DNA of 54,483 nucleotides from Verrucomicrobiia bacterium (lineage in GTDB: Bacteria; Verrucomicrobiota; Verrucomicrobiia; Verrucomicrobiales; Akkermansiaceae): NCBI GenBank assembly GCA_030432565.1, contig JAUIGV010000035.1, forward strand, positions 1 to 54,483, given 5' to 3'. Made by a program: the position numbers and the translations under genes. This document shows positions 1 to 54,483 of the stretch, piece by piece. The stretch's first letter is position 1. Every line of letters starts with the position of its first letter. Below the pieces are notes generated by a model. It worked only from the letters and a program-made list of their open reading frames with translations. It was not told the DNA's origin and searched no databases.

Positions 1-152
1 CCGGAGATCGTTTGGTTTTTCCCGAGGGGACCGGGATCCCCGGCGTGGTGCGCTCGTTGGTTGAAGCGGGCGCAGATGTCAGTGAGGTGACGCCGGTGAG
101 GCGCTCGCTTGAGGATGTTTATTTGGAGCACAGTAGTTTGAGCAAGCCATGA
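1..152 (+). CDS. ABC transporter ATP-binding protein, C-terminal fragment
   Basis: The window opens inside this gene; the open frame begins at position 3 and gives 49 codons before TGA at 150-152. The visible tail ends in RRSLEDVYLEHSS, which resembles the end of ATPase subunits of ABC-2 type exporters, where a regulatory tail of the form 'SLEDVYL' is common. No Walker or signature motif lies inside the window, so the call rests on this tail and on the next gene, a membrane permease whose ATG overlaps this stop codon (ATGA). The overlap suggests translational coupling of ATPase and permease. The substrate cannot be deduced. Confidence 0.7.
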   Translation, partial: GDRLVFPEGTGIPGVVRSLVEAGADVSEVTPVRRSLEDVYLEHSSLSKP

Positions 153-994
153 TGTTTTTTCGGCAGTTGAGAGGCGAGCTGAAGAAGCTCTTTGCCCGCA
201 AGCGAACCTACATTGGTTACGTTGTCTTTCTGGTTTTTGAAGCCTTGTTGCTTTCCCTTTGGGTCTATGTCGGGCGTGAGCAATTCGAGGATTTGGCAAA
301 AAGAAATTTCATTCCGGTGGAGCTTCTCTCGTCATCTCTGACCGCGACTTACTGGATCATGGGATTCAGTATGTTTCTGCTAGGCTCAATCTATTTTGCG
401 TTGGTTGCCGGGGATATTGTGGCCAAAGAGACGGAGGACGGGAATTTGCGAATGGTGTTGTCCCGGCCGGTCTCCCGCTTGCGGATTCTGGTTCTCAAGT
501 ATTGCGCCGTGATCATTTATACCGTGACCTTCGTGATCTTTGTGGGAGTGACCGGTTACGGGATGGCCTTGTTCGCGATGGGGAGTGAAGGGGGACTCTT
601 TGTGTGGAACCCGGAAATGTATATTCTCGCGGTTTACCCGGACCGTGACGAGGCGTTTCAACGGCTCTTTATCGGGGCCTGTTTCATGGGGTTGAGCATG
701 TGTGTCGTGACCTCCCTGGGCTTTTTCTTTTCTTGTCTGAAAATCAAGCCCGCAGCGGCCTCCGTGATGGCCTTGAGCGTGTTCTTTATCGATTTTGTTT
801 TGCAGAACATCCCTTTTCTTGCGAACCATAAGGATGTTTTTATCACCTTTCGGATGGCGAATTGGATCTACGTTCTTCAGGAGAATATTCCGTGGGAACG
901 GATCGTGGAAAGTTATTCAATTTTGGTGGGGCTGTGCGTGAGCCTTTTCATTTTAGGGTGGATGGTGTTTCAGTCGCGCGACTTTAAAACCTAG
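149..994 (+). CDS. ABC-2 type transporter permease
   Basis: A 281-residue membrane protein, the permease partner of the ATPase that overlaps it by 4 bp. It has a positively charged amphipathic start (RGELKKLFARKRTY) followed by about six hydrophobic segments, near residues 22-42, 68-90, 115-140, 172-195, 205-222 and 255-275. The cytoplasmic stretch with ETEDGNLRMVLSRPVSR after TM2 is the coupling-loop style seen in ABC-2/NosY-type permeases, where 'K/R-E-x-E-x-G-T' and 'SRPVSR' precede the third helix. An ABC-2 exporter of this type could move a lipid, polysaccharide, drug or protein; nothing here chooses between these. Two ATGs stand in tandem (149 and 152); the first gives the overlap with the ATPase. 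Confidence 0.8.
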   Translation: MMFFRQLRGELKKLFARKRTYIGYVVFLVFEALLLSLWVYVGREQFEDLAKRNFIPVELLSSSLTATYWIMGFSMFLLGSIYFALVAGDIVAKETEDGNLRMVLSRPVSRLRILVLKYCAVIIYTVTFVIFVGVTGYGMALFAMGSEGGLFVWNPEMYILAVYPDRDEAFQRLFIGACFMGLSMCVVTSLGFFFSCLKIKPAAASVMALSVFFIDFVLQNIPFLANHKDVFITFRMANWIYVLQENIPWERIVESYSILVGLCVSLFILGWMVFQSRDFKT

Positions 995-999
995 GGACG

Positions 1000-1656
1000 A
1001 TGCTTTTTGAAAAACTCAAGGTTTGGCGGGATAATGAGTCAAGGTCCGGACCAGAGAATATGGCGGTTGACGAGTGGCTCATGAAATCGGTGGGCGACAC
1101 CGCCGTCTTGCGTCTTTATTCGTGGATGGGTGATTGGGTGAGCCTGGGATATTTTCAGAGCCTCACGGACGCCCGGAAGATTTTTGGAGAAGGGCCTGAA
1201 TACGTCAGGCGTTGGACCGGAGGAGGGATCGTGGATCACCGGAATGACTTGACTTACACTCTTGTGATTCCGAGGTCGCACGAACTGGCGGGGAAACGTG
1301 GGAATGAGAGCTACTGTGCCATTCATCGAGAGATTGCCCGTTGCCTGGGCGAAGGGGGAATTGGCTGCGATTTGACCCCGGATGATTCGACAAGTGATTC
1401 AGCGGCGTGCTTTGAGAAGCCGGTTGCATGGGATCTGCTGGGAGACGATGGCCGTAAACTGGCTGGTGCCGGACAGCGACGCTCGCGCTGGGGAGTTCTG
1501 CATCAGGGAAGTGTCATGGCCAGGAAAGGGGCTTTGGATGAGCTGCCGAACTTCCTATCAGGGGATTACGAGGCGTTTGTCCCACATGATCGGGAGGTTT
1601 GGACGGAGCTGATCCCAAAGTTTGCTTCGGCTCACTGGTTGGAGCGTGTTTCCTGA
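1000..1656 (+). CDS. Lipoate/octanoate protein ligase or transferase family protein
   Basis: A single-domain protein of 218 residues from the biotin/lipoate A/B protein ligase fold. It carries RRWTGGGIVDH (residues 70-80), which matches the family's RRxxGGGxVxH substrate loop, and GRKLAGAGQRRSR (151-163), where Lys153 fits the conserved lipoate-binding lysine. Cys137 in SAACFEKP sits where the octanoyltransferase LipM/LipL group has its catalytic cysteine. That leaves two readings: a LipM-like octanoyl transferase, or a short LplA without the C-terminal accessory domain. No lipoyl synthase or 2-oxoacid dehydrogenase gene is in view. It follows the ABC permease by 5 bp with AGGGAC as a possible ribosome site. 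Confidence 0.75.
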   Translation: MLFEKLKVWRDNESRSGPENMAVDEWLMKSVGDTAVLRLYSWMGDWVSLGYFQSLTDARKIFGEGPEYVRRWTGGGIVDHRNDLTYTLVIPRSHELAGKRGNESYCAIHREIARCLGEGGIGCDLTPDDSTSDSAACFEKPVAWDLLGDDGRKLAGAGQRRSRWGVLHQGSVMARKGALDELPNFLSGDYEAFVPHDREVWTELIPKFASAHWLERVS

Positions 1657-1709
1657 TGGGCTAAGGGGTTGTTTTTTCGTTTTCTTGGGGCGAGACTGTT
1701 CTTGTTCCA

Positions 1710-2864
1710 ATGAATGGTTTGATGTCCCGACGCGATCTCGTCTTTGCCCTGCTGATAGCGGCATGGGCGCACATCGGACTGTTTTTTATTTTCGTCGTTT
1801 TGATGGCCTCGAACTTGTTTTCGGCGCGAATTGACTACGATAAAAAGGAACCTAGGCCGGAGCCTTCCCCCATTAGAATGCAGATGGTTTACGAGGAACC
1901 TGTCGGAGCCCCTGCAGTTCCGGTTGAGCCGGTGCTGCCGGATGAAGTCGAAGAGGAAAAACAGCCTCCGGCTTTTGTGCAAACCAACGAGTCCCAGGAG
2001 TCAGAGGAACCACCTGAAGAAACGGATTTGATCGGTGAGCGTGATACGACCGCGACCAGCGACAAAGGAGCGGTTGCCGGGGCCGAGGACATGGCGGCAC
2101 TTTCCGGAGAGGAAGAGAAAAAGAGCGATCCCAAGACCTTCGACTCGGACTTTGCCGAAGGGGACGCGGTGGGCGGAAATACCGGAATGAAAGATGCGGT
2201 GGATGTTGGCAAGGGGGATGATCAGATCAATCAAGAAGTCGCCAAGACGACCGGCGATGCCGAGCCTCTGGTGAAGGACCCCGCGCCCGAGCCAATCGAG
2301 GACATGACTCCTCCTTTGCCGAAAGATGATCTGACTTCGATTGAGGATGCATTGGCGATGTTGGAGGAAGAAGTTGGTGACGGACTAAAAAAAGAGCAGA
2401 TCAAGCCTGAGACCGAGAAGGTTGAGGAGACCATGCCGGAGCGGCCCACCAGGGATCAGCGGGAAGCGGCCGAGCAGGACGGTGGCTTTGCTCCTCGCTC
2501 ACGCAAAACCCGCGTTGCCGGGGTGATCAGTGCGAATGGCAAGGGATCGCTCGATGTCGCCAATACTGCGATTGGTCGATACCAGGGAGCTATCTTCAAG
2601 AAACTCGAGACGGCGTGGCAGATGGAAAACATCAGGAACCGTTCTCTTCTCGCTCCGGGGAACGTGACTCTCTATTTCGTGGTTAATAAGGATGGCAAGG
2701 TTTCCCGCCAGAAGCAGATGGCGATGGTGGGGGCATCCGGCACGCAGTGGGGAATGATCCTGCGGTCGCTGAGTGTGATCAACATCCCAAAGATGCCCAA
2801 AGATGTTGTCAGAGAACTAGAAGGCGACCCCTTGGAGATCATTGTCACTTTCAATTATCATTAA
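1710..2864 (+). CDS. TonB/TolA-like energy transducer
   Basis: A 384-residue protein with the TonB layout: a short cytoplasmic start, one membrane helix (about residues 13-36), a long acidic and Pro-rich periplasmic spacer (about 45-265) and a C-terminal globular domain (about 280-384). The end, with RYQGAIFKKLETAW and LYFVVNKDGKVSRQK, resembles TonB_C/TolA C-terminal domains. The spacer is mainly Glu/Asp/Pro, unlike the Pro-Lys/Pro-Glu repeats of enteric TonB. It is followed at once by ExbB and ExbD genes, so it should be the force-transmitting arm of that proton-driven motor. A Tol-type role in outer-membrane constriction or a Ton-type role in uptake are both possible; no pal, tolB or receptor gene is adjacent. 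Confidence 0.75.
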   Translation: MNGLMSRRDLVFALLIAAWAHIGLFFIFVVLMASNLFSARIDYDKKEPRPEPSPIRMQMVYEEPVGAPAVPVEPVLPDEVEEEKQPPAFVQTNESQESEEPPEETDLIGERDTTATSDKGAVAGAEDMAALSGEEEKKSDPKTFDSDFAEGDAVGGNTGMKDAVDVGKGDDQINQEVAKTTGDAEPLVKDPAPEPIEDMTPPLPKDDLTSIEDALAMLEEEVGDGLKKEQIKPETEKVEETMPERPTRDQREAAEQDGGFAPRSRKTRVAGVISANGKGSLDVANTAIGRYQGAIFKKLETAWQMENIRNRSLLAPGNVTLYFVVNKDGKVSRQKQMAMVGASGTQWGMILRSLSVINIPKMPKDVVRELEGDPLEIIVTFNYH

Positions 2865-2872
2865 GTAAAAAT

Positions 2873-3517
2873 ATGGAATTTTCCGAAGCACTCGAAACGA
2901 CCTGGAATTTTTTTAGAGGAGGGGGGTTCTTTATGATCCTGCTGGGAATTTGTTCTCTGGTTGGGTTGACCGTCATCTTATTGAAGTCGATCAGCCTGAA
3001 GCGCTCGCGAATTGTCCCCGATGAACTGGGCCGCGAGGTTGAGCGGTTTGCGGAGCATCTGGAAGCCGGGACGCTCGGGAGCTTACAAAACGAATTTGCT
3101 CGTGAGGAGAACTCGCTTTCCCGCCTCTGTTCGGTGGCTCTCGGTAATGTGGGGAAAACCCAGGGTGAGGTGCAGGAAGCCGTGCAGTCGTCTGCCCGCG
3201 AGGAAATCGTTCGCATGAATGCAGGGATGTCGGTTCTCGATGTCATCATCACGATTTCTCCTCTTCTTGGGTTGCTGGGAACCGCCAGCGGGTTGGTGAC
3301 GGCCTTCTCCGATTTGGAAGATAACGAACGCATCCGTGCCGGGATTGCGACTGCCCTCAGCACGACGATCGTAGGTATTGCCATCACCGTTCCGGCAGTG
3401 ATCGCGCAGGGGGTGTTTAGCCGTAAGATCGAACTGTTCTCCGCCCGGCTCGAAGTTTTGCTCGGACGGGTGGTTTCGGCCTGTCACCAACACGTTTTTT
3501 TCCGCGATAAATCGTAA
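2873..3517 (+). CDS. exbB: MotA/TolQ/ExbB proton channel family protein (set 1)
   Basis: A 214-residue inner-membrane protein starting at the ATG in AAAAATATGGAA, 8 bp after the TonB-like gene. The frame is open further upstream but that part overlaps the TonB gene and has no family resemblance. Three membrane segments are visible (about residues 20-38, 121-143 and 155-178). The stretch SVLDVIITISPLLGLLGTASGLVTAF and the following ALSTTIVGIAITVPAVIA match the two pore helices of TolQ/ExbB. It should form the pentameric stator channel with the ExbD just downstream and drive the TonB-like arm upstream. Confidence 0.85.
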   Translation: MEFSEALETTWNFFRGGGFFMILLGICSLVGLTVILLKSISLKRSRIVPDELGREVERFAEHLEAGTLGSLQNEFAREENSLSRLCSVALGNVGKTQGEVQEAVQSSAREEIVRMNAGMSVLDVIITISPLLGLLGTASGLVTAFSDLEDNERIRAGIATALSTTIVGIAITVPAVIAQGVFSRKIELFSARLEVLLGRVVSACHQHVFFRDKS

Positions 3518-3528
3518 AAACTCCTCGA

Positions 3529-3996
3529 GTGGAATTTCATCGCACAGCCCGGAAACCGGCCACGGTCTCGATCGTTCCCCTGATCGATATTTTGGTGACC
3601 CTCTTGTTCTTCTTCATCGTGACAATGAAGGACCCGGATGACTTTGAGAGAAAAAAGCTCAAGCCGGAGATTCAGGTTTCACTGCCATCGGCTCATTCAA
3701 TGAAGGTGACCACGACCAAGCAAACCCGGTCAACCCTGTCGCTGGGGAAAGATGGCCGGGCCGAACTTGATGGGACACCGGTTGTTCCGGGCTTGCTTAA
3801 GGAATACCTCATTGCCAATCTTAAGGAGAGGGCCGGCTTGAAGCTCGCTCTCCGGGTGGACAAGGACTGCCCGTTTCAGGCAATTTTGCGCGCCCACAGC
3901 GCGGCCATTGATGCCGGTTATTCCGAAAAAGAAATTTACTATCTGGTCGACAAGCCTCAGTCAGAAATCCCTTCATCCACTTCCGAAAATCCCTGA
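3529..3996 (+). CDS. exbD: ExbD/TolR family biopolymer transport protein (set 1)
   Basis: A 155-residue protein with a GTG start 11 bp after exbB. It has one N-terminal membrane helix, with the key acidic residue in SIVPLIDILVTLLFF: the Asp of PLID is the proton-carrying residue of ExbD/TolR. The periplasmic domain follows, ending with a Ser/Pro-rich tail. With its neighbours it forms a complete tonB-exbB-exbD order. It ends 2 bp before the deformylase gene, so the four genes are probably one transcript. Confidence 0.85.
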   Translation: MEFHRTARKPATVSIVPLIDILVTLLFFFIVTMKDPDDFERKKLKPEIQVSLPSAHSMKVTTTKQTRSTLSLGKDGRAELDGTPVVPGLLKEYLIANLKERAGLKLALRVDKDCPFQAILRAHSAAIDAGYSEKEIYYLVDKPQSEIPSSTSENP

Positions 3997-3998
3997 TC

Positions 3999-4541
3999 AT
4001 GATTCTTGAAATTACCCAATACGGAAATCCGGTTCTCCGCAAAAAATGCCGGAAAGTCACCGAAGTGACCGACGAGCTCAAGCAGTTTGGAGAGGACATG
4101 ATCGAAACTATGGTTCACGCGCAAGGTGTCGGGCTTGCCGCGCCCCAAGTCGATCGCGATATTCAAATGGCGGTGGTGGATGTATCCCACGATCCGGAGT
4201 GTATTACCTTTTTGAAAGTCGATGGTGAGGAGACTCCTCTCGATGATCTGATGCCCTTGGTCTTCATCAACCCATCACTTGAGTTTGGGAGTGAGAAAGA
4301 GTCGGCTACGGAAGGTTGCTTGAGTATCGAGGGGATCAATGCCGAGGTTCGGCGGCCCGCGCAGGTCAAGGCGACTCTCGAATTGCTCGATGGTCGCAAA
4401 ATCCTGGTGGAGACCGATGGCTTGTTGTCCCGTGCCATTCAGCACGAAACTGATCACTTGAACGGAGTTCTTTTTGTGGACCGGTTGCCGACTGCAACCA
4501 AGCTTTCGATTAAAAGGAAGCTTAAGCGTTTGGCTGTTTAA
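3999..4541 (+). CDS. def: Peptide deformylase
   Basis: This 180-residue metalloenzyme removes the formyl group from the initiator methionine of new proteins. All three family motifs are present: GVGLAAPQ (about residues 43-50), EGCLS (about 106-110, Cys is a metal ligand) and HETDHLNG (about 148-155, the two His are metal ligands and Glu is the catalytic base). Length is normal for bacterial def. There is an insertion (roughly 65-85, DPECITFLKVDGEETPLDD) between motifs 1 and 2. In many bacteria def sits beside fmt, but here it follows exbD by 2 bp and fmt is not visible, so it is probably co-transcribed with the motor genes. Confidence 0.95.
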   Translation: MILEITQYGNPVLRKKCRKVTEVTDELKQFGEDMIETMVHAQGVGLAAPQVDRDIQMAVVDVSHDPECITFLKVDGEETPLDDLMPLVFINPSLEFGSEKESATEGCLSIEGINAEVRRPAQVKATLELLDGRKILVETDGLLSRAIQHETDHLNGVLFVDRLPTATKLSIKRKLKRLAV

Positions 4542-4567
4542 TAAAATCTGTAATCTCCCCGAAATCC

Positions 4568-5326
4568 ATGAAGCCTGATCCTTCCAATCCCTTCTTAAGA
4601 GCGCAAAGTGACTCTTCCGGGCAGCCGGAGAATCCCTTTGAGCAAGCCGCCAGGCAGGCGCAGGCGCCCTCGCCATTCCAGTCGGAAGAGCCGAACAATA
4701 CACCCCCGATCAAACTGCCTGAACGGCGTGATCAAGACGAGGATACGCCCTCGCCGTTTTCAATCGATGTCGACCCCTCACCCGAGGCAGGAGAGCCTTC
4801 CCCAATTCGCTTGTCGGAACCAGTGGAGGGATTTGCGACTCCGGTCAGAGAGGCAGACATTCCCAAGCCTCCTCGTGAGGTTCTTGAAGTGGTGGAAGAG
4901 AATCCTTTTGTGATGCCTGCGCCATTCGAGCAACCCAAGTCGCTGGCTGAAGCTGAAGTTTCGGTCCCGTCGAATCCGGCTCCCGACTCCCGGCCGGTTG
5001 ATGAGCGGCAGCTGGTATTGCGGGCAATTTTTGGGGTGGCACACAACTTGGATCGCAATGAGATTCTAAAAAAAGCATCGTCTCTTCCCGGAATAATCAG
5101 TGTGCAAGCGCTGGGGCGGGCCGAGTGTGCGGCGCTGGGTGTTTTGCTCGACGGCATTAAACGCTTGGATCAAGGTGCTGATTTGAAACTTGTTTCGAGT
5201 CAGGGTTCTGTCGAGTTAATCAAGGACGGAGCCACGACCCTGTTTGTTCTTCATGAAGGCGTCTATCGTCCGGGGGTTCGTGAAATTCTAACGATCGTTG
5301 CGCGGGAATTGTCTCAAGTGGATTGA
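4568..5326 (+). CDS. Unknown protein with disordered NPF/SPF-rich N-terminus and compact C-terminal domain
   Basis: A 252-residue protein not recognised as a named family. Residues 1-145 are Pro/Ser/Glu-rich and look disordered. They contain recurring short Phe motifs: SNPFL, ENPFE, PSPFQ, PSPFS, ENPFV and APFEQ. The last 105 residues are compact. The segment with LPGIISVQAL, a helix, and then LKLVSSQGSVELIKDGATTLFVLHEG has the alternation of Roadblock/LC7-like regulator domains, but this is only a resemblance. No signal peptide or membrane helix is seen, so it is probably cytoplasmic. It follows def by 26 bp on the same strand. Confidence 0.65.
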   Translation: MKPDPSNPFLRAQSDSSGQPENPFEQAARQAQAPSPFQSEEPNNTPPIKLPERRDQDEDTPSPFSIDVDPSPEAGEPSPIRLSEPVEGFATPVREADIPKPPREVLEVVEENPFVMPAPFEQPKSLAEAEVSVPSNPAPDSRPVDERQLVLRAIFGVAHNLDRNEILKKASSLPGIISVQALGRAECAALGVLLDGIKRLDQGADLKLVSSQGSVELIKDGATTLFVLHEGVYRPGVREILTIVARELSQVD

Positions 5327-5365
5327 GTTTCTCCGTGCGCCATTGACGGCTAAAAACACCAGGGT

Positions 5366-8300
5366 ATGTCAGAATGGAAGATTCGGATTGATGTGGGTGG
5401 GACATTCACAGACGGGTGGGCTTTGACTCCGGCGGGGTCTCAAATTAGGTGCAAGGTTCTTTCTTCCGGGGTTCTTCGTACGTCGGTTATTGCAATTGAG
5501 GACGGGTGGTTGGTGTGCGATCGGCCGCTGTCGCATCACGACCGTGGGCTTGAAGGGTTCTCGGTTGATGGTTCTGTGATTACCGATTCCATCCCGAAGC
5601 GGGGAAGGGTTAAAGTCGCAGGGCAATTCCGGTTGGGCCAGATCATTGAGCTGGCTTCGGGCGAGGATGCGCCTGTTGTCGCGGCGCGTGTATTGACTGG
5701 CACTGCGCCGGGCGGGCGATTTCCCAAGTGTGATTTACGGGTTGCGACGACCCGGGGAACCAATGCCCTGCTGGAAGGAAAAGGCACCCCGGTCGATCTA
5801 TACACCTCGAAGGGTTTCGAGTCCTTGTTGGAGGTCCGGGATCAACGTCGGCCTGACTTGTTTGAACTTTCGCCCGGCCTTTCGGTTCCGGTGACGAATC
5901 GGGTGATCGGGGTGGGCGGCCGGTTGGATCGGCAGGGGAATGAGTTGGAGCCTCTTGATGAATCGGCGCTTGCTGATCACGGGGAGGCGCAAGCGGTGGC
6001 CGTTGCCATGATTCATGCGGATGTGGCTTCGGCACATGAAGAACGGGTGGCCGGGATTTTGCGCTCGGTGACGGGTGCCGAGGTGAGTGTGTCTCATGAG
6101 ATTGCGCCCATGATTCGACTGTGGCCGAGAATGGAGACGACGGTTGCCAATGCCTATCTGACTCCGGTGATGGGAAGTTTCCTGAGTTCTCTTGAGGATG
6201 CCCTGCCCGGGGTTCCCCTTTCGTTGATGACGAGTGCTGGGCAGTTGAAAACCGCGAAGGCATTCCGTCCGGTGGATAGTTTGTTGAGTGGTCCGGCAGG
6301 CGGGATTGCCGGCGCTGCTGCGCTGGCCCGTGCTTGTGATTTGGAGCAGGTTCTGACCTTTGATATGGGCGGGACCAGCACTGATGTGGCCCGGATTGCG
6401 GGTGAGCCGGGATATCGCTATGAGCAGGAGGTTGGCCCGGTTAAGGTCTTGGCCCCGGCAGTGAAGATCGAGACGGTGGCTGCCGGAGGAGGTTCCATTT
6501 GCCAATGGAGAAATGGAGGGCTGGAAGTGGGGCCGGAAAGTGCCGGGAGCTCGCCGGGACCGGCTTGTTACGGATGCGGTGGTCCGCTCACTGTGACCGA
6601 TGTGAATTTGCTCCTGGGGTTCATGGATGAATCGCGAGCGGATATTCCACTGGACCGGGAGGCTGCAAAAGGGAAGCTGGATGAACTGGTTCGGGAGATT
6701 GGAGGGGAAGTGGACCGTGGTGAACTTTTGGCAGGGCTTCGAAAGATTGCCATTGGGCATATGGCGGAGGCCTTACGTCAGGTTTCGACTCGTGACGGGT
6801 ATGATTGCCGGGATCACGCCCTTGTTGCTTTCGGTGGCGCCGGCTCCCAACACGCGTGTGCCCTGGCCAAGGAACTTGGAATAAAGACAATTTTAATTCC
6901 GGCTGATGCAGGATTGCTGAGTGCATGGGGATTGCATCAGGCTGCCGACAGGGAAATCAAAGTACGACAGATCCTAAAATTATTGGATGATTCGGTTGCC
7001 GGGGAGGTGGATCAGTTGCGGGAAGGCCGGGGAGTTCACCGGAGCTTGTTTGAGCTAAGGTTGAAAGGGCAGGATTCAAGTATCGAAGTTGAGGCGGGGC
7101 AGGAGGTTTCCGAGCCGGAATTGCGAGAAGCCTTTGAGACCAGGTATCGTGAGCTTTATGGCGATGCCCGCCCGGTTGGTCGAGAAATCGAATGGGTTGC
7201 TCTGCGATTGGAGTTGGTGGGAAAGTCTGCGGATTTGGATCCCGAGCGATTTGAGCGGGGTGATGTGGTGGATGAGTTGACTCTTGAGCAGGATGGTTTT
7301 TCCACTCTTCTTCTTGAGAAAGGGTGGCGGGTTTATCGGGGGACGCGAGGCTCTGTTCGGTTGGATTGGGAAGGTCGGGATGTGACTGGCGGAGGGATGC
7401 CCGCGGTCGTCGAAGCTGAACTTTATCGGCGTCGCTTCGAGGGTGTGGTTGAGGAGATGGGGGAGTTGTTGAGACGGACCGCGATATCAACGAATATCAA
7501 GGAGCGGCTTGATTATTCGTGTGCGCTTCTGGATGCCGGGGGGCGCCTCGTGGTGAACGCTCCGCATATTCCGGTTCACCTGGGGGCGCTGGGGCTTTGC
7601 GTGAGAAAGGTGTCTGCCGATCGAAGTTGGAAGGACGGTGATACCGTAGTGGTGAATCATCCGGCATTTGGTGGCTCACATTTGCCTGATGTCACCGTAA
7701 TTAGCCCTGTTTTTTGCAATGAGCAATTGGTCGGATTTGTGGCCAATCGTGCCCATCATGCTGAAATTGGAGGGATTACTCCGGGTTCCATGCCTCCGGA
7801 TGGGCGATGTCTGGCCGACGAGGGGATTGTAATTCCCCCCACTTCCATCGAGGCCATCGGGGATGATTTCTTCAAGCAATCCCGTTCTCCTGCAGACAAT
7901 CTGGCCGATTTGAAAGCGCAGGTCGTGGCGAATCGACATGGAGCCACTGCATTCGCAAAGCTCGTTGATCAATCATCAATGGAGGTGGTTGAAGGACACA
8001 TGAAGGGCCTGTATGACCGGACATCGAATCTCCTTGCCGGTGCATTGGCGGGATTTGAAGAAGTGTCGGCAGAGGACTCGCTTGATGATGGTTCGGTGAT
8101 CCGCGTGAGGATATCGAAAAGTGAAAAGCTGCTGGTCGATTTTTCGGGTTCGGCTGGTGTTCATCCGGGCAATTTGAACGCCACGCCGGCGATTGTCAGG
8201 AGCGCGGTCTTGTATGCCCTGAGACTGTGGGTGAAAACGGATATTCCTTTGAATGAGGGACTCCTCGATCAGGTCCAAATTATCACCGAAACGGGTATTC

Positions 8301-8887
8301 TGAGTCCTCCGCTCACCAGTGATCCGGAGAAGTGTCCGGCGGTGGTGGGTGGAAACGTTGAAACCAGCCAGAGGATCGTCGATGTTCTTTTAGAGGCCCT
8401 TGGCTTACAAGCGAACGGGCAGGGGACGATGAATAATTTTCTCTTTGGAAACGAGGGCTTTGGCTTTTACGAGACGATTGGTGGTGGTGCCGGTGCCGGC
8501 CCGGGATGGCATGGCCGGAGCGGGTGCCACGTTCACATGAGCAATACCGCCATTACCGATGTGGAGATTCTTGAGGAGAGATTTCCTGTGCGGGTCCGCG
8601 AGTTTGGAATCCGGCGCGGTTCCGGTGGAAAAGGCAAGTGGCATGGCGGCGACGGCCTTGTGAGGGAAGTAGAGTTTCTGGAAGATACCACTGTTTCTCT
8701 GCTGACCCAGCGCCGTGTGATGGGGCCACGACCCAATGGCCTTCCCGGGCGCAACTTGCTGTGGCGTGATGGTCGGTGGCAGGAGTTGAAGGGTATTCAG
8801 AAGCTTATCGTGAAGCCCGGAGATCGGGTTCGCATTGAGACTCCCGGTGGCGGTGCGTGGTTGCAAGAGCCCAAGAGCCCGCTATAA
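5366..8887 (+). CDS. Hydantoinase/5-oxoprolinase family protein, fused A and B subunits
   Basis: An unusually long gene (1173 residues) encoding both halves of an ATP-dependent oxoprolinase/hydantoinase in one chain. The A half begins with the nucleotide-binding signature RIDVGGTFTDG (about residue 7), has ATTRGTNALLEGKG (about 128) and a second phosphate loop DMGGTSTDVA (about 332). The B half starts near residue 675 with RRRFEGVVEEMGELLRRTA and contains NHPAFGGSHLPDV and ANRAHHAEIGG, the metal/substrate motifs of HyuB. The A-B fusion resembles eukaryotic 5-oxoprolinase, which opens 5-oxoproline to glutamate; other members act on hydantoins. The substrate here is not settled by sequence. The stop codon overlaps a possible start of the next gene (TAATG). 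Confidence 0.85.
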   Translation: MSEWKIRIDVGGTFTDGWALTPAGSQIRCKVLSSGVLRTSVIAIEDGWLVCDRPLSHHDRGLEGFSVDGSVITDSIPKRGRVKVAGQFRLGQIIELASGEDAPVVAARVLTGTAPGGRFPKCDLRVATTRGTNALLEGKGTPVDLYTSKGFESLLEVRDQRRPDLFELSPGLSVPVTNRVIGVGGRLDRQGNELEPLDESALADHGEAQAVAVAMIHADVASAHEERVAGILRSVTGAEVSVSHEIAPMIRLWPRMETTVANAYLTPVMGSFLSSLEDALPGVPLSLMTSAGQLKTAKAFRPVDSLLSGPAGGIAGAAALARACDLEQVLTFDMGGTSTDVARIAGEPGYRYEQEVGPVKVLAPAVKIETVAAGGGSICQWRNGGLEVGPESAGSSPGPACYGCGGPLTVTDVNLLLGFMDESRADIPLDREAAKGKLDELVREIGGEVDRGELLAGLRKIAIGHMAEALRQVSTRDGYDCRDHALVAFGGAGSQHACALAKELGIKTILIPADAGLLSAWGLHQAADREIKVRQILKLLDDSVAGEVDQLREGRGVHRSLFELRLKGQDSSIEVEAGQEVSEPELREAFETRYRELYGDARPVGREIEWVALRLELVGKSADLDPERFERGDVVDELTLEQDGFSTLLLEKGWRVYRGTRGSVRLDWEGRDVTGGGMPAVVEAELYRRRFEGVVEEMGELLRRTAISTNIKERLDYSCALLDAGGRLVVNAPHIPVHLGALGLCVRKVSADRSWKDGDTVVVNHPAFGGSHLPDVTVISPVFCNEQLVGFVANRAHHAEIGGITPGSMPPDGRCLADEGIVIPPTSIEAIGDDFFKQSRSPADNLADLKAQVVANRHGATAFAKLVDQSSMEVVEGHMKGLYDRTSNLLAGALAGFEEVSAEDSLDDGSVIRVRISKSEKLLVDFSGSAGVHPGNLNATPAIVRSAVLYALRLWVKTDIPLNEGLLDQVQIITETGILSPPLTSDPEKCPAVVGGNVETSQRIVDVLLEALGLQANGQGTMNNFLFGNEGFGFYETIGGGAGAGPGWHGRSGCHVHMSNTAITDVEILEERFPVRVREFGIRRGSGGKGKWHGGDGLVREVEFLEDTTVSLLTQRRVMGPRPNGLPGRNLLWRDGRWQELKGIQKLIVKPGDRVRIETPGGGAWLQEPKSPL

Positions 8888-8895
8888 TGCTGCCA

Positions 8896-9276
8896 ATGAG
8901 CGACCAAAAACCTCGAATTACGGCTTATTTGAAGACTTTTTGCGGCTGGAGCGAAGGCGTCCGCGCAATCATGCGAAAGTATGAATTGGAGTTTGATGAG
9001 AAGGATATCATCAAAAACCCTGCTTTTCGTTGGGAAATGGAGCAAAAAACCGGTCAGCCTCTCAGCCCTTGTGTGGAGGTGAACGGAGAAATGCTTCCGG
9101 ATGTGAGCGGAGAGGAAGTTGAGGCATTTCTGCTCGAAAAAGGCCTCGTGGAGTCAAGCGAAGCGGAGCCTGACGCTCCGATCGATTCTTCCTGCTCACC
9201 CGAGCAACACGAGAAGCAGGTCCAGGCGGAAGCTGCGGCAAAAGGGGAGCCTGGAAAGATTGTTTTCCTGGACTGA
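8896..9276 (+). CDS. Monothiol glutaredoxin-like protein
   Basis: A small thioredoxin-fold protein of about 126 residues from the chosen ATG (MSDQKPR); an alternative ATG at 8887 overlaps the previous stop. The sequence ITAYLKTFCGWSEGVRAIM shows the glutaredoxin active site with a single cysteine (CGWS, compare CGFS of monothiol glutaredoxins). LSPCVEVNGEMLPDVSGEEVEAFL corresponds to the cis-Pro/glutathione-binding half, although a Ser-Pro-Cys replaces the usual TVP. The last 40 residues are a charged tail ending in KIVFLD. Monothiol glutaredoxins bind or transfer Fe-S clusters or reduce glutathionylated proteins; which applies here is unknown. The gene closes the transcript ahead of a strong terminator. 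Confidence 0.75.
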   Translation: MSDQKPRITAYLKTFCGWSEGVRAIMRKYELEFDEKDIIKNPAFRWEMEQKTGQPLSPCVEVNGEMLPDVSGEEVEAFLLEKGLVESSEAEPDAPIDSSCSPEQHEKQVQAEAAAKGEPGKIVFLD

Positions 9277-9309
9277 TCCGGTGCTGACAGCCGAGCCCTT
9301 TAATTTCAG

Positions 9310-9350
9310 CCTCCGGCGACTGATCTGAATCAGTTTCCGGAGGTTTTTTT
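9310..9350 (+). terminator. Rho-independent terminator
   Basis: The inverted repeat CCTCCGG-c-GACTGAT / ATCAGT-t-t-CCGGAGG forms a long stem with a 4-nt loop and is followed by seven T residues. It lies 33 bp after the glutaredoxin-like gene and before guaB, so it separates these two transcripts. Confidence 0.9.
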
Positions 9351-9403
9351 GTCCGCAGTGGAATCGCGCTTGCTTTCAGGTGCCAAATTCCATTGATTCG
9401 TCC

Positions 9404-10858
9404 ATGGCGGAACCATCTTTGGCCCTTTCTTTTGACGACGTCCTTTTGACGCCAGCTTTGAGCGATTTGCTCCCTTCCGAATCCGATGTGAGCACCGAGT
9501 TGTGCAAAGGGATCCCTTTGAATATTCCAGTTGTTTCGGCTGCGATGGACACGGTTTCTGAAACCGAACTTGCAATCGCTCTGGCCCGTGAAGGCGGTAT
9601 TGCGGTCATCCACCGCGCTTGTCCCATCGACGAACAGGCCTCAATGGTGGCCAAGGTGAAACGCTCCGAGAATGCGGTGATTTACAAGCCACTGACGGTC
9701 TCCAGAAAACTGACCGTGGCCGAAGTGCGGGGCATCATGGAGCGGGAAGGATTTTCCGGGTTCCCGGTCGTTGATTCGAATGGCCGTCTTGAGGGAATGG
9801 TCACCGGGCGCGATCTGCGTCACATCCCGAGCGAAGAAGCTTTGGTTGAAGATGTCATGACTCCAATTGATCGTTTGGTGACCGCGCCAGCCGATATGGA
9901 TCAGCGGCTGGCCCGTGAGATTCTTTACAAGAACAGGATCGAAAAGCTTCCTTTGGTAAAGGCCGACGGAACGCTGGCCGGCTTGATTACCGGAGCCGAT
10001 ATCGAGAAGCGAATCACTTTTACCAGCGCGTCCAAGGATCCAAACGGCCAACTTCGGTGCGGTGCGGCGGTGGGACCGGGTCCTGAGTTTCTGGAGCGTG
10101 GCAAGGCTCTCATCGAGGCTGGTGCCGATGCTCTCTTTATCGATGCTGCGACTGGTCATACGACCCGGGTCATGGAAGTGATCGGGAAGTTACGGGAACT
10201 TGGTGACACACCGGTCGTCGCTGGGAATGTGGTCACAGCCCAGGGTGCAAAGGATCTGATCAGTGCGGGTGCCAGTTGTCTTAAGGTGGGTGTTGGACCG
10301 GGTTCAATTTGCACGACCCGGGTCATTTCCGGAGTCGGCATGCCTCAGTTTACCGCAGTTCAAAATGTTGCCGATGCGGCTCATGAGCTTGGGGTGCAGG
10401 TCATTGCCGATGGTGGAATTCGATACTCCGGAGATATCACCAAGGCGCTCGCCGCCGGGGCGGATCTTGTTATGCTGGGCTCCTTGCTCGCCGGAACAAG
10501 AGAAAGTCCCGGGCAGACCGTGCACTCGCAGGGACGCCGTTTTAAAACCTATCGAGGCATGGGCTCGATTGGAGCGATGCGAAAAGGAGCAGGTGATCGA
10601 TACGGCCAAAATTCCAGTGGTAAGCTCGTCGCGGAAGGGGTGGAGGGTCGCGTCCCATACAAAGGCCCGTTGGCGGATGTTGTTTTCCAATTGATGGGTG
10701 GACTTCGCTCCGGAATGGGCTACGTGGGCGCAAGAAACCTGACCGAACTCCGGGAGAAGGCGGAATTTGTCCGCATTACTCCGGGTGGACTCCGCGAAAG
10801 CCATGCCCATGATGTCACCATCACGGAGGAACCAACCAATTATCAACCCGCTTCCTAG
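9404..10858 (+). CDS. guaB: Inosine-5'-monophosphate dehydrogenase
   Basis: Catalyses the NAD-dependent oxidation of IMP to XMP, the first step from IMP to GMP. The start FDDVLLTPA is the family's N-terminal signature. Two CBS domains sit between about residues 95 and 205, and the catalytic loop [11 protein letters not shown] (about 297-307) carries the active-site cysteine. [17 protein letters not shown] and GYVGARNL follow as expected. The full length, about 484 residues, is normal. I chose the ATG at 9404; a GTG at 9380 in frame would add 8 residues. guaA follows after 9 bp, giving a guaBA operon behind a strong terminator. Confidence 0.96.
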
Positions 10859-10867
10859 TTTTTTAAG

Positions 10868-12391
10868 ATGCAAGAGATTCAACACGTTGCCGTTCTCGAT
10901 TTCGGCTCGCAATACACACAGCTCATCGTTCGCCGCGTGCGCGAACTGGGTTTTTTTGCCAAGCTCTATTCGCCTGAAGAGATCGCCGAGATCGGCCAGC
11001 CGGGGGCAATCATCCTTTCGGGCGGTCCCAAGAGTACCAGCGAACCGGATGCTCCTGATATCGATTTTGAGAAATTGAAGTCCTTTGGAGTCCCCGTCCT
11101 CGGAGTTTGCTACGGGATGCAGCTTCTCAATATCAAGTTCGGCGGGTCGGTGAAGAAGAGCAACAAGCGGGAGTACGGGGCCGCGGCCCTCACTCCGACC
11201 TGTCACAATGATCTCTATGAGGGAATCTCAACCCAATCGCAGGTTTGGATGAGTCACTCTGATACCGTGCAGGACCTTCATGAGGATGCCGAGGTCATCG
11301 CCACCAATCAGCACGGGACTCCGGTGAGCCTGCGCTGGCCGGGTCGATTTTTTGGAATTCAATTCCACCCGGAAGTGACACACTCGCACGAAGGATTGCG
11401 CATTTTGAACAACTTCCTTCTTCAGGCTGACAAGCTTCAACCTTTCCATATCGAGGACTTCAAGCGCGAGATGATTGACGGAATCCGGGAGCGGGTTGGA
11501 GATAAACAGGTTGTTTGCGGAGTGAGTGGGGGAGTTGATAGCACGGTTTTAGCGGTGCTTCTTAAAGAGGCCGGAGTCAAGGTTCGCGCAATTTTCGTCG
11601 ATAACGGACTTCTTCGGAAAGATGAATCAGCAGTGGTGCAGAACAATTTCCACCGAATGGGTGTGGCAATCGAAACCGTGGATGCTTCTGATGAATTTCT
11701 GACGGCTCTGGCCGGAAAAGAGGACCCGGAGGAGAAACGCAGGATCATCGGGAATCTCTTCATCAAGGTGTTTTGGGATTCTGTCGGAGATGCCGAGATG
11801 TTGGCGCAGGGAACGCTCTATCCCGATGTCATCGAGAGTGCTTCGAACGCGAAGTCAAAGGCTTCGGTGATCAAAACCCACCACAATCGGGTTCCCAAAA
11901 TTTTGGAACTCCAAGAGCAGGGCAAAGTTCTGGAGCCACTGGCCGAGCTCTTCAAGGATGAGGTTCGTGAACTGGGCGCGGCGCTTGGAATCGCGCCGGA
12001 TATCCTCGGGCGTCATCCCTTTCCGGGGCCGGGATTGGCGGTGCGTTGTCCGGGAGCGGTCGATCGTGAACGTCTCGATATTATCCGGGAGTGCGATGCG
12101 ATTTTCATCGGGAAGCTGAAGGAACACGGTTGGTATGACCGGGTTTGGCAGGCTTATGCCGGATTGATTCCGGTCAAAACGGTCGGCGTGAAAGGGGATG
12201 AGCGGAGCTACGAGTGGGCCACGAACCTGCGTGCGGTCATTTCCGAAGATGCCATGACCGCCGAGTGGGTGGATCTGCCGGCCCAGCTTTTGCGAGAGAC
12301 GAGTCAGAATATTTTGAATGAAGTGAGCGGGATAAACCGGGTCCTTTACGATATTTCGACCAAGCCCCCCGCGAGTATCGAGTGGGAGTAG
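10868..12391 (+). CDS. guaA: GMP synthase (glutamine-hydrolysing)
   Basis: A 507-residue bifunctional enzyme that converts XMP to GMP. The N-terminal class I glutamine amidotransferase domain shows GVCYGMQ (nucleophile Cys, about residue 81) and a His-Pro-Glu in FGIQFHPEVTHS. The ATP-pyrophosphatase domain follows with the PP-loop GVSGGVDSTV (about 218-227), then the C-terminal dimerisation domain containing RHPFPGPGLAVR and ending in KPPASIEWE, the standard GuaA end. It is transcribed with guaB. The convergent TPR gene stops only 6 bp away. Confidence 0.97.
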   Translation: MQEIQHVAVLDFGSQYTQLIVRRVRELGFFAKLYSPEEIAEIGQPGAIILSGGPKSTSEPDAPDIDFEKLKSFGVPVLGVCYGMQLLNIKFGGSVKKSNKREYGAAALTPTCHNDLYEGISTQSQVWMSHSDTVQDLHEDAEVIATNQHGTPVSLRWPGRFFGIQFHPEVTHSHEGLRILNNFLLQADKLQPFHIEDFKREMIDGIRERVGDKQVVCGVSGGVDSTVLAVLLKEAGVKVRAIFVDNGLLRKDESAVVQNNFHRMGVAIETVDASDEFLTALAGKEDPEEKRRIIGNLFIKVFWDSVGDAEMLAQGTLYPDVIESASNAKSKASVIKTHHNRVPKILELQEQGKVLEPLAELFKDEVRELGAALGIAPDILGRHPFPGPGLAVRCPGAVDRERLDIIRECDAIFIGKLKEHGWYDRVWQAYAGLIPVKTVGVKGDERSYEWATNLRAVISEDAMTAEWVDLPAQLLRETSQNILNEVSGINRVLYDISTKPPASIEWE

Positions 12392-12397
12392 GTGGCA

Positions 12398-14725
12398 CTA
12401 CTTCTGATAGTCTTTCAAAAGCTCCAGGGCCTTCGGCGTGCCAATGGCCTTGAGCGTTGATATCACCTTGGCGAGTGCTTCCTTTTTGTCGGCAGCAGTC
12501 TTGGCATAGGTGCTCTCCACGACAATGTAGTGGCGGATGGCGGCGTCGGGCTTTCCGGCGGCGATGTCGATATCTCCGGCGAACATACGGAGTCGTATGT
12601 CGAGGTCTCCGGCCGGGCGGAGGTCGAGGGCATCGGATGCCGCCTGACGGGCTTCATCGAATTGTTTAAGGCCGGTATGGGCCTGGGATTTCAGGTAAAG
12701 AGCTTCGGCTTTGCGGTAGGCGTTCTCCTCAAGATTCAGGATGTTCCCGGCTCCACGGAGGGCGTCAGCATGTTTGTCGAGATTGAGCGAGGCCTGGGTG
12801 TAAAGTTTCCACACAAGTGGCTTGGCCGGGGTGGTTTTATCCGCAAGCCCTTCGTCAAGAAATGGCCATCCGCGTTGATCCTCACCTTTTTTGATGAGTG
12901 TGGCCCCCAGCCACTGGAGAATGGAGGAAGAGAGTTCTGTCTTGGGTGAGTCCTTGCGAGCCAGGTTGATTTCCTTTTCAAGGAGGTCGAGGTTCCCGGC
13001 TTTGAAGGCATTCTTGATGAGGATGGGGCTGACCTTGGAAGCAAAGGTTTTGGGGTCGAGCGTTCGTGCTTTGCGAAGATAGGGTTCTGCTTTCGCGCTG
13101 TTTTTAAGCCGGAGTTCATTCCATCCGAGCCAGAAGTTCGCGGAAGCTTCCGTTTTTTGATCGATTCCCGGGAGGAGGAGGAGCTTGTTCTGCATGGCAG
13201 CGAATTTTTCCCAGCTTTCCTGCTCTTGATAGATGGCGGCAAGGCGGAGGATAAGGATCCTCTTCAGTTTTTGATCGGTGGTGCTGAGAAGGATGGCTTC
13301 GTAGTCGCCAACAGCTTCGGCTTCCCGGCCGGCCGCATTCAGGAGTTCGGCGCGGTCGAGCCGGAGCTGGGTGCATTGTTTTGCTTCTGGAAACTGCGTG
13401 ATAAATGCGGCAATGGCTGCGAGTGCTCCCTTTTCATTTTTCAGGGCCAGCTGGGATTTTGCGACGTGATAACGGACGCCAAGAGTATTTGAGGCGTCAA
13501 CGAGTGAGAGATCGAGCAGGCGGTAATGCGAGATCGCTTTTTCGTAACTCTTTGCCGAGTAGTAGTGCTCGGCGAGGAGAAGGCGAATGGAGTGAATTTT
13601 GGGATCCTTCGCCTTTTCGGTCGCGTAGCTGGTAAGAAAGGCTTCGGCGCTTTGTGCAAAGCCGCGGGCGTCCTTCTCATGATCTCGAACAAGAACGTTG
13701 TAGGCGGCGTCAAAGCTCGAAGCCGATCCGGGCGATAGCTTGGCGATTTGCTGGTAGAGCTTGGTGACCTCGTTCTTTTGGTCCAGAGCGTCGTAGGATT
13801 TCGCGGCCATGATCAGGCGTTGAAGCTCGGCATTCTTGTCGAGTTCGAAGTTTCCAATGCGAAAAACCTCAATCACGTCCTGCCATTGCTTGTCCTTGTA
13901 GTGAAGATTCATAAGGGCAAGCTGGGTCTTGCCCTTGACGTCCTTCGCTTGTGCTTCCGACAGGGTCTTTCGGAACCATGTTTTTGTGAGGGATTTGTCC
14001 CCGAGAGCTTGGGCCGTGACTGCGGCCTGAAAGACGGCCTCCGCGCGGATTCTGGCGTCTCTTGATTTTGAGAGGATGACGAATTGCTCGTGAGCTTGTC
14101 GGGTGCTCTTTGAATCGCGGTAAAGGCGGGCGAGTGCAAGGCGCGCCTTTTCGGCGTAGGGACTTCCTTCGTTGGCGAGGACTGCTTTCAAGGAGAGAAG
14201 CATGCCGCCTTTATCCTCGAGTTTGTGGAAGCAGAGAAATCTTCGGTAAAGCGATTGGTGTTTAATTTCCTCGTTCTTGGTGGTGTCAGCGACGATTTGA
14301 AACCACTTCGCGGCGTCGCGCCATTTCCCGTCCTTGTAATCGTCGGAGGCCAGAAAGAGTGCGGATGCCTCCACGAATTTCCCGGTTTTCCACGTGGAGG
14401 CTGCGGTTTTGAAACAGGTGCGGCTGGCTTCGTCCTCGCCGATTTGGCGATAGGTCATGCCGAGGAAATACCACGCTTCGATTGCTTTCTCATCGCGGGG
14501 AAAGGTCCTCAGGAATTGGTCAAATTTCTTTGCGGCAATCCGGTAGTCCCTTTCTCTCTTCCCGGGGTCCTTTTCGTTCCTTGCGTCGTTGTAATTCAGG
14601 GTGGCAAGATCGTAAAGATCACGGGCCGGATCGACCCGGAGGGGGTCTTTGTCTTGATCAGGCTCTTGTCCCGGAGAGGGAAGAGACAGCCCGATTAGAA
14701 TAGTGAGGAGGGCTCGAATCTTCAT
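12398..14725 (-). CDS. Exported TPR-repeat protein linked to ExbB/ExbD
   Basis: A 775-residue protein with a signal peptide (MKIRALLTILIGLSLPSPGQ) and about 15-18 degenerate tetratricopeptide-like helix pairs along its whole length, such as AIEAWYFLGMTYRQIGEDEAS and ALYLKSQAHTGLKQFDEA. It is probably a periplasmic scaffold. It is the third gene of a minus-strand run exbB-exbD-TPR with gaps of 24 and 8 bp, so it should work with that motor. The arrangement recalls cpoB (ybgF), the TPR protein of the Tol-Pal system, but this protein is far longer and there is no tolA, tolB or pal. No catalytic domain is visible. Confidence 0.8.
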   Translation of the reverse strand: MKIRALLTILIGLSLPSPGQEPDQDKDPLRVDPARDLYDLATLNYNDARNEKDPGKRERDYRIAAKKFDQFLRTFPRDEKAIEAWYFLGMTYRQIGEDEASRTCFKTAASTWKTGKFVEASALFLASDDYKDGKWRDAAKWFQIVADTTKNEEIKHQSLYRRFLCFHKLEDKGGMLLSLKAVLANEGSPYAEKARLALARLYRDSKSTRQAHEQFVILSKSRDARIRAEAVFQAAVTAQALGDKSLTKTWFRKTLSEAQAKDVKGKTQLALMNLHYKDKQWQDVIEVFRIGNFELDKNAELQRLIMAAKSYDALDQKNEVTKLYQQIAKLSPGSASSFDAAYNVLVRDHEKDARGFAQSAEAFLTSYATEKAKDPKIHSIRLLLAEHYYSAKSYEKAISHYRLLDLSLVDASNTLGVRYHVAKSQLALKNEKGALAAIAAFITQFPEAKQCTQLRLDRAELLNAAGREAEAVGDYEAILLSTTDQKLKRILILRLAAIYQEQESWEKFAAMQNKLLLLPGIDQKTEASANFWLGWNELRLKNSAKAEPYLRKARTLDPKTFASKVSPILIKNAFKAGNLDLLEKEINLARKDSPKTELSSSILQWLGATLIKKGEDQRGWPFLDEGLADKTTPAKPLVWKLYTQASLNLDKHADALRGAGNILNLEENAYRKAEALYLKSQAHTGLKQFDEARQAASDALDLRPAGDLDIRLRMFAGDIDIAAGKPDAAIRHYIVVESTYAKTAADKKEALAKVISTLKAIGTPKALELLKDYQK

Positions 14726-14733
14726 CGGAAAAG

Positions 14734-15174
14734 TTAGGGGGTTTTGGGCGAGCGGGTCGCGAAATCGATATTCCAGATGCCGGCTTTTTGAATTTCGTCG
14801 ACGAGCTCGAGAAGTTGTTGGTTCCGGCCGTCCCGGTCTGCGCGGATTCGCACCGGTTGTTGGTCGGCCCCACCTTCGTTGGCGAGTTCAGCGGCTTTGA
14901 CGATTCGTTCGAGCTTTTGCCGAAGTTGGTCTTTGGTGTAAACTTCGCCGCTGATGGTGATTTCGCCATCGACGGAGAGGTTGATCACGATTTTGTTGGC
15001 GACCCGGGCTTTTTGGGAGCCTTCGCTGGTGGTGGGGACGGCAACCTTGAGGTCTTTTTCCTGCTCGGTAATTTGGTAGGTGACCAGGAAGAAAATCAAA
15101 AGGAGGAAGACGATATCAATCATGGGCGCAAGCTGGAAGCTGGCGGGCGGGGGACTGTTATCGCGAATACGCAT
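14734..15174 (-). CDS. exbD: ExbD/TolR family protein (set 2)
   Basis: A 146-residue protein with one N-terminal membrane helix. LAPMIDIVFLLLIFF carries the conserved Asp of the ExbD/TolR proton path. The periplasmic domain includes INLSVDGEITISGEVYTKDQLRQKL, the usual ExbD beta-alpha pattern. It lies between exbB and the TPR gene on the same strand. It clearly differs from the set 1 ExbD at 3529-3996, so the genome has at least two distinct motors. Confidence 0.88.
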   Translation of the reverse strand: MRIRDNSPPPASFQLAPMIDIVFLLLIFFLVTYQITEQEKDLKVAVPTTSEGSQKARVANKIVINLSVDGEITISGEVYTKDQLRQKLERIVKAAELANEGGADQQPVRIRADRDGRNQQLLELVDEIQKAGIWNIDFATRSPKTP

Positions 15175-15198
15175 GACGGTATTGAATGTCCGGAAATT

Positions 15199-15978
15199 CT
15201 AGAGGTCGCGCATGGGGAAGTCATCGCGGAGGGGCTGGCTCATCGCACCGGCCTGGCCGGGATGGAGTTGAGAACCCACCAAGGCAAGAATATGGGTTCC
15301 GGCGGCTTCCAACTCAGCGGTATGGTTCTGAACACGGCCGCGGAAATAGGAATAAAATGTCATGGCGATGATGCTGATGACCAAGCCACCGGCAGTGGTA
15401 ATCAGAGCCTCCCAGACTCCCTGAGCCAATTCCAGCTGTTTGGCTCCTTCAATATTGCCATTGGCAATTTCCATGAAGGACTTGATCATGCCAATCACGG
15501 TACCCAAAAGACCGACCATGGGGGCAATACCTCCAATATCGGCCAAATAGCTGATTCTCTGGGTCAGGATTCCCGCTTGGCGATTTCCTTCAGCCTCGGC
15601 AACTTCCCTGATTTCAGGTTGGCTGGCATTTGGGTTTTTTGTCAGGAAATCGAGGGTCTTTTGGGTGACGCGGGCGACTGCTTCGCCACGACGGTGGCAG
15701 TATGCGATGAGGCCCAGGTAATCGCGTTTTCGGATCATGGCTTCGGAAGCGTTCATGAAGCGGTTGGAGACCACGGTGCTGCGGCGGAGGGTCAGGAAGT
15801 AGAGCAGGATAAGAATGGCAGTGAAGATTGAGAGGACGACAAGGGCGCCCATGACCCATCCTCCTTTTCTGAGGATTTCCACCAAGGTGATGTCTTTGGT
15901 GATTTCTGCCACTTCTTGGGCGGAGGCAATGGATGGAATCAGCGCCAGAATGAGCGCGATAAGAAAAGTGGTCTTCAT
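15199..15978 (-). CDS. exbB: MotA/TolQ/ExbB proton channel family protein with signal peptide (set 2)
   Basis: A 259-residue protein. It begins with a cleavable-looking signal (MKTTFLIALILALIPSIASA), a short periplasmic part and a first membrane helix (about 40-64), then the two pore helices: ADIGGIAPMVGLLGTVIGMI and ALITTAGGLVISIIAMTFYSYF. An extra N-terminal signal is a known feature of many ExbB proteins outside the enteric group. It heads the operon exbB-exbD-TPR and is transcribed away from uvrC. The shared 126-bp gap holds a 7-bp inverted repeat. Confidence 0.87.
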   Translation of the reverse strand: MKTTFLIALILALIPSIASAQEVAEITKDITLVEILRKGGWVMGALVVLSIFTAILILLYFLTLRRSTVVSNRFMNASEAMIRKRDYLGLIAYCHRRGEAVARVTQKTLDFLTKNPNASQPEIREVAEAEGNRQAGILTQRISYLADIGGIAPMVGLLGTVIGMIKSFMEIANGNIEGAKQLELAQGVWEALITTAGGLVISIIAMTFYSYFRGRVQNHTAELEAAGTHILALVGSQLHPGQAGAMSQPLRDDFPMRDL

Positions 15979-16019
15979 GAATTGGTTAGGCGAAGTCTAA
16001 CGAGAGATTATTCAGGTGC

Positions 16020-16058
16020 AAGTGCAGGAAAACCCGCCGTAACACACGGGTTGCACTT
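16020..16058. promoter_or_regulatory. Inverted repeat between divergent exbB and uvrC
   Basis: AAGTGCA (16020-16026) and its exact reverse complement TGCACTT (16052-16058) flank 25 bp, inside which CCG and CGG add a nested pair. It sits in the shared control region of two genes read in opposite directions. It could be a protein-binding site or an RNA hairpin in either leader. The sequence alone gives no regulator. Confidence 0.35.
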
Positions 16059-16104
16059 ATTAGCGAGATGGATTACGGGAATTGTGCCTAGAATCTTCCA
16101 GTCA

Positions 16105-17664
16105 ATGTCCGATCTCCCCTCGCTTCGAGCCCGCCTTGCAGAGGTTTCCCACAAACCGGGGGTATATCTGCATAAGGACCGGTTGGGCTCGATTATTTAT
16201 GTGGGCAAGGCGAGGGATTTGCGGAAGCGGCTGAGCAGCTATTTTATGCCATCAGGCAAGACCCGGGCGGATCGAAAGACCCGCGCACTCATTGACTCGA
16301 TTTGTGACTTTGAGGTTCATGAGGTCCGGAATGAGCAGGAAGCACTTTTGCTGGAGGGAAAGCTTATCAAGCAGTACCGGCCCCGCTACAATGTAAGCTT
16401 TCGGGACGACAAGAGGTTTCTCCTGGTTAAAGTCAACCTTGATGATCCATGGCCGAAGTTTCAGACGACGCGGCTCAAAAAGAGCGACGGAGCGCGTTAC
16501 TTCGGTCCGTTCGCTCATTCGGGTGCCTTAAGAGCCACTGTTGCCTGGTTAAACAAGGAGTTCGGACTTCGCAGTTGTCGCCCTCGAAATCCGGGAGAGC
16601 AGGACTACAAGCACTGCAATGCCGATGTCATCCGGAATTGCATGGCGCCATGCGTGGCAAAGGTGGAACGTGGGGAGTATCTTGAGCAACTTGAGCAGGC
16701 TTGCGATTTATTGAGCGGGAAAGGTAAGCGGGAGCGGCTCAAGAGTCTGAAGGTGGAAATGGAGCAGGCGGCGGTGAAGTTGGATTTTGAGAAGGCAGCG
16801 AGACTGCGTGACGTGATTGTGAACCTGGAACGCGCGCTGAGCCCAACGAGGCAGTTCACCCGCGGGCGGGGAGTGCCGACGACGGTGCAGCCGACCGAGG
16901 ATCTGGCGGAGTTGGGTGACTGGCTTTCGCTGGATGGTCCGCCGACGATCATGGAGTGCTTCGACATTTCCAATATTTCATCGACTCACATTGTGGCCTC
17001 AATGGTGCGTTTTAAGAATGGTTTGCCGGACAACCAAAACTACCGGCAATACCGGATCAAGACGGTGGACGGGCAGGATGATTTTGCAAGTATGGCGGAA
17101 GTCGTACGTCGTCGCTACGGGAGGATCCTGCAGGAGAACATGGAGGCCAACCCGGAAGTGGCGGAGTCGACCCAGGAGAGCCACGTCGAGACCTTGCGTC
17201 GATTGGCGGCGGAGGGGAAGAGTCCGGTGACCTTGCCAGATTTGGTCATTGTGGATGGCGGCAAGGGGCAGCTTAGTGTTTCGGTGGCCGAGTTGCAGCG
17301 TCTTGGGTTGGGTGGCTTGCCGATCTGTGGACTGGCGAAGCAGCGGGAGGAGATTTTTTTCCCAGGCGAAAGCGAGCCCGTGCTCATTCCACATGACCGG
17401 GGTGCTCTCAAGCTGATGCAGCGGATTCGGGATGAAGCCCACCGCTTTGCAAATCGCTATAATGAGTTGCTTTTGCGAAAGCGGGTGAAGGAAAGTCTTC
17501 TGGATGATTGTCCGGGGATCTCACCGGCAAAGAAAAAAGCTTTGTTAAGGCGATTTGGATCAGTGGCTCGAATCAAGGAAGCGAGAGTCGACCAAATTGC
17601 CGGGATGTCAGGTTTCTCGGTGAAATCCGCCGAGGGAATTTTGGCCTGGCTGAAACGCGATTGA
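16105..17664 (+). CDS. uvrC: Excinuclease ABC subunit C
   Basis: Makes both incisions flanking a DNA lesion during nucleotide excision repair with UvrA and UvrB. The ATG at 16105 gives 519 residues and the expected N-terminus (RARLAEVSHKPGVYLHKD). The GIY-YIG nuclease domain is at about 10-90 (GVYLHKD and IIYVGKARDLRKR). A UVR/UvrB-binding segment lies near 205-240 (VKLDFEKAARLRDVI). The RNase H-like second nuclease has its acidic residues in ECFDISN, GQDDFASM and VDGGKGQ plus His in RDEAHRFANRY. Helix-hairpin-helix motifs close the protein. It is about 80 residues shorter than typical UvrC, mostly between the UVR and second nuclease domains, with no catalytic residue obviously lost. Confidence 0.94.
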   Translation: MSDLPSLRARLAEVSHKPGVYLHKDRLGSIIYVGKARDLRKRLSSYFMPSGKTRADRKTRALIDSICDFEVHEVRNEQEALLLEGKLIKQYRPRYNVSFRDDKRFLLVKVNLDDPWPKFQTTRLKKSDGARYFGPFAHSGALRATVAWLNKEFGLRSCRPRNPGEQDYKHCNADVIRNCMAPCVAKVERGEYLEQLEQACDLLSGKGKRERLKSLKVEMEQAAVKLDFEKAARLRDVIVNLERALSPTRQFTRGRGVPTTVQPTEDLAELGDWLSLDGPPTIMECFDISNISSTHIVASMVRFKNGLPDNQNYRQYRIKTVDGQDDFASMAEVVRRRYGRILQENMEANPEVAESTQESHVETLRRLAAEGKSPVTLPDLVIVDGGKGQLSVSVAELQRLGLGGLPICGLAKQREEIFFPGESEPVLIPHDRGALKLMQRIRDEAHRFANRYNELLLRKRVKESLLDDCPGISPAKKKALLRRFGSVARIKEARVDQIAGMSGFSVKSAEGILAWLKRD

Positions 17665-17867
17665 GCTACCGTTGCTCGTGGTGGAACACGAATTGATGGG
17701 TTGGCGAGTCATTGCAAACACCTTCCTGTGAGACGTGGTTTTGGTCGTGCGACCCCCGGCAGGTTTTGCGATAGTTGGCACCCGAAGCAATCTCGGGTTC
17801 TGATGTTTTTGCCAAGTCGGATGGCAGGGGAATCCGGTTTTGTTTTTCCGGAGTTTCCCAATGCCCT

Positions 17868-19097
17868 TTACTTTTGCAGGCAGAAGAGGAATTCCTGACG
17901 ATTCCCCCGATCGACCTTGCCAACGCGGAGGAAGAGCTGATTGTCCAAGGCTACGGGGCTGGCATAAGTGTCATCCCCCAGAGTGTTTTCGGCGATCTTT
18001 TGGAATCCCTCTCCGGACGCTTTGAAGATCACGGTGGTGCCATTCTTAAGAGTGGCATAGATGTGACCACCGACTGCAAGCGGCGAGGCCATGACTCCCC
18101 GACGGCCTATTTTTTCGGACCACTTCTTTTCCCCTGTTTTGGCATCCCAGCAATAGGCCCGTCCATCATCGGCGATGGCATAAATCAGGTTGCTGTGAGA
18201 AAGGAGAGATTGCTCGTAGCAGACGACTTTGTTTTGCCAAACCTTCGTTCCGGTTCCGTCTGCTTTCACCGCGGCAGTTTCTTTCTCTGGAAAGCCGCCA
18301 CTGGCGAAGATCATGTCATCGGTCCAAACGATGGTACCGCACATGGACTTGGCTCCGGCTTCGGTTTCCCAGTTCAGTTTTCCGGTAGCGGGTTGGTAGC
18401 TGGAGAATTTATTGATCCCGGAGATGAGGAGTTGTTCTTCACCTCCGACAGTGGCGACGACGGGTGTGGCCCAGTAGTCATGACCGGCGCGCGGGGTTTT
18501 CCAAACCTCCCTGCCATCGGAGGTCTTTAGGGCTGTTAGGAATCCTCCCTCTTTGGTGCCAATCACCACGATGAGACTCTCTTGATAGAGAACAGGAGTT
18601 GATCCAAATCCGAATTGGTAGGAGGGGAGGTAGTCTCCCACGGTTTTTGACCAGATAATCTTTCCATCGCGTGAAACGGCGGTGACTTTGATTTTTTCCT
18701 CGTTCTGGAAGGTAACAAGAACATTGTTTCCATCCCACTGGGCGGAGGCTGAAGCGGCGGAGTTTTCAGGGTGAAGTTGTGCGGGGAATCCTCCTTTGTG
18801 GATGATCTTGTTCCAGAGCACTTTGCCTGTCTTGCGATCGAGACAAAGCAGAGATTGGGTCGACGTGTTCTTTTCGGCAGTGGTTAGGTAAATCTTCCCG
18901 TCGACAAAAATTGGAGTGGAGTGGCCACGGCCCGGAATGGGCGTTTTCCAAGCGACGTTTTTTTCCTCCGACCATTCGACGGGTGGCGTGGCTTCCTTTG
19001 AGGCGTGATTGTTTTGATCAGGGCCCCGCCACTGGGGCCAGTCCTTGGCGTGTAAGAGAGCGGCGCTGAGATAGAAGAGAACGGACGTGATTTTCAT
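17868..19097 (-). CDS. Exported PQQ-like beta-propeller repeat protein (BamB-like)
   Basis: A 409-residue protein with a signal peptide (MKITSVLFYLSAALLHA) followed by DWPQWRGPDQNN, a mature start frequent in PQQ-repeat proteins of Planctomycetes and Verrucomicrobia. Beta-propeller blades can be seen as repeated strands with Trp near their ends: LLCLDRKTGKVLWNK, VTAVSRDGKIIWSK, LTALKTSDGREVWK, QPATGKLNWE, YCWDAKTGEKKW. The fold alone does not show enzyme activity: relatives include BamB of the outer-membrane assembly complex and quinoprotein dehydrogenases, but no dehydrogenase acid/metal site is evident. It is divergent from the BASS transporter gene. Confidence 0.82.
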   Translation of the reverse strand: MKITSVLFYLSAALLHAKDWPQWRGPDQNNHASKEATPPVEWSEEKNVAWKTPIPGRGHSTPIFVDGKIYLTTAEKNTSTQSLLCLDRKTGKVLWNKIIHKGGFPAQLHPENSAASASAQWDGNNVLVTFQNEEKIKVTAVSRDGKIIWSKTVGDYLPSYQFGFGSTPVLYQESLIVVIGTKEGGFLTALKTSDGREVWKTPRAGHDYWATPVVATVGGEEQLLISGINKFSSYQPATGKLNWETEAGAKSMCGTIVWTDDMIFASGGFPEKETAAVKADGTGTKVWQNKVVCYEQSLLSHSNLIYAIADDGRAYCWDAKTGEKKWSEKIGRRGVMASPLAVGGHIYATLKNGTTVIFKASGEGFQKIAENTLGDDTYASPVALDNQLFLRVGKVDRGNRQEFLFCLQK

Positions 19098-19242
19098 AAT
19101 TGGCGCGGGGCTGGTGCCACGGGGATCTTACGTTCGAGAGAGCAGATTTCCATCGAAAGATTGTTTTAGGTAAGCCAGTCGTTGACCCAGCATTCGCGGT
19201 TTGAACGGGAATGCGGCCTTGGCAAGGAAGCTGGTATTCCGG

Positions 19243-20211
19243 ATGCTGGCGCGAGTGAGCGCTCGTTTGGTGAATCTTTTTTGGCTTTGGACCCTGCTTG
19301 GGACGGGGTGGGCATGGTTTTTTCCGGAGCACTTTACTTGGTTTCTGGGGATGATTCCAGGGACGGAGCTGAAGTGGATTCCGGTCGGCCTGGGGATCAT
19401 TATGCTGGGAATGGGAATGACGCTGACTTTCGCAGATTTTCGGGAGGTTTTAGAGATGCCAAGCTGGGTGGGCTTGGGGGTTTCGGCACAGTTCATTATC
19501 ATGCCTTTGATCGGGTGGAGTGTTGCGACGGCCTTCGCGCTGCCGGATCAATTCAAACTTGGAATCATCCTGGTAAGTTGCTGTCCGGGAGGAACGGCGT
19601 CGAATGTGGTGACTTATTTGGCGCGCGGAAATCTTGCGCTGAGCGTCATGATGACGATGGGCTCGACTCTGCTGGCGATTGGAATGACGCCGTATCTGAC
19701 GAAGGCCTATGCTTCGGCAATTCTGGAGGTGAATGCCTGGAAGATGGTGGTTTCGATGGTGATGATCGTTCTGCTGCCGATTGTGGTCGGACTGGTATTA
19801 AATTCAATGGCAGGAAAGAAGTTGGAGGCGATCAAGAAGATTTCGCCGCTAGTTTCGGTCGTGGTGATTGTGCTGATTGTTGCCGCAGTGGTGGGGGCAA
19901 CGAAGCCGGGAATTTTGGCTCATTGGCAGACCCTGCTTCCGGCCGTTTTTTTGGTGCATGCCTTCGGGTTTGGTCTTGGGTATTTTTGGGGAAGGATTTT
20001 TGGGCTGAAGGAAAGGGAATGCCGGACCTTTTCGATCGAGGTGGGGATGCAGAATTCCGGACTTGGTTCCGAACTGGCTAAGACTCATTTCACCCTCTTG
20101 GCGGCGGCCCCGTGTGCCATCTCGGCATTCTACCATTGTATGATCGGAAGCTTTTTGGCGAGCCTGTGGAGGCGACGGGTTCCATCAAAAGAGGATTTAG
20201 AGGTGTCATAG
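19243..20211 (+). CDS. Bile acid:sodium symporter (BASS) family transporter
   Basis: A polytopic membrane protein of about 322 residues with nine to ten hydrophobic segments. The hallmark CCPGGTASNVVTYLARGN (about residues 110-127) is the crossed-helix sodium/substrate site of BASS proteins, and SIEVGMQNSGLGSELA (about 262-277) is the second signature. BASS members co-transport sodium with organic anions such as pantoate, pyruvate or bile acids; the substrate is open. I start at the ATG at 19243, with AAGGAAG about 13 bp upstream; an in-frame TTG at 19201 would add 14 residues. The gene stands alone, divergent from the PQQ-repeat gene. Confidence 0.88.
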   Translation: MLARVSARLVNLFWLWTLLGTGWAWFFPEHFTWFLGMIPGTELKWIPVGLGIIMLGMGMTLTFADFREVLEMPSWVGLGVSAQFIIMPLIGWSVATAFALPDQFKLGIILVSCCPGGTASNVVTYLARGNLALSVMMTMGSTLLAIGMTPYLTKAYASAILEVNAWKMVVSMVMIVLLPIVVGLVLNSMAGKKLEAIKKISPLVSVVVIVLIVAAVVGATKPGILAHWQTLLPAVFLVHAFGFGLGYFWGRIFGLKERECRTFSIEVGMQNSGLGSELAKTHFTLLAAAPCAISAFYHCMIGSFLASLWRRRVPSKEDLEVS

Positions 20212-20409
20212 GAGGTCTTGGCGTTTTCGCGAAGATCCGGTGAATGATCGATCAGGTCTATCTAATGGACCGGGAAGATCGCGGGAAGAAGTCAGCACCC
20301 CTTCGAAAATCAGAGGTGATTCGAAGGAGGCCTGCTGCTCCGGCTCCGAGGCGCTTCCGTTCCGAAGTGTTATTAGCTTTGGCGTTGGAATCGAAGGTCG
20401 GGAGCCCCT

Positions 20410-21549
20410 TCACTCTTCATGAAAGTTTGGATCGAGGCGGTGGGTGTAGTCGGGAAAGTTGAGTTTGATGCTTTCCGTTGGTGGGGTGTTTTTGGGAGGG
20501 GTTGGGAAAGTTGAAGTTTTTTTCTTCAGGCAATTGTCGGTAAAAGCGTGGAGGAAATTGAGGAGGTCGGTGATTTCGTCGTCGTTGAGGCCGAGGTTTC
20601 CGAGGTCGTCGTGGTTGACGGTTTCGGGGTAGTCGGTGACGCCCCAGCGCTCTGGTTCGAGGTCGCGTTTGTTGTAGAATTCCAGGACCTCGCGCAGGGT
20701 TTTGATCGAGCCGTTGTGAAGATAAGGCGGAGTGAGTTCGACGTTTCGAAGGCTTGGTGCTCGAAATTTCCCGAGGTCGTCAGGATCTCCGGTGACAGCG
20801 AAGAGGCCGGGGTCCTTCTTTCCGATGGCCGGGGCTCCGAGGTTGTCAAAGCCGAAGTCGGAGAGGAGTGGTTGGTTCCAGTTTTGAGGTTCGAGGAAGT
20901 GACAGTCGGCGCAGCCGCCGGAGTTTTTATAGATATCGAGTCCTCGTTTTTGTGATAGGGAGAGGGCGTTCTTCTCTCCGGCCTGGTATCGGTCGAAGGG
21001 AGAGTCGAAGGGTCGGAAGGTAGGAGACTTTAGAAACTCAACCAGAGCGCGATAGACGAGGTAGTTGAGTGGACCGTCGTTCTTGAGAGCTTCTGGTGGG
21101 AATCTGTCCTTATAATTGGATTGGCGGATTCGTTGGGCGAGTTCGGCTTTGTTTTTGAGGTTCATTTCATGGGCCTCAAAGAAGGGTTGGCTCACTTGCG
21201 CGAAGAGGTCTTTGGCCCGGCCGTCCTGAAAAAGGCCCCCTTCCCAGGCGAAGATTTCGGTTCCGTCGGGGAGCAGAATATCTTCGTATGCGAAGGGAGG
21301 GATGAGCGCCGCATACATCAGCGACGGGGCGTTTCGCTTGCCGGAGAGAGCGGGGTTGGCGCCGGGAGAAACGCGTCTGGGGTCCGCAAAAGCGTGGTCA
21401 GATTGGTGACATGACAGACACGACTGGCCGGGTGGATTCGAGAGTGTGGGATCCGTGAAAACAAGACGCCCGATCTCAGCGAGATCGGGCGTGGCTTGGG
21501 AGAAACTGAAGGATGCAAGTGAGAGGTAGAGAAAAATCCGAGCAAGCAT
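20410..21549 (-). CDS. Di-haem cytochrome c peroxidase (CCP/MauG family), exported
   Basis: A 379-residue protein from the ATG at 21549 (MLARIFLYLSLASFSFS, a signal peptide); upstream codons in frame overlap the sodN gene and look like read-through. It has two haem c sites, C44-LSC-H48 and C213-ADC-H217, as in bacterial CCP and MauG. It also has the family segment LRNVELTPPYLHNGSIKTL near the C-terminus. CCPs reduce hydrogen peroxide in the periplasm with electrons from small cytochromes; MauG-like members oxidise other targets instead. The gene begins 16 bp after the stop of sodN on the same strand. SodN makes peroxide, so a detoxifying CCP role is the most economical reading. Confidence 0.85.
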   Translation of the reverse strand: MLARIFLYLSLASFSFSQATPDLAEIGRLVFTDPTLSNPPGQSCLSCHQSDHAFADPRRVSPGANPALSGKRNAPSLMYAALIPPFAYEDILLPDGTEIFAWEGGLFQDGRAKDLFAQVSQPFFEAHEMNLKNKAELAQRIRQSNYKDRFPPEALKNDGPLNYLVYRALVEFLKSPTFRPFDSPFDRYQAGEKNALSLSQKRGLDIYKNSGGCADCHFLEPQNWNQPLLSDFGFDNLGAPAIGKKDPGLFAVTGDPDDLGKFRAPSLRNVELTPPYLHNGSIKTLREVLEFYNKRDLEPERWGVTDYPETVNHDDLGNLGLNDDEITDLLNFLHAFTDNCLKKKTSTFPTPPKNTPPTESIKLNFPDYTHRLDPNFHEE

Positions 21550-21565
21550 CCTGGAGCAAAGGTGA

Positions 21566-22018
21566 CTACTTTTTGGTGCCAAAATGCTTCTCGAAGTCGT
21601 GCATGAGGTCGTGGAGCGCAGCGACATTCTTGGCATCGGTGGACTGTTTGCATTTCATCGCAGTGACGATGACTTTGTGGCAAAGAGTGAGTTTGGCGAG
21701 GTAGGTTTCCTTGTCGGATTCTGCTTCGGCGAGCTTGAGGCGCTGGGCGAGGAAGTAGTTCAGGACTTTCTCCTGAATCGCCTGAGCGTGAGACTCCTTG
21801 TTGGTGATCCAACGGGTCAACTGGTGGGCGTTTTTGGATGGGTCTTTGGAGAGTTCGATGATCTGTTTTGATGCTTTTTCAATGGTCTCGAAGTCGGTGT
21901 GCATGGACTCAATGACATTGTCATCATTATAGATGCCGCAGGGGATCTGGCAGTGGGCTGAGATCGTAGCGGGAGCGAGGAAGGAAAGGGCGCAGAATGC
22001 TAGAATTGATTTTTTCAT
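21566..22018 (-). CDS. sodN: Nickel superoxide dismutase with Sec signal peptide
   Basis: A 150-residue precursor. After the signal peptide (residues 1-21, cleavage after ISA) comes HCQIPCGIY, which is the nickel hook of Ni-SOD (H-C-x-x-P-C-G-x-Y). His22, Cys23 and Cys27 correspond to His1, Cys2 and Cys6, the nickel ligands, and Tyr30 to Tyr9. The helical remainder (for example IQEKVLNYFLAQRLK, and DLMHDFEKHF at the end) fits the four-helix bundle. Ni-SOD needs a free N-terminal His, which in Streptomyces comes from a separate protease. Here signal peptidase cut at the predicted site would expose it directly, and no sodX-like gene is adjacent. It is the first gene of a two-gene unit with the di-haem peroxidase. 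Confidence 0.93.
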   Translation of the reverse strand: MKKSILAFCALSFLAPATISAHCQIPCGIYNDDNVIESMHTDFETIEKASKQIIELSKDPSKNAHQLTRWITNKESHAQAIQEKVLNYFLAQRLKLAEAESDKETYLAKLTLCHKVIVTAMKCKQSTDAKNVAALHDLMHDFEKHFGTKK

Positions 22019-22060
22019 GTCGTGGACAGGTTAACTGATCAGAACAAAGGCGCAAGATAC

Positions 22061-22107
22061 GAAAAGGGCCCCGGACTGCAGGGAAGCGGGCTGGGGCAAC
22101 CGGGCCG
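22061..22107 (-). terminator. Possible terminator after the yegP-like gene
   Basis: Read on the minus strand, GGCCCGG pairs with CCGGGGCC (one bulged G) around a loop of about 25 nt, followed by CTTTTCG. It sits between the yegP-like gene and sodN. The loop is long and the T tract short, so it could instead be part of the sodN leader. Confidence 0.35.
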
Positions 22108-22115
22108 ATTGATTT

Positions 22116-22442
22116 CTAGGCTGTGAGGTCTTTGGTGTCGCCACCACAATTCCTGCCAACCGACGAAATGCCATTGTCCCGCCCGGATTCAGTCTTGTAT
22201 TGCTGGGACTGTCCGATGATCTGGCCGTTTCCTGCTTTGAGGACAAAGTAGAATTTGCCGTTGGAGGCTTCCTTTTTTTCGAAGTTGGATTCATCGCCAC
22301 CATTTTTGGCAACGGAGGCGATTCCATTCTCGGCACCCTTTTTATCAGCATAGCCTTGAGACTGCATGATGATTTCGCCGTTCTGGGCTTTGAGGCGGAA
22401 GTGGTATTTCCCGGTTTTTTCGCTTTGGAAGAGTTCGTACAT
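22116..22442 (-). CDS. YegP-like DUF1508 protein, two tandem repeats
   Basis: A 108-residue protein made of two DUF1508 repeats: KYHFRLKAQNGEIIMQSQGY then GIASVAKNG, and KFYFVLKAGNGQIIGQSQQY then GISSVGRN. Each repeat is a beta-sheet plus helix unit of about 50 residues, as in E. coli YegP. No enzyme activity is known for the family. There is no signal peptide, so it should be cytoplasmic. It is transcribed toward sodN but separated from it by a possible terminator. Confidence 0.9.
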   Translation of the reverse strand: MYELFQSEKTGKYHFRLKAQNGEIIMQSQGYADKKGAENGIASVAKNGGDESNFEKKEASNGKFYFVLKAGNGQIIGQSQQYKTESGRDNGISSVGRNCGGDTKDLTA

Positions 22443-22489
22443 TTTCGTTAGGATTTTCCGGGTAAGGAAAAAACAAATCGGGTCTTTTG

Positions 22490-23173
22490 TCAGGGAAAAC
22501 TTTTCCTAAGTTCATGCAGGAAAATCGCTGAGGCGGAAGCGACGTTCAGCGAATCGGTCCCGCGTGACATGGGAAGGTGAACGAGCTGGTCGCACAGGGA
22601 TTCGATGGTCCCGCTCAGGCCGAAGTCTTCCGGTCCGAGGAGAAGGGCAATTTTTCCAGAGATGGAAGGGAGGTTGCAGATTGGGATGGAATCCTTCGAC
22701 AGACTGGTGCCCAAAATGGTGTGGGTTTTGCTCAATTCAGCAAGATCTGAGAGAAGGTCGGGAGATCGTCGGACGGGCAGACGGAAGAGGTTTCCCGCAG
22801 AGGCACGAATGGCCTTGGCGTTGAACGGCGAAGCTCCCTTCCCGAGGATGATACCGGCTCCATCGAGTGCGGCGGTGTTGCGGATGATGGTTCCAAGGTT
22901 CCCGGGGTCGGCGATCTCGGGGAGGACGACGAGAGTTCCCTCGCTCATCGCCGATAGTGGTGGGTTTTCTGGTTTACGTGCGATCGCGAGATACCCACGG
23001 TGAAAGTGAAATCCGAGGAGGGATGAGGCTTCCTCCCGCGAAATGTCGTCGCCAATACGAATGATTTTTTCCACAAGGTAAGAGGACTCCTGAAGGCGCT
23101 CGACGGGAAGCTGACCCTCGACGATGAAGTGAGTCCCGGTTTCTCGAGCCGACAGCAATGACTTCCAGTCCAT
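22490..23173 (-). CDS. TrmH/SpoU family RNA 2'-O-methyltransferase
   Basis: A 227-residue SPOUT methyltransferase. The three SPOUT motifs are visible: LPEIADPGNLGTIIRNTAAL (motif 1 with the conserved Asn-Arg), IALLLGPEDFGLSGTIESL (motif 2) and HLPMSRGTDSLNVASASAIF (motif 3), which form the trefoil-knot AdoMet site. The N-terminal 90 residues resemble the L30e-like substrate-binding part of rRNA methyltransferases such as RlmB (for example VEGQLPVERLQESSYLVEKI). It probably methylates ribose in rRNA or tRNA; the exact site cannot be read. The gene lies 12 bp downstream of the lipoprotein gene on the same strand. Confidence 0.87.
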   Translation of the reverse strand: MDWKSLLSARETGTHFIVEGQLPVERLQESSYLVEKIIRIGDDISREEASSLLGFHFHRGYLAIARKPENPPLSAMSEGTLVVLPEIADPGNLGTIIRNTAALDGAGIILGKGASPFNAKAIRASAGNLFRLPVRRSPDLLSDLAELSKTHTILGTSLSKDSIPICNLPSISGKIALLLGPEDFGLSGTIESLCDQLVHLPMSRGTDSLNVASASAIFLHELRKSFP

Positions 23174-23185
23174 ATAAACGCTGCC

Positions 23186-23941
23186 TTATGGAGTTTTTCG
23201 GGCTTTGCAGGTTTGAATCACCTGCTCCCAGGAAAAGTCCTTGCGGAGCATGTCAGCGAGGAATTGATCCTTGGGCGACAATCGCGAGACGTTTGAGAGG
23301 TTTTTTGGCTGGGTGAGGCGTGAAAAGAGGTGGTGCCTGATCTTCGATTTGCTGACGGTTTTTTTACCGTAGCCGGAGGGCTCGTTCGCGGACCACCAGG
23401 TCACGGTGGTTGGAGTTTGCGAGAGATAGACGACGAGGTGTCCACTTTCCTTGCCACCAATGGCTTCGGTCCACCAGAGCTTGAGAAAGTCGCCCGGCCG
23501 GGCGTGGTCGAAGGAAGTGAAGCTGATCCCGCAGTTCAGGTCGGCGAAGAGCTTGGCTGTTCCAGGGCCGTTGGCATTCCAGCGGCCGAAGACCTCCTCT
23601 CCGTCTTTCACATCGAGATTAGCCAGACGGTTGAGTGAAGTTTTGGGGAGAGAGTTCGTCCAGCCAAGTTTTTCGATAGTCCGAAGGAAAACAAGGTAGG
23701 TGGCGCCAGAACAGAAGGTTGGACCTGTTTTTGCGAGGTCTTGTTTGAAGGTGCGGTTTTGGTGGGAAACGCTGGCTGCAAGTCGATCAACGGCCGCTTG
23801 GGAGGCGTCGTATCCCTTGCCCGCGGGCATGCTGCGGACTGCGGAAAGAACTTCAGAGTTCACGGTGCGCGAGGTCGCCGGTAGTTCGACCTGGGCACAG
23901 GAGGGGAGGACGATCAAGAAGGCTGGAAGAAGGATTTTCAT
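23186..23941 (-). CDS. Putative lipoprotein with NlpC/P60- or CHAP-like cysteine peptidase layout
   Basis: A 251-residue protein not assigned to a named family. The start MKILLPAFLIVLPSC has a lipobox-like L-P-S-C15, so it is probably a lipoprotein. A Cys in KTGPTFCSGATYLVF (Cys77) opens a helix. ARPGDFLKLWW (about 147-157) and ESGHLVVYLS (His168) follow in the order and spacing of papain-fold NlpC/P60 or CHAP enzymes, with Asn186 as a possible third residue. These enzymes cut peptidoglycan peptides, but this assignment is from motif order only. It lies directly downstream of the split methionine synthase: one base separates the two ORFs. Confidence 0.6.
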   Translation of the reverse strand: MKILLPAFLIVLPSCAQVELPATSRTVNSEVLSAVRSMPAGKGYDASQAAVDRLAASVSHQNRTFKQDLAKTGPTFCSGATYLVFLRTIEKLGWTNSLPKTSLNRLANLDVKDGEEVFGRWNANGPGTAKLFADLNCGISFTSFDHARPGDFLKLWWTEAIGGKESGHLVVYLSQTPTTVTWWSANEPSGYGKKTVSKSKIRHHLFSRLTQPKNLSNVSRLSPKDQFLADMLRKDFSWEQVIQTCKARKTP

Positions 23942-23942
23942 G

Positions 23943-26681
23943 CTAGTATCCTAGCCAGGGCCCCAACCACTTTTCAACTTCTTCCAACGTCATGTCTTTG
24001 CGCTTGGCGTAGTCTTCCATCTGATCCTTCTGAAGGTTGTCGATCATGAAGTAGTGGGAGTCGGGGTGGGAAAAGTAGAGTCCGCAAACGGCCGATCCCG
24101 GGTGCATGGCGCAGGATTCGGTGAGTTCGACTCCGGTTTCTGCTTCCGCGCTGAGGAGACTGAAAAGAACTGGCTTTTCGGTGTGGTCGGGTTGGCTGGG
24201 ATATCCGGGAGCGGGGCGGATGCCCTGGTATTTTTCGTGGATGAGTTCAGACTTGGTGAATTGGCCGGGGCGTTCAATTCCCCAGGCGATGCGGGCGCGA
24301 TGGTGCAGGAGCTCGGCGAAGGCTTCGGCGAAACGATCAGCGAGGGCCTGAATCATGAGCGCTTCGTCAATGTTGTTTTGCTCGCGGAGTTCGGCCGCCC
24401 ATTCATCTGCTCCGTGAATGCCGACGACAAAACCTCCAAGGTGATCACGTTCAGGGGCCAAGTAGTCGCTGAGCGCGTAGTTGGGCTTACCTGATTTTTT
24501 GTTTTGTTGCCGGAGGGTGTGAAAGGTTGTGTCGTGGGCGGGAAGGATGATGTCGTCACCGTTGGAATGGGCGGGGAAGAAGCCGTAGATGCCCGAGGCG
24601 ATGAAGCGTTTTTCGGAAATGATTTTTTCGAGGAGTTCTTTTGCCTCGGTGTATAGTTCCCTGGCGACTTTCGCTCCTTCCTTGTTTCGGGTTTTGAGGG
24701 TTTCGGTTTCGGAGTCCCAGACTCCGCGGAGTTCCCAGGTATGGAAGAACGGGGTCCAGTCGATGTAGTTGGAGAGTTCGCGGAGAGACTGGGATTTGAT
24801 GGTGCGGGTTCCGGTGAACTCAGGAACGGGCGGGGTGTAGTTTGCCCAGTCGATGACGACCTTGTTGGCACGGGCTTGCTCAATGGAGAGTGCCTCTTTT
24901 TTCTTTCCTCCGGCAAATTTTTCGCGGGCTTTTTGGTGATTTTCCTCGTTGGTAGCGATGAACTTCTCGCGGTCTTCGGAGAGCAAGGCGGTGGTGACCG
25001 GCACGGAGCGTGAGGCGTCCAGAACGTGGACGAGAGGTCCCGAGTAGTGCTCCGCGATTTTGATTGCGGTGTGAGCGGCGCTGGTGGTGGCCCCTCCGAT
25101 GAGGATGGGGATGCCTTTTTTACCAAAGCCGCGTTTTTCTGCTTCTTTGGCAACGGTGATCATTTCGTCCAGCGAGGGGGTGATGAGGCCGGAGAGTCCG
25201 ATAATATCGGCATTGTGCTCATCGACAGCATCAAGGATCTTGTCGCAAGGAACCATGACACCCATGTCGACGACATCGAAACCGTTGCAGGTGAGGACGA
25301 CTCCGACGATATTTTTGCCGATGTCGTGAACGTCGCCTTTGACGGTGGCCATAATGACCTTGCCGTTTGAGAAAGATCTGGTGGCGATGATGCGGGCTTC
25401 CTCGTTTGAAAGGGCTGGATCCTCGCTGCACATGCTGGAGGCCAGCGCCACGATCTTCTCTTCCCGCTCTTTTTCCATAAGCGGCTCGAGCCAAGCTACG
25501 GATTTTTTCATGACGCGGGCTGATTTGACGACCTGGGGTAGGAACATTTTTCCGGCTCCGAAGAGGTCTCCCACGATGCCCATGCCGTCCATGAGTGGTC
25601 CCTCGATGACGCTCAGAGGTTTCTCGTACTTGGCGAGAGCTTCCTCGGTATCCTGGTCGATAAATTTGTCGATTCCTTTGAGGAGGGAATGCTCAAGTCG
25701 TTTCTCAACTGGGTGTTCGCGCCAAGCCAGGTCTTCAACGAGTTGTTTGGCTCCCTGTCCCTTAAATTCCTCGGCGAGGTCCAGCAGCCGCTCGGTGGCT
25801 CCGTCGTCCTTGTTGAGAAGGACGTCTTCAACTGCTTTGAGGAGGTGTTTTGGGATTTCGTCGTAAACCTCGAGCATACCGGCGTTGACAATACCCATGT
25901 CCATGCCGGCCCGGGCGGCGTGGTAGAGGAAGGCGGAGTGCATGGCTTCACGAACGGGGTTGTTGCCACGGAAGGAGAAAGAGATGTTGGATACGCCACC
26001 GGACACCTTGGCGAAGGGGAGGTTCTCCTTGATCCAGCGGGTCGCGTTGATGAAATCGAGGGCGTAGTTGTTGTGCTCCTCGATGCCGGTGGCGACGGTA
26101 AGAATATTGGGGTCAAAGATGATGTCCTGGGGAGGGAAGCCGACCTCATCGACGAGGATATCATAGGCCCGCTGGCAGATGCGGCATTTGTCCTCGTAGG
26201 TGGCGGCCTGGCCCTGCTCGTCAAAGGCCATGACCACGACGGCGGCTCCGTAGTTCAGAATATGTCGGGCATTGGCTTTGAAGGATTCCTCACCTTCTTT
26301 GAGGGAGATGGAGTTGACGATTCCCTTGCCTTGAAGATGCTTAAGGCCTTCCTCGATGATTTCCCATTTTGAGGAATCGACCATGATGGGAACGGCTTGA
26401 ATATCGGGCTCGGCCTGGATGAGGTCGAGGAATTTGGCCATCATGACCTTGCCGTCGATGAGACCGTCATCGAAGCAAATGTCGATGACGTTGGCTCCGT
26501 TTTCGACCTGCTGGCGCGCAACTTCGAGGGCGTCTTCGAGCTTGTCTTCCTTGATCAGTTTGCGGAAGCGCGGGGAACCGGCAACGTTGGTGCGTTCCCC
26601 GATCATCAGGAAATTTTTGTCGGGAGTATGATTGTAAGCTTCGGTGCCGGAGAGGCGGAGGAGGCGTGGGATGGTGGACAT
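23943..26681 (-). CDS. metH: Methionine synthase, cobalamin/folate/activation part
   Basis: A 912-residue protein matching E. coli MetH from about residue 340 to the end. It contains the methyltetrahydrofolate (pterin) domain ([14 protein letters not shown] at its start), the cobalamin cap, and the B12 domain with DVHDIGKN, where His is the lower cobalt ligand. The C-terminal AdoMet activation domain has [12 protein letters not shown]. The homocysteine-binding module is missing from this chain and is encoded by the gene 17 bp upstream. Its own ATG is preceded by an in-frame TAA two codons upstream, so it is a separate gene and not a single frameshift. The two proteins should act together as B12-dependent methionine synthase. 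Confidence 0.92.
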
Positions 26682-26698
26682 GTCTTAAGGTGAGAATT

Positions 26699-27781
26699 CT
26701 ACGCGAGGACGGGAATTTGGCGGGGAACTTTGCCTTGCACGGATTTGGCGATGGCAGCGATGTGTTCCGGGGTATTGCCGCAGCAGCCGCCGGCGAGATT
26801 GAGAAGTCCGGCCTCGGCAAAGGCGGCGATGTAATCGTGCATGTGATGCGGCTCCAGGTCGAAGCCGGTGGGGGCAAGGGGGTTGGGAAGCCCGGCGTTT
26901 GGGTAGCACGAGATGTGTGTGGTGGCAGCTTTGCCAAGGTCGCGGAGAAAAGGCTCCATGAGGTCGGGGCCGAGGGAGCAATTGAGGCCGATCGCGAGGG
27001 GATCGACATGGGCGAAGGTGTTCCAAAGCGCTTCGACTTTTTGAGCGGAGATCATGGTTTCGCCACCCCGGCCAACGGCGGCGGAAATAATAACCGGAGC
27101 ATTGGTTTCTGATTCCTTGATCGCAACGAGGGCGGCTTTGGCGTTAAGTGAGTCGAAGATGGTTTCGACCATGAGGATGTCGCAATCTGCCTCGAGAAGG
27201 GCGTCGACTTGGTGGCGGTAGGTTTGCTTGACCTGGTCGAAGGTGACCGGGCGGAAGGAGGTGTCGTTAGGATCGACGACGTTGGTGAGGGAGACGGTCA
27301 GGGGGCCGATGGCCCCGGCGACGTAGCGTTTACGCCCGTCGTTTTGGGCAACCCGGTCGGCTTGTGTTTTTGCGAGCTGGACTGATTTGATGTTCAGTTC
27401 GTGGACGAGATCCTGGAGTTCGCGATTGTTCAGGACCTGGTTCTCGAAGAACTCAGGATCTTTCCTTCCCCCGGTTTTGCGCGGGTCTTCGACGAAAAAT
27501 TCGGATTGAGCCAGGACGGTTCCGGAAAAGGTGTTGGTTTCGCAGATGTCCGATCCGGCTTCGTAAAAGCGTTTGTGGATATCGGCGATGACGTCGGGTC
27601 GGGTGATGGAGAGAATGTCGCCGTTATTCAACAGGTCCTCGTGGTTGTCCCGAAAGCGGTCACCTCGTGCGTCTCCTTCTGAGAGTTCATACCCACGGAT
27701 GGTGGTTCCCATGGCTCCGTCGAGGACCAGGATTCGCTCGGAGAGGGCGGACTTGAGTTCTTCGTTGAGTTTGGTTGTCAT
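26699..27781 (-). CDS. metH: Methionine synthase, homocysteine-binding part
   Basis: A 360-residue stand-alone homocysteine S-methyltransferase domain that corresponds to the N-terminal module of MetH. It starts with LVLDGAMGTTIRGYEL, and the three zinc-binding cysteines are present in GLNCSLGPD and GGCCGNTPEHIA. The protein ends at RQIPVLA, the linker between homocysteine and folate modules in one-chain MetH (compare the IPV in the E. coli linker). The next gene begins with the other side of that linker. A stand-alone BhmT-type enzyme is an alternative, but its position and exact junction favour a MetH subunit. It is first in a minus-strand run, with a palindrome 56-71 bp upstream. Confidence 0.9.
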   Translation of the reverse strand: MTTKLNEELKSALSERILVLDGAMGTTIRGYELSEGDARGDRFRDNHEDLLNNGDILSITRPDVIADIHKRFYEAGSDICETNTFSGTVLAQSEFFVEDPRKTGGRKDPEFFENQVLNNRELQDLVHELNIKSVQLAKTQADRVAQNDGRKRYVAGAIGPLTVSLTNVVDPNDTSFRPVTFDQVKQTYRHQVDALLEADCDILMVETIFDSLNAKAALVAIKESETNAPVIISAAVGRGGETMISAQKVEALWNTFAHVDPLAIGLNCSLGPDLMEPFLRDLGKAATTHISCYPNAGLPNPLAPTGFDLEPHHMHDYIAAFAEAGLLNLAGGCCGNTPEHIAAIAKSVQGKVPRQIPVLA

Positions 27782-27836
27782 TGGCTTGCCTGGGGCGGAC
27801 TTTCGGAACTATGAAGCGATTTGCAAGTTCAAATCT

Positions 27837-27852
27837 ACGTATCGCGATATGT
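27837..27852. promoter_or_regulatory. 16-bp palindrome upstream of split metH
   Basis: ACGTATCGCGATATGT is a palindrome except for one mismatched pair, with a perfect 10-bp core TATCGCGATA. It lies 56-71 bp upstream of the metH start, in the gap shared with infA. Size and position fit a dimeric repressor or activator of methionine genes. No regulator gene is nearby and no second copy was noticed ahead of metF. Confidence 0.4.
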
Positions 27853-27881
27853 TGATAAGACTATTTGTGGTTGTTCTGTTG

Positions 27882-27993
27882 CCGACGTGTTCGTCGGTTA
27901 AATCAGCTTTTTTTCCATTGCTAAGGAGGTTTTGAGGTCGCATAGTTCCAGCGGCGGCGTATGTCGCCCCTGGAACCCCAACTATTTTAAGTT
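27882..27993 (+). promoter_or_regulatory. Structured leader of infA with a nine-codon upstream frame
   Basis: The stretch contains hairpin 1, CCGAC-gtgttc-GTCGG (27882-27897), then a perfect Shine-Dalgarno-like AAGGAGG (27923-27929) with no ATG at normal distance. Hairpin 2 (27945-27976) follows: GTTCCAG/CTGGAAC enclosing GGCG/CGCC. The loop of hairpin 2 holds an ATG (27961) that opens a nine-codon frame ending in TAA at 27988-27990, in frame with and 3 nt before the proposed infA start. This arrangement could couple or limit infA translation. It is an inference from base pairing only. Confidence 0.4.
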
Positions 27994-28305
27994 ATCGCTA
28001 GACCAAGAAATTTCCGAAGAGGCGGCGGCGGAGGCCGTCGGCGCGGACGTCGTAGTATCGACAAGAGTAATCGTAATTCGGAGGAAGGCAGTGAGCAGAA
28101 GTCTGTCGAAATCGAGGGAACGATTTCAGCTGTATTGGCAGGAACAATGTTCAAGGTCGCTCTTCCGAGTGGCCACGAGGTCCTGGCGCACATCTCCGGA
28201 AAGATGAGAAAGCGCTTCATTCGCCTGGTGGTCGGCGATCGCGTAAAAATGGAGATGTCTCCTTATGACACCACGAAGGCGCGGATTGTCTTCCGCCTTG
28301 GTTAA
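27994..28305 (+). CDS. infA: Translation initiation factor IF-1 with basic N-terminal extension
   Basis: The last 70 residues are unmistakable IF-1: EIEGTISAVLAGTMFKVALP, GHEVLAHISGKMRKRFIR, SPYDTTKARIVFRLG. IF-1 is an S1/OB-fold protein that binds the 30S A site and works with IF-2 and IF-3. Upstream of the domain about 34 further codons stay open (ARPRNFRRGGGGRRRGRR then SIDKSNRNSEEG), clearly protein-like, back to a TAA at 27988-27990. In that stretch there is no ATG, GTG or TTG; the only plausible initiator is ATC at 27994, giving (M)ARPRNFRR and 103 residues. The first in-frame ATG lies inside the OB fold and would destroy it. The start is therefore inferred and unusual. Confidence 0.85.
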   Translation: MARPRNFRRGGGGGRRRGRRSIDKSNRNSEEGSEQKSVEIEGTISAVLAGTMFKVALPSGHEVLAHISGKMRKRFIRLVVGDRVKMEMSPYDTTKARIVFRLG

Positions 28306-28314
28306 ATTCAAGGT

Positions 28315-28334
28315 TCCCGTCCGTTTCGACGGGA
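28315..28334 (+). terminator. Hairpin after infA
   Basis: TCCCGTC and GACGGGA form a perfect 7-bp stem with a 6-nt loop, 10 nt after the infA stop. It is followed by TTGGGTCTT and not by a real T tract, so it may be a weak terminator or a 3' stabilising hairpin. Confidence 0.4.
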
Positions 28335-28424
28335 TTGGGTCTTCGTCCTTGCGGAGGTTCACCGTGAGATCTATACCAACCCCGCTCTGTTCTTACGGCG
28401 GAGCGTTTAACCAGGATCGTTATT

Positions 28425-30050
28425 TTGGGACTCGTTGATCAAATCAGGCGATGGAGATTGGTCCAGCAGGGCCTTTCTTCAGGCAAGAAGCGTCGCACGA
28501 GCACCGATGGCGGTGCTCTTGGTGCGATGGACCGGAGTCTGGTTGTTCGAGGGGTCCTGTATCTGGGATTCGCTCTCGGGATGGTTGGATTGTTCTTTGG
28601 GGTGCAGGATGGTGATTCCCGCGCTCCCGAAGCGGTCGTCATTATCGTCTGTGGCCTCGCGATTTTTCACCTCAATCATCAGCAGTCGGCCCGCCGAAAC
28701 GGCAGCGTGCTTCTGGTCTTCGGGGGAATATTAATTCACCTCGGGGTGGTGAGGTTGGCTTGCGGAGTCGCTTTGAATTCTGATCTTGGTGAGCACTATG
28801 AGTTTTTGGTGATGCCGATGGCGCTGGCTCCGATGGTGCATTCGGTGCTGCTGGGTCAGCGTGCCGGGGTATACTCTTCGGTTTTTGTCAGTCTTTTTGG
28901 CGCATTGACGGTTCCGAGTGATGATCGTTGGGCCTTCTTTGCGATCAGTCTTGTTTGTGGTCTGACGGCGGTCTTTGCAACCAAGCGGGTGAGCAAACGC
29001 GGTCGTCTCCTGCGGGCCGGTCTGTGGGTTGGGATCATGGCTCTTGTTGTCGACTTGGTTTTTGGCAAGATTTCCCTGAGCGCCCTCCAGATGGGAAGCA
29101 CCGAAAGTTGGAGGATTTTCGGCAAGGCCTGCCTGATCGCGCTTTCGACGGGGCTTTTGACCGGCTTGTTCGTGGGTGGGATTCTTCCGCTGCTCGAGGG
29201 CCTGTTCGGTTTGACGACCGAGATTTCTTGGTTGGAGCTCAGTGATTTGAATCACCCTTTGCTGCGCAAAATGCAGATTGAGGCACCGGGAACCTTCCAC
29301 CACAGTTTGATTGTGGCATCTCTGGCTGAGAGCGCGGCGGAGGCGATCGGAGCGAATGCGGTGATGAGTCGGGTTTGTGCCTATTTTCACGATATCGGGA
29401 AGTTGAATAAGCCGGAATATTTCATCGAGAACCAAGGTGGCTTGAATCCTCACGATGGCCTGACGCCGACGATGAGTGCTCTGATCATTGTGGCGCATGT
29501 GAAGGACGGGGTGGATCTGGCGATCAAAAACAAGTTGAACCCAAGGATTCTTGAGGTGATTCAGGAGCACCACGGTGATTCATTGGTTTACTATTTCTAC
29601 CGGAAAGCTCAGGAGCGGCTGCAGAAGCACGAAATCGAGAAGGGCAACGGGATGACTGATTCCGATGACCTGCCCAAGGTGGATGAAAAAAGTTTTCGCT
29701 ATCCGGGGCCGATTCCCCAGACTCGTGAAAGTGGGATTATTTCGCTCGCAGATGCCATTGAGAGTGCCTCAAGGACGATTTCAAAGCCCTCTCCGAGCAG
29801 GATTCGGGCTTTGGTGGATGAGATTGTCTTTAAGAGGGTGCGCGACGGGCAGTTGGATGCCTGTGGTCTGACCATGACTGAGCTGACAACGATCCGGAAG
29901 ATTTTTGCCACGACTCTCCGAAGCATGCTGCACGCGCGGATCGAGTATCCCAAGGAGCAGATTGAAGATGCTCCGTCCGATCTCTCAAGAAAGGGCGGGA
30001 AAGTGTTTTCGGTCGAGGAGATCGAAAAGGTGCGCCGTCGACGTCAGTGA
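28425..30050 (+). CDS. PgpH/YqfF-like membrane HD-domain phosphohydrolase
   Basis: A 541-residue protein from a TTG start; an ATG 34 codons in (MDRSLVVRG) is an alternative just ahead of the first membrane helix. The first half holds about six to seven membrane helices; the second half is an HD hydrolase domain with TFHHSLIVASLAES (first His) and YFHDIGKLNKPEYF (the His-Asp pair), then EHHGDSLVYYFYRKA. This is the 7TM-HD architecture of PgpH, a cyclic di-AMP phosphodiesterase in Firmicutes and Cyanobacteria, but the large extracellular 7TMR-HDED part is missing. It is followed by ybeY, the neighbour of yqfF homologues in many genomes, which strengthens the assignment. The nucleotide substrate is inferred from the family. 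Confidence 0.87.
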   Translation: MGLVDQIRRWRLVQQGLSSGKKRRTSTDGGALGAMDRSLVVRGVLYLGFALGMVGLFFGVQDGDSRAPEAVVIIVCGLAIFHLNHQQSARRNGSVLLVFGGILIHLGVVRLACGVALNSDLGEHYEFLVMPMALAPMVHSVLLGQRAGVYSSVFVSLFGALTVPSDDRWAFFAISLVCGLTAVFATKRVSKRGRLLRAGLWVGIMALVVDLVFGKISLSALQMGSTESWRIFGKACLIALSTGLLTGLFVGGILPLLEGLFGLTTEISWLELSDLNHPLLRKMQIEAPGTFHHSLIVASLAESAAEAIGANAVMSRVCAYFHDIGKLNKPEYFIENQGGLNPHDGLTPTMSALIIVAHVKDGVDLAIKNKLNPRILEVIQEHHGDSLVYYFYRKAQERLQKHEIEKGNGMTDSDDLPKVDEKSFRYPGPIPQTRESGIISLADAIESASRTISKPSPSRIRALVDEIVFKRVRDGQLDACGLTMTELTTIRKIFATTLRSMLHARIEYPKEQIEDAPSDLSRKGGKVFSVEEIEKVRRRRQ

Positions 30051-30061
30051 GGAGGAGGGGA

Positions 30062-30493
30062 ATGGTCGAGATTTATCCCAGATGTTTAACCCGGAATTTT
30101 TCCGGAGCATTTCTTGAGCGGCTGCAATCCGGTTGGGCCGAGGTATTTGGGATCCTGCGTGGAGCCGGGGTGGGTGTGATTTCTGATCTGGGAGGGATTG
30201 AGGTCACTTTGTTGGATGACGATGAAATGGCGCGCTTGCACGGCGAGTTTTTGGCAGATCCCAGAACAACCGACGTTATCACCTTTGAACATGGCGAATT
30301 GTTGATTGGAGTTGAGACGGCCGCTCGACAATCCCTTGAGTATAAAACCAGCGCTGACCGGGAGATCGCGCTTTATGGCATTCACGGGATGCTTCACCTC
30401 GCGGGGTTCGACGATCATGATTCGGGGGAGGCGAAGGTGATGGCGGATCGTCAGGAAGAGCTTTTTACGGAGGTATTTGCCGATCTGGCCTGA
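30062..30493 (+). CDS. ybeY: Endoribonuclease YbeY
   Basis: A 143-residue metalloprotein of rRNA maturation (16S 3' end processing and 70S quality control). The zinc motif H-x3-H-x5-H is present as HGMLHLAGFDDH, and the preceding ADPRTTDVITF is the family's second signature. I start at the ATG 30062 because a strong GGAGGAGG (30051-30058) precedes it; a GTG at 30047 overlapping the HD gene stop would add five residues. Co-transcription with the PgpH-like gene is likely, with 11 bp between them. Confidence 0.93.
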   Translation: MVEIYPRCLTRNFSGAFLERLQSGWAEVFGILRGAGVGVISDLGGIEVTLLDDDEMARLHGEFLADPRTTDVITFEHGELLIGVETAARQSLEYKTSADREIALYGIHGMLHLAGFDDHDSGEAKVMADRQEELFTEVFADLA

Positions 30494-30570
30494 TTGTTCG
30501 ATTTTTTTTACATCAATCGGTTCCGACTGGTTGACACCTTACCCTCATTTCCGCAGTGTCCTTCAAACGC

Positions 30571-30604
30571 TGGGTCAGTGGTCGTCCACCTGCCTGGTGA
30601 CCCA
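30571..30604 (+). promoter_or_regulatory. Inverted repeat in the leader of the gspE cluster
   Basis: TGGGTCA (30571-30577) and TGACCCA (30598-30604) are exact complements and enclose a second perfect stem GTGG-tcgt-CCAC (30578-30589). The element ends 32 bp before the GTG of the first gspE gene. A TTGACA hexamer lies 35 bp further upstream but has no good -10 partner. It could be an operator or a leader RNA structure. Confidence 0.4.
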
Positions 30605-30636
30605 CACACCTAAAAACGCACAACGAATTTTACACC

Positions 30637-32298
30637 GTGTATTCAAACGAAGACTATTTGATCCAGTTGTTGGTCGAGGGAGGCCACTTGACCCCCGAGC
30701 ACGTCGAAGAAATCCGGGGAAAGCTCGGAGATGAGGGCTTGATCCAGCATTTCCTTGAACATGGAGATATCACCGAGACTGCTATTGCCGAGGTTTCGGC
30801 GGCAAACGTCGGGACACATGTCATCGATCTGGCCAGCGGGTTTATCGATCCTGCCTTCAAAAACTATCTCTCGCTGACTGATTGCCGTCGCTTCAATGCG
30901 GTGCCGTTTTCGGACGATGGTTCTTACCTGAGCATCGCTCTGGCAGATGTGCTCGATTTTGAGGCTCAGGATGCAATCCCGCACATCGTGAATCGGGAGT
31001 GTCAGTTTTATGCCGCTCCACCGAAGGGGATTCAAACAGCCTGGGAGCAAATTTTCGGAGATGAAGTGGGTCAGGCTGATGCCAGCGAGCTTCAGGTGAT
31101 GGGGGATATTGGGTCTGATGATTCTGACGCTCCGGTGATTAAACTGGTGTCCGGAATTTTGGTTGATGCCTTTAAAATGCGCGCGAGTGACATCCACATC
31201 GAACCGCTTGAAACCTCTTTGCGAATTCGAAATCGCCTGGACGGTAAACTGATCGAAGTCGCCAACCATCCCAAAAAGCTATTGCCGGCGGTTATTGCTC
31301 GTCTCAAGGTGATGAGTGGTTCTATGAGTATTGCCGAGAAACGGATTCCTCAGGATGGACGAATTCAGGTCAAAATGGGCGGGAAAGAGGTCGACCTTCG
31401 TGTTTCTTCCGTGCCGTCCAATCACGGCGAGAGTATCGTCATGCGTATTCTCGATAAGTCTGCGTTGAGTCTCGGGCTGCCACAGCTGGGATTTCTTTCT
31501 GATGATCAGGCAATCTTTGCCGAGCTTCTCAGACTTCCAGATGGGATCATTTTGGTGACCGGGCCGACTGGATCCGGCAAAACGACGACCCTGTATGCTT
31601 GTTTGAACGAGATTAACAAGCCGGACAAAAAGATCATTACCGTTGAGGACCCGGTTGAGTATGAGTTGGCTGGAATCAACCAGGTGATGGTCCGGTCCGA
31701 CATCGGCATGACTTTCGCGGCCGCGCTCCGTTCGATGCTGCGACAGGCGCCAAACATCATCATGGTGGGGGAGATTCGAGATGGCGAAACTGCGAATATC
31801 GCGATCAACGCGTCGCTGACCGGTCACTTGGTGTTCTCCACTCTTCACACCAACGATGCTCCGAGTTCGGTGGCCCGACTTGCCGACATGGGGATTAAGA
31901 AATTCCTGATTGCCTCGGCGGTTCGTGCGATCCTTGCCCAGCGATTGGTCCGAAAGCTCTGCGACAAGTGCAAGGCCCCTGCCGTCCTGGACGAAAAAGA
32001 GTTGCGTATGTTGAACATCGATCCTGCTCAATTGGCGGATGCCAAGATCATGGGGCCGGTGGGCTGCGAAAATTGCCGTGATACCGGCTATCGTGGTCGA
32101 ATCGGAATTTTCGAGATCTTCCTTGTGGATGACGAGGTTCGTCACTTGATCAACCAGGATCTCAGCACCCCGCAACTTCGTCGTCGTGCACGGGAATTGG
32201 GAATGCGGACTCTTCGGGAGGACGGAATTCGAAAGGTTCTCGTTGGAATGACTTCGGCGGCCGAAGTCATTGGAGTCACGATGTCCGATGCCGACTAA
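30637..32298 (+). CDS. GspE/PilB-type secretion or pilus assembly ATPase (copy 1)
   Basis: A 553-residue hexameric ATPase from a GTG start. Residues 1-150 form the N-terminal GspE/MshEN-like domains. The ATPase core has the Walker A GPTGSGKTTTL (309-319), the Asp box EDPVEYELAGI, the Walker B region IIMVGEIRDGETA and the His box LVFSTLHTNDAP. Two CxxC pairs (Cys442/445 and Cys477/480) make the zinc-binding subdomain typical of assembly ATPases of the GspE/PilB class, not of retraction PilT. It leads the cluster gspE-gspE-gspF-gspG. Energy from ATP would drive polymerisation of the pseudopilin encoded three genes downstream. Confidence 0.9.
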   Translation: MYSNEDYLIQLLVEGGHLTPEHVEEIRGKLGDEGLIQHFLEHGDITETAIAEVSAANVGTHVIDLASGFIDPAFKNYLSLTDCRRFNAVPFSDDGSYLSIALADVLDFEAQDAIPHIVNRECQFYAAPPKGIQTAWEQIFGDEVGQADASELQVMGDIGSDDSDAPVIKLVSGILVDAFKMRASDIHIEPLETSLRIRNRLDGKLIEVANHPKKLLPAVIARLKVMSGSMSIAEKRIPQDGRIQVKMGGKEVDLRVSSVPSNHGESIVMRILDKSALSLGLPQLGFLSDDQAIFAELLRLPDGIILVTGPTGSGKTTTLYACLNEINKPDKKIITVEDPVEYELAGINQVMVRSDIGMTFAAALRSMLRQAPNIIMVGEIRDGETANIAINASLTGHLVFSTLHTNDAPSSVARLADMGIKKFLIASAVRAILAQRLVRKLCDKCKAPAVLDEKELRMLNIDPAQLADAKIMGPVGCENCRDTGYRGRIGIFEIFLVDDEVRHLINQDLSTPQLRRRARELGMRTLREDGIRKVLVGMTSAAEVIGVTMSDAD

Positions 32299-32337
32299 AA
32301 AATTTCACACCCACAAACACTTACCTTTTTAATCACG

Positions 32338-34011
32338 ATGGATAACAATCAAGTCCTCGACCTTTTTGTCAGCCGAAGCATGATCGACGGTGCTCTTAAA
32401 GCCGATGTTCTCTCGGAAATCGAAAACAGTGGAAAAGAAGCTGCTGAGATTCTTGCCGATTACCAGGTCATCAGCTCGCGTGACGACGTCTGGCCCATCA
32501 TTGCTCAGGAACTCGGGGCGGAATTCGTGGATCTCAGCGAATTTGAGCCACCCGAAGCTCTGCTTTCGCTGGTGCCTGCGGGGATGGCCCGACTCCACGG
32601 TGCCCTGCCGGTCGCCTATAATGACGGGAATATTTCGGTCGCTTTGACGGATCCTCTCAATCCACAAATCCTTGAAGATCTTCGCTTCGCGGTTGGACAT
32701 GAACTCACTTTGGTGGTGGGTGCCGACTTTCTTGTGGAGCAAAAGATCAACGAACTCTACGGGGGAGAAGAGAAGGCCATGGATGATATTCTCGGGCAGC
32801 TTGATGGCGGCCTGAGCTTTAAAGGGGGCGAAGCTGAAATGGAAGACGAGGCGAACTCGGCTCCCATCATGCGCTACGTAGACCTCGTTCTTTATCAGGC
32901 GATTAAGGAAAAAGCTTCCGACATTCACTTCGAGCCTTTTGAGACCGAATTTAAGATCCGCTATCGCGTTGATGGTGCTCTCTACGAGATGACCCCGCCG
33001 CCGGTTCATCTGGCTCTGCCAATCATTTCGCGGGTTAAGGTGATGGCGAACATGAATATTGCCGAGCGCCGGGTTCCGCAGGATGGGCGTATCGTGAAGC
33101 AGGTTGGTGATCAGTCTGTTGATATGCGTGTTTCGTCACTCCCGACCCAATACGGCGAGAGTGTCGTGCTGCGGGTTTTGGACCGAAACTCGGTAAATCT
33201 GAATCTCGATAATCTGGGGCTTCCCCAGCACATCCATGAATACATTCACGACACCATCCGGATGCCAAACGGGATTTTTATCGTGACCGGGCCGACCGGT
33301 GCCGGGAAAACGACGACTCTTTATGCGGCTCTCCGCGAAATCAACCAGATTGATACCAAGCTTTTGACGGCGGAGGATCCGGTGGAATACGATGTGGACG
33401 GAATCATACAGGTTCCGGTCAACGACGCCATCGGGATGACTTTCGAAAGGGTGCTGCGCGCCTTCCTTCGTCAGGACCCCGATAAGATCCTGGTGGGGGA
33501 GATGCGGGACCTCGATACCGCTAAGATTGCCATTCAGGCCTCGCTGACCGGTCACCTTGTGCTTTCCACCCTTCACACCAACGATGCTGCTGGTGCGGTG
33601 ACTCGCTTGGTTGATATGGGAACGCAACCCTTCCTGGTGGCCGCTTCGCTGGAAGGTATTTTGGCTCAACGACTTCTGCGGACCATTTGTAAGGATTGCA
33701 AGGCGCCTTATGAGCCCAGCGAGGCTATTCTGACTCAACTTGGAGTGGCTCCCCACGAACTCGGAGACAAGAGCTTCTATACCGGTAAGGGCTGCAAGAC
33801 TTGTGGCGATTCCGGCTACAAGGGGCGTGCCGGTCTTTACGAGCTCTTGAATGTCACAGATCCAATTCGTGAACTGATCATCGACAGGGCTCCGGCGGTT
33901 GTCATCAAGCAAAAAGCGATTGAGCTTGGCATGACCACTCTCCGGGAAGACGGTCTTCGTTGTATTTACGAAGGACGTACCACGATCGAAGAGGTTTTGA
34001 AATACACCTAA
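32338..34011 (+). CDS. GspE/PilB-type secretion or pilus assembly ATPase (copy 2)
   Basis: A 557-residue paralogue of the preceding gene, 39 bp downstream, with the same domain order: N-terminal GspE domain, Walker A GPTGAGKTTTL (318-328), EDPVEYDVDGI, ILVGEMRDLDTA and LVLSTLHTNDAA. Zinc cysteines sit in CKDCKAPY and GCKTCGDSGY. It is a full assembly-type ATPase and not a PilT retraction motor. Two complete assembly ATPases in tandem are unusual for one machine: they could form mixed hexamers, serve two assembly programmes or be a recent duplication that has diverged. N-terminal residues 1-150 differ markedly from copy 1, while the ATPase cores are close. Confidence 0.9.
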   Translation: MDNNQVLDLFVSRSMIDGALKADVLSEIENSGKEAAEILADYQVISSRDDVWPIIAQELGAEFVDLSEFEPPEALLSLVPAGMARLHGALPVAYNDGNISVALTDPLNPQILEDLRFAVGHELTLVVGADFLVEQKINELYGGEEKAMDDILGQLDGGLSFKGGEAEMEDEANSAPIMRYVDLVLYQAIKEKASDIHFEPFETEFKIRYRVDGALYEMTPPPVHLALPIISRVKVMANMNIAERRVPQDGRIVKQVGDQSVDMRVSSLPTQYGESVVLRVLDRNSVNLNLDNLGLPQHIHEYIHDTIRMPNGIFIVTGPTGAGKTTTLYAALREINQIDTKLLTAEDPVEYDVDGIIQVPVNDAIGMTFERVLRAFLRQDPDKILVGEMRDLDTAKIAIQASLTGHLVLSTLHTNDAAGAVTRLVDMGTQPFLVAASLEGILAQRLLRTICKDCKAPYEPSEAILTQLGVAPHELGDKSFYTGKGCKTCGDSGYKGRAGLYELLNVTDPIRELIIDRAPAVVIKQKAIELGMTTLREDGLRCIYEGRTTIEEVLKYT

Positions 34012-34117
34012 CCGACTCGTTACGGGGCAGTTCATCGAATTCAATCAAGATTTCGTCATTTGGAGCTTCCCCAACCTTTCCTCAAATCTTTAGAACTAAG
34101 CAGACACACAAACTCTC

Positions 34118-35410
34118 ATGGCTAATTTTCAATACATTGCGCTCGACTCCAAAGGTGAACAGACCACGGGGGTAGTGCAGGCCAATTCGGATTCAGAAGC
34201 GATCCAGGCACTTCGCGGACAAGGTCTCTACCCTACCCAGGTTGTTCCCGAGGGACAGGGAGGCATTGCGGCGACTCCCGGCAAAAAAGGCAAGAAGAAG
34301 AGCAAAAGCAAGGCCAAGGGTGGTAAAGGCGGCAAGGTCGGCGGCAAGGTTAAGCCAAAGGTTTTGATGATCTTTACCCGTCAGTTGGCCACCCTGATCG
34401 ATTCCGGACTCCCTCTTCTTCGAGGGCTCAACGTTTTGGGTAAACAGGAACCCAATCCCGTTCTCAAGGCAACGATCAACAATATCGCCGATTCGGTTCA
34501 GGGAGGTTCGACATTCTCGGAAAGCCTGGGCCAGCATCCCAAGATGTTCAACAAACTCTACGTGAACATGGTGAAGGCCGGTGAGCTTGGTGGTGTTCTT
34601 GAGGTTGTCCTTACCCGTCTGGCCGAATACCAGGAGAAGGCTCACAAGCTGAAGGGGAAGATCGTTTCCGCGATGGTTTATCCCTTGATCGTGATGTTTA
34701 TCGCAGTCGCCATCATGAGTTTCCTGATGTTGTTCATTGTTCCCAAGTTCCGCGATATGTTCCGCGACATGGGTGACGGCGCGCAGCTTCCGTTGATTTC
34801 ACGCGTGGTTTTCGGTTTCTCCGACTGGATGTTGGCGCGGCCTCTCCTACTTCCGAATGCGGTTTGGATTCTCTTTATTGCCGTGGGCGGCTGGACTGCC
34901 TTTGGTGCCTGGGCCCGAACGGTCAAAGGTCGAAATATGGTTGACGGCTTCAAGCTGAAAATCCCGGTCTTTGGTGACATTCAGCGCAAAAGTGCGATCG
35001 CCCGTTTCAGCCGGACGCTGGGGACTCTGGTGACTTCCGGTGTGCCGATTCTTCAGGCCCTTAATATTACCAGGGATACCGCGGGTAACGTGATTGTCGC
35101 GGAAGCAATCGACAAGGTCCACGATGCGGTGAAAGAAGGTGAATCGATCGTGACACCCATGACTGGGTCGGGAATTTTCCCCAACCTTGTGGTTTCCATG
35201 GTCGACGTGGGAGAAGAGACCGGTCAACTGCCGGAAATGCTCCTCAAAATCGCTGATGTTTACGACGATGAGGTTGATGGGGCGGTGACCGCGCTGACTT
35301 CTATTTTGGAACCGATCATGATTGTGATCCTCGCGCTTGTTGTGGGTGCTATTGTTTTCGCTCTCTTCCTGCCGCTGATCAGCGTGATTCAAAAAATGCA
35401 GGGTGGCTAG
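34118..35410 (+). CDS. GspF/PilC family inner-membrane platform protein
   Basis: A 430-residue polytopic protein with two GspF domains: the first contains FTRQLATLIDSGLPLLRGL and VKAGELGGVLEVVLTRLAEY, the second FSRTLGTLVTSGVPILQAL and VDVGEETGQLPEMLLKIADV. Three membrane helices are near residues 185-210, 240-265 and 395-420. It anchors the assembly ATPases and extracts pseudopilin subunits. Between the N-terminal 50 residues and the first GspF domain is a Lys/Gly-rich stretch (about 50-80: KKGKKKSKSKAKGGKGGK) that is longer and more basic than usual. It lies 106 bp after gspE copy 2. Confidence 0.92.
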   Translation: MANFQYIALDSKGEQTTGVVQANSDSEAIQALRGQGLYPTQVVPEGQGGIAATPGKKGKKKSKSKAKGGKGGKVGGKVKPKVLMIFTRQLATLIDSGLPLLRGLNVLGKQEPNPVLKATINNIADSVQGGSTFSESLGQHPKMFNKLYVNMVKAGELGGVLEVVLTRLAEYQEKAHKLKGKIVSAMVYPLIVMFIAVAIMSFLMLFIVPKFRDMFRDMGDGAQLPLISRVVFGFSDWMLARPLLLPNAVWILFIAVGGWTAFGAWARTVKGRNMVDGFKLKIPVFGDIQRKSAIARFSRTLGTLVTSGVPILQALNITRDTAGNVIVAEAIDKVHDAVKEGESIVTPMTGSGIFPNLVVSMVDVGEETGQLPEMLLKIADVYDDEVDGAVTALTSILEPIMIVILALVVGAIVFALFLPLISVIQKMQGG

Positions 35411-35459
35411 GATCTCGACGCCATTTGATTCCCGTAAAGTAACCTGCTATATTAAGCTG

Positions 35460-36023
35460 ATGAAAACTCTACAAGTGACCAAAACAGGCCGATTCAACAA
35501 AGCTGGATTCTCGCTCATTGAGCTTCTGGTGGTCGTTTCGATCATTGTGATCCTCGCCGGTATCACCATCGGTGTGATGGCTCGTGTGAACGTGAAGCGA
35601 GACATCGCCACAACTTCAAAAACCATTGGAATTGTAAGGACCAAGCTCGAAGACTTCTTCAATGAGCAAGGATATTATCCGGTGGGGCAAAATGCCACGA
35701 GTACGGCCGTTTATAAGGCTCTCTCGGGAGATCCGACCGGGCAGGGTGCTATCCCGACCGGCACAATTTACTGGCCTGAACTTAATGACAGCCGCAATCC
35801 GGCACTCGTAGGAGTCTTCCAGGGGAACCGCGTGATTCTTGACGGTTTTGGTCAATCATTTCGCTATCGGGCCGCATTGGATGCCAATGGAAACAAGGTT
35901 CAAAATGTGAAAAATGACGGAGATTTCGACTTCTGGTCGGTTGGCCCTGACGGTGAGCCCAGCGACATAAACGTGAGCGGACTCCTGAACAACGAACAAA
36001 CACAAGATGACATCTGGCAATAA
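35460..36023 (+). CDS. GspG-like major pseudopilin
   Basis: A 187-residue type IV pilin-like protein from the ATG at 35460; the upstream frame overlaps gspF. The prepilin signal is NKAGFSLIELLVVVSIIVIL: cleavage by prepilin peptidase after Gly, with Phe+1 and Glu+5. The C-terminal part has FDFWSVGPDGEP and a late Asp-Asp-Ile, which resembles the GspG calcium-site region (WSxGPDG). This suggests the major pseudopilin of a type II secretion system over a pilus. No prepilin peptidase, gspD secretin or gspK is within the window, so the rest of the machine must be elsewhere. Confidence 0.88.
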   Translation: MKTLQVTKTGRFNKAGFSLIELLVVVSIIVILAGITIGVMARVNVKRDIATTSKTIGIVRTKLEDFFNEQGYYPVGQNATSTAVYKALSGDPTGQGAIPTGTIYWPELNDSRNPALVGVFQGNRVILDGFGQSFRYRAALDANGNKVQNVKNDGDFDFWSVGPDGEPSDINVSGLLNNEQTQDDIWQ

Positions 36024-36060
36024 GCTTTGCCTGAGCTCATTTTGATTACAAATTATTTGC

Positions 36061-36086
36061 AGGCGGAAGGGAACGACCTTCCGCCT
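36061..36086 (+). promoter_or_regulatory. Perfect 10-bp hairpin between gspG and the RG-rich gene
   Basis: AGGCGGAAGG-gaacga-CCTTCCGCCT is a flawless 10-bp stem with a 6-nt loop. It lies 37 bp after the gspG stop and 18 bp before the next start codon. There is no T tract, so it is not a clear terminator. It may be a processing or translation-control structure or a Rho-type terminator element. Confidence 0.5.
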
Positions 36087-36104
36087 GTTCTACTCAAAAA
36101 ATAC

Positions 36105-36863
36105 ATGTCCGAAGAGACACCCCCACCCAAGAAGGCCGTGCGTAAAGCCACACGGAAAAAGAGCGCCAGCAAGCGCGCCCCAAAGAAAAGTGCCAAATCC
36201 GAGTCGGCCGACGATCAAGAGAAGGAGCTTCCTCTCGACGAAAAACCCGTCAGCGAAGATTCCTCTGATACCGGTGGTTCCGGCGAGCAGGAGGATGAAA
36301 AGAAGTCAGCCAGCAAAGCTCGTGAACCCAAATCGGGCGTTCGTGATGCCCGCCGCGAGACTGCCGATGAGCCCATTCCTGACGAAATCGCCGAGAAGCT
36401 TGTCCCTGATCTCGATGACTCTGAAGAGACCAAGGAAAAAGGAGGGCAGAAAAAGCAGGCCCGAAAAGACGATTCTTCCAGTGGCTCGAAGGAACAAGGC
36501 CAAGGGCGACAGGAGTCCGGTGAACGCCGGGGACGCGGTCGTGGTCGTGGAGGCAGGGAGCGTGGTGAGCGAAGCGAACGCACTGAAAAGCGCGAGCCCA
36601 AGCCGCGTGTGACTGTTGACTCCAAGGATCTTGCCAAGAAAGCCTGGAAGATCTTTGAATCGGAGGTCACCGAGGAAGGTTTGGCTCTACTGGATGACAA
36701 CGGTCTTCGTGACTACGCCAGGAGCAGCTTTAATGCGGCACGCCTCTTCCTTGAGGAAAAGGAGAGGGTCACTGGTCGCGAAAAACAGGCGAAGGCTGAA
36801 CGCAAGAGGCGCGAAAAGGAAAGAAATTCAAAAAACGAGCAGTCTGAAAAGGACGAGGATTAA
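36105..36863 (+). CDS. Highly charged protein with RG-rich segment, unknown function
   Basis: A 252-residue protein starting MSEETPPPKKAVRK; an upstream in-frame start would read through the hairpin. It has a basic Lys/Ala/Ser start (about 8-35), an acidic middle, then an RG-repeat stretch (about 140-175: ERRGRGRGRGGRERGERSER). A compact region follows at 185-225 (AKKAWKIFESEVTEEGLALL, YARSSFNAARLFLEEK) and a Lys/Glu tail. RG-rich segments of this type usually bind RNA, so an RNA-linked role is possible, but no known domain is visible. No signal peptide is seen, so it is not obviously part of the secretion set upstream. A strong terminator follows. Confidence 0.75.
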   Translation: MSEETPPPKKAVRKATRKKSASKRAPKKSAKSESADDQEKELPLDEKPVSEDSSDTGGSGEQEDEKKSASKAREPKSGVRDARRETADEPIPDEIAEKLVPDLDDSEETKEKGGQKKQARKDDSSSGSKEQGQGRQESGERRGRGRGRGGRERGERSERTEKREPKPRVTVDSKDLAKKAWKIFESEVTEEGLALLDDNGLRDYARSSFNAARLFLEEKERVTGREKQAKAERKRREKERNSKNEQSEKDED

Positions 36864-36892
36864 AGTCGTCTCAAATCCTCGAGAAAACCTTC

Positions 36893-36928
36893 AAACCGGC
36901 ACACGCATTCATGTGTGCTGGTTTTTTT
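36893..36928 (+). terminator. Rho-independent terminator of the gsp/RG-rich run
   Basis: AAACCGGCACAC pairs with GTGTGCTGGTTT (one G-T wobble) around an 8-nt loop and ends in seven T residues. It ends the plus-strand transcript and overlaps the stop codon of the convergent metG. Confidence 0.88.
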
Positions 36929-38492
36929 ATGATTCCTTCTCTTCGACTTGAATCCTGGGGAAAACAGGCTTGGGTTTGCCGGTTTGGTGACCAGCTTCAA
37001 GGAGACCCCATTTGAGATCATCAAGAGTGAGGTCCGTTAGGTCTTCTTTTTTCAATTGGCCAAAAATCTTGGCGGCTGCGTTCGGGAGAATCGGGCTCAG
37101 GAGGACTGCCAGTTGGGCACATGATTCTGCGGTGTGGGAGAGGATCTCACCCACCCGGGCAAGTTTGGACTCATCCTTCTTCATCTCCCATGGTTTGTGC
37201 CTTTCGAGGTAGCCGTTGCAATGAGTGACGTGGTCGTTAATGGCTTGCAGGGCCACGCTGACTTCGCAGGCATCCATCGCCTGGCGATAGGCGTCGATGG
37301 ACCTGGTCAGCGATTCGCGCAAGGCCACGTCTTCATCTTCACTCGTGTTGGTATCGCTGATGGTGGAGTTGCAGAACCCCTTGGTCATATTAATCGAGCG
37401 GTTGAGTAGATTGCCGAGATCGTTGGCGAGTTCGGTATTGAAGAGCATGACAAGCCGCTCGATATCGAAGTCGCTATCTTTCCCGGATCGAATGTCGCGG
37501 CAGAGATAGTAGCGGAGGGTTTCTGGGCCAAACTTGTCTGCAAGCTCGTCAGGATCGACAATGTTGCCAAGAGACTTAGACATTTTGTCGCCCTTCACAT
37601 TCCAGAATCCGTGAACAAGGAGGGTGGGCATTTCGGATGCTTCAAAGCCCATGGCATGAAGCATGCAGGGCCAGTAGACGGCGTGTGCCGGAACCAGAAT
37701 GTCCTTGCCGATGATTTGGAGATCAGCGGGCCAGAGGGAATCAAAGTCAGGGAGGTCGGAACCTTCAGCTTTGAGATAACCGGCGAAAGAGATGTAGTTG
37801 ATCAGGGCGTCGAACCACACGTAGGTCACAAAGTCCGGATCAAAGGGGAGGGGGATTCCCCACGACATGCGTTCTTTGGGACGTGAAATACAGAGGTCAG
37901 TGTCGCCGGAGCGCTCGAGGGCATTGAGGACTTCGTTTTTTCGGAATTCGGGAATGATCTTCAGGTCATCACTCTCCACGGTGGAGCGCAACCACTCGAC
38001 GTGGTCCGAGAGTTTGAAATACCAGTTTTCCTCTTCCCGTTCTTCAACCTCGCCCCACTCCGAACCAAATTCACCGTCTTCGTTGCGATCGCGATCGGTG
38101 AGGTATTGTTCTTGCCTGATCGAGTAGTGTCCGGCGTAGGATTTTTTGTAGAGCGAGCCTTCTTTCTCAAGCTTGCTCAAGATTGCCTGCACGCAGGTTT
38201 TGTGGCGTTCATCGGTGGTCTCAGCCCAACCATCGTAGTCCACCCCAAGCTTTTCCCACAAACGAATAAAGCCTTTGGTATTGCGCTTGGTAAGCGTCGC
38301 CACGTTGACGCCTTCGGCTTCGGCGGTCTTCACCATCTTCTGGCCATGTTGGTCGACGCCGGTGAGGAAAAAAGATGGCACGCCTTTGAGCCGCTGGTAA
38401 CGGGTCAGGACATCAGCGAGGACTTTTTCGTAGGCATGCCCGATGTGGGGCTTGCCGTTTGGATAGTCGATGGCGGTGGTGACGAAAAACAT
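36927..38492 (-). CDS. metG: Methionyl-tRNA synthetase
   Basis: A 521-residue class I synthetase that charges tRNA-Met. The HIGH motif is in YPNGKPHIGHAYEKV (residues about 9-23) and the KMSKS motif in KGDKMSKSLGN (about 305). The C-terminal anticodon-binding helices end in VFPRIQVEE. There is no EMAP-like tRNA-binding dimerisation domain at the C-terminus. In the connective region the zinc-knuckle cysteines (CxxC) are absent; the stretch YAGHYSIRQEQYLTDRD then NEDGEFG has no Cys, so this is a knuckle-free MetRS. It is on the minus strand, 105 bp after the TPR gene. Confidence 0.95.
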   Translation of the reverse strand: MFFVTTAIDYPNGKPHIGHAYEKVLADVLTRYQRLKGVPSFFLTGVDQHGQKMVKTAEAEGVNVATLTKRNTKGFIRLWEKLGVDYDGWAETTDERHKTCVQAILSKLEKEGSLYKKSYAGHYSIRQEQYLTDRDRNEDGEFGSEWGEVEEREEENWYFKLSDHVEWLRSTVESDDLKIIPEFRKNEVLNALERSGDTDLCISRPKERMSWGIPLPFDPDFVTYVWFDALINYISFAGYLKAEGSDLPDFDSLWPADLQIIGKDILVPAHAVYWPCMLHAMGFEASEMPTLLVHGFWNVKGDKMSKSLGNIVDPDELADKFGPETLRYYLCRDIRSGKDSDFDIERLVMLFNTELANDLGNLLNRSINMTKGFCNSTISDTNTSEDEDVALRESLTRSIDAYRQAMDACEVSVALQAINDHVTHCNGYLERHKPWEMKKDESKLARVGEILSHTAESCAQLAVLLSPILPNAAAKIFGQLKKEDLTDLTLDDLKWGLLEAGHQTGKPKPVFPRIQVEEKES

Positions 38493-38597
38493 GGTTTGGA
38501 ATTGTTCGTGTTTTGCAAACAGCGATCCGGCAACCCCGCTTTTGCGAGGCGCCCGGTTGGAAGCTAAAGGTTAAGAAATGGTTGGGCTTGTAAAGCC

Positions 38598-38939
38598 TTA
38601 GAGCTTGGTGACTTTTCCTCCCATGGAGAGGATTCGAGCGTTTCCCTTTGCGTGTTCGGCTTCGGCAATTTGACCGTCGCGAACATACATTTGCGAAAGC
38701 CCGGTCCAGGCTAGGAGATCATCCGGCTCAAGGAGGGTTGCTTTAATTCCGCAACCGATCGCTTCTTTGACTTTCTCAAGTTTCAGGAGTGTCATGCCGA
38801 GAGCCTGCCATCCGTCAAAAAAGCCATCATCGAATTTAACCGCTTCCCGATAGGCGAGTTCGGCGTCGTCGAGCTCCCCCAGAGCAAGATGGGTATTTCC
38901 CCGCTCGAAGGCTTCGTCTCGTGCGGAGTGGTCTGACAT
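38598..38939 (-). CDS. Small TPR protein
   Basis: A 113-residue protein from the ATG at 38939 (MSDHSARDEAF). It is three TPR units in a row, with motif positions in AFERGNTHLALGELDDAELA, GWQALGMTLLKLEKVKEA and AWTGLSQMYVRDGQIAEAEH. It has no signal peptide, so a cytoplasmic adaptor is likely. It follows the PpiD-like gene by 16 bp on the same strand and is probably co-transcribed. Its partner is unknown. Confidence 0.8.
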   Translation of the reverse strand: MSDHSARDEAFERGNTHLALGELDDAELAYREAVKFDDGFFDGWQALGMTLLKLEKVKEAIGCGIKATLLEPDDLLAWTGLSQMYVRDGQIAEAEHAKGNARILSMGGKVTKL

Positions 38940-38955
38940 TCCAGGCGATTTTGGT

Positions 38956-41142
38956 TTACTGTTGTTCTTCTCTCTGCGGAGGGACGACTTCGCTTTCGGC
39001 ATAGCGGTCATAGAGCCAGTTTGACAATGCGACGAAGCGCATGTTGCCGCTGATAGACTCGTAACGTTTGTTGAGATCGGTCTGGTATGCGGCATTTTTG
39101 ACAACCTCACGCTTCTCTACGAAAATGATCAACGCCTGGTCGGCTTCGTCCTCGGACGGGGTGAACTGAACGGGAGCGATCTCTCCCGGATTGGTATATT
39201 GCGCGGCGGTGAACTCGGGAGGGTCCGGCAGCTTCTGGCTTCTTTGTCCAAAGTTGAAGGTTTGGCCTTCCGTGATTCCTTTGAATTCGACGGCCTCTTT
39301 CTCAAGTTCCTTGGCTGCATCAGTGAAGGACTTGCCTCCTTTGATTGCTTCGGTGAGCTTGGTATGAAGTTCGTTGGCTTCCTTGATCATCTGCTCGCGA
39401 GCCATCTTCTTTTTGAGATCGACGGTGACCTTAACTTTTGCTTCCTCGAAAGTGAGCGGAATGGAGTCCTCCACTTCGTCGAGGCGAATGATGAACCAGC
39501 CGTCCGAGGTCCGGTAGAGGCCCACCTTTTCATCTGGATCTCCGTTCTCTGGGAGAAGCTGGAAAACTGCGTCGGAAATTTTACCCACCTGCAGGTTTTC
39601 GATGAAGGCGGAGAGCTCTTCCGGTGGATCTGCCTGCGTGAAGAATTCGGACTGCCTGACTTCGTAGTCTTCATCCTTTGCAAGCTCTTCGAAATCTTCG
39701 CCGAAGTTGTCGAGGAGCTTTTGGTAGAAATCGTTCACCTCCTGGCCCAGAGGGTCGACAGCTTCTTTTTTCTCGGCGCCGTTAAGTTGTTCTTTGGCCG
39801 TTTTGGGCTTCGGTGGTGTGACAGGCTTGGTTGGGGCTGGAGTTGGCAGGGTGGTCAGGGGATTGGATCCCGCTTCCGTGGCTGTGGCGTCTTCCAGTGC
39901 TTTATCGAGGCCTGAGCCCAGGTCTCCGGCGGCAGGGTCTCCTTCAGTAGAGGGTGAGTCTGGAACGAGAGGAGTTGAATCAACAGGCGCCGGAGTTGGC
40001 GCTGGAGCAGGTTCACCCGGGTCGCCCGGGTCTCCCTGCGATCCTTCGGTTGCAGGAGTGGTGGTCTCGGGCTCTGCGCTTTCGGCAGGGGAAGTCGTTT
40101 CGGATGCAGGTTCTTCGGCAGGAGTGGTTGTGGTTCCTGTTTCGCCGGGTGTTTCGGTTTCGGCAGGCTTTGGAGTTTCAGCAGGATCCTTGGCTTCGTT
40201 TGCCTTGCGGGCAGCCTCTTCAGCCTTCTTTTTAATTTCCTCGGCCTTCTTCTTGGCTTCTTCGACCTTTTTGTTGCGCTCGGCCTCTTTTTCTGCGGCT
40301 TCGGCTTTGGCCTTTTTTGATTTTTCGAGGGCGGCATCCCAATCGGGCTCAATCAAAACGTAGCTGATCTTACGGAGTTCGTCGGAATTGTAGTTCCCTT
40401 TGTTTTCCTCAAAATACGCCTTGAGCTCCTCGTCCGTTGGTTTGATTGTTCCTTCGTAAACACCGGTTTCGAGGGTGATTTTGGACCCGGTGATTTCCTG
40501 CTTCTGAATCTCGAAGAGCGCGGTCTCGGTGTTCATTTCGGTGGAGATACCACCACCGAGGATTTTGGAAAGATTCTGCGCGGTCAGGAGGTCTCGAATA
40601 TAATCGTTGAATCCGCGATTTCCACCGATGCTGCTGACCCGGTCCTTGATGAACTCGGAATAGGCTTCCTGGTCAGGATTTCCTTCCGGATCGACGAAGA
40701 GGACATTTTCGACAAATTTCTCCACTTCTTCATTGCTTGGGGTGACTCCAAATTTGACACCGGCCTTGCGAACATTGATCCGATTGGCGATGAAGCGTTC
40801 TGGCTCGGCAAGAGAAGGCTGGAGGTAGCTGGCCATGATGCGAACCAAAAACGAGGGGGTCTTCGGGAGCTGGCTTTCGATGAGGGTGTCACCGAGGTAA
40901 TGGCTTGCAAGCAACTGGGAGTCCCTCGGGATTTCGAAGGCATCTGGGAGGAGACTGGGCAGCTGCATTAAGGCCCGCTGACGATCGAACTCCTTCTTTG
41001 AAATCGAATGGTCTGCGACCTCCATCACTGGCTTGCCGGTAAATGCTTTGGAGATCCCTCCGTCGAGGAAGACAAGTCCGACGAAGAGAAGGACCAGAAC
41101 GACGATCATAAGACCGGTGTATTTGCGGATATTTTCAATCAT
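38956..41142 (-). CDS. PpiD/SurA-like periplasmic folding protein with long low-complexity insert
   Basis: A 728-residue protein from the ATG at 41142 (MIENIRKYTGLMIVV). A single N-terminal membrane anchor (about 8-27) is followed by a SurA/PpiD N-terminal chaperone domain (about 40-240). The peptidyl-prolyl isomerase-like region begins at RKISYVLIEPDW (about 257). It is interrupted by a Lys/Glu/Ala coiled coil (270-318) and a Pro/Glu/Thr/Ala/Ser stretch (319-450), then resumes near 465 (VNDFYQKLLDNFGEDFEELA) and ends with a further helical domain. PpiD-like proteins help outer-membrane and secreted proteins fold. The insert is over 180 residues and not typical, and it leaves doubt whether isomerase activity is retained. 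Confidence 0.82.
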   Translation of the reverse strand: MIENIRKYTGLMIVVLVLLFVGLVFLDGGISKAFTGKPVMEVADHSISKKEFDRQRALMQLPSLLPDAFEIPRDSQLLASHYLGDTLIESQLPKTPSFLVRIMASYLQPSLAEPERFIANRINVRKAGVKFGVTPSNEEVEKFVENVLFVDPEGNPDQEAYSEFIKDRVSSIGGNRGFNDYIRDLLTAQNLSKILGGGISTEMNTETALFEIQKQEITGSKITLETGVYEGTIKPTDEELKAYFEENKGNYNSDELRKISYVLIEPDWDAALEKSKKAKAEAAEKEAERNKKVEEAKKKAEEIKKKAEEAARKANEAKDPAETPKPAETETPGETGTTTTPAEEPASETTSPAESAEPETTTPATEGSQGDPGDPGEPAPAPTPAPVDSTPLVPDSPSTEGDPAAGDLGSGLDKALEDATATEAGSNPLTTLPTPAPTKPVTPPKPKTAKEQLNGAEKKEAVDPLGQEVNDFYQKLLDNFGEDFEELAKDEDYEVRQSEFFTQADPPEELSAFIENLQVGKISDAVFQLLPENGDPDEKVGLYRTSDGWFIIRLDEVEDSIPLTFEEAKVKVTVDLKKKMAREQMIKEANELHTKLTEAIKGGKSFTDAAKELEKEAVEFKGITEGQTFNFGQRSQKLPDPPEFTAAQYTNPGEIAPVQFTPSEDEADQALIIFVEKREVVKNAAYQTDLNKRYESISGNMRFVALSNWLYDRYAESEVVPPQREEQQ

Positions 41143-41356
41143 GGCTGAGAGTTTGCAGGGAGCGGAAAAGAGATCTGCTCCGAAGGGGGTGAGAGTTAAG
41201 GTGGAATCGTGCCCGGGGGCAAGTCTGATGGAGGGATTTTCGCACAAGTTTTGGACGAGGGGAAATTCTGATTTTTGCTGGTAGAGCCGTGTCAAAAGAA
41301 TTCAGCTCCCTGAGAATCAGGTTTCGTTTTTTTGAGGGGGAGTTAAGCTCCTGATC

Positions 41357-43486
41357 ATGAATTTGGGAATGCGATGGATTTGTTTGATGGGAGCGGCTCT
41401 GGTGGCAGCGGCCGCAGGTGGCGAGAAGGAGGGGAAGCCAAACCGACTGGCCAAGGAAAAGTCTCCTTATTTGCTCCAGCATGCGCACAATCCGGTCGAT
41501 TGGTATCCCTGGGGTGAGGAAGCTTTTGAGAAGGCCCGCAAGGAGAAGAAGTTAATCCTCCTCAGTGTGGGGTATTCGACCTGTCATTGGTGTCACGTGA
41601 TGGAACGTGAATCATTCGAAAATAAAGAGATTGCGGCGTTTTTGAACAAAAATTTTGTCTCGATTAAGTTGGATCGGGAGGAGCGTCCGGATGTGGATCA
41701 AGTTTATATGACCGCATTTCAGGCAATGACCCAGCAATCCGGGGGGTGGCCTCTCAACATGTTTCTCACGCCCGACCTCAAACCCTTGACAGGTGGAACG
41801 TATTTTCCTCCTGAAGATCGAAATGGTCAGCCCGGATTTTCAACAGTTCTCAAACAGATTCACAATGTCTGGGAGACCAAACGGGAAGAAGTCTTGAAAC
41901 AATCGATCGAGATGCACGGGCAAATGGAAGCTTACTTTCAAGGTCTTCATTCAAAGGGCGGGGCCGAAGGCACGCTGAGCAGAGAGTTGGTGGACCAGTC
42001 GATTCCGAGGATTTTGGCGCAAATTGACCCGGTCTGGGGGGGCTTGGGGACCGAGATGAAGTTTCCACAGGTCAGTGTGTTTCGTTTTCTGCTCCAATCA
42101 GGCGATCCGAAGGCAGTTGAGGCGGTCCTGAAGACATGTCGTCACATGATGAACGGTGGGATCCACGATCATGTCATGGGTGGATTCCATCGTTATGCCG
42201 TGGATCGGGAGTGGTTGGTTCCTCACTTCGAGAAGATGCTCTATGATCAGGCCCAGCTAATGGAGTTATATTTGGATGCCTGGCAGATGACGGGCGAAGA
42301 GGGATTTCGAGATGTGGTGAGGGGCATTGCCAACTACGTGCTGCTCGATCTCACTCACCCCGGGGGAGGGTTTTATTGCGCGCAGGATGCGCAGAGCGAA
42401 GGCAAGGAGGGGAAGTGTTTTTGTTGGACGCAACAGGAATTGTCTGCGCTATTGACCGCTGATGAGATGAAGGTGGCCCGGCAGGTTCTCGGGGTGAGCG
42501 AAAAGGGGAATTTCATCGATCACAGTGACCCCGAACCTCTTGCCAATCAGAATGTCCTCTATTTTAAGAAGCCGAGGGAGAGCCTGAGCGAGAGTGAGCG
42601 GAAATCGGTGGCTTCCATCTTTAAGAAGCTCGCCAAGGTTCGCTCGGAAAGAGTTCCACCAGCAACTGATGACAAAATTCTGGCCTCGTGGAATGGGCTC
42701 ATGATTGGTGCCATGGCCCGGACGGGAAGGGTTTTGAATGAGCCCAAATACTTGAAGGCTGCCCGAAAAGCGCACGATTTTATTAAGACCAGGCTTTGGG
42801 ACGAGAAATCAAGACGTCTGGGGCACCGGTGGCGTGAAGGGGATCGGGACGATTCAGCGCAGGCGCAGAGCTACCTTTTGTTTCTGGCCGGCACAAGAAA
42901 GCTTTATGAGGCGACACTGCAAAAGAAGGATTTGGAATTGGCACTGAAGTTAGCGGGGAGTGCAGTGGAGCTTTTCTATGATGACAAGAACGGCGGGTTT
43001 TATCAGGGTGAGAAACGAGCCGATCTTGTGCTGCGTCTGAAAGGGCAATTCGATGGGGCCATTCCGACCGAGAGTGCGATCGCGGCGAGGGAGTTTGGGA
43101 TTTTGGCACAGGTGACCGGAAGTGATGACTTCAAGGACGTTTCGGAATCAACGATTCGATCTTATTTGGGGCTGATTCAGGAGTCTCCCTCGGGGATGGG
43201 AGAGATGCTGATGAGTTTGCGGTTTTCTCTCGATAAGCCCGGTCGACTGGTGATTGCCGGTGAAAAAGGGCGAGAGGCAATGCTCGTGGCGGCTACGAAA
43301 ACCTTTGACCCTAATCGCATTATTTTGGGGAACCAAGGGCCGGTGAGCGAGTTTACCGCTGGTTTGGAAGCGACCGAGGGTATGGCGACGGCGTTTTACT
43401 GTGTGGGGCAGACCTGCCAGCTCCCGGTGGTGAAGCCGGCAGAGCTCTCAGCCCTCTTGATCAGGCTGAGCGAAGAGTCAAAATAA
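41357..43486 (+). CDS. YyaL/DUF255 family thioredoxin-domain protein with signal peptide
   Basis: A 709-residue protein. A signal peptide-like start ([18 protein letters not shown]) precedes the thioredoxin-like N-terminal domain ([21 protein letters not shown]), with the near-active-site [14 protein letters not shown] (a CxxC with two His-Trp/His). The longer C-terminal (alpha/alpha)6 barrel-like half includes [21 protein letters not shown] and [13 protein letters not shown]. Relatives (SPATA20, YyaL) have no proven enzymatic function, and most lack a signal peptide; here export looks likely. The 3' end overlaps the convergent phosphoesterase gene by 26 bp. A short hairpin with a T tract (41309-41333) lies in its leader. 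Confidence 0.85.
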
Positions 43487-44321
43487 CGAGCTCGGGTCTG
43501 CAGGCGAACCGCACCCGGAGTCCGACGGTGCCGATTCCACGTCCCACGAAAAGTTGGGAGCGGTCTTTTTCAAAATGGCCATAGATGTAGTTTCGGCCGA
43601 ACTTCACCTTGGCCGGGGCATAACCGATCAGGGGCACGCGGCATTGACCTCCGTGGGTGTGGCCGGAGAGTTGGAGATCAAGTGGTTTGGCCGACCGGAG
43701 ATTGTCGAAGAAATCAGGCTCATGCACCAGCGAGACAACCGGGGTGTCTTTCCGGTGGCCGTTCCAGGCAAGGTTTGGTGCGGGATGCCCCCCCCAGACC
43801 GAGTCCAGCCCATTGATGAAGATGTTTTCCCCCTTTATGTTGATATTGGTTCCGGCATTGTGGAGGTAGGACATTCCAATGCCTTCAATTTCCTTTTTAA
43901 TATTGCTGACGTTGCAGTGCCAGCGGTCGTGATTTCCGGGGCTGGCAAAGACGCCGTGAGTGGCGGAGATTCCATTGAAAGCCTTGGCAAATTCGGAGAG
44001 GGAAGAGGGGTCATTGATGACAAAATCTCCGGTCACCATGATGAGATCAGGGCTTTCAGCTTTCACCGCCTCTCGAAGTTTGACGATCAATTCATCATCG
44101 AGTCCCGGTCGATAGTGGACGTCTGTGATTTGTGCGATTCGAAATCCATCGAGCGATTTCGGCCACCGGGGAAGGGTGAGATCCTTCCGGGTCACAGAGA
44201 GTAAGTCAGGCTCGATCTTTGCCGCCCAGATGGCGCTGGGCACCCCAATCCCGGCGAGGCCTATTGCGGAACGGCGGGTGATTCTGCGAAGATTGAATTT
44301 GGGACTGTTGCTCGACATCAA
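43461..44321 (-). CDS. Tat-exported metallophosphoesterase (calcineurin-like, YkuE/LpxG type)
   Basis: A 286-residue enzyme with a twin-arginine-like start, [16 protein letters not shown]. The binuclear metal motifs are all present: ITDVHYRPG (D-x-H), VTGDFVIND (GD), ASPGNHDRW (GNHD), and QLSGHTHGG (GHTH). Such phosphodiesterases include YkuE and UDP-2,3-diacylglucosamine hydrolases (LpxG). Tat export would put it in the periplasm, so the YkuE type is more likely than a cytoplasmic Lpx enzyme. The start is 17 bp from the divergent deaminase gene, and the 3' end overlaps the YyaL-like gene by 26 bp. Confidence 0.85.
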
Positions 44322-44338
44322 GAAGGGGATTCTCCACC

Positions 44339-44767
44339 ATGAAGCGCGTGAGTGAGTCCAGATTGTCTATTCCCGAATACGCCATGGCATTGGCAGAGGT
44401 CGCGAGTTTGCGATCAGAGGATCCTTTTCGCAAAGTGGGAGCGGCAGCTCTCGATGGGGATAACCGGGTGATTGCGACTGCTTACAATGGTCTGGCCCCG
44501 GGTTTCGAGGCTCCTCAGGGTTTCTGGGATGATCGGGACAGTCGCCAAAAATTCATGCTGCATGCCGAGGTAAACCTTTGCAGCCTTTTTAAGCGCGGGG
44601 AAGCCAAGCTGGTCGCCACGACGACCATGCCTTGCACCTCGTGTATGCAAACGCTTTGCGCTTACGGAATTAAGGAGATCTACTTCCGCGAAGTTTACAA
44701 AGAGTCTGATGCTCCCGCGATTGCAAAGGTCTACGGGATCAAGCTGGAGCAAATTCCCGCCCGGTAG
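44339..44767 (+). CDS. Cytidine/deoxycytidylate deaminase family protein (ComEB-like)
   Basis: A 142-residue zinc-dependent deaminase. HAEVN (His and catalytic Glu) and TMPCTSCMQTLCAYG (two Cys zinc ligands) are the standard motifs, with SEDPFRKVGAAALD upstream as in dCMP deaminases. It should convert dCMP to dUMP for dTMP synthesis or act on a related nucleotide. It is shorter than many dCMP deaminases (about 150-190) and lacks an obvious allosteric dCTP insertion. The start is 17 bp from the divergent phosphoesterase start. Confidence 0.85.
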   Translation: MKRVSESRLSIPEYAMALAEVASLRSEDPFRKVGAAALDGDNRVIATAYNGLAPGFEAPQGFWDDRDSRQKFMLHAEVNLCSLFKRGEAKLVATTTMPCTSCMQTLCAYGIKEIYFREVYKESDAPAIAKVYGIKLEQIPAR

Positions 44768-44778
44768 CGGGGACTGCT

Positions 44779-45576
44779 CTATTCTCCGTCATCGCCGGTT
44801 GGGAGACCGCTTTTGACTTCGAGATCGCCACCGTAAAAGCTCTTGATGTAGCCAAATTCGATCAGGGTGTCCTGCCAGGGGGCCAGAAGCGCGCCGTCCT
44901 CGGTACGGAAAATTCGACCAGCCCGGGCGAGCCAGGTTTCGGCCCCGGCTCCGTTATCGGCGGCATACTCAAGGGCTGCTTTTCCATAGTAGAAGAGCGG
45001 GGAGTCATCGAGGAAATCTGTTTCGGCAACGATGGCTTCGGCTCCGCTCGGGTCTCCGGTTTTAATTTTGCAGAGGAGAATCTTGAACTTAATCAGAGGA
45101 ATCATCGTGCTGGTCGCCTTGTTGTCGCCAGCCTTCTCAAGAAGTGGTTCGAGGATCTCCAACGATTTCCCGTAGTTTTTTGTGACGAATTCAATTTCCG
45201 CGATATTGAAGCGAACATTGAAGTTGCCCGGGCTGGCCTTCAAGGCTTTGTCAAAGCACATGCGGGCCTTGTCGAAGGCGCGAAACTCAACGTAGCAAGC
45301 TCCCTTGAGAGTGAGCGAAGATGGATTTTTTGCATAAATGGCCTCGAGTTCCGCCACCGCCTCAAGGCATTCGAAAATCCGTTTTTGCTGAAAAAGGTAG
45401 TTGGCCCGCCGAAAGGCATTGGTGTAAGCGACCGCTTCTTCCTGGGACAAGGCTTCGAGATCGATTACGTATTGCGGTTTTTTCTCCTCTTTGGGCGCGT
45501 CTGCCTCAGGGGTGGGCTCATCCTGGGCTGTGACCAGCAAGGTGGTGGCGAGGAGTGAAGTGATAAATTTTCTCAT
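44779..45576 (-). CDS. Exported TPR protein
   Basis: A 265-residue protein with a short signal (MRKFITSLLATTLLVTAQ) and then TPR-like helix pairs (AFRRANYLFQQKRIFECLEA, LKGACYVEFRAFDKARMCF, VRFNIAEIEFVTKNYGKSLE). It is likely periplasmic. It lies 51 bp after nadD on the same strand, last of a scpA-nadD-TPR run. There is no visible catalytic site. Confidence 0.8.
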   Translation of the reverse strand: MRKFITSLLATTLLVTAQDEPTPEADAPKEEKKPQYVIDLEALSQEEAVAYTNAFRRANYLFQQKRIFECLEAVAELEAIYAKNPSSLTLKGACYVEFRAFDKARMCFDKALKASPGNFNVRFNIAEIEFVTKNYGKSLEILEPLLEKAGDNKATSTMIPLIKFKILLCKIKTGDPSGAEAIVAETDFLDDSPLFYYGKAALEYAADNGAGAETWLARAGRIFRTEDGALLAPWQDTLIEFGYIKSFYGGDLEVKSGLPTGDDGE

Positions 45577-45627
45577 GAACTAGAGTTGTTGGGTGGATTC
45601 TTATGAAATGAAACTGAATTGGGCAAG

Positions 45628-46212
45628 TCAGCGGACCGAAGAATAGAGATCTTTTTCGGAAATGTATCTTGAGACATTTTTATGAAGCCAGCTGGCTTTT
45701 CGGCTTCCCTTTAGATCTTTTCGAATCTCACTGGCGGAAGCGGGATGGTTTCCCTCGATGAAATGGGCCCTGTATCCTTCGCGTGGCTCCGGTTGCCGGG
45801 ATCGCCCGACCACGATGAATTCAACATCGTGTGCCAGGGTTTCGACATTTTTCCAGCGCGGCAGACTTTCCCATTGATCGAAACCAACGAGGAGAAAGAG
45901 GCGGGTGGATTCTTCAAAAATTTCCTTAAAATGCCGGACCGTTTCCCAAGTGAAAGAGGGTGGGGGCCTTTGCAATTCGAAGTCACTGACTTCCGCCCAC
46001 GGGCGATCTTCGGTGGCCAGCTCAAGCATTCTAAACCGATCAAGATCTTCCGCGCCGGGAGCGTCGGACTTGTGGGGTGAACGACGGCAGGGGATAAAGA
46101 TGACCCGATCAAGATCCAGTTGATCGACCGCTTTTTGAGCGATTTCCAGGTGTCCGTCGTGGACGGGATCGAAAGTTCCTCCAAAAAAAGCGATTTTCCG
46201 GACCTTGTTCAT
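45628..46212 (-). CDS. nadD: Nicotinate-nucleotide adenylyltransferase
   Basis: A 194-residue enzyme of NAD biosynthesis that joins nicotinate mononucleotide and ATP. GGTFDPVHDGHL (about residues 9-20) is the nucleotidyltransferase (H/T)xGH motif. LLVGFDQWESLPRW is the substrate loop. SASEIRKDL stands where SSTxIR is usual, a small variation of the second phosphate motif. The ATG at 46212 was chosen because it gives the standard MNKVRKIAFFGG start; an upstream frame is open but overlaps scpA. It is 16 bp from scpA and probably in one transcript. Confidence 0.93.
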   Translation of the reverse strand: MNKVRKIAFFGGTFDPVHDGHLEIAQKAVDQLDLDRVIFIPCRRSPHKSDAPGAEDLDRFRMLELATEDRPWAEVSDFELQRPPPSFTWETVRHFKEIFEESTRLFLLVGFDQWESLPRWKNVETLAHDVEFIVVGRSRQPEPREGYRAHFIEGNHPASASEIRKDLKGSRKASWLHKNVSRYISEKDLYSSVR

Positions 46213-46228
46213 TTGCTTGAGTGGGACG

Positions 46229-47014
46229 TCACTCGGGGGTGGTCCGTTCAATATTGATTTGTCCAAGAAGTCCCGACTGCCTCGCGCGGAATTGATTCAT
46301 CTTCATGAGCTCGAGGAGGGCGAGAAAAGTGACGATGACTTCGACCTTCGAGGTGGCTTTTTCGAAAAGGCTTTGCAGCGACAGCGATTGCCCGGGCTCG
46401 ATCGTGTTGATGAGAAACTCGATTTTGTCGCTGACAGTGTAGCGATCATCTACGATATCTCCAAAATCCCTGGCTTCGTCGAAGCGCTTAAGAACGTTTT
46501 GGAAAGCACGGATCAGGTCAAAGATTGAGGCCTCGGCAAGAGGCACCGGTTCATCGTCCTCAGGTCTGGCGTCTTTAAGCGGAGTGTGGGCAAAAATTTG
46601 TTCCTGCTCGATTTCGCGGCGATGGAGAAAGCCTGCAGCGTCTTTGAATTTCTTGTATTCGATCAATTGACGGATCAGTTCCCAGCGGGGATCGTCTTCC
46701 TCGGCGTCTTCTTCGGGCGGTTGCTCTCGCTTGGGCAAAAGGGTCCGGCTCTTGATATACATCAGGTTTGCCGCCATGGAGATAAACTCGGATGCGAGAT
46801 CGATATTGAGGAGTTTGAAGGTTTCGATGTAATCCAGATACTGGGTGGTGACTCGCTCGAGTGAGATATCGTAGATGTCCACCTCATCTTTTTTGATAAG
46901 ATACAGGAGAAGATCGAGAGGGCCCTCGAAGATTTCCAGACTGACCTTGTAATCTGCGGATTCCACGAGGGGAGGAATACCGCTTGAAGAGGATTTCTGC
47001 GAGGGAAATACCAC
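46229..47014 (-). CDS. scpA: Segregation and condensation protein A
   Basis: A 261-residue kleisin that bridges SMC heads in chromosome condensation. The family start VSLEIFEGPLDLLLYLIKKDEVDIYDI (about residues 24-50) is clear, followed by FISMAANLMYIKSRTLLP. The C-terminal winged helix has VIVTFLALLELMKMNQ. It starts with GTG at 47014, only 16 bp from the divergent AsmA-like start. scpB usually follows scpA but is not here; nadD takes its place. Confidence 0.93.
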   Translation of the reverse strand: MVFPSQKSSSSGIPPLVESADYKVSLEIFEGPLDLLLYLIKKDEVDIYDISLERVTTQYLDYIETFKLLNIDLASEFISMAANLMYIKSRTLLPKREQPPEEDAEEDDPRWELIRQLIEYKKFKDAAGFLHRREIEQEQIFAHTPLKDARPEDDEPVPLAEASIFDLIRAFQNVLKRFDEARDFGDIVDDRYTVSDKIEFLINTIEPGQSLSLQSLFEKATSKVEVIVTFLALLELMKMNQFRARQSGLLGQINIERTTPE

Positions 47015-47030
47015 GGTAGAGAGTGATTAT

Positions 47031-48734
47031 TTGGGGTGGCAAGTTCCCGGTTTCACGAGTAGCGTTCCGCCCGTGGAGAACCCTGTCGATCAGCAGCGCC
47101 TCAATGAATATAAAAGCAGAGTGTCCGATTGGATCGGTCGCCAAGGTATTTTATTTCAACTTCGATATGCCCGGACAGTAGGTTCGGGGTCGATATTCAG
47201 GCATGTGGGTGGGGCTACCATTAAACTACTGCTATTGTTGGTTGTCCTTGGAGTCTGCAGCTTCTTCGGTCTGAAGCGATACTTTAGGAGTCCCGGATAT
47301 CAGGAAAAAATTGCAGCCCAGATTACCGACGCAATGGGGGCTGAGGAGATTGAAGCCAGTGGGTTTTCCCGAAATGTTAATTCAGGCGAGTTTCATCGTC
47401 TTGAGGTTAAGGGAGGCGCGAAAAGTTTTTTCTACGAAGCGGATTTCGAGGATTTCAGCGGAGTGTTTTCTTATTTGACGGGCGTGACCGAGTCGTGGCG
47501 CCCTTCGACCGTCCGGATGCAGAAGGCCGATGTTAGGCTGAAAGCGGGAGGAGATCAGGAGGAAATGGAACTTGGCTTTTCCTCGGTCATCGAAAGTCTG
47601 AATGGGAATGGAATCTCCCAAATCAAGGTTGATGATTGTTCTTTCGATTGGGGCTATTCCAAGTTGACCTTCGGCGAAGTACGTAACACCAGTTTTAAAG
47701 CCACTCTTCAAGGGGGAGTCTGGGAGGTCGAGTTGTCCGGCGGAACGTTCCAGCAGAATTGGTTGGGGCCCCTCGAGATTGAGTCGGCGGCCCTGAGAAT
47801 TGATGAGAAGGGCATCGAGGTTGATTCTTTGAAGCTCCGGATGGATGAAGGTAGTGTGACTCTGGAAGGCCGGATCTCGGGACCTGCCAATATGCCAACC
47901 TTTGATTTGTCGGGCCGTTTCACCTTTCTTCCGCTTGAAAATTTCGTAAGGATTCAGGGGATAAACACCCGCGAATATATTGAGGGCCGGATTTCGGGTG
48001 ATCTGGCGATTAGCGGATCAAGTAACCGGCGGGTCGAACTTTCAGGACTGGTGGAGTTGGCTGAAAATGACAGCGTCACGGTCCGGGAGCGTTGGTCTCT
48101 TCTTCGAGCCTTGTCGATTCTTGACAGTGATCGTACTTATTTGCGAATCGATTTTGATCAGGGCGGATTTGCTTTTTCGACCGGTGGCGGGGGAATGAAG
48201 GTTGATCGAATTAATCTTACCGCTGGCAAAAAAGCCCGGTTAACGGGGGGATTTGAGACCCGTTTACCCACACAAGAGGAAGCGGCAACGGCTCTCGGGA
48301 TCGAGTTAACAGAAAATTTTTCGCTTGATTATACCGATTCTTCGGCAGCCCAGCAGCTCGAGAATGATCGGATGAGAATCGACTCTCGTGATGAGGATGA
48401 TGAGGGCTTCGGGGTCGATATTGATAAATCGGTGGAGGACGGAAAGCTCCGTGTAGACGAGTCAAAACTGAGTGGTAAGGAACTGGAAGAACTCCGAATG
48501 AAGCAAGAGATGGAGGTCCATCGAATCACCGGGGAGCTCAAGGTGGCAGTTCCTGCTGGCGCTTTTGACAGCAGTGAAGCTTTGCTCAAGCTCTATCCAA
48601 AGGATGAGGAGGGATGGCGATGGATTCCTGTTAAGCTTGCTGATGCCAACTTCATGACCATCAGTGACCAGGCCAAGGAACTCCTGCTCAGACAGGCCAG
48701 GGTGCGGGCAAGTGGTCCGGAAGAAGAGGACTAG
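47031..48734 (+). CDS. AsmA-like membrane-anchored envelope protein
   Basis: Up to 567 residues from a TTG. The start is uncertain: a GTG near 47203 would begin the protein just ahead of the membrane helix (GGATIKLLLLLVVLGVCSFF). After the helix comes a long beta-rich region with repeated amphipathic strands (LEIESAALRIDEKGIEVDSL, GSVTLEGRISGPANMPTFD, YIEGRISGDLAISGSSNR), the pattern of AsmA/TamB-type proteins that may move lipids across the periplasm. No catalytic motif is present. The last third is acidic (DEDDEGFGVDIDKSVED). It overlaps metF by 4 bp at the 3' end and starts 16 bp from scpA. Confidence 0.65.
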   Translation: MGWQVPGFTSSVPPVENPVDQQRLNEYKSRVSDWIGRQGILFQLRYARTVGSGSIFRHVGGATIKLLLLLVVLGVCSFFGLKRYFRSPGYQEKIAAQITDAMGAEEIEASGFSRNVNSGEFHRLEVKGGAKSFFYEADFEDFSGVFSYLTGVTESWRPSTVRMQKADVRLKAGGDQEEMELGFSSVIESLNGNGISQIKVDDCSFDWGYSKLTFGEVRNTSFKATLQGGVWEVELSGGTFQQNWLGPLEIESAALRIDEKGIEVDSLKLRMDEGSVTLEGRISGPANMPTFDLSGRFTFLPLENFVRIQGINTREYIEGRISGDLAISGSSNRRVELSGLVELAENDSVTVRERWSLLRALSILDSDRTYLRIDFDQGGFAFSTGGGGMKVDRINLTAGKKARLTGGFETRLPTQEEAATALGIELTENFSLDYTDSSAAQQLENDRMRIDSRDEDDEGFGVDIDKSVEDGKLRVDESKLSGKELEELRMKQEMEVHRITGELKVAVPAGAFDSSEALLKLYPKDEEGWRWIPVKLADANFMTISDQAKELLLRQARVRASGPEEED

Positions 48735-49600
48735 AAGGTCAGCGCGGTTGCGATTTCGCGGGTCGCGCTGCTTTTATTTAACGTGTAAAGATGAAGTCCA
48801 GAGACATTCTGATCAATGAGTTCCTGACATTGCTCGATGGCATGGTCGATACCGGCCTGCCTGATCGCGGCCGCATCATCTCCCGCGTCGTAAAGCCGCT
48901 TTAATAGTTTTGCCGGGAATCGGCTGCCAGCTGCCAGGTCGGCCATCCGCTTCATGCTTGAAATTGTCGTAATCGGCATAATTCCAGCGACGATGGGAAG
49001 GTTGATGCCAGCCAATTGACACCTTTCGCGATAATCAAAGAAATCGTGATTATCAAAAAAAAGCTGGGTGCAGATGTAGTCGGCACCTTGGTCCACCTTG
49101 GCTTTAAAATACTCCATTTCCGTGAGCCGGTTTTGGGTTCCCGGATGGCCTTCTGGAAAGCCAGCCACTCCGATCTCAAATTCATGGGAGTGGTCTTTGA
49201 TGAAAGCGACCAAATCCGCCGCAAATTGAAAATCATCAGCCCCCCGATCATAGTCAGGTCGGCCGCGGGGCGGATCACCACGGAGTGCCAGAATCGTTCC
49301 GACCTGATCTTCGCTATACTGACAGAGAATATCCGACATCTCCTCTCGGGTATGCCCAATGCAGGTGAGATGGGGAATGGTGGGCACGTTTGTATCTCGA
49401 ATGATTCTTTGCACCACTTCCCGGGTTCGTTCCCGGGTCGTTCCACCTGCCCCGTAAGTCACGCTGACAAAAGCAGGATCAAGTTTTCCCAGCTCGGTGA
49501 CTGTCTCCAAAAGGTCGCTTGATCCCTTGTCGTTTTTCGGCGGGAAAAATTCGAAGGAAAGGGTGGGGCGCGACGCACGCAGAGACGAGAGAATGGCCAT
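48731..49600 (-). CDS. metF: 5,10-methylenetetrahydrofolate reductase
   Basis: A 289-residue FAD enzyme that makes 5-methyltetrahydrofolate, the methyl donor for the split MetH. The start PTLSFEFFPPKND and FVSVTYGAGG are the classic N-terminal signatures. TILALRGDPP and FEIGVAGFPEGHP, then DYICTQLFFDNHDFFDY are further family motifs. Length is normal for bacterial MetF. It is not next to metH, although both serve the same methyl cycle. Confidence 0.95.
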   Translation of the reverse strand: MAILSSLRASRPTLSFEFFPPKNDKGSSDLLETVTELGKLDPAFVSVTYGAGGTTRERTREVVQRIIRDTNVPTIPHLTCIGHTREEMSDILCQYSEDQVGTILALRGDPPRGRPDYDRGADDFQFAADLVAFIKDHSHEFEIGVAGFPEGHPGTQNRLTEMEYFKAKVDQGADYICTQLFFDNHDFFDYRERCQLAGINLPIVAGIMPITTISSMKRMADLAAGSRFPAKLLKRLYDAGDDAAAIRQAGIDHAIEQCQELIDQNVSGLHLYTLNKSSATREIATALTF

Positions 49601-49701
49601 GGGCGAACTCTAGATTCTTCAGGAATGAGGTCGACGCAAAAGAGACGATTTTTCTGCAACTTTGATCGATTTTCGTGGTTTACTCTCCCAGCAAGCACCC
49701 C

Positions 49702-50418
49702 GTGAAAATTCATACATCCATCTTCCTTCTGACATCCTTGGTCTCCAGCGCAATTCCCCAGGAAAAGGCGGGCGGTGAGCCCAAGCAGAAAGGAAAGCGC
49801 CCGGATCTGGCTCGTGCCGCCGATTTTTTCAAGCAACTCGATTTGGATTCCGACGGCAGGATTTCCCGTGACGAATTCGCCAAGGGAAAACGTGTCGCCC
49901 AACTTCCCGTGGAAGATCGCACCAAGCTTTTCGATCGGCTTGATAAAAATGATGACGGGTTCCTCACCGGGCGCGAACTCAGCCCGGCTCCACGAGATCG
50001 GCACGGACAGTTCCTGGAGAAAGCCGATAAAGATAAGGATGGTCGGGTGAGTCGCGAAGAGTTTATTGCAAATCCACCCTTTGCCCAGGCGGACCCGGAG
50101 AGATTAAACAAGATGTTTGACCGTATGGATCGAAATTCAGATGGCTTTTTGGATGGCAAAGATCACGGCCCCGGGGGAGGGCGGAAGCGGCCTCCAAGAA
50201 TAGACTTTGGGAAATGGGATCTCGACAAGGATGGTGCCATTAGTTGGGAGGAGTTTCAAAAATCCCCCGCAATCCGTCCCTTTACTGATAAAGAGGGGCG
50301 CCAGCAGTTCGACAAAATTGATGTGGACGACGATGGGAAATTAACGGCCGGGGAATTTAAGAAGTTATTCGAAAAACGATTCCAGCGGAAGCCGCGTCGT
50401 CCGGAGCCTAAAAAATAA
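49702..50418 (+). CDS. Exported EF-hand protein with six calcium-loop motifs
   Basis: A 238-residue protein from the GTG at 49702, which gives a signal peptide (MKIHTSIFLLTSLVSSAIPQ); a GTG at 49675 is possible but adds a non-signal start. Six 12-residue EF-hand loops are visible: DLDSDGRISRDE, DKNDDGFLTGRE, DKDKDGRVSREE, DRNSDGFLDGKD, DLDKDGAISWEE and DVDDDGKLTAGE. Loop 4 ends in Asp in place of Glu. Proteins of this type are common in Planctomycetes and Verrucomicrobia and probably bind calcium in the periplasm or outside the cell. The tail is very basic (FQRKPRRPEPKK). The 3' end overlaps the convergent barrel gene by 11 bp. Confidence 0.85.
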   Translation: MKIHTSIFLLTSLVSSAIPQEKAGGEPKQKGKRPDLARAADFFKQLDLDSDGRISRDEFAKGKRVAQLPVEDRTKLFDRLDKNDDGFLTGRELSPAPRDRHGQFLEKADKDKDGRVSREEFIANPPFAQADPERLNKMFDRMDRNSDGFLDGKDHGPGGGRKRPPRIDFGKWDLDKDGAISWEEFQKSPAIRPFTDKEGRQQFDKIDVDDDGKLTAGEFKKLFEKRFQRKPRRPEPKK

Positions 50419-51106
50419 CTTCGAACCAGAGCCCCCCGTAAAAAATATCGTCGGCATCCTGATCATCGATCTGGAAGCTCGATCCAATAAAAGGAGTGAA
50501 GGCGATTTGGTCGGAGAGAGCGTAGGTGTAGGTCAGTCTGGTGTGGAAGTCATTGAGTCCGTTGCGCTCGAGATAGTCAGAGACGTAACTGACTCCCGCA
50601 TTCATGGTAATGAATGACTTGTCGGAAATGACCTGACTCCATTCCAACTCGCTGTTGAGGTAGACCCCTTCCACTCCGAGGTCAAAGTTCAACTCGTTTC
50701 GCCAACGCCAGTCGTCGTTGATGAGATAAGAGGTGTAGAATCCCAGGTCGAAACCACCCCGAAGGATACTCTCGTTTCGGTCCCGATAGGTGAAGGAAGT
50801 CCCGGCGGTGAACTTCTTGTTAAAGGTGTGACTCAGTTCGAGGTAACTTGTGGTTTCGTTAAAATCTCCATCACTTTCGGAGAGGTGGGCAAGCCCCAAG
50901 TGAAGCGAGGTTTCATTCGAAAGTGTCACTTCGGCTTCCAGTTGGAAGTCGAGTGCGGACTCTGCGAGTTGGAATCCGCGATGAACATAATCGGTTCGCA
51001 GGCCGGTGACGGCCTCAATTCCCAGTGGGATTTCCGTGTCCACCTCAGCAGGGACCGTCGAACTACCGGCACAAAAAATCCCGCCGAGAAACGCCACATA
51101 TTTCAT
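50408..51106 (-). CDS. Outer-membrane beta-barrel protein, unknown function
   Basis: A 232-residue protein with a signal peptide (MKYVAFLGGIFCAGSSTVPA) followed by alternating hydrophobic/polar strands: SYLELSHTFNKKFTAGTSF, HTRLTYTYALSDQIAFTPF, GGLWFEVIF. The last residue is Phe, as expected for BamA recognition, with aromatic residues at strand ends. It resembles small TorF/TIGR02001-type barrels. No ligand can be named. It lies 38 bp after aspS and may be read through from it. Confidence 0.75.
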   Translation of the reverse strand: MKYVAFLGGIFCAGSSTVPAEVDTEIPLGIEAVTGLRTDYVHRGFQLAESALDFQLEAEVTLSNETSLHLGLAHLSESDGDFNETTSYLELSHTFNKKFTAGTSFTYRDRNESILRGGFDLGFYTSYLINDDWRWRNELNFDLGVEGVYLNSELEWSQVISDKSFITMNAGVSYVSDYLERNGLNDFHTRLTYTYALSDQIAFTPFIGSSFQIDDQDADDIFYGGLWFEVIF

Positions 51107-51144
51107 GGCGGGACTGTGCGGGATTGCTTGGAGACGGTCAAACT

Positions 51145-52944
51145 TTACTCTTCCTTTGGTTTCTCGACATACGTCGACTTGATCCGAAGGTCGCGCAGGG
51201 CAACTGCGGTCGCCGTGCCGGGGCTGGAGGTCATGATCTCGGCTCCTTTGTTGTTCTTTGGGAAGGCGATCACCTCGCGAATCGAATCTTCCTTGCAGGC
51301 GAGCATGACGACCCTGTCGAGTCCCAGGGCGATACCGCCGTGAGGGGGCGCGCCGAACTTGAAAGCTTCAAGGATGTGCGCAAATTCCGTATTTGCTTCC
51401 TCCTCCGTGATACCAAGAGCTTTGAACATCGAGCTTTGCAGGTCCGATTCGTGAATTCGAATCGAGCCGCCACCGAGCTCGTATCCATTGAGAACGACGT
51501 CATAAGCTTGCGCGCGGAGACCATCGAGTTCTCCATTGCGGAGCTTCTCCTCGTCTTCTTTGAGAGGGCGGGTAAAGGGGTGGTGAACGGCAACGTAGCG
51601 ACCTTCTTCTTCATCAAAAGCGAGAAGGGGGAACTCGGTGACCCAGAGAAAATCAAGATCTTCATTTCCTTCGAGAAGGTTTTGGTAATCTGCGACCTCC
51701 AGGCGAATTCTGCCGAGGACATCGCAGGCAGGCTCCCACTTGTCGGCTGCAAAAAGAATCAAATCACCTGGCTCGATGTTCAGCTTGGTGCGAAGAGCTT
51801 CGACCTCCCCATCACTCATACGCTTCACAAAAGGCGAACGCCAGGTCGAGCGATCAGTGTCGCGTGCCTGAATATAAGCGAGTCCTTTCGCCCCCGCTTC
51901 CTGGGCGAGCTTGGTGAGTTTGTCGACTTGGCCCACCGAGATGTTTGCGAAGCCTTTTGCGTTGATCGCCTTTACCACGCCGCCGCTGGCAACAGTGCCT
52001 GAAAAGACGCGGAATTCGCAGTCCTTAAGCTCTTCGGTAAGGTCGACCATCTCCATGCCGATTCGCCTTTCCGGCTTATCGGAACCATAGCGGTCCATCG
52101 CCTCGTGCCAGGTCAGGCGCTCGAAGGGCGTTGGAACTTCCACACCACGCGCTTGCTCAAACATCGAAGAGAGCATCCCTTCAATCAGCCCGATAATGTC
52201 GTCCTGATCGACAAAAGAGGCCTCGATATCAATCTGCGAAAATTCAGGCTGACGGTCGGCACGCAGATCCTCGTCGCGGAAACAGCGGGCGATCTGGAAG
52301 TATTTTTCGATCCCTGCGACCATGAGCATTTGTTTGTATTGCTGGGGGGCCTGTGGGAGGGCGTAAAATTTGCCGGGGTTAATGCGGCTTGGCACGAGAA
52401 AGTCACGAGCTCCTTCGGGAGTCGCCTTGGAAAGAATGGGGGTCTCGACTTCGATGAAGCCATCGTCGGAAAGATAATCGCGGGCCGCCTTGGTGATGAT
52501 GTGGCGCTGGCGGAGATTTTTGGTCAGACGCGGACGACGAAGATCGAGGTAGCGGTGCTTGAGGCGGAGGTCTTCGTTCGAGAGCTCTTTATCGAGCTGG
52601 AAGGGAAGGACCTCGGCCTTGTTCACGATCTTCAATACGGCGGCAGCCACTTCGACTTCGCCGGTTTCAAGGTTGTCGTTTTTGGTGTCGACGTCATCAG
52701 TCTTCAGGCGTTCCTCGACCTTGCCGGTGACTTGCACCACGTCCTCAGAGCGGAGCTTGTGGGAAAGTTCGGCGGCCTCGGGCGAAATCTCCGAGCGGAA
52801 AACGCACTGGGTGATGCCTTCACGGTCACGCAGGTCGATGAAGATCACGCCACCTTGGTCGCGCACGGTATTCACCCACCCGATTAGGGTGACGGTTTCT
52901 CCGATATGTCCGGGGCGTATTTCGTTACAGTGGTGTGTTCTCAT
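51145..52944 (-). CDS. aspS: Aspartyl-tRNA synthetase
   Basis: A 599-residue class IIb synthetase from the ATG at 52944, which overlaps the hisS stop (ATGA). The N-terminal OB fold for the anticodon has LIGWVNTVRDQGGVIFID. Motif 2 (IARCFRDEDLRADRQPEFSQ) and motif 3 (GLDRVVMLACKEDSIREVI) are complete, and the bacterial GAD insertion is between them. The residue after RD in the OB fold is Gln, where discriminating enzymes often have Leu and non-discriminating ones His. Whether it also charges tRNA-Asn cannot be decided here. Confidence 0.96.
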   Translation of the reverse strand: MRTHHCNEIRPGHIGETVTLIGWVNTVRDQGGVIFIDLRDREGITQCVFRSEISPEAAELSHKLRSEDVVQVTGKVEERLKTDDVDTKNDNLETGEVEVAAAVLKIVNKAEVLPFQLDKELSNEDLRLKHRYLDLRRPRLTKNLRQRHIITKAARDYLSDDGFIEVETPILSKATPEGARDFLVPSRINPGKFYALPQAPQQYKQMLMVAGIEKYFQIARCFRDEDLRADRQPEFSQIDIEASFVDQDDIIGLIEGMLSSMFEQARGVEVPTPFERLTWHEAMDRYGSDKPERRIGMEMVDLTEELKDCEFRVFSGTVASGGVVKAINAKGFANISVGQVDKLTKLAQEAGAKGLAYIQARDTDRSTWRSPFVKRMSDGEVEALRTKLNIEPGDLILFAADKWEPACDVLGRIRLEVADYQNLLEGNEDLDFLWVTEFPLLAFDEEEGRYVAVHHPFTRPLKEDEEKLRNGELDGLRAQAYDVVLNGYELGGGSIRIHESDLQSSMFKALGITEEEANTEFAHILEAFKFGAPPHGGIALGLDRVVMLACKEDSIREVIAFPKNNKGAEIMTSSPGTATAVALRDLRIKSTYVEKPKEE

Positions 52945-54215
52945 TGATTCAGATATTTGGAGATTGTTTCGACGATGGTATCGTCGGCGGTCAGTTTGAC
53001 CTCCTCGCGAGTGGTGAGGACTTTGAGGGATATTTCGGGGAACTCGTTTCCGATGACGAGGGCCAGAGATGCCTTGGATTGCTGGGCGGCCTTGAATTGT
53101 TTGTTGAACTTTGCGGCGGCCAGCGAATAGGAGACGGCGACTCCCCCGGCTCGAAGCCTGGTCGCTAGTGCCAGAGCCCGGCCCTGTTGATCCGGGTCGG
53201 CTACCACGATGAAAACATCGCAAGCCGTTTCAGAATCAAGTGCGGCTTTCATTTTGGCTGACGCATGGGGGGTGTCCTCGATCAGATTTCGGATCACAAC
53301 GTCGCCGATTGCAAAGCCAACCGCCGGAAGATCGACTTTTCCGTCGGAAAGCGCGGAGACGAGTGTGTCGTAACGTCCTCCGCCCGCAACCGCACGCTTC
53401 TTCTTTTTGGCGTCGAAGACTTCGAAAACCACGCCGGTATAGTAGGCCAAACCTCTCACAATGGAGAGATCAACCTCCACGTCCTCCCGCATCCCTCGAT
53501 CCTCGAGATTGGCCAGCACCGTACTAAGATCCTCACTGAGCTGGGAAGGGGACTTGATGGCATCTTCGACTTCCTCAAGGGAAAGCCCCAGTTTCTCCAA
53601 CTTGAGGCCGCTGGCACCATCCTTGTCCCGGTCCAGCTTATCGACGATACTTAGGAGTTCCTCCGCCTGATCTTCGTCCAAACCCCTCGAATTGGCGAAA
53701 TTTTGCCAGTAGCGGCGGTCCGAAAGACGAATGACAAAATCACCCTGTTTGAATCCAAATTCGCGCATCAGCTCGATGGTCAGCGCAATCAGCTCGGCAT
53801 CGGCTGCCGGGTCGGCTTCTCCGATGAGGTCGACATTAAACTGGTAAAATTCACGAGTCCGACCGGCTTGCGGGGCCTCGTATCGGAAGCATTGGCCGAT
53901 TTCAAACCAGCGCATCGGCTTCTGATAAGCGCGCTGGCTGTCAATGAGAACGCGGCCCAGGGAAGCAGTCACTTCCGGCCGAAGAGTGACGTCACGCCCC
54001 CCTTGGTCATCGAAGCGAAAGAGTTGTGTGCCAAGCTCGCCCCCGGTCTTTTTCATGTAGAGTTCGGTCGCCTCGACAATGGGAGTTTCGTATTCCACGA
54101 AGCCATAGCGTCTTGCCACTTCGCGAAAGGTTCGGAAGAGGTAGTTACGCACCGCACAGTCTTCCGGACGGAAGTCTCGAAAGCCGGGGAGGGTCTGAAA
54201 TGCACCTTTAGCCAT
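52941..54215 (-). CDS. hisS: Histidyl-tRNA synthetase
   Basis: A 424-residue class II synthetase from the ATG at 54215 (MAKGAFQTLPGFRDF); longer in-frame starts add a Pro/Arg-rich stretch without family resemblance. Motif 2 includes RWFEIGQCFRYEAPQAGRTR with the Glu and Arg for adenylate formation, and the His-specific motif VRGLAYYTGVVFEV is present. The C-terminal anticodon domain ends in a normal way. aspS overlaps it by 4 bp downstream, so the two synthetases are coupled. Confidence 0.95.
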   Translation of the reverse strand: MAKGAFQTLPGFRDFRPEDCAVRNYLFRTFREVARRYGFVEYETPIVEATELYMKKTGGELGTQLFRFDDQGGRDVTLRPEVTASLGRVLIDSQRAYQKPMRWFEIGQCFRYEAPQAGRTREFYQFNVDLIGEADPAADAELIALTIELMREFGFKQGDFVIRLSDRRYWQNFANSRGLDEDQAEELLSIVDKLDRDKDGASGLKLEKLGLSLEEVEDAIKSPSQLSEDLSTVLANLEDRGMREDVEVDLSIVRGLAYYTGVVFEVFDAKKKKRAVAGGGRYDTLVSALSDGKVDLPAVGFAIGDVVIRNLIEDTPHASAKMKAALDSETACDVFIVVADPDQQGRALALATRLRAGGVAVSYSLAAAKFNKQFKAAQQSKASLALVIGNEFPEISLKVLTTREEVKLTADDTIVETISKYLNQ

Positions 54216-54405
54216 GGGGAATTGTTGCGGTTTTCCCGCGGGCGCGCGAGAATAGGGGGCGATTCCCCGTTGTCGAGGCGGGATTCGTTGAATTGGAATC
54301 AGCCGAAGCAAAAATGCGGAGGGTGAAAAAAGTCAAAATTTGAGTAAAATAATTCTTGATGAAGGTCTCATCTCCAGACAGATTCCGCCCGCACCGAAAG
54401 GAGCA

Positions 54406-54480
54406 TCCGGCGTAGCTCAGCGGTAGAGCGGGTGGCTGTTAACCACTAGGTCCTTGGTTCGAACCCAAGCGCCGGAGCCA
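54406..54480 (+). tRNA. tRNA-Asn (GTT anticodon), CCA encoded
   Basis: The acceptor stem is TCCGGCG (54406-54412) paired with CGCCGGA (54470-54476), the D arm is GCTCagcggtaGAGC, and the anticodon loop CTGTTAA carries GTT, which reads Asn codons. The T arm contains the standard GGTTCGAACCC. Discriminator G and an encoded CCA (54478-54480) follow. Its start is 190 bp from hisS, on the other strand. The window ends 3 bp after it. Confidence 0.97.
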
Positions 54481-54483
54481 TAT

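Follow-up and report, generated by a model that had tools for sequence, protein, structure and literature searches.

The first codons of a gene for an exported di-haem protein, ccp, probably double as the transcription terminator of the nickel superoxide dismutase gene, sodN, that lies in front of it, with ccp itself being made by read-through. We located this putative overprinted terminator in the window, the whole stretch of 54,483 nucleotides that was analysed from a bacterium of the Akkermansiaceae. Here, sodN (21566..22018, minus strand) encodes an exported Ni superoxide dismutase precursor of 150 aa, and ccp (20410..21549, minus strand) encodes a di-haem CCP/MauG-type protein of 379 aa. 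As the original prediction had described, both open reading frames lie on the same strand, 16 nt apart (21550..21565), and both N-termini resemble signal peptides by eye. No terminator-like site was reported inside this gap, which measures 16, 16, 17, 18, 26, 32, 32 and 36 nt at the eight loci with an intact ccp, with starts chosen by script. In two of these (G497 and G049), an in-frame stop lies immediately 5' of the ccp start. A ccp promoter inside sodN is possible; one promoter-like site was found there, against 0.7 expected by chance. Directly before sodN lies a DUF1508 gene (window 22116-22442), as in some relatives; no DUF1508 match was seen at that place in some ccp carriers, e.g. loci L033, L035, L036 and L039.

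The proposed sodN terminator stem is a perfect 12-bp hairpin with a 3-nt loop (21466..21492, minus strand), placed 73 nt past the sodN stop and spanning nt 58-84 (codons 20-28) of ccp. These codons read TPDLAEIGR, with which the mature di-haem protein is predicted to begin. With 8 G-C pairs among its 12, its short loop and -21.5 kcal/mol, the hairpin has the stability, G+C richness and short loop of a terminator stem. It is followed on its 3' side by the T-rich tail CTTGTTTTCA (21456..21465, minus strand), in which 7 of 10 positions are T, with interruptions. The tail is likewise interrupted at all eight intact loci (6-8 T of 10, longest run 2-5), and has 6-9 T of 10 over twelve loci. This suggests that termination may be weak, so that partial read-through would be expected. 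The terminator scan that showed the ccp hairpin returned five terminator-like sites against 3.6 expected, and therefore proves nothing alone. The stem was present in the predicted fold at 12 of 12 loci, with either 60 or 150 nt of upstream RNA included, with fewer stem pairs in G102, G079 and G057 and with the two outer pairs lost in G094 at 150 nt. No alternative antiterminator fold stood out in these predictions with upstream RNA.

A hairpin of 12-13 pairs occurs in all eight intact linked ccps. The same region of the unlinked homologues, comprising all 30 full-length unlinked matches above 50% identity, contains no such hairpin in any case, with stems of 4-10 pairs and -1.0 to -12.6 kcal/mol, which rules out a trait inherited with the ccp family. 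Within the eight stem codons, none of 167 same-residue comparisons showed a synonymous difference, as opposed to 3272 of 7849 (42%) gene-wide; with the loop codon added, there were 10 in 182. The stem has the lowest synonymous difference of 370 windows along ccp. When the near-duplicate G008 was left out, the counts were 0 of 127 for the stem codons and 2521 of 6136 gene-wide, and not one of 200,000 random 8-codon sets was free of synonymous differences. Furthermore, synonymous recoding with local codon usage reached the stem length in only 0-10 of 5000 trials per gene. The synonymous constraint and the recoding trials together rule out the hairpin as a chance product of the amino acid sequence.

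The hairpin also persists where ccp has decayed. It is exact in the truncated ccp copies of G143 and G094, and in G499, where the ccp frame is broken, it is longer, with 15 pairs. In G057, where a scar of ccp is left, the hairpin is kept with two changed bases and is followed by a TTTTTTTT tail, and the frame still reads QKTPNLSKIGRF. Allowing up to two mismatches, the hairpin pattern was found in 11 of 27 genomes, at a single place in each, which excludes a repeated or mobile element, and this place is just 3' of sodN in all 11. Both the survival of the hairpin beyond ccp in these four genomes and its single, constant position just past sodN argue for a sodN terminator.

Loci of the genus without ccp bear on the same point. 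Using a scan for at least 7 perfect pairs and a loop of 3-9 nt, we found an ordinary T-tailed perfect hairpin soon past the sodN stop in four of them (G021, G031, G130 and G498), which again argues for a sodN terminator. Against this reading, a perfect hairpin past sodN is not universal in the genus: the scan found none in the ccp-less G040, G109, G126, G138 and G502, only a weak one in G134, and one without a T-rich tail in G140 and G065. By eye, longer-looped or imperfect T-tailed hairpins are present past sodN in G109 and G134. As a base rate, we counted T-tailed stems of at least 10 pairs in 405,935 bases, made up of the window and 20 stretches of its own genome, with ORFs called by a simple length rule. 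Four lie on the sense strand inside ORFs, including the ccp hairpin, and 13 lie at the edges of ORFs or beyond them; one of the three other ORF-internal stems belongs to a long-called ORF, 7 nt from its 5' end. Two other T-tailed sense-strand stems of 10-11 pairs inside called ORFs of this genome were seen at L238 8838-8867 and L230 9700-9722.

The original prediction proposed searching relatives for a conserved adjacency of sodN and ccp, and the pairing largely failed this check: it was seen only in one group of a single genus, where it seems to have been broken or lost in several lineages with sodN kept. The 27 genomes of the genus contain 24 sodN matches. The neighbouring ccp is intact in eight (G000, G008, G049, G079, G086, G102, G497 and G500), truncated or broken in three (G094, G143 and G499) and reduced to a scar in one (G057). 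It was not seen in the remaining 12, some of which lie on short contigs. One of the 12, the ubiquitin-NiSOD match of G138 (L087), is a likely contaminant and is not counted as genuine. Throughout the neighbour counts, absence of ccp is less certain where contigs end soon past sodN (L020, L021, L072, L080 and L192) and likewise on further contigs cut near 1.2-1.5 kb. Another 133 sodN loci were examined, with flanks of up to 1.5-6 kb in which the shortest remnants would be missed; seven have a ccp-like neighbour, all of them in the same genus, and no locus examined beyond this genus showed one. This set covers the family, the phylum and six loci of other phyla. It includes every family locus except that of the window (68 of 69) plus one repeat (L144), 53 of the 55 sodN places that the phylum scan gave outside the family (two fragments were left out), and 11 of 19 other loci (L040-L050), the first five of which (L040-L044) seem to come from genomes that are in the count already; the set does not include G497 and G500.

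In a uvrC tree, the intact, truncated and scar loci fall in one 15-genome group with moderate support (82/89), many inner forks being weak; the group also holds the ccp-less G065 and G140, and G121, which has no sodN match. In a quick tree, the linked ccps form one clade relative to 21 unlinked homologues (SH-aLRT 100). Tree and remnants together would be read most simply as a single gain of ccp behind sodN followed by at least three breakages or losses. Since sodN persists without ccp, the two do not appear to be an obligate pair. In a relative of G143 (L034 6493-8728), ccp breaks off after about 80 codons, and where its body would be there is a 613-aa ORF, phosphodiesterase-like by eye, on the opposite strand; the truncation in G094 (L037) is similar. 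A two-haem ORF behind sodN in G134 (L027) was rejected as a ccp, being by eye an unrelated cytochrome. The nearest unlinked ccp group, 60-62% identical, is found at other places in the genomes of those genus members that have no adjacent ccp. In G021 (L175 5222-6394), such a gene sits by eye directly behind rpsB-tsf, which is usually a strongly expressed unit, and ccp relatives may tend to settle behind strongly expressed genes of this kind.

The SodN protein scores 104.8 bits on Pfam Sod_Ni (cut-off 25) and only 34.1 bits on the NCBIfam sodN equivalog TIGR02753 (cut-off 90). We therefore file it as a divergent NiSOD, within the Sod_Ni family and outside that equivalog. By sequence reading, a signal-like peptide (21956..22018, minus strand) ends in ...TISA and is directly followed by HCQIPCGIY (21929..21955, minus strand), which has the HCxxPC pattern and would form the Ni-hook. 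Cleavage is predicted at the bar in ...TISA|HCQIPCGIY, with the hook as the new N-terminus. The HCxxPC motif, with A or G directly before it, is present at all 69 family sodN loci (including L087, the ubiquitin-type contaminant), so signal peptidase would be expected to expose the Ni-binding His1; 69 of the 145 genomes of the family carry sodN. An excerpt of PMC12537917 describes Ni binding through the N-terminal His of NiSODs and the use of the signal peptide of a Roseiconus lacunae NiSOD. As in secreted NiSODs whose His1 is exposed by signal peptidase, the signal peptide of the window SodN directly precedes the Ni-hook His, and the sole difference seen is its low TIGR02753 score. In the G138 match (L087, contig G138:C188), the NiSOD is preceded by a ubiquitin-like C-terminus (...LRLRGG|HCQVPC). 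Because a Ubiq-NiSOD fusion is known from algae (PMC6332867, in part), the contig is probably an algal contaminant in this genome bin. A search of an anti-phage library returned no matches for SodN or the ccp protein.

The ccp product scores 105.5 bits on CCP_MauG (cut-off 25.6) and has two CxxCH motifs. Its best NCBIfam model is MbnH, at 146 bits against a cut-off of 362.85, and the MauG model gives 88.1 bits against 443.85, both falling short. In a profile search of solved structures, BthA of Burkholderia thailandensis (6nx0) came first, followed by MauG, 6e1c ('di-heme enzyme', which we take to be MbnH) and the classical peroxidases; in a single-sequence search, MauG ranked first. An AlphaFold model with a mean pLDDT of 64.5 was set aside. 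Both haem motifs, C44xxC47H48 (21406..21420, minus strand) and C213xxC216H217 (20899..20913, minus strand), are invariant among 26 aligned proteins. In classical CCPs, a Met is the ligand of the second haem. The alignment has Tyr292 (20674..20676, minus strand; invariant) at this place, corresponding to the haem ligands Tyr294 of MauG and Tyr463 of BthA (residue names from an excerpt of PMC6405878). At the position of the inter-haem Trp, which the same excerpt gives for the classical bacterial cytochrome c peroxidase, ccp has Gln108 (21226..21228, minus strand), in the place of Trp93 of MauG and Ser257 of BthA. Glu128 (21166..21168, minus strand; invariant) occupies the place of the catalytic Glu113 of MauG and Glu277 of BthA, and Gln118, Pro122 and Glu128 are spaced as in the distal pockets of both enzymes, so that the Gln, Pro and Glu of the distal peroxide pocket are retained.

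By alignment, the ccp protein thus resembles BthA in its CCP_MauG family membership, its Tyr ligand place, the lack of an inter-haem Trp and its Gln-Pro-Glu pocket spacing, although the similarity is remote and ccp is known here from its sequence; bthA, unlike ccp, lies downstream of a putative phosphatase gene (PMC6405878, in part). BthA is described in that part as a good peroxidase with ABTS, an artificial donor, and as inactive with horse heart cytochrome c, and by analogy peroxide use by the ccp protein appears likely. The product is probably an exported BthA/MauG-like enzyme that uses peroxide, and we infer peroxidase activity; a non-peroxidase role is possible, since the second-haem ligand place holds a Tyr of the MauG/BthA type and not a Met. 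In seven compared linked ccp proteins, 219 alignment columns have one residue throughout, which suggests purifying selection. The window's own genome contains one sodN, one Fe/Mn SOD and six CCP_MauG matches (five above the cut-off), and no match to the PF00199 catalase. Among its other genes is a second ccp paralogue (L182 5012-6154, contig C56), 54% identical and without the hairpin, which by eye adjoins large cytochrome-type genes.

In the overprinting that we favour, the ancestor of a single group within an Akkermansiaceae genus would have gained a ccp-like gene once, immediately downstream of sodN. The sodN transcript would mostly end at an intrinsic terminator formed, hairpin and U-rich tail alike, by ccp codons 20-31; its 3' end would now be set by codons for what is predicted to be the N-terminus of the mature di-haem protein, and full-length ccp mRNA would arise only from RNA polymerases that read through. 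We infer termination at this site, its efficiency and a low ccp:sodN ratio from the sequence comparisons. In E. coli, the ampC attenuator / frd operon terminator both closes the preceding operon and attenuates the gene that follows. That terminator is located before the next coding sequence, whereas the sodN-ccp hairpin lies inside it. Intrinsic terminators within the first ~100 bp translated are found in E. coli early-coding terminators and the pyrBI attenuator (PMC4824070, in part); there, pyrL is a leader peptide, whereas the frame overlapped in ccp is that of a full enzyme, with the hairpin coding for its mature N-terminus, and the ccp-internal hairpin, unlike the pyrBI attenuator, would end the preceding gene. 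According to the same excerpt, a terminator within the first 100 bp of the coding region was efficient in the tested E. coli system, because the first ribosome still lagged behind, and such terminators are no longer repressed when the stop codon lies more than ~27 nt upstream of them. The ccp hairpin lies less than 100 bp into its coding region, with the upstream stop more than ~27 nt off, and the efficiency of these early-coding terminators adds to the case for a sodN terminator. Transcript ends inside coding sequences have also been mapped experimentally in E. coli by Term-seq, as sRNA or regulatory ends, among them aceK int with an intrinsic terminator score (PMC7815308, in part), whereas the end within ccp is predicted and would belong to the preceding gene. 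No overprinted terminator of this kind was recognised in the open-licence papers among the matches listed.

Other readings account for parts of these observations. The hairpin may end sodN transcripts while ccp is there by chance, under its own promoter or hardly expressed. The linked ccps being one clade, the decay in several lineages and the survival of the hairpin beyond ccp would all fit, and the promoter-like site inside sodN, though within chance, could serve such a gene; but eight intact ccps with their catalytic residues kept imply expression, and the gap is too short for a promoter outside sodN. We hold this to be a real, if not a favoured, possibility. The original prediction of a dedicated periplasmic pair, co-transcribed and converting superoxide to water in sequence, seems to us rather unlikely. 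The evidence supports it in part: in its favour are the adjacency, the signal-like N-termini, the pocket residues invariant in 26 proteins, the genome without a PF00199 catalase match and the suggested purifying selection on the 219 columns. Against it, only 8 of 24 sodN matches in the genus are intact-linked, the seven cases in 133 further loci are all in that genus, ccp is broken or gone in several group members that keep sodN, and the terminator-like hairpin within the start of ccp makes equal co-transcription unlikely. The pair is thus real and local, and a joint pathway is possible. Among the matches listed from the open-licence literature, no paper joined sodN to a CCP/MauG protein; the prediction knew of no standard description of such a pair.

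The overprinted terminator could in addition act as a translation-gated switch, with ccp made only when a ribosome starting at ccp keeps up with RNA polymerase. Ribosomes are in general able to prevent intrinsic terminator hairpins (PMC5021804, in part), but the first ribosome has usually not caught up within the first 100 bp (PMC4824070, in part), and we regard such a switch as unlikely. If it were true, ccp output would depend on transcription-translation coupling, for instance on a polymerase slowed under oxidative stress, and the requirement that a terminator be encoded there would have moulded the mature N-terminal sequence. It is still less likely that the di-haem protein is, instead of a peroxidase, a MauG/MbnH-type maturase that acts on some other exported protein, perhaps SodN. 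The Tyr292 ligand place and the presence of MbnH and MauG among the best NCBIfam models point that way, but both model cut-offs were missed, a Pfam scan of five neighbouring genes gave no known substrate family of such enzymes, and SodN occurs without an adjacent ccp at 12 of 24 genus loci. Finally, the palindrome might be bound by a protein at the DNA level, or might slow translation just past the signal peptide as a hairpin in the mRNA; indeed, it begins at the predicted signal cleavage site, and conservation alone cannot tell an RNA hairpin from a DNA palindrome. Of 120 stem pair cells, 96.7% are paired, and the one both-side change was matched by 150 of 500 shuffles and is too rare for covariation to inform. 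Against such roles, the hairpin has 15 pairs in the frame-broken G499 and is kept with TTTTTTTT in the G057 scar, five in-stem changes give G-U pairs (though four cells are unpaired), and the T-rich side is the sodN-sense side, which makes them very unlikely.

A likely overprinted sodN terminator is the stronger and less expected result, and it corrects the simpler reading of the locus as a plain two-gene operon. If it is true, a natural stretch of DNA would terminate one gene and also encode the beginning of the enzyme that follows. Part of the value of the case lies in the relatives that have lost the coding role and kept the hairpin, together with the strong synonymous constraint. With this locus, it would become directly testable how far terminators within coding sequences are tolerated and whether they may be put to use.
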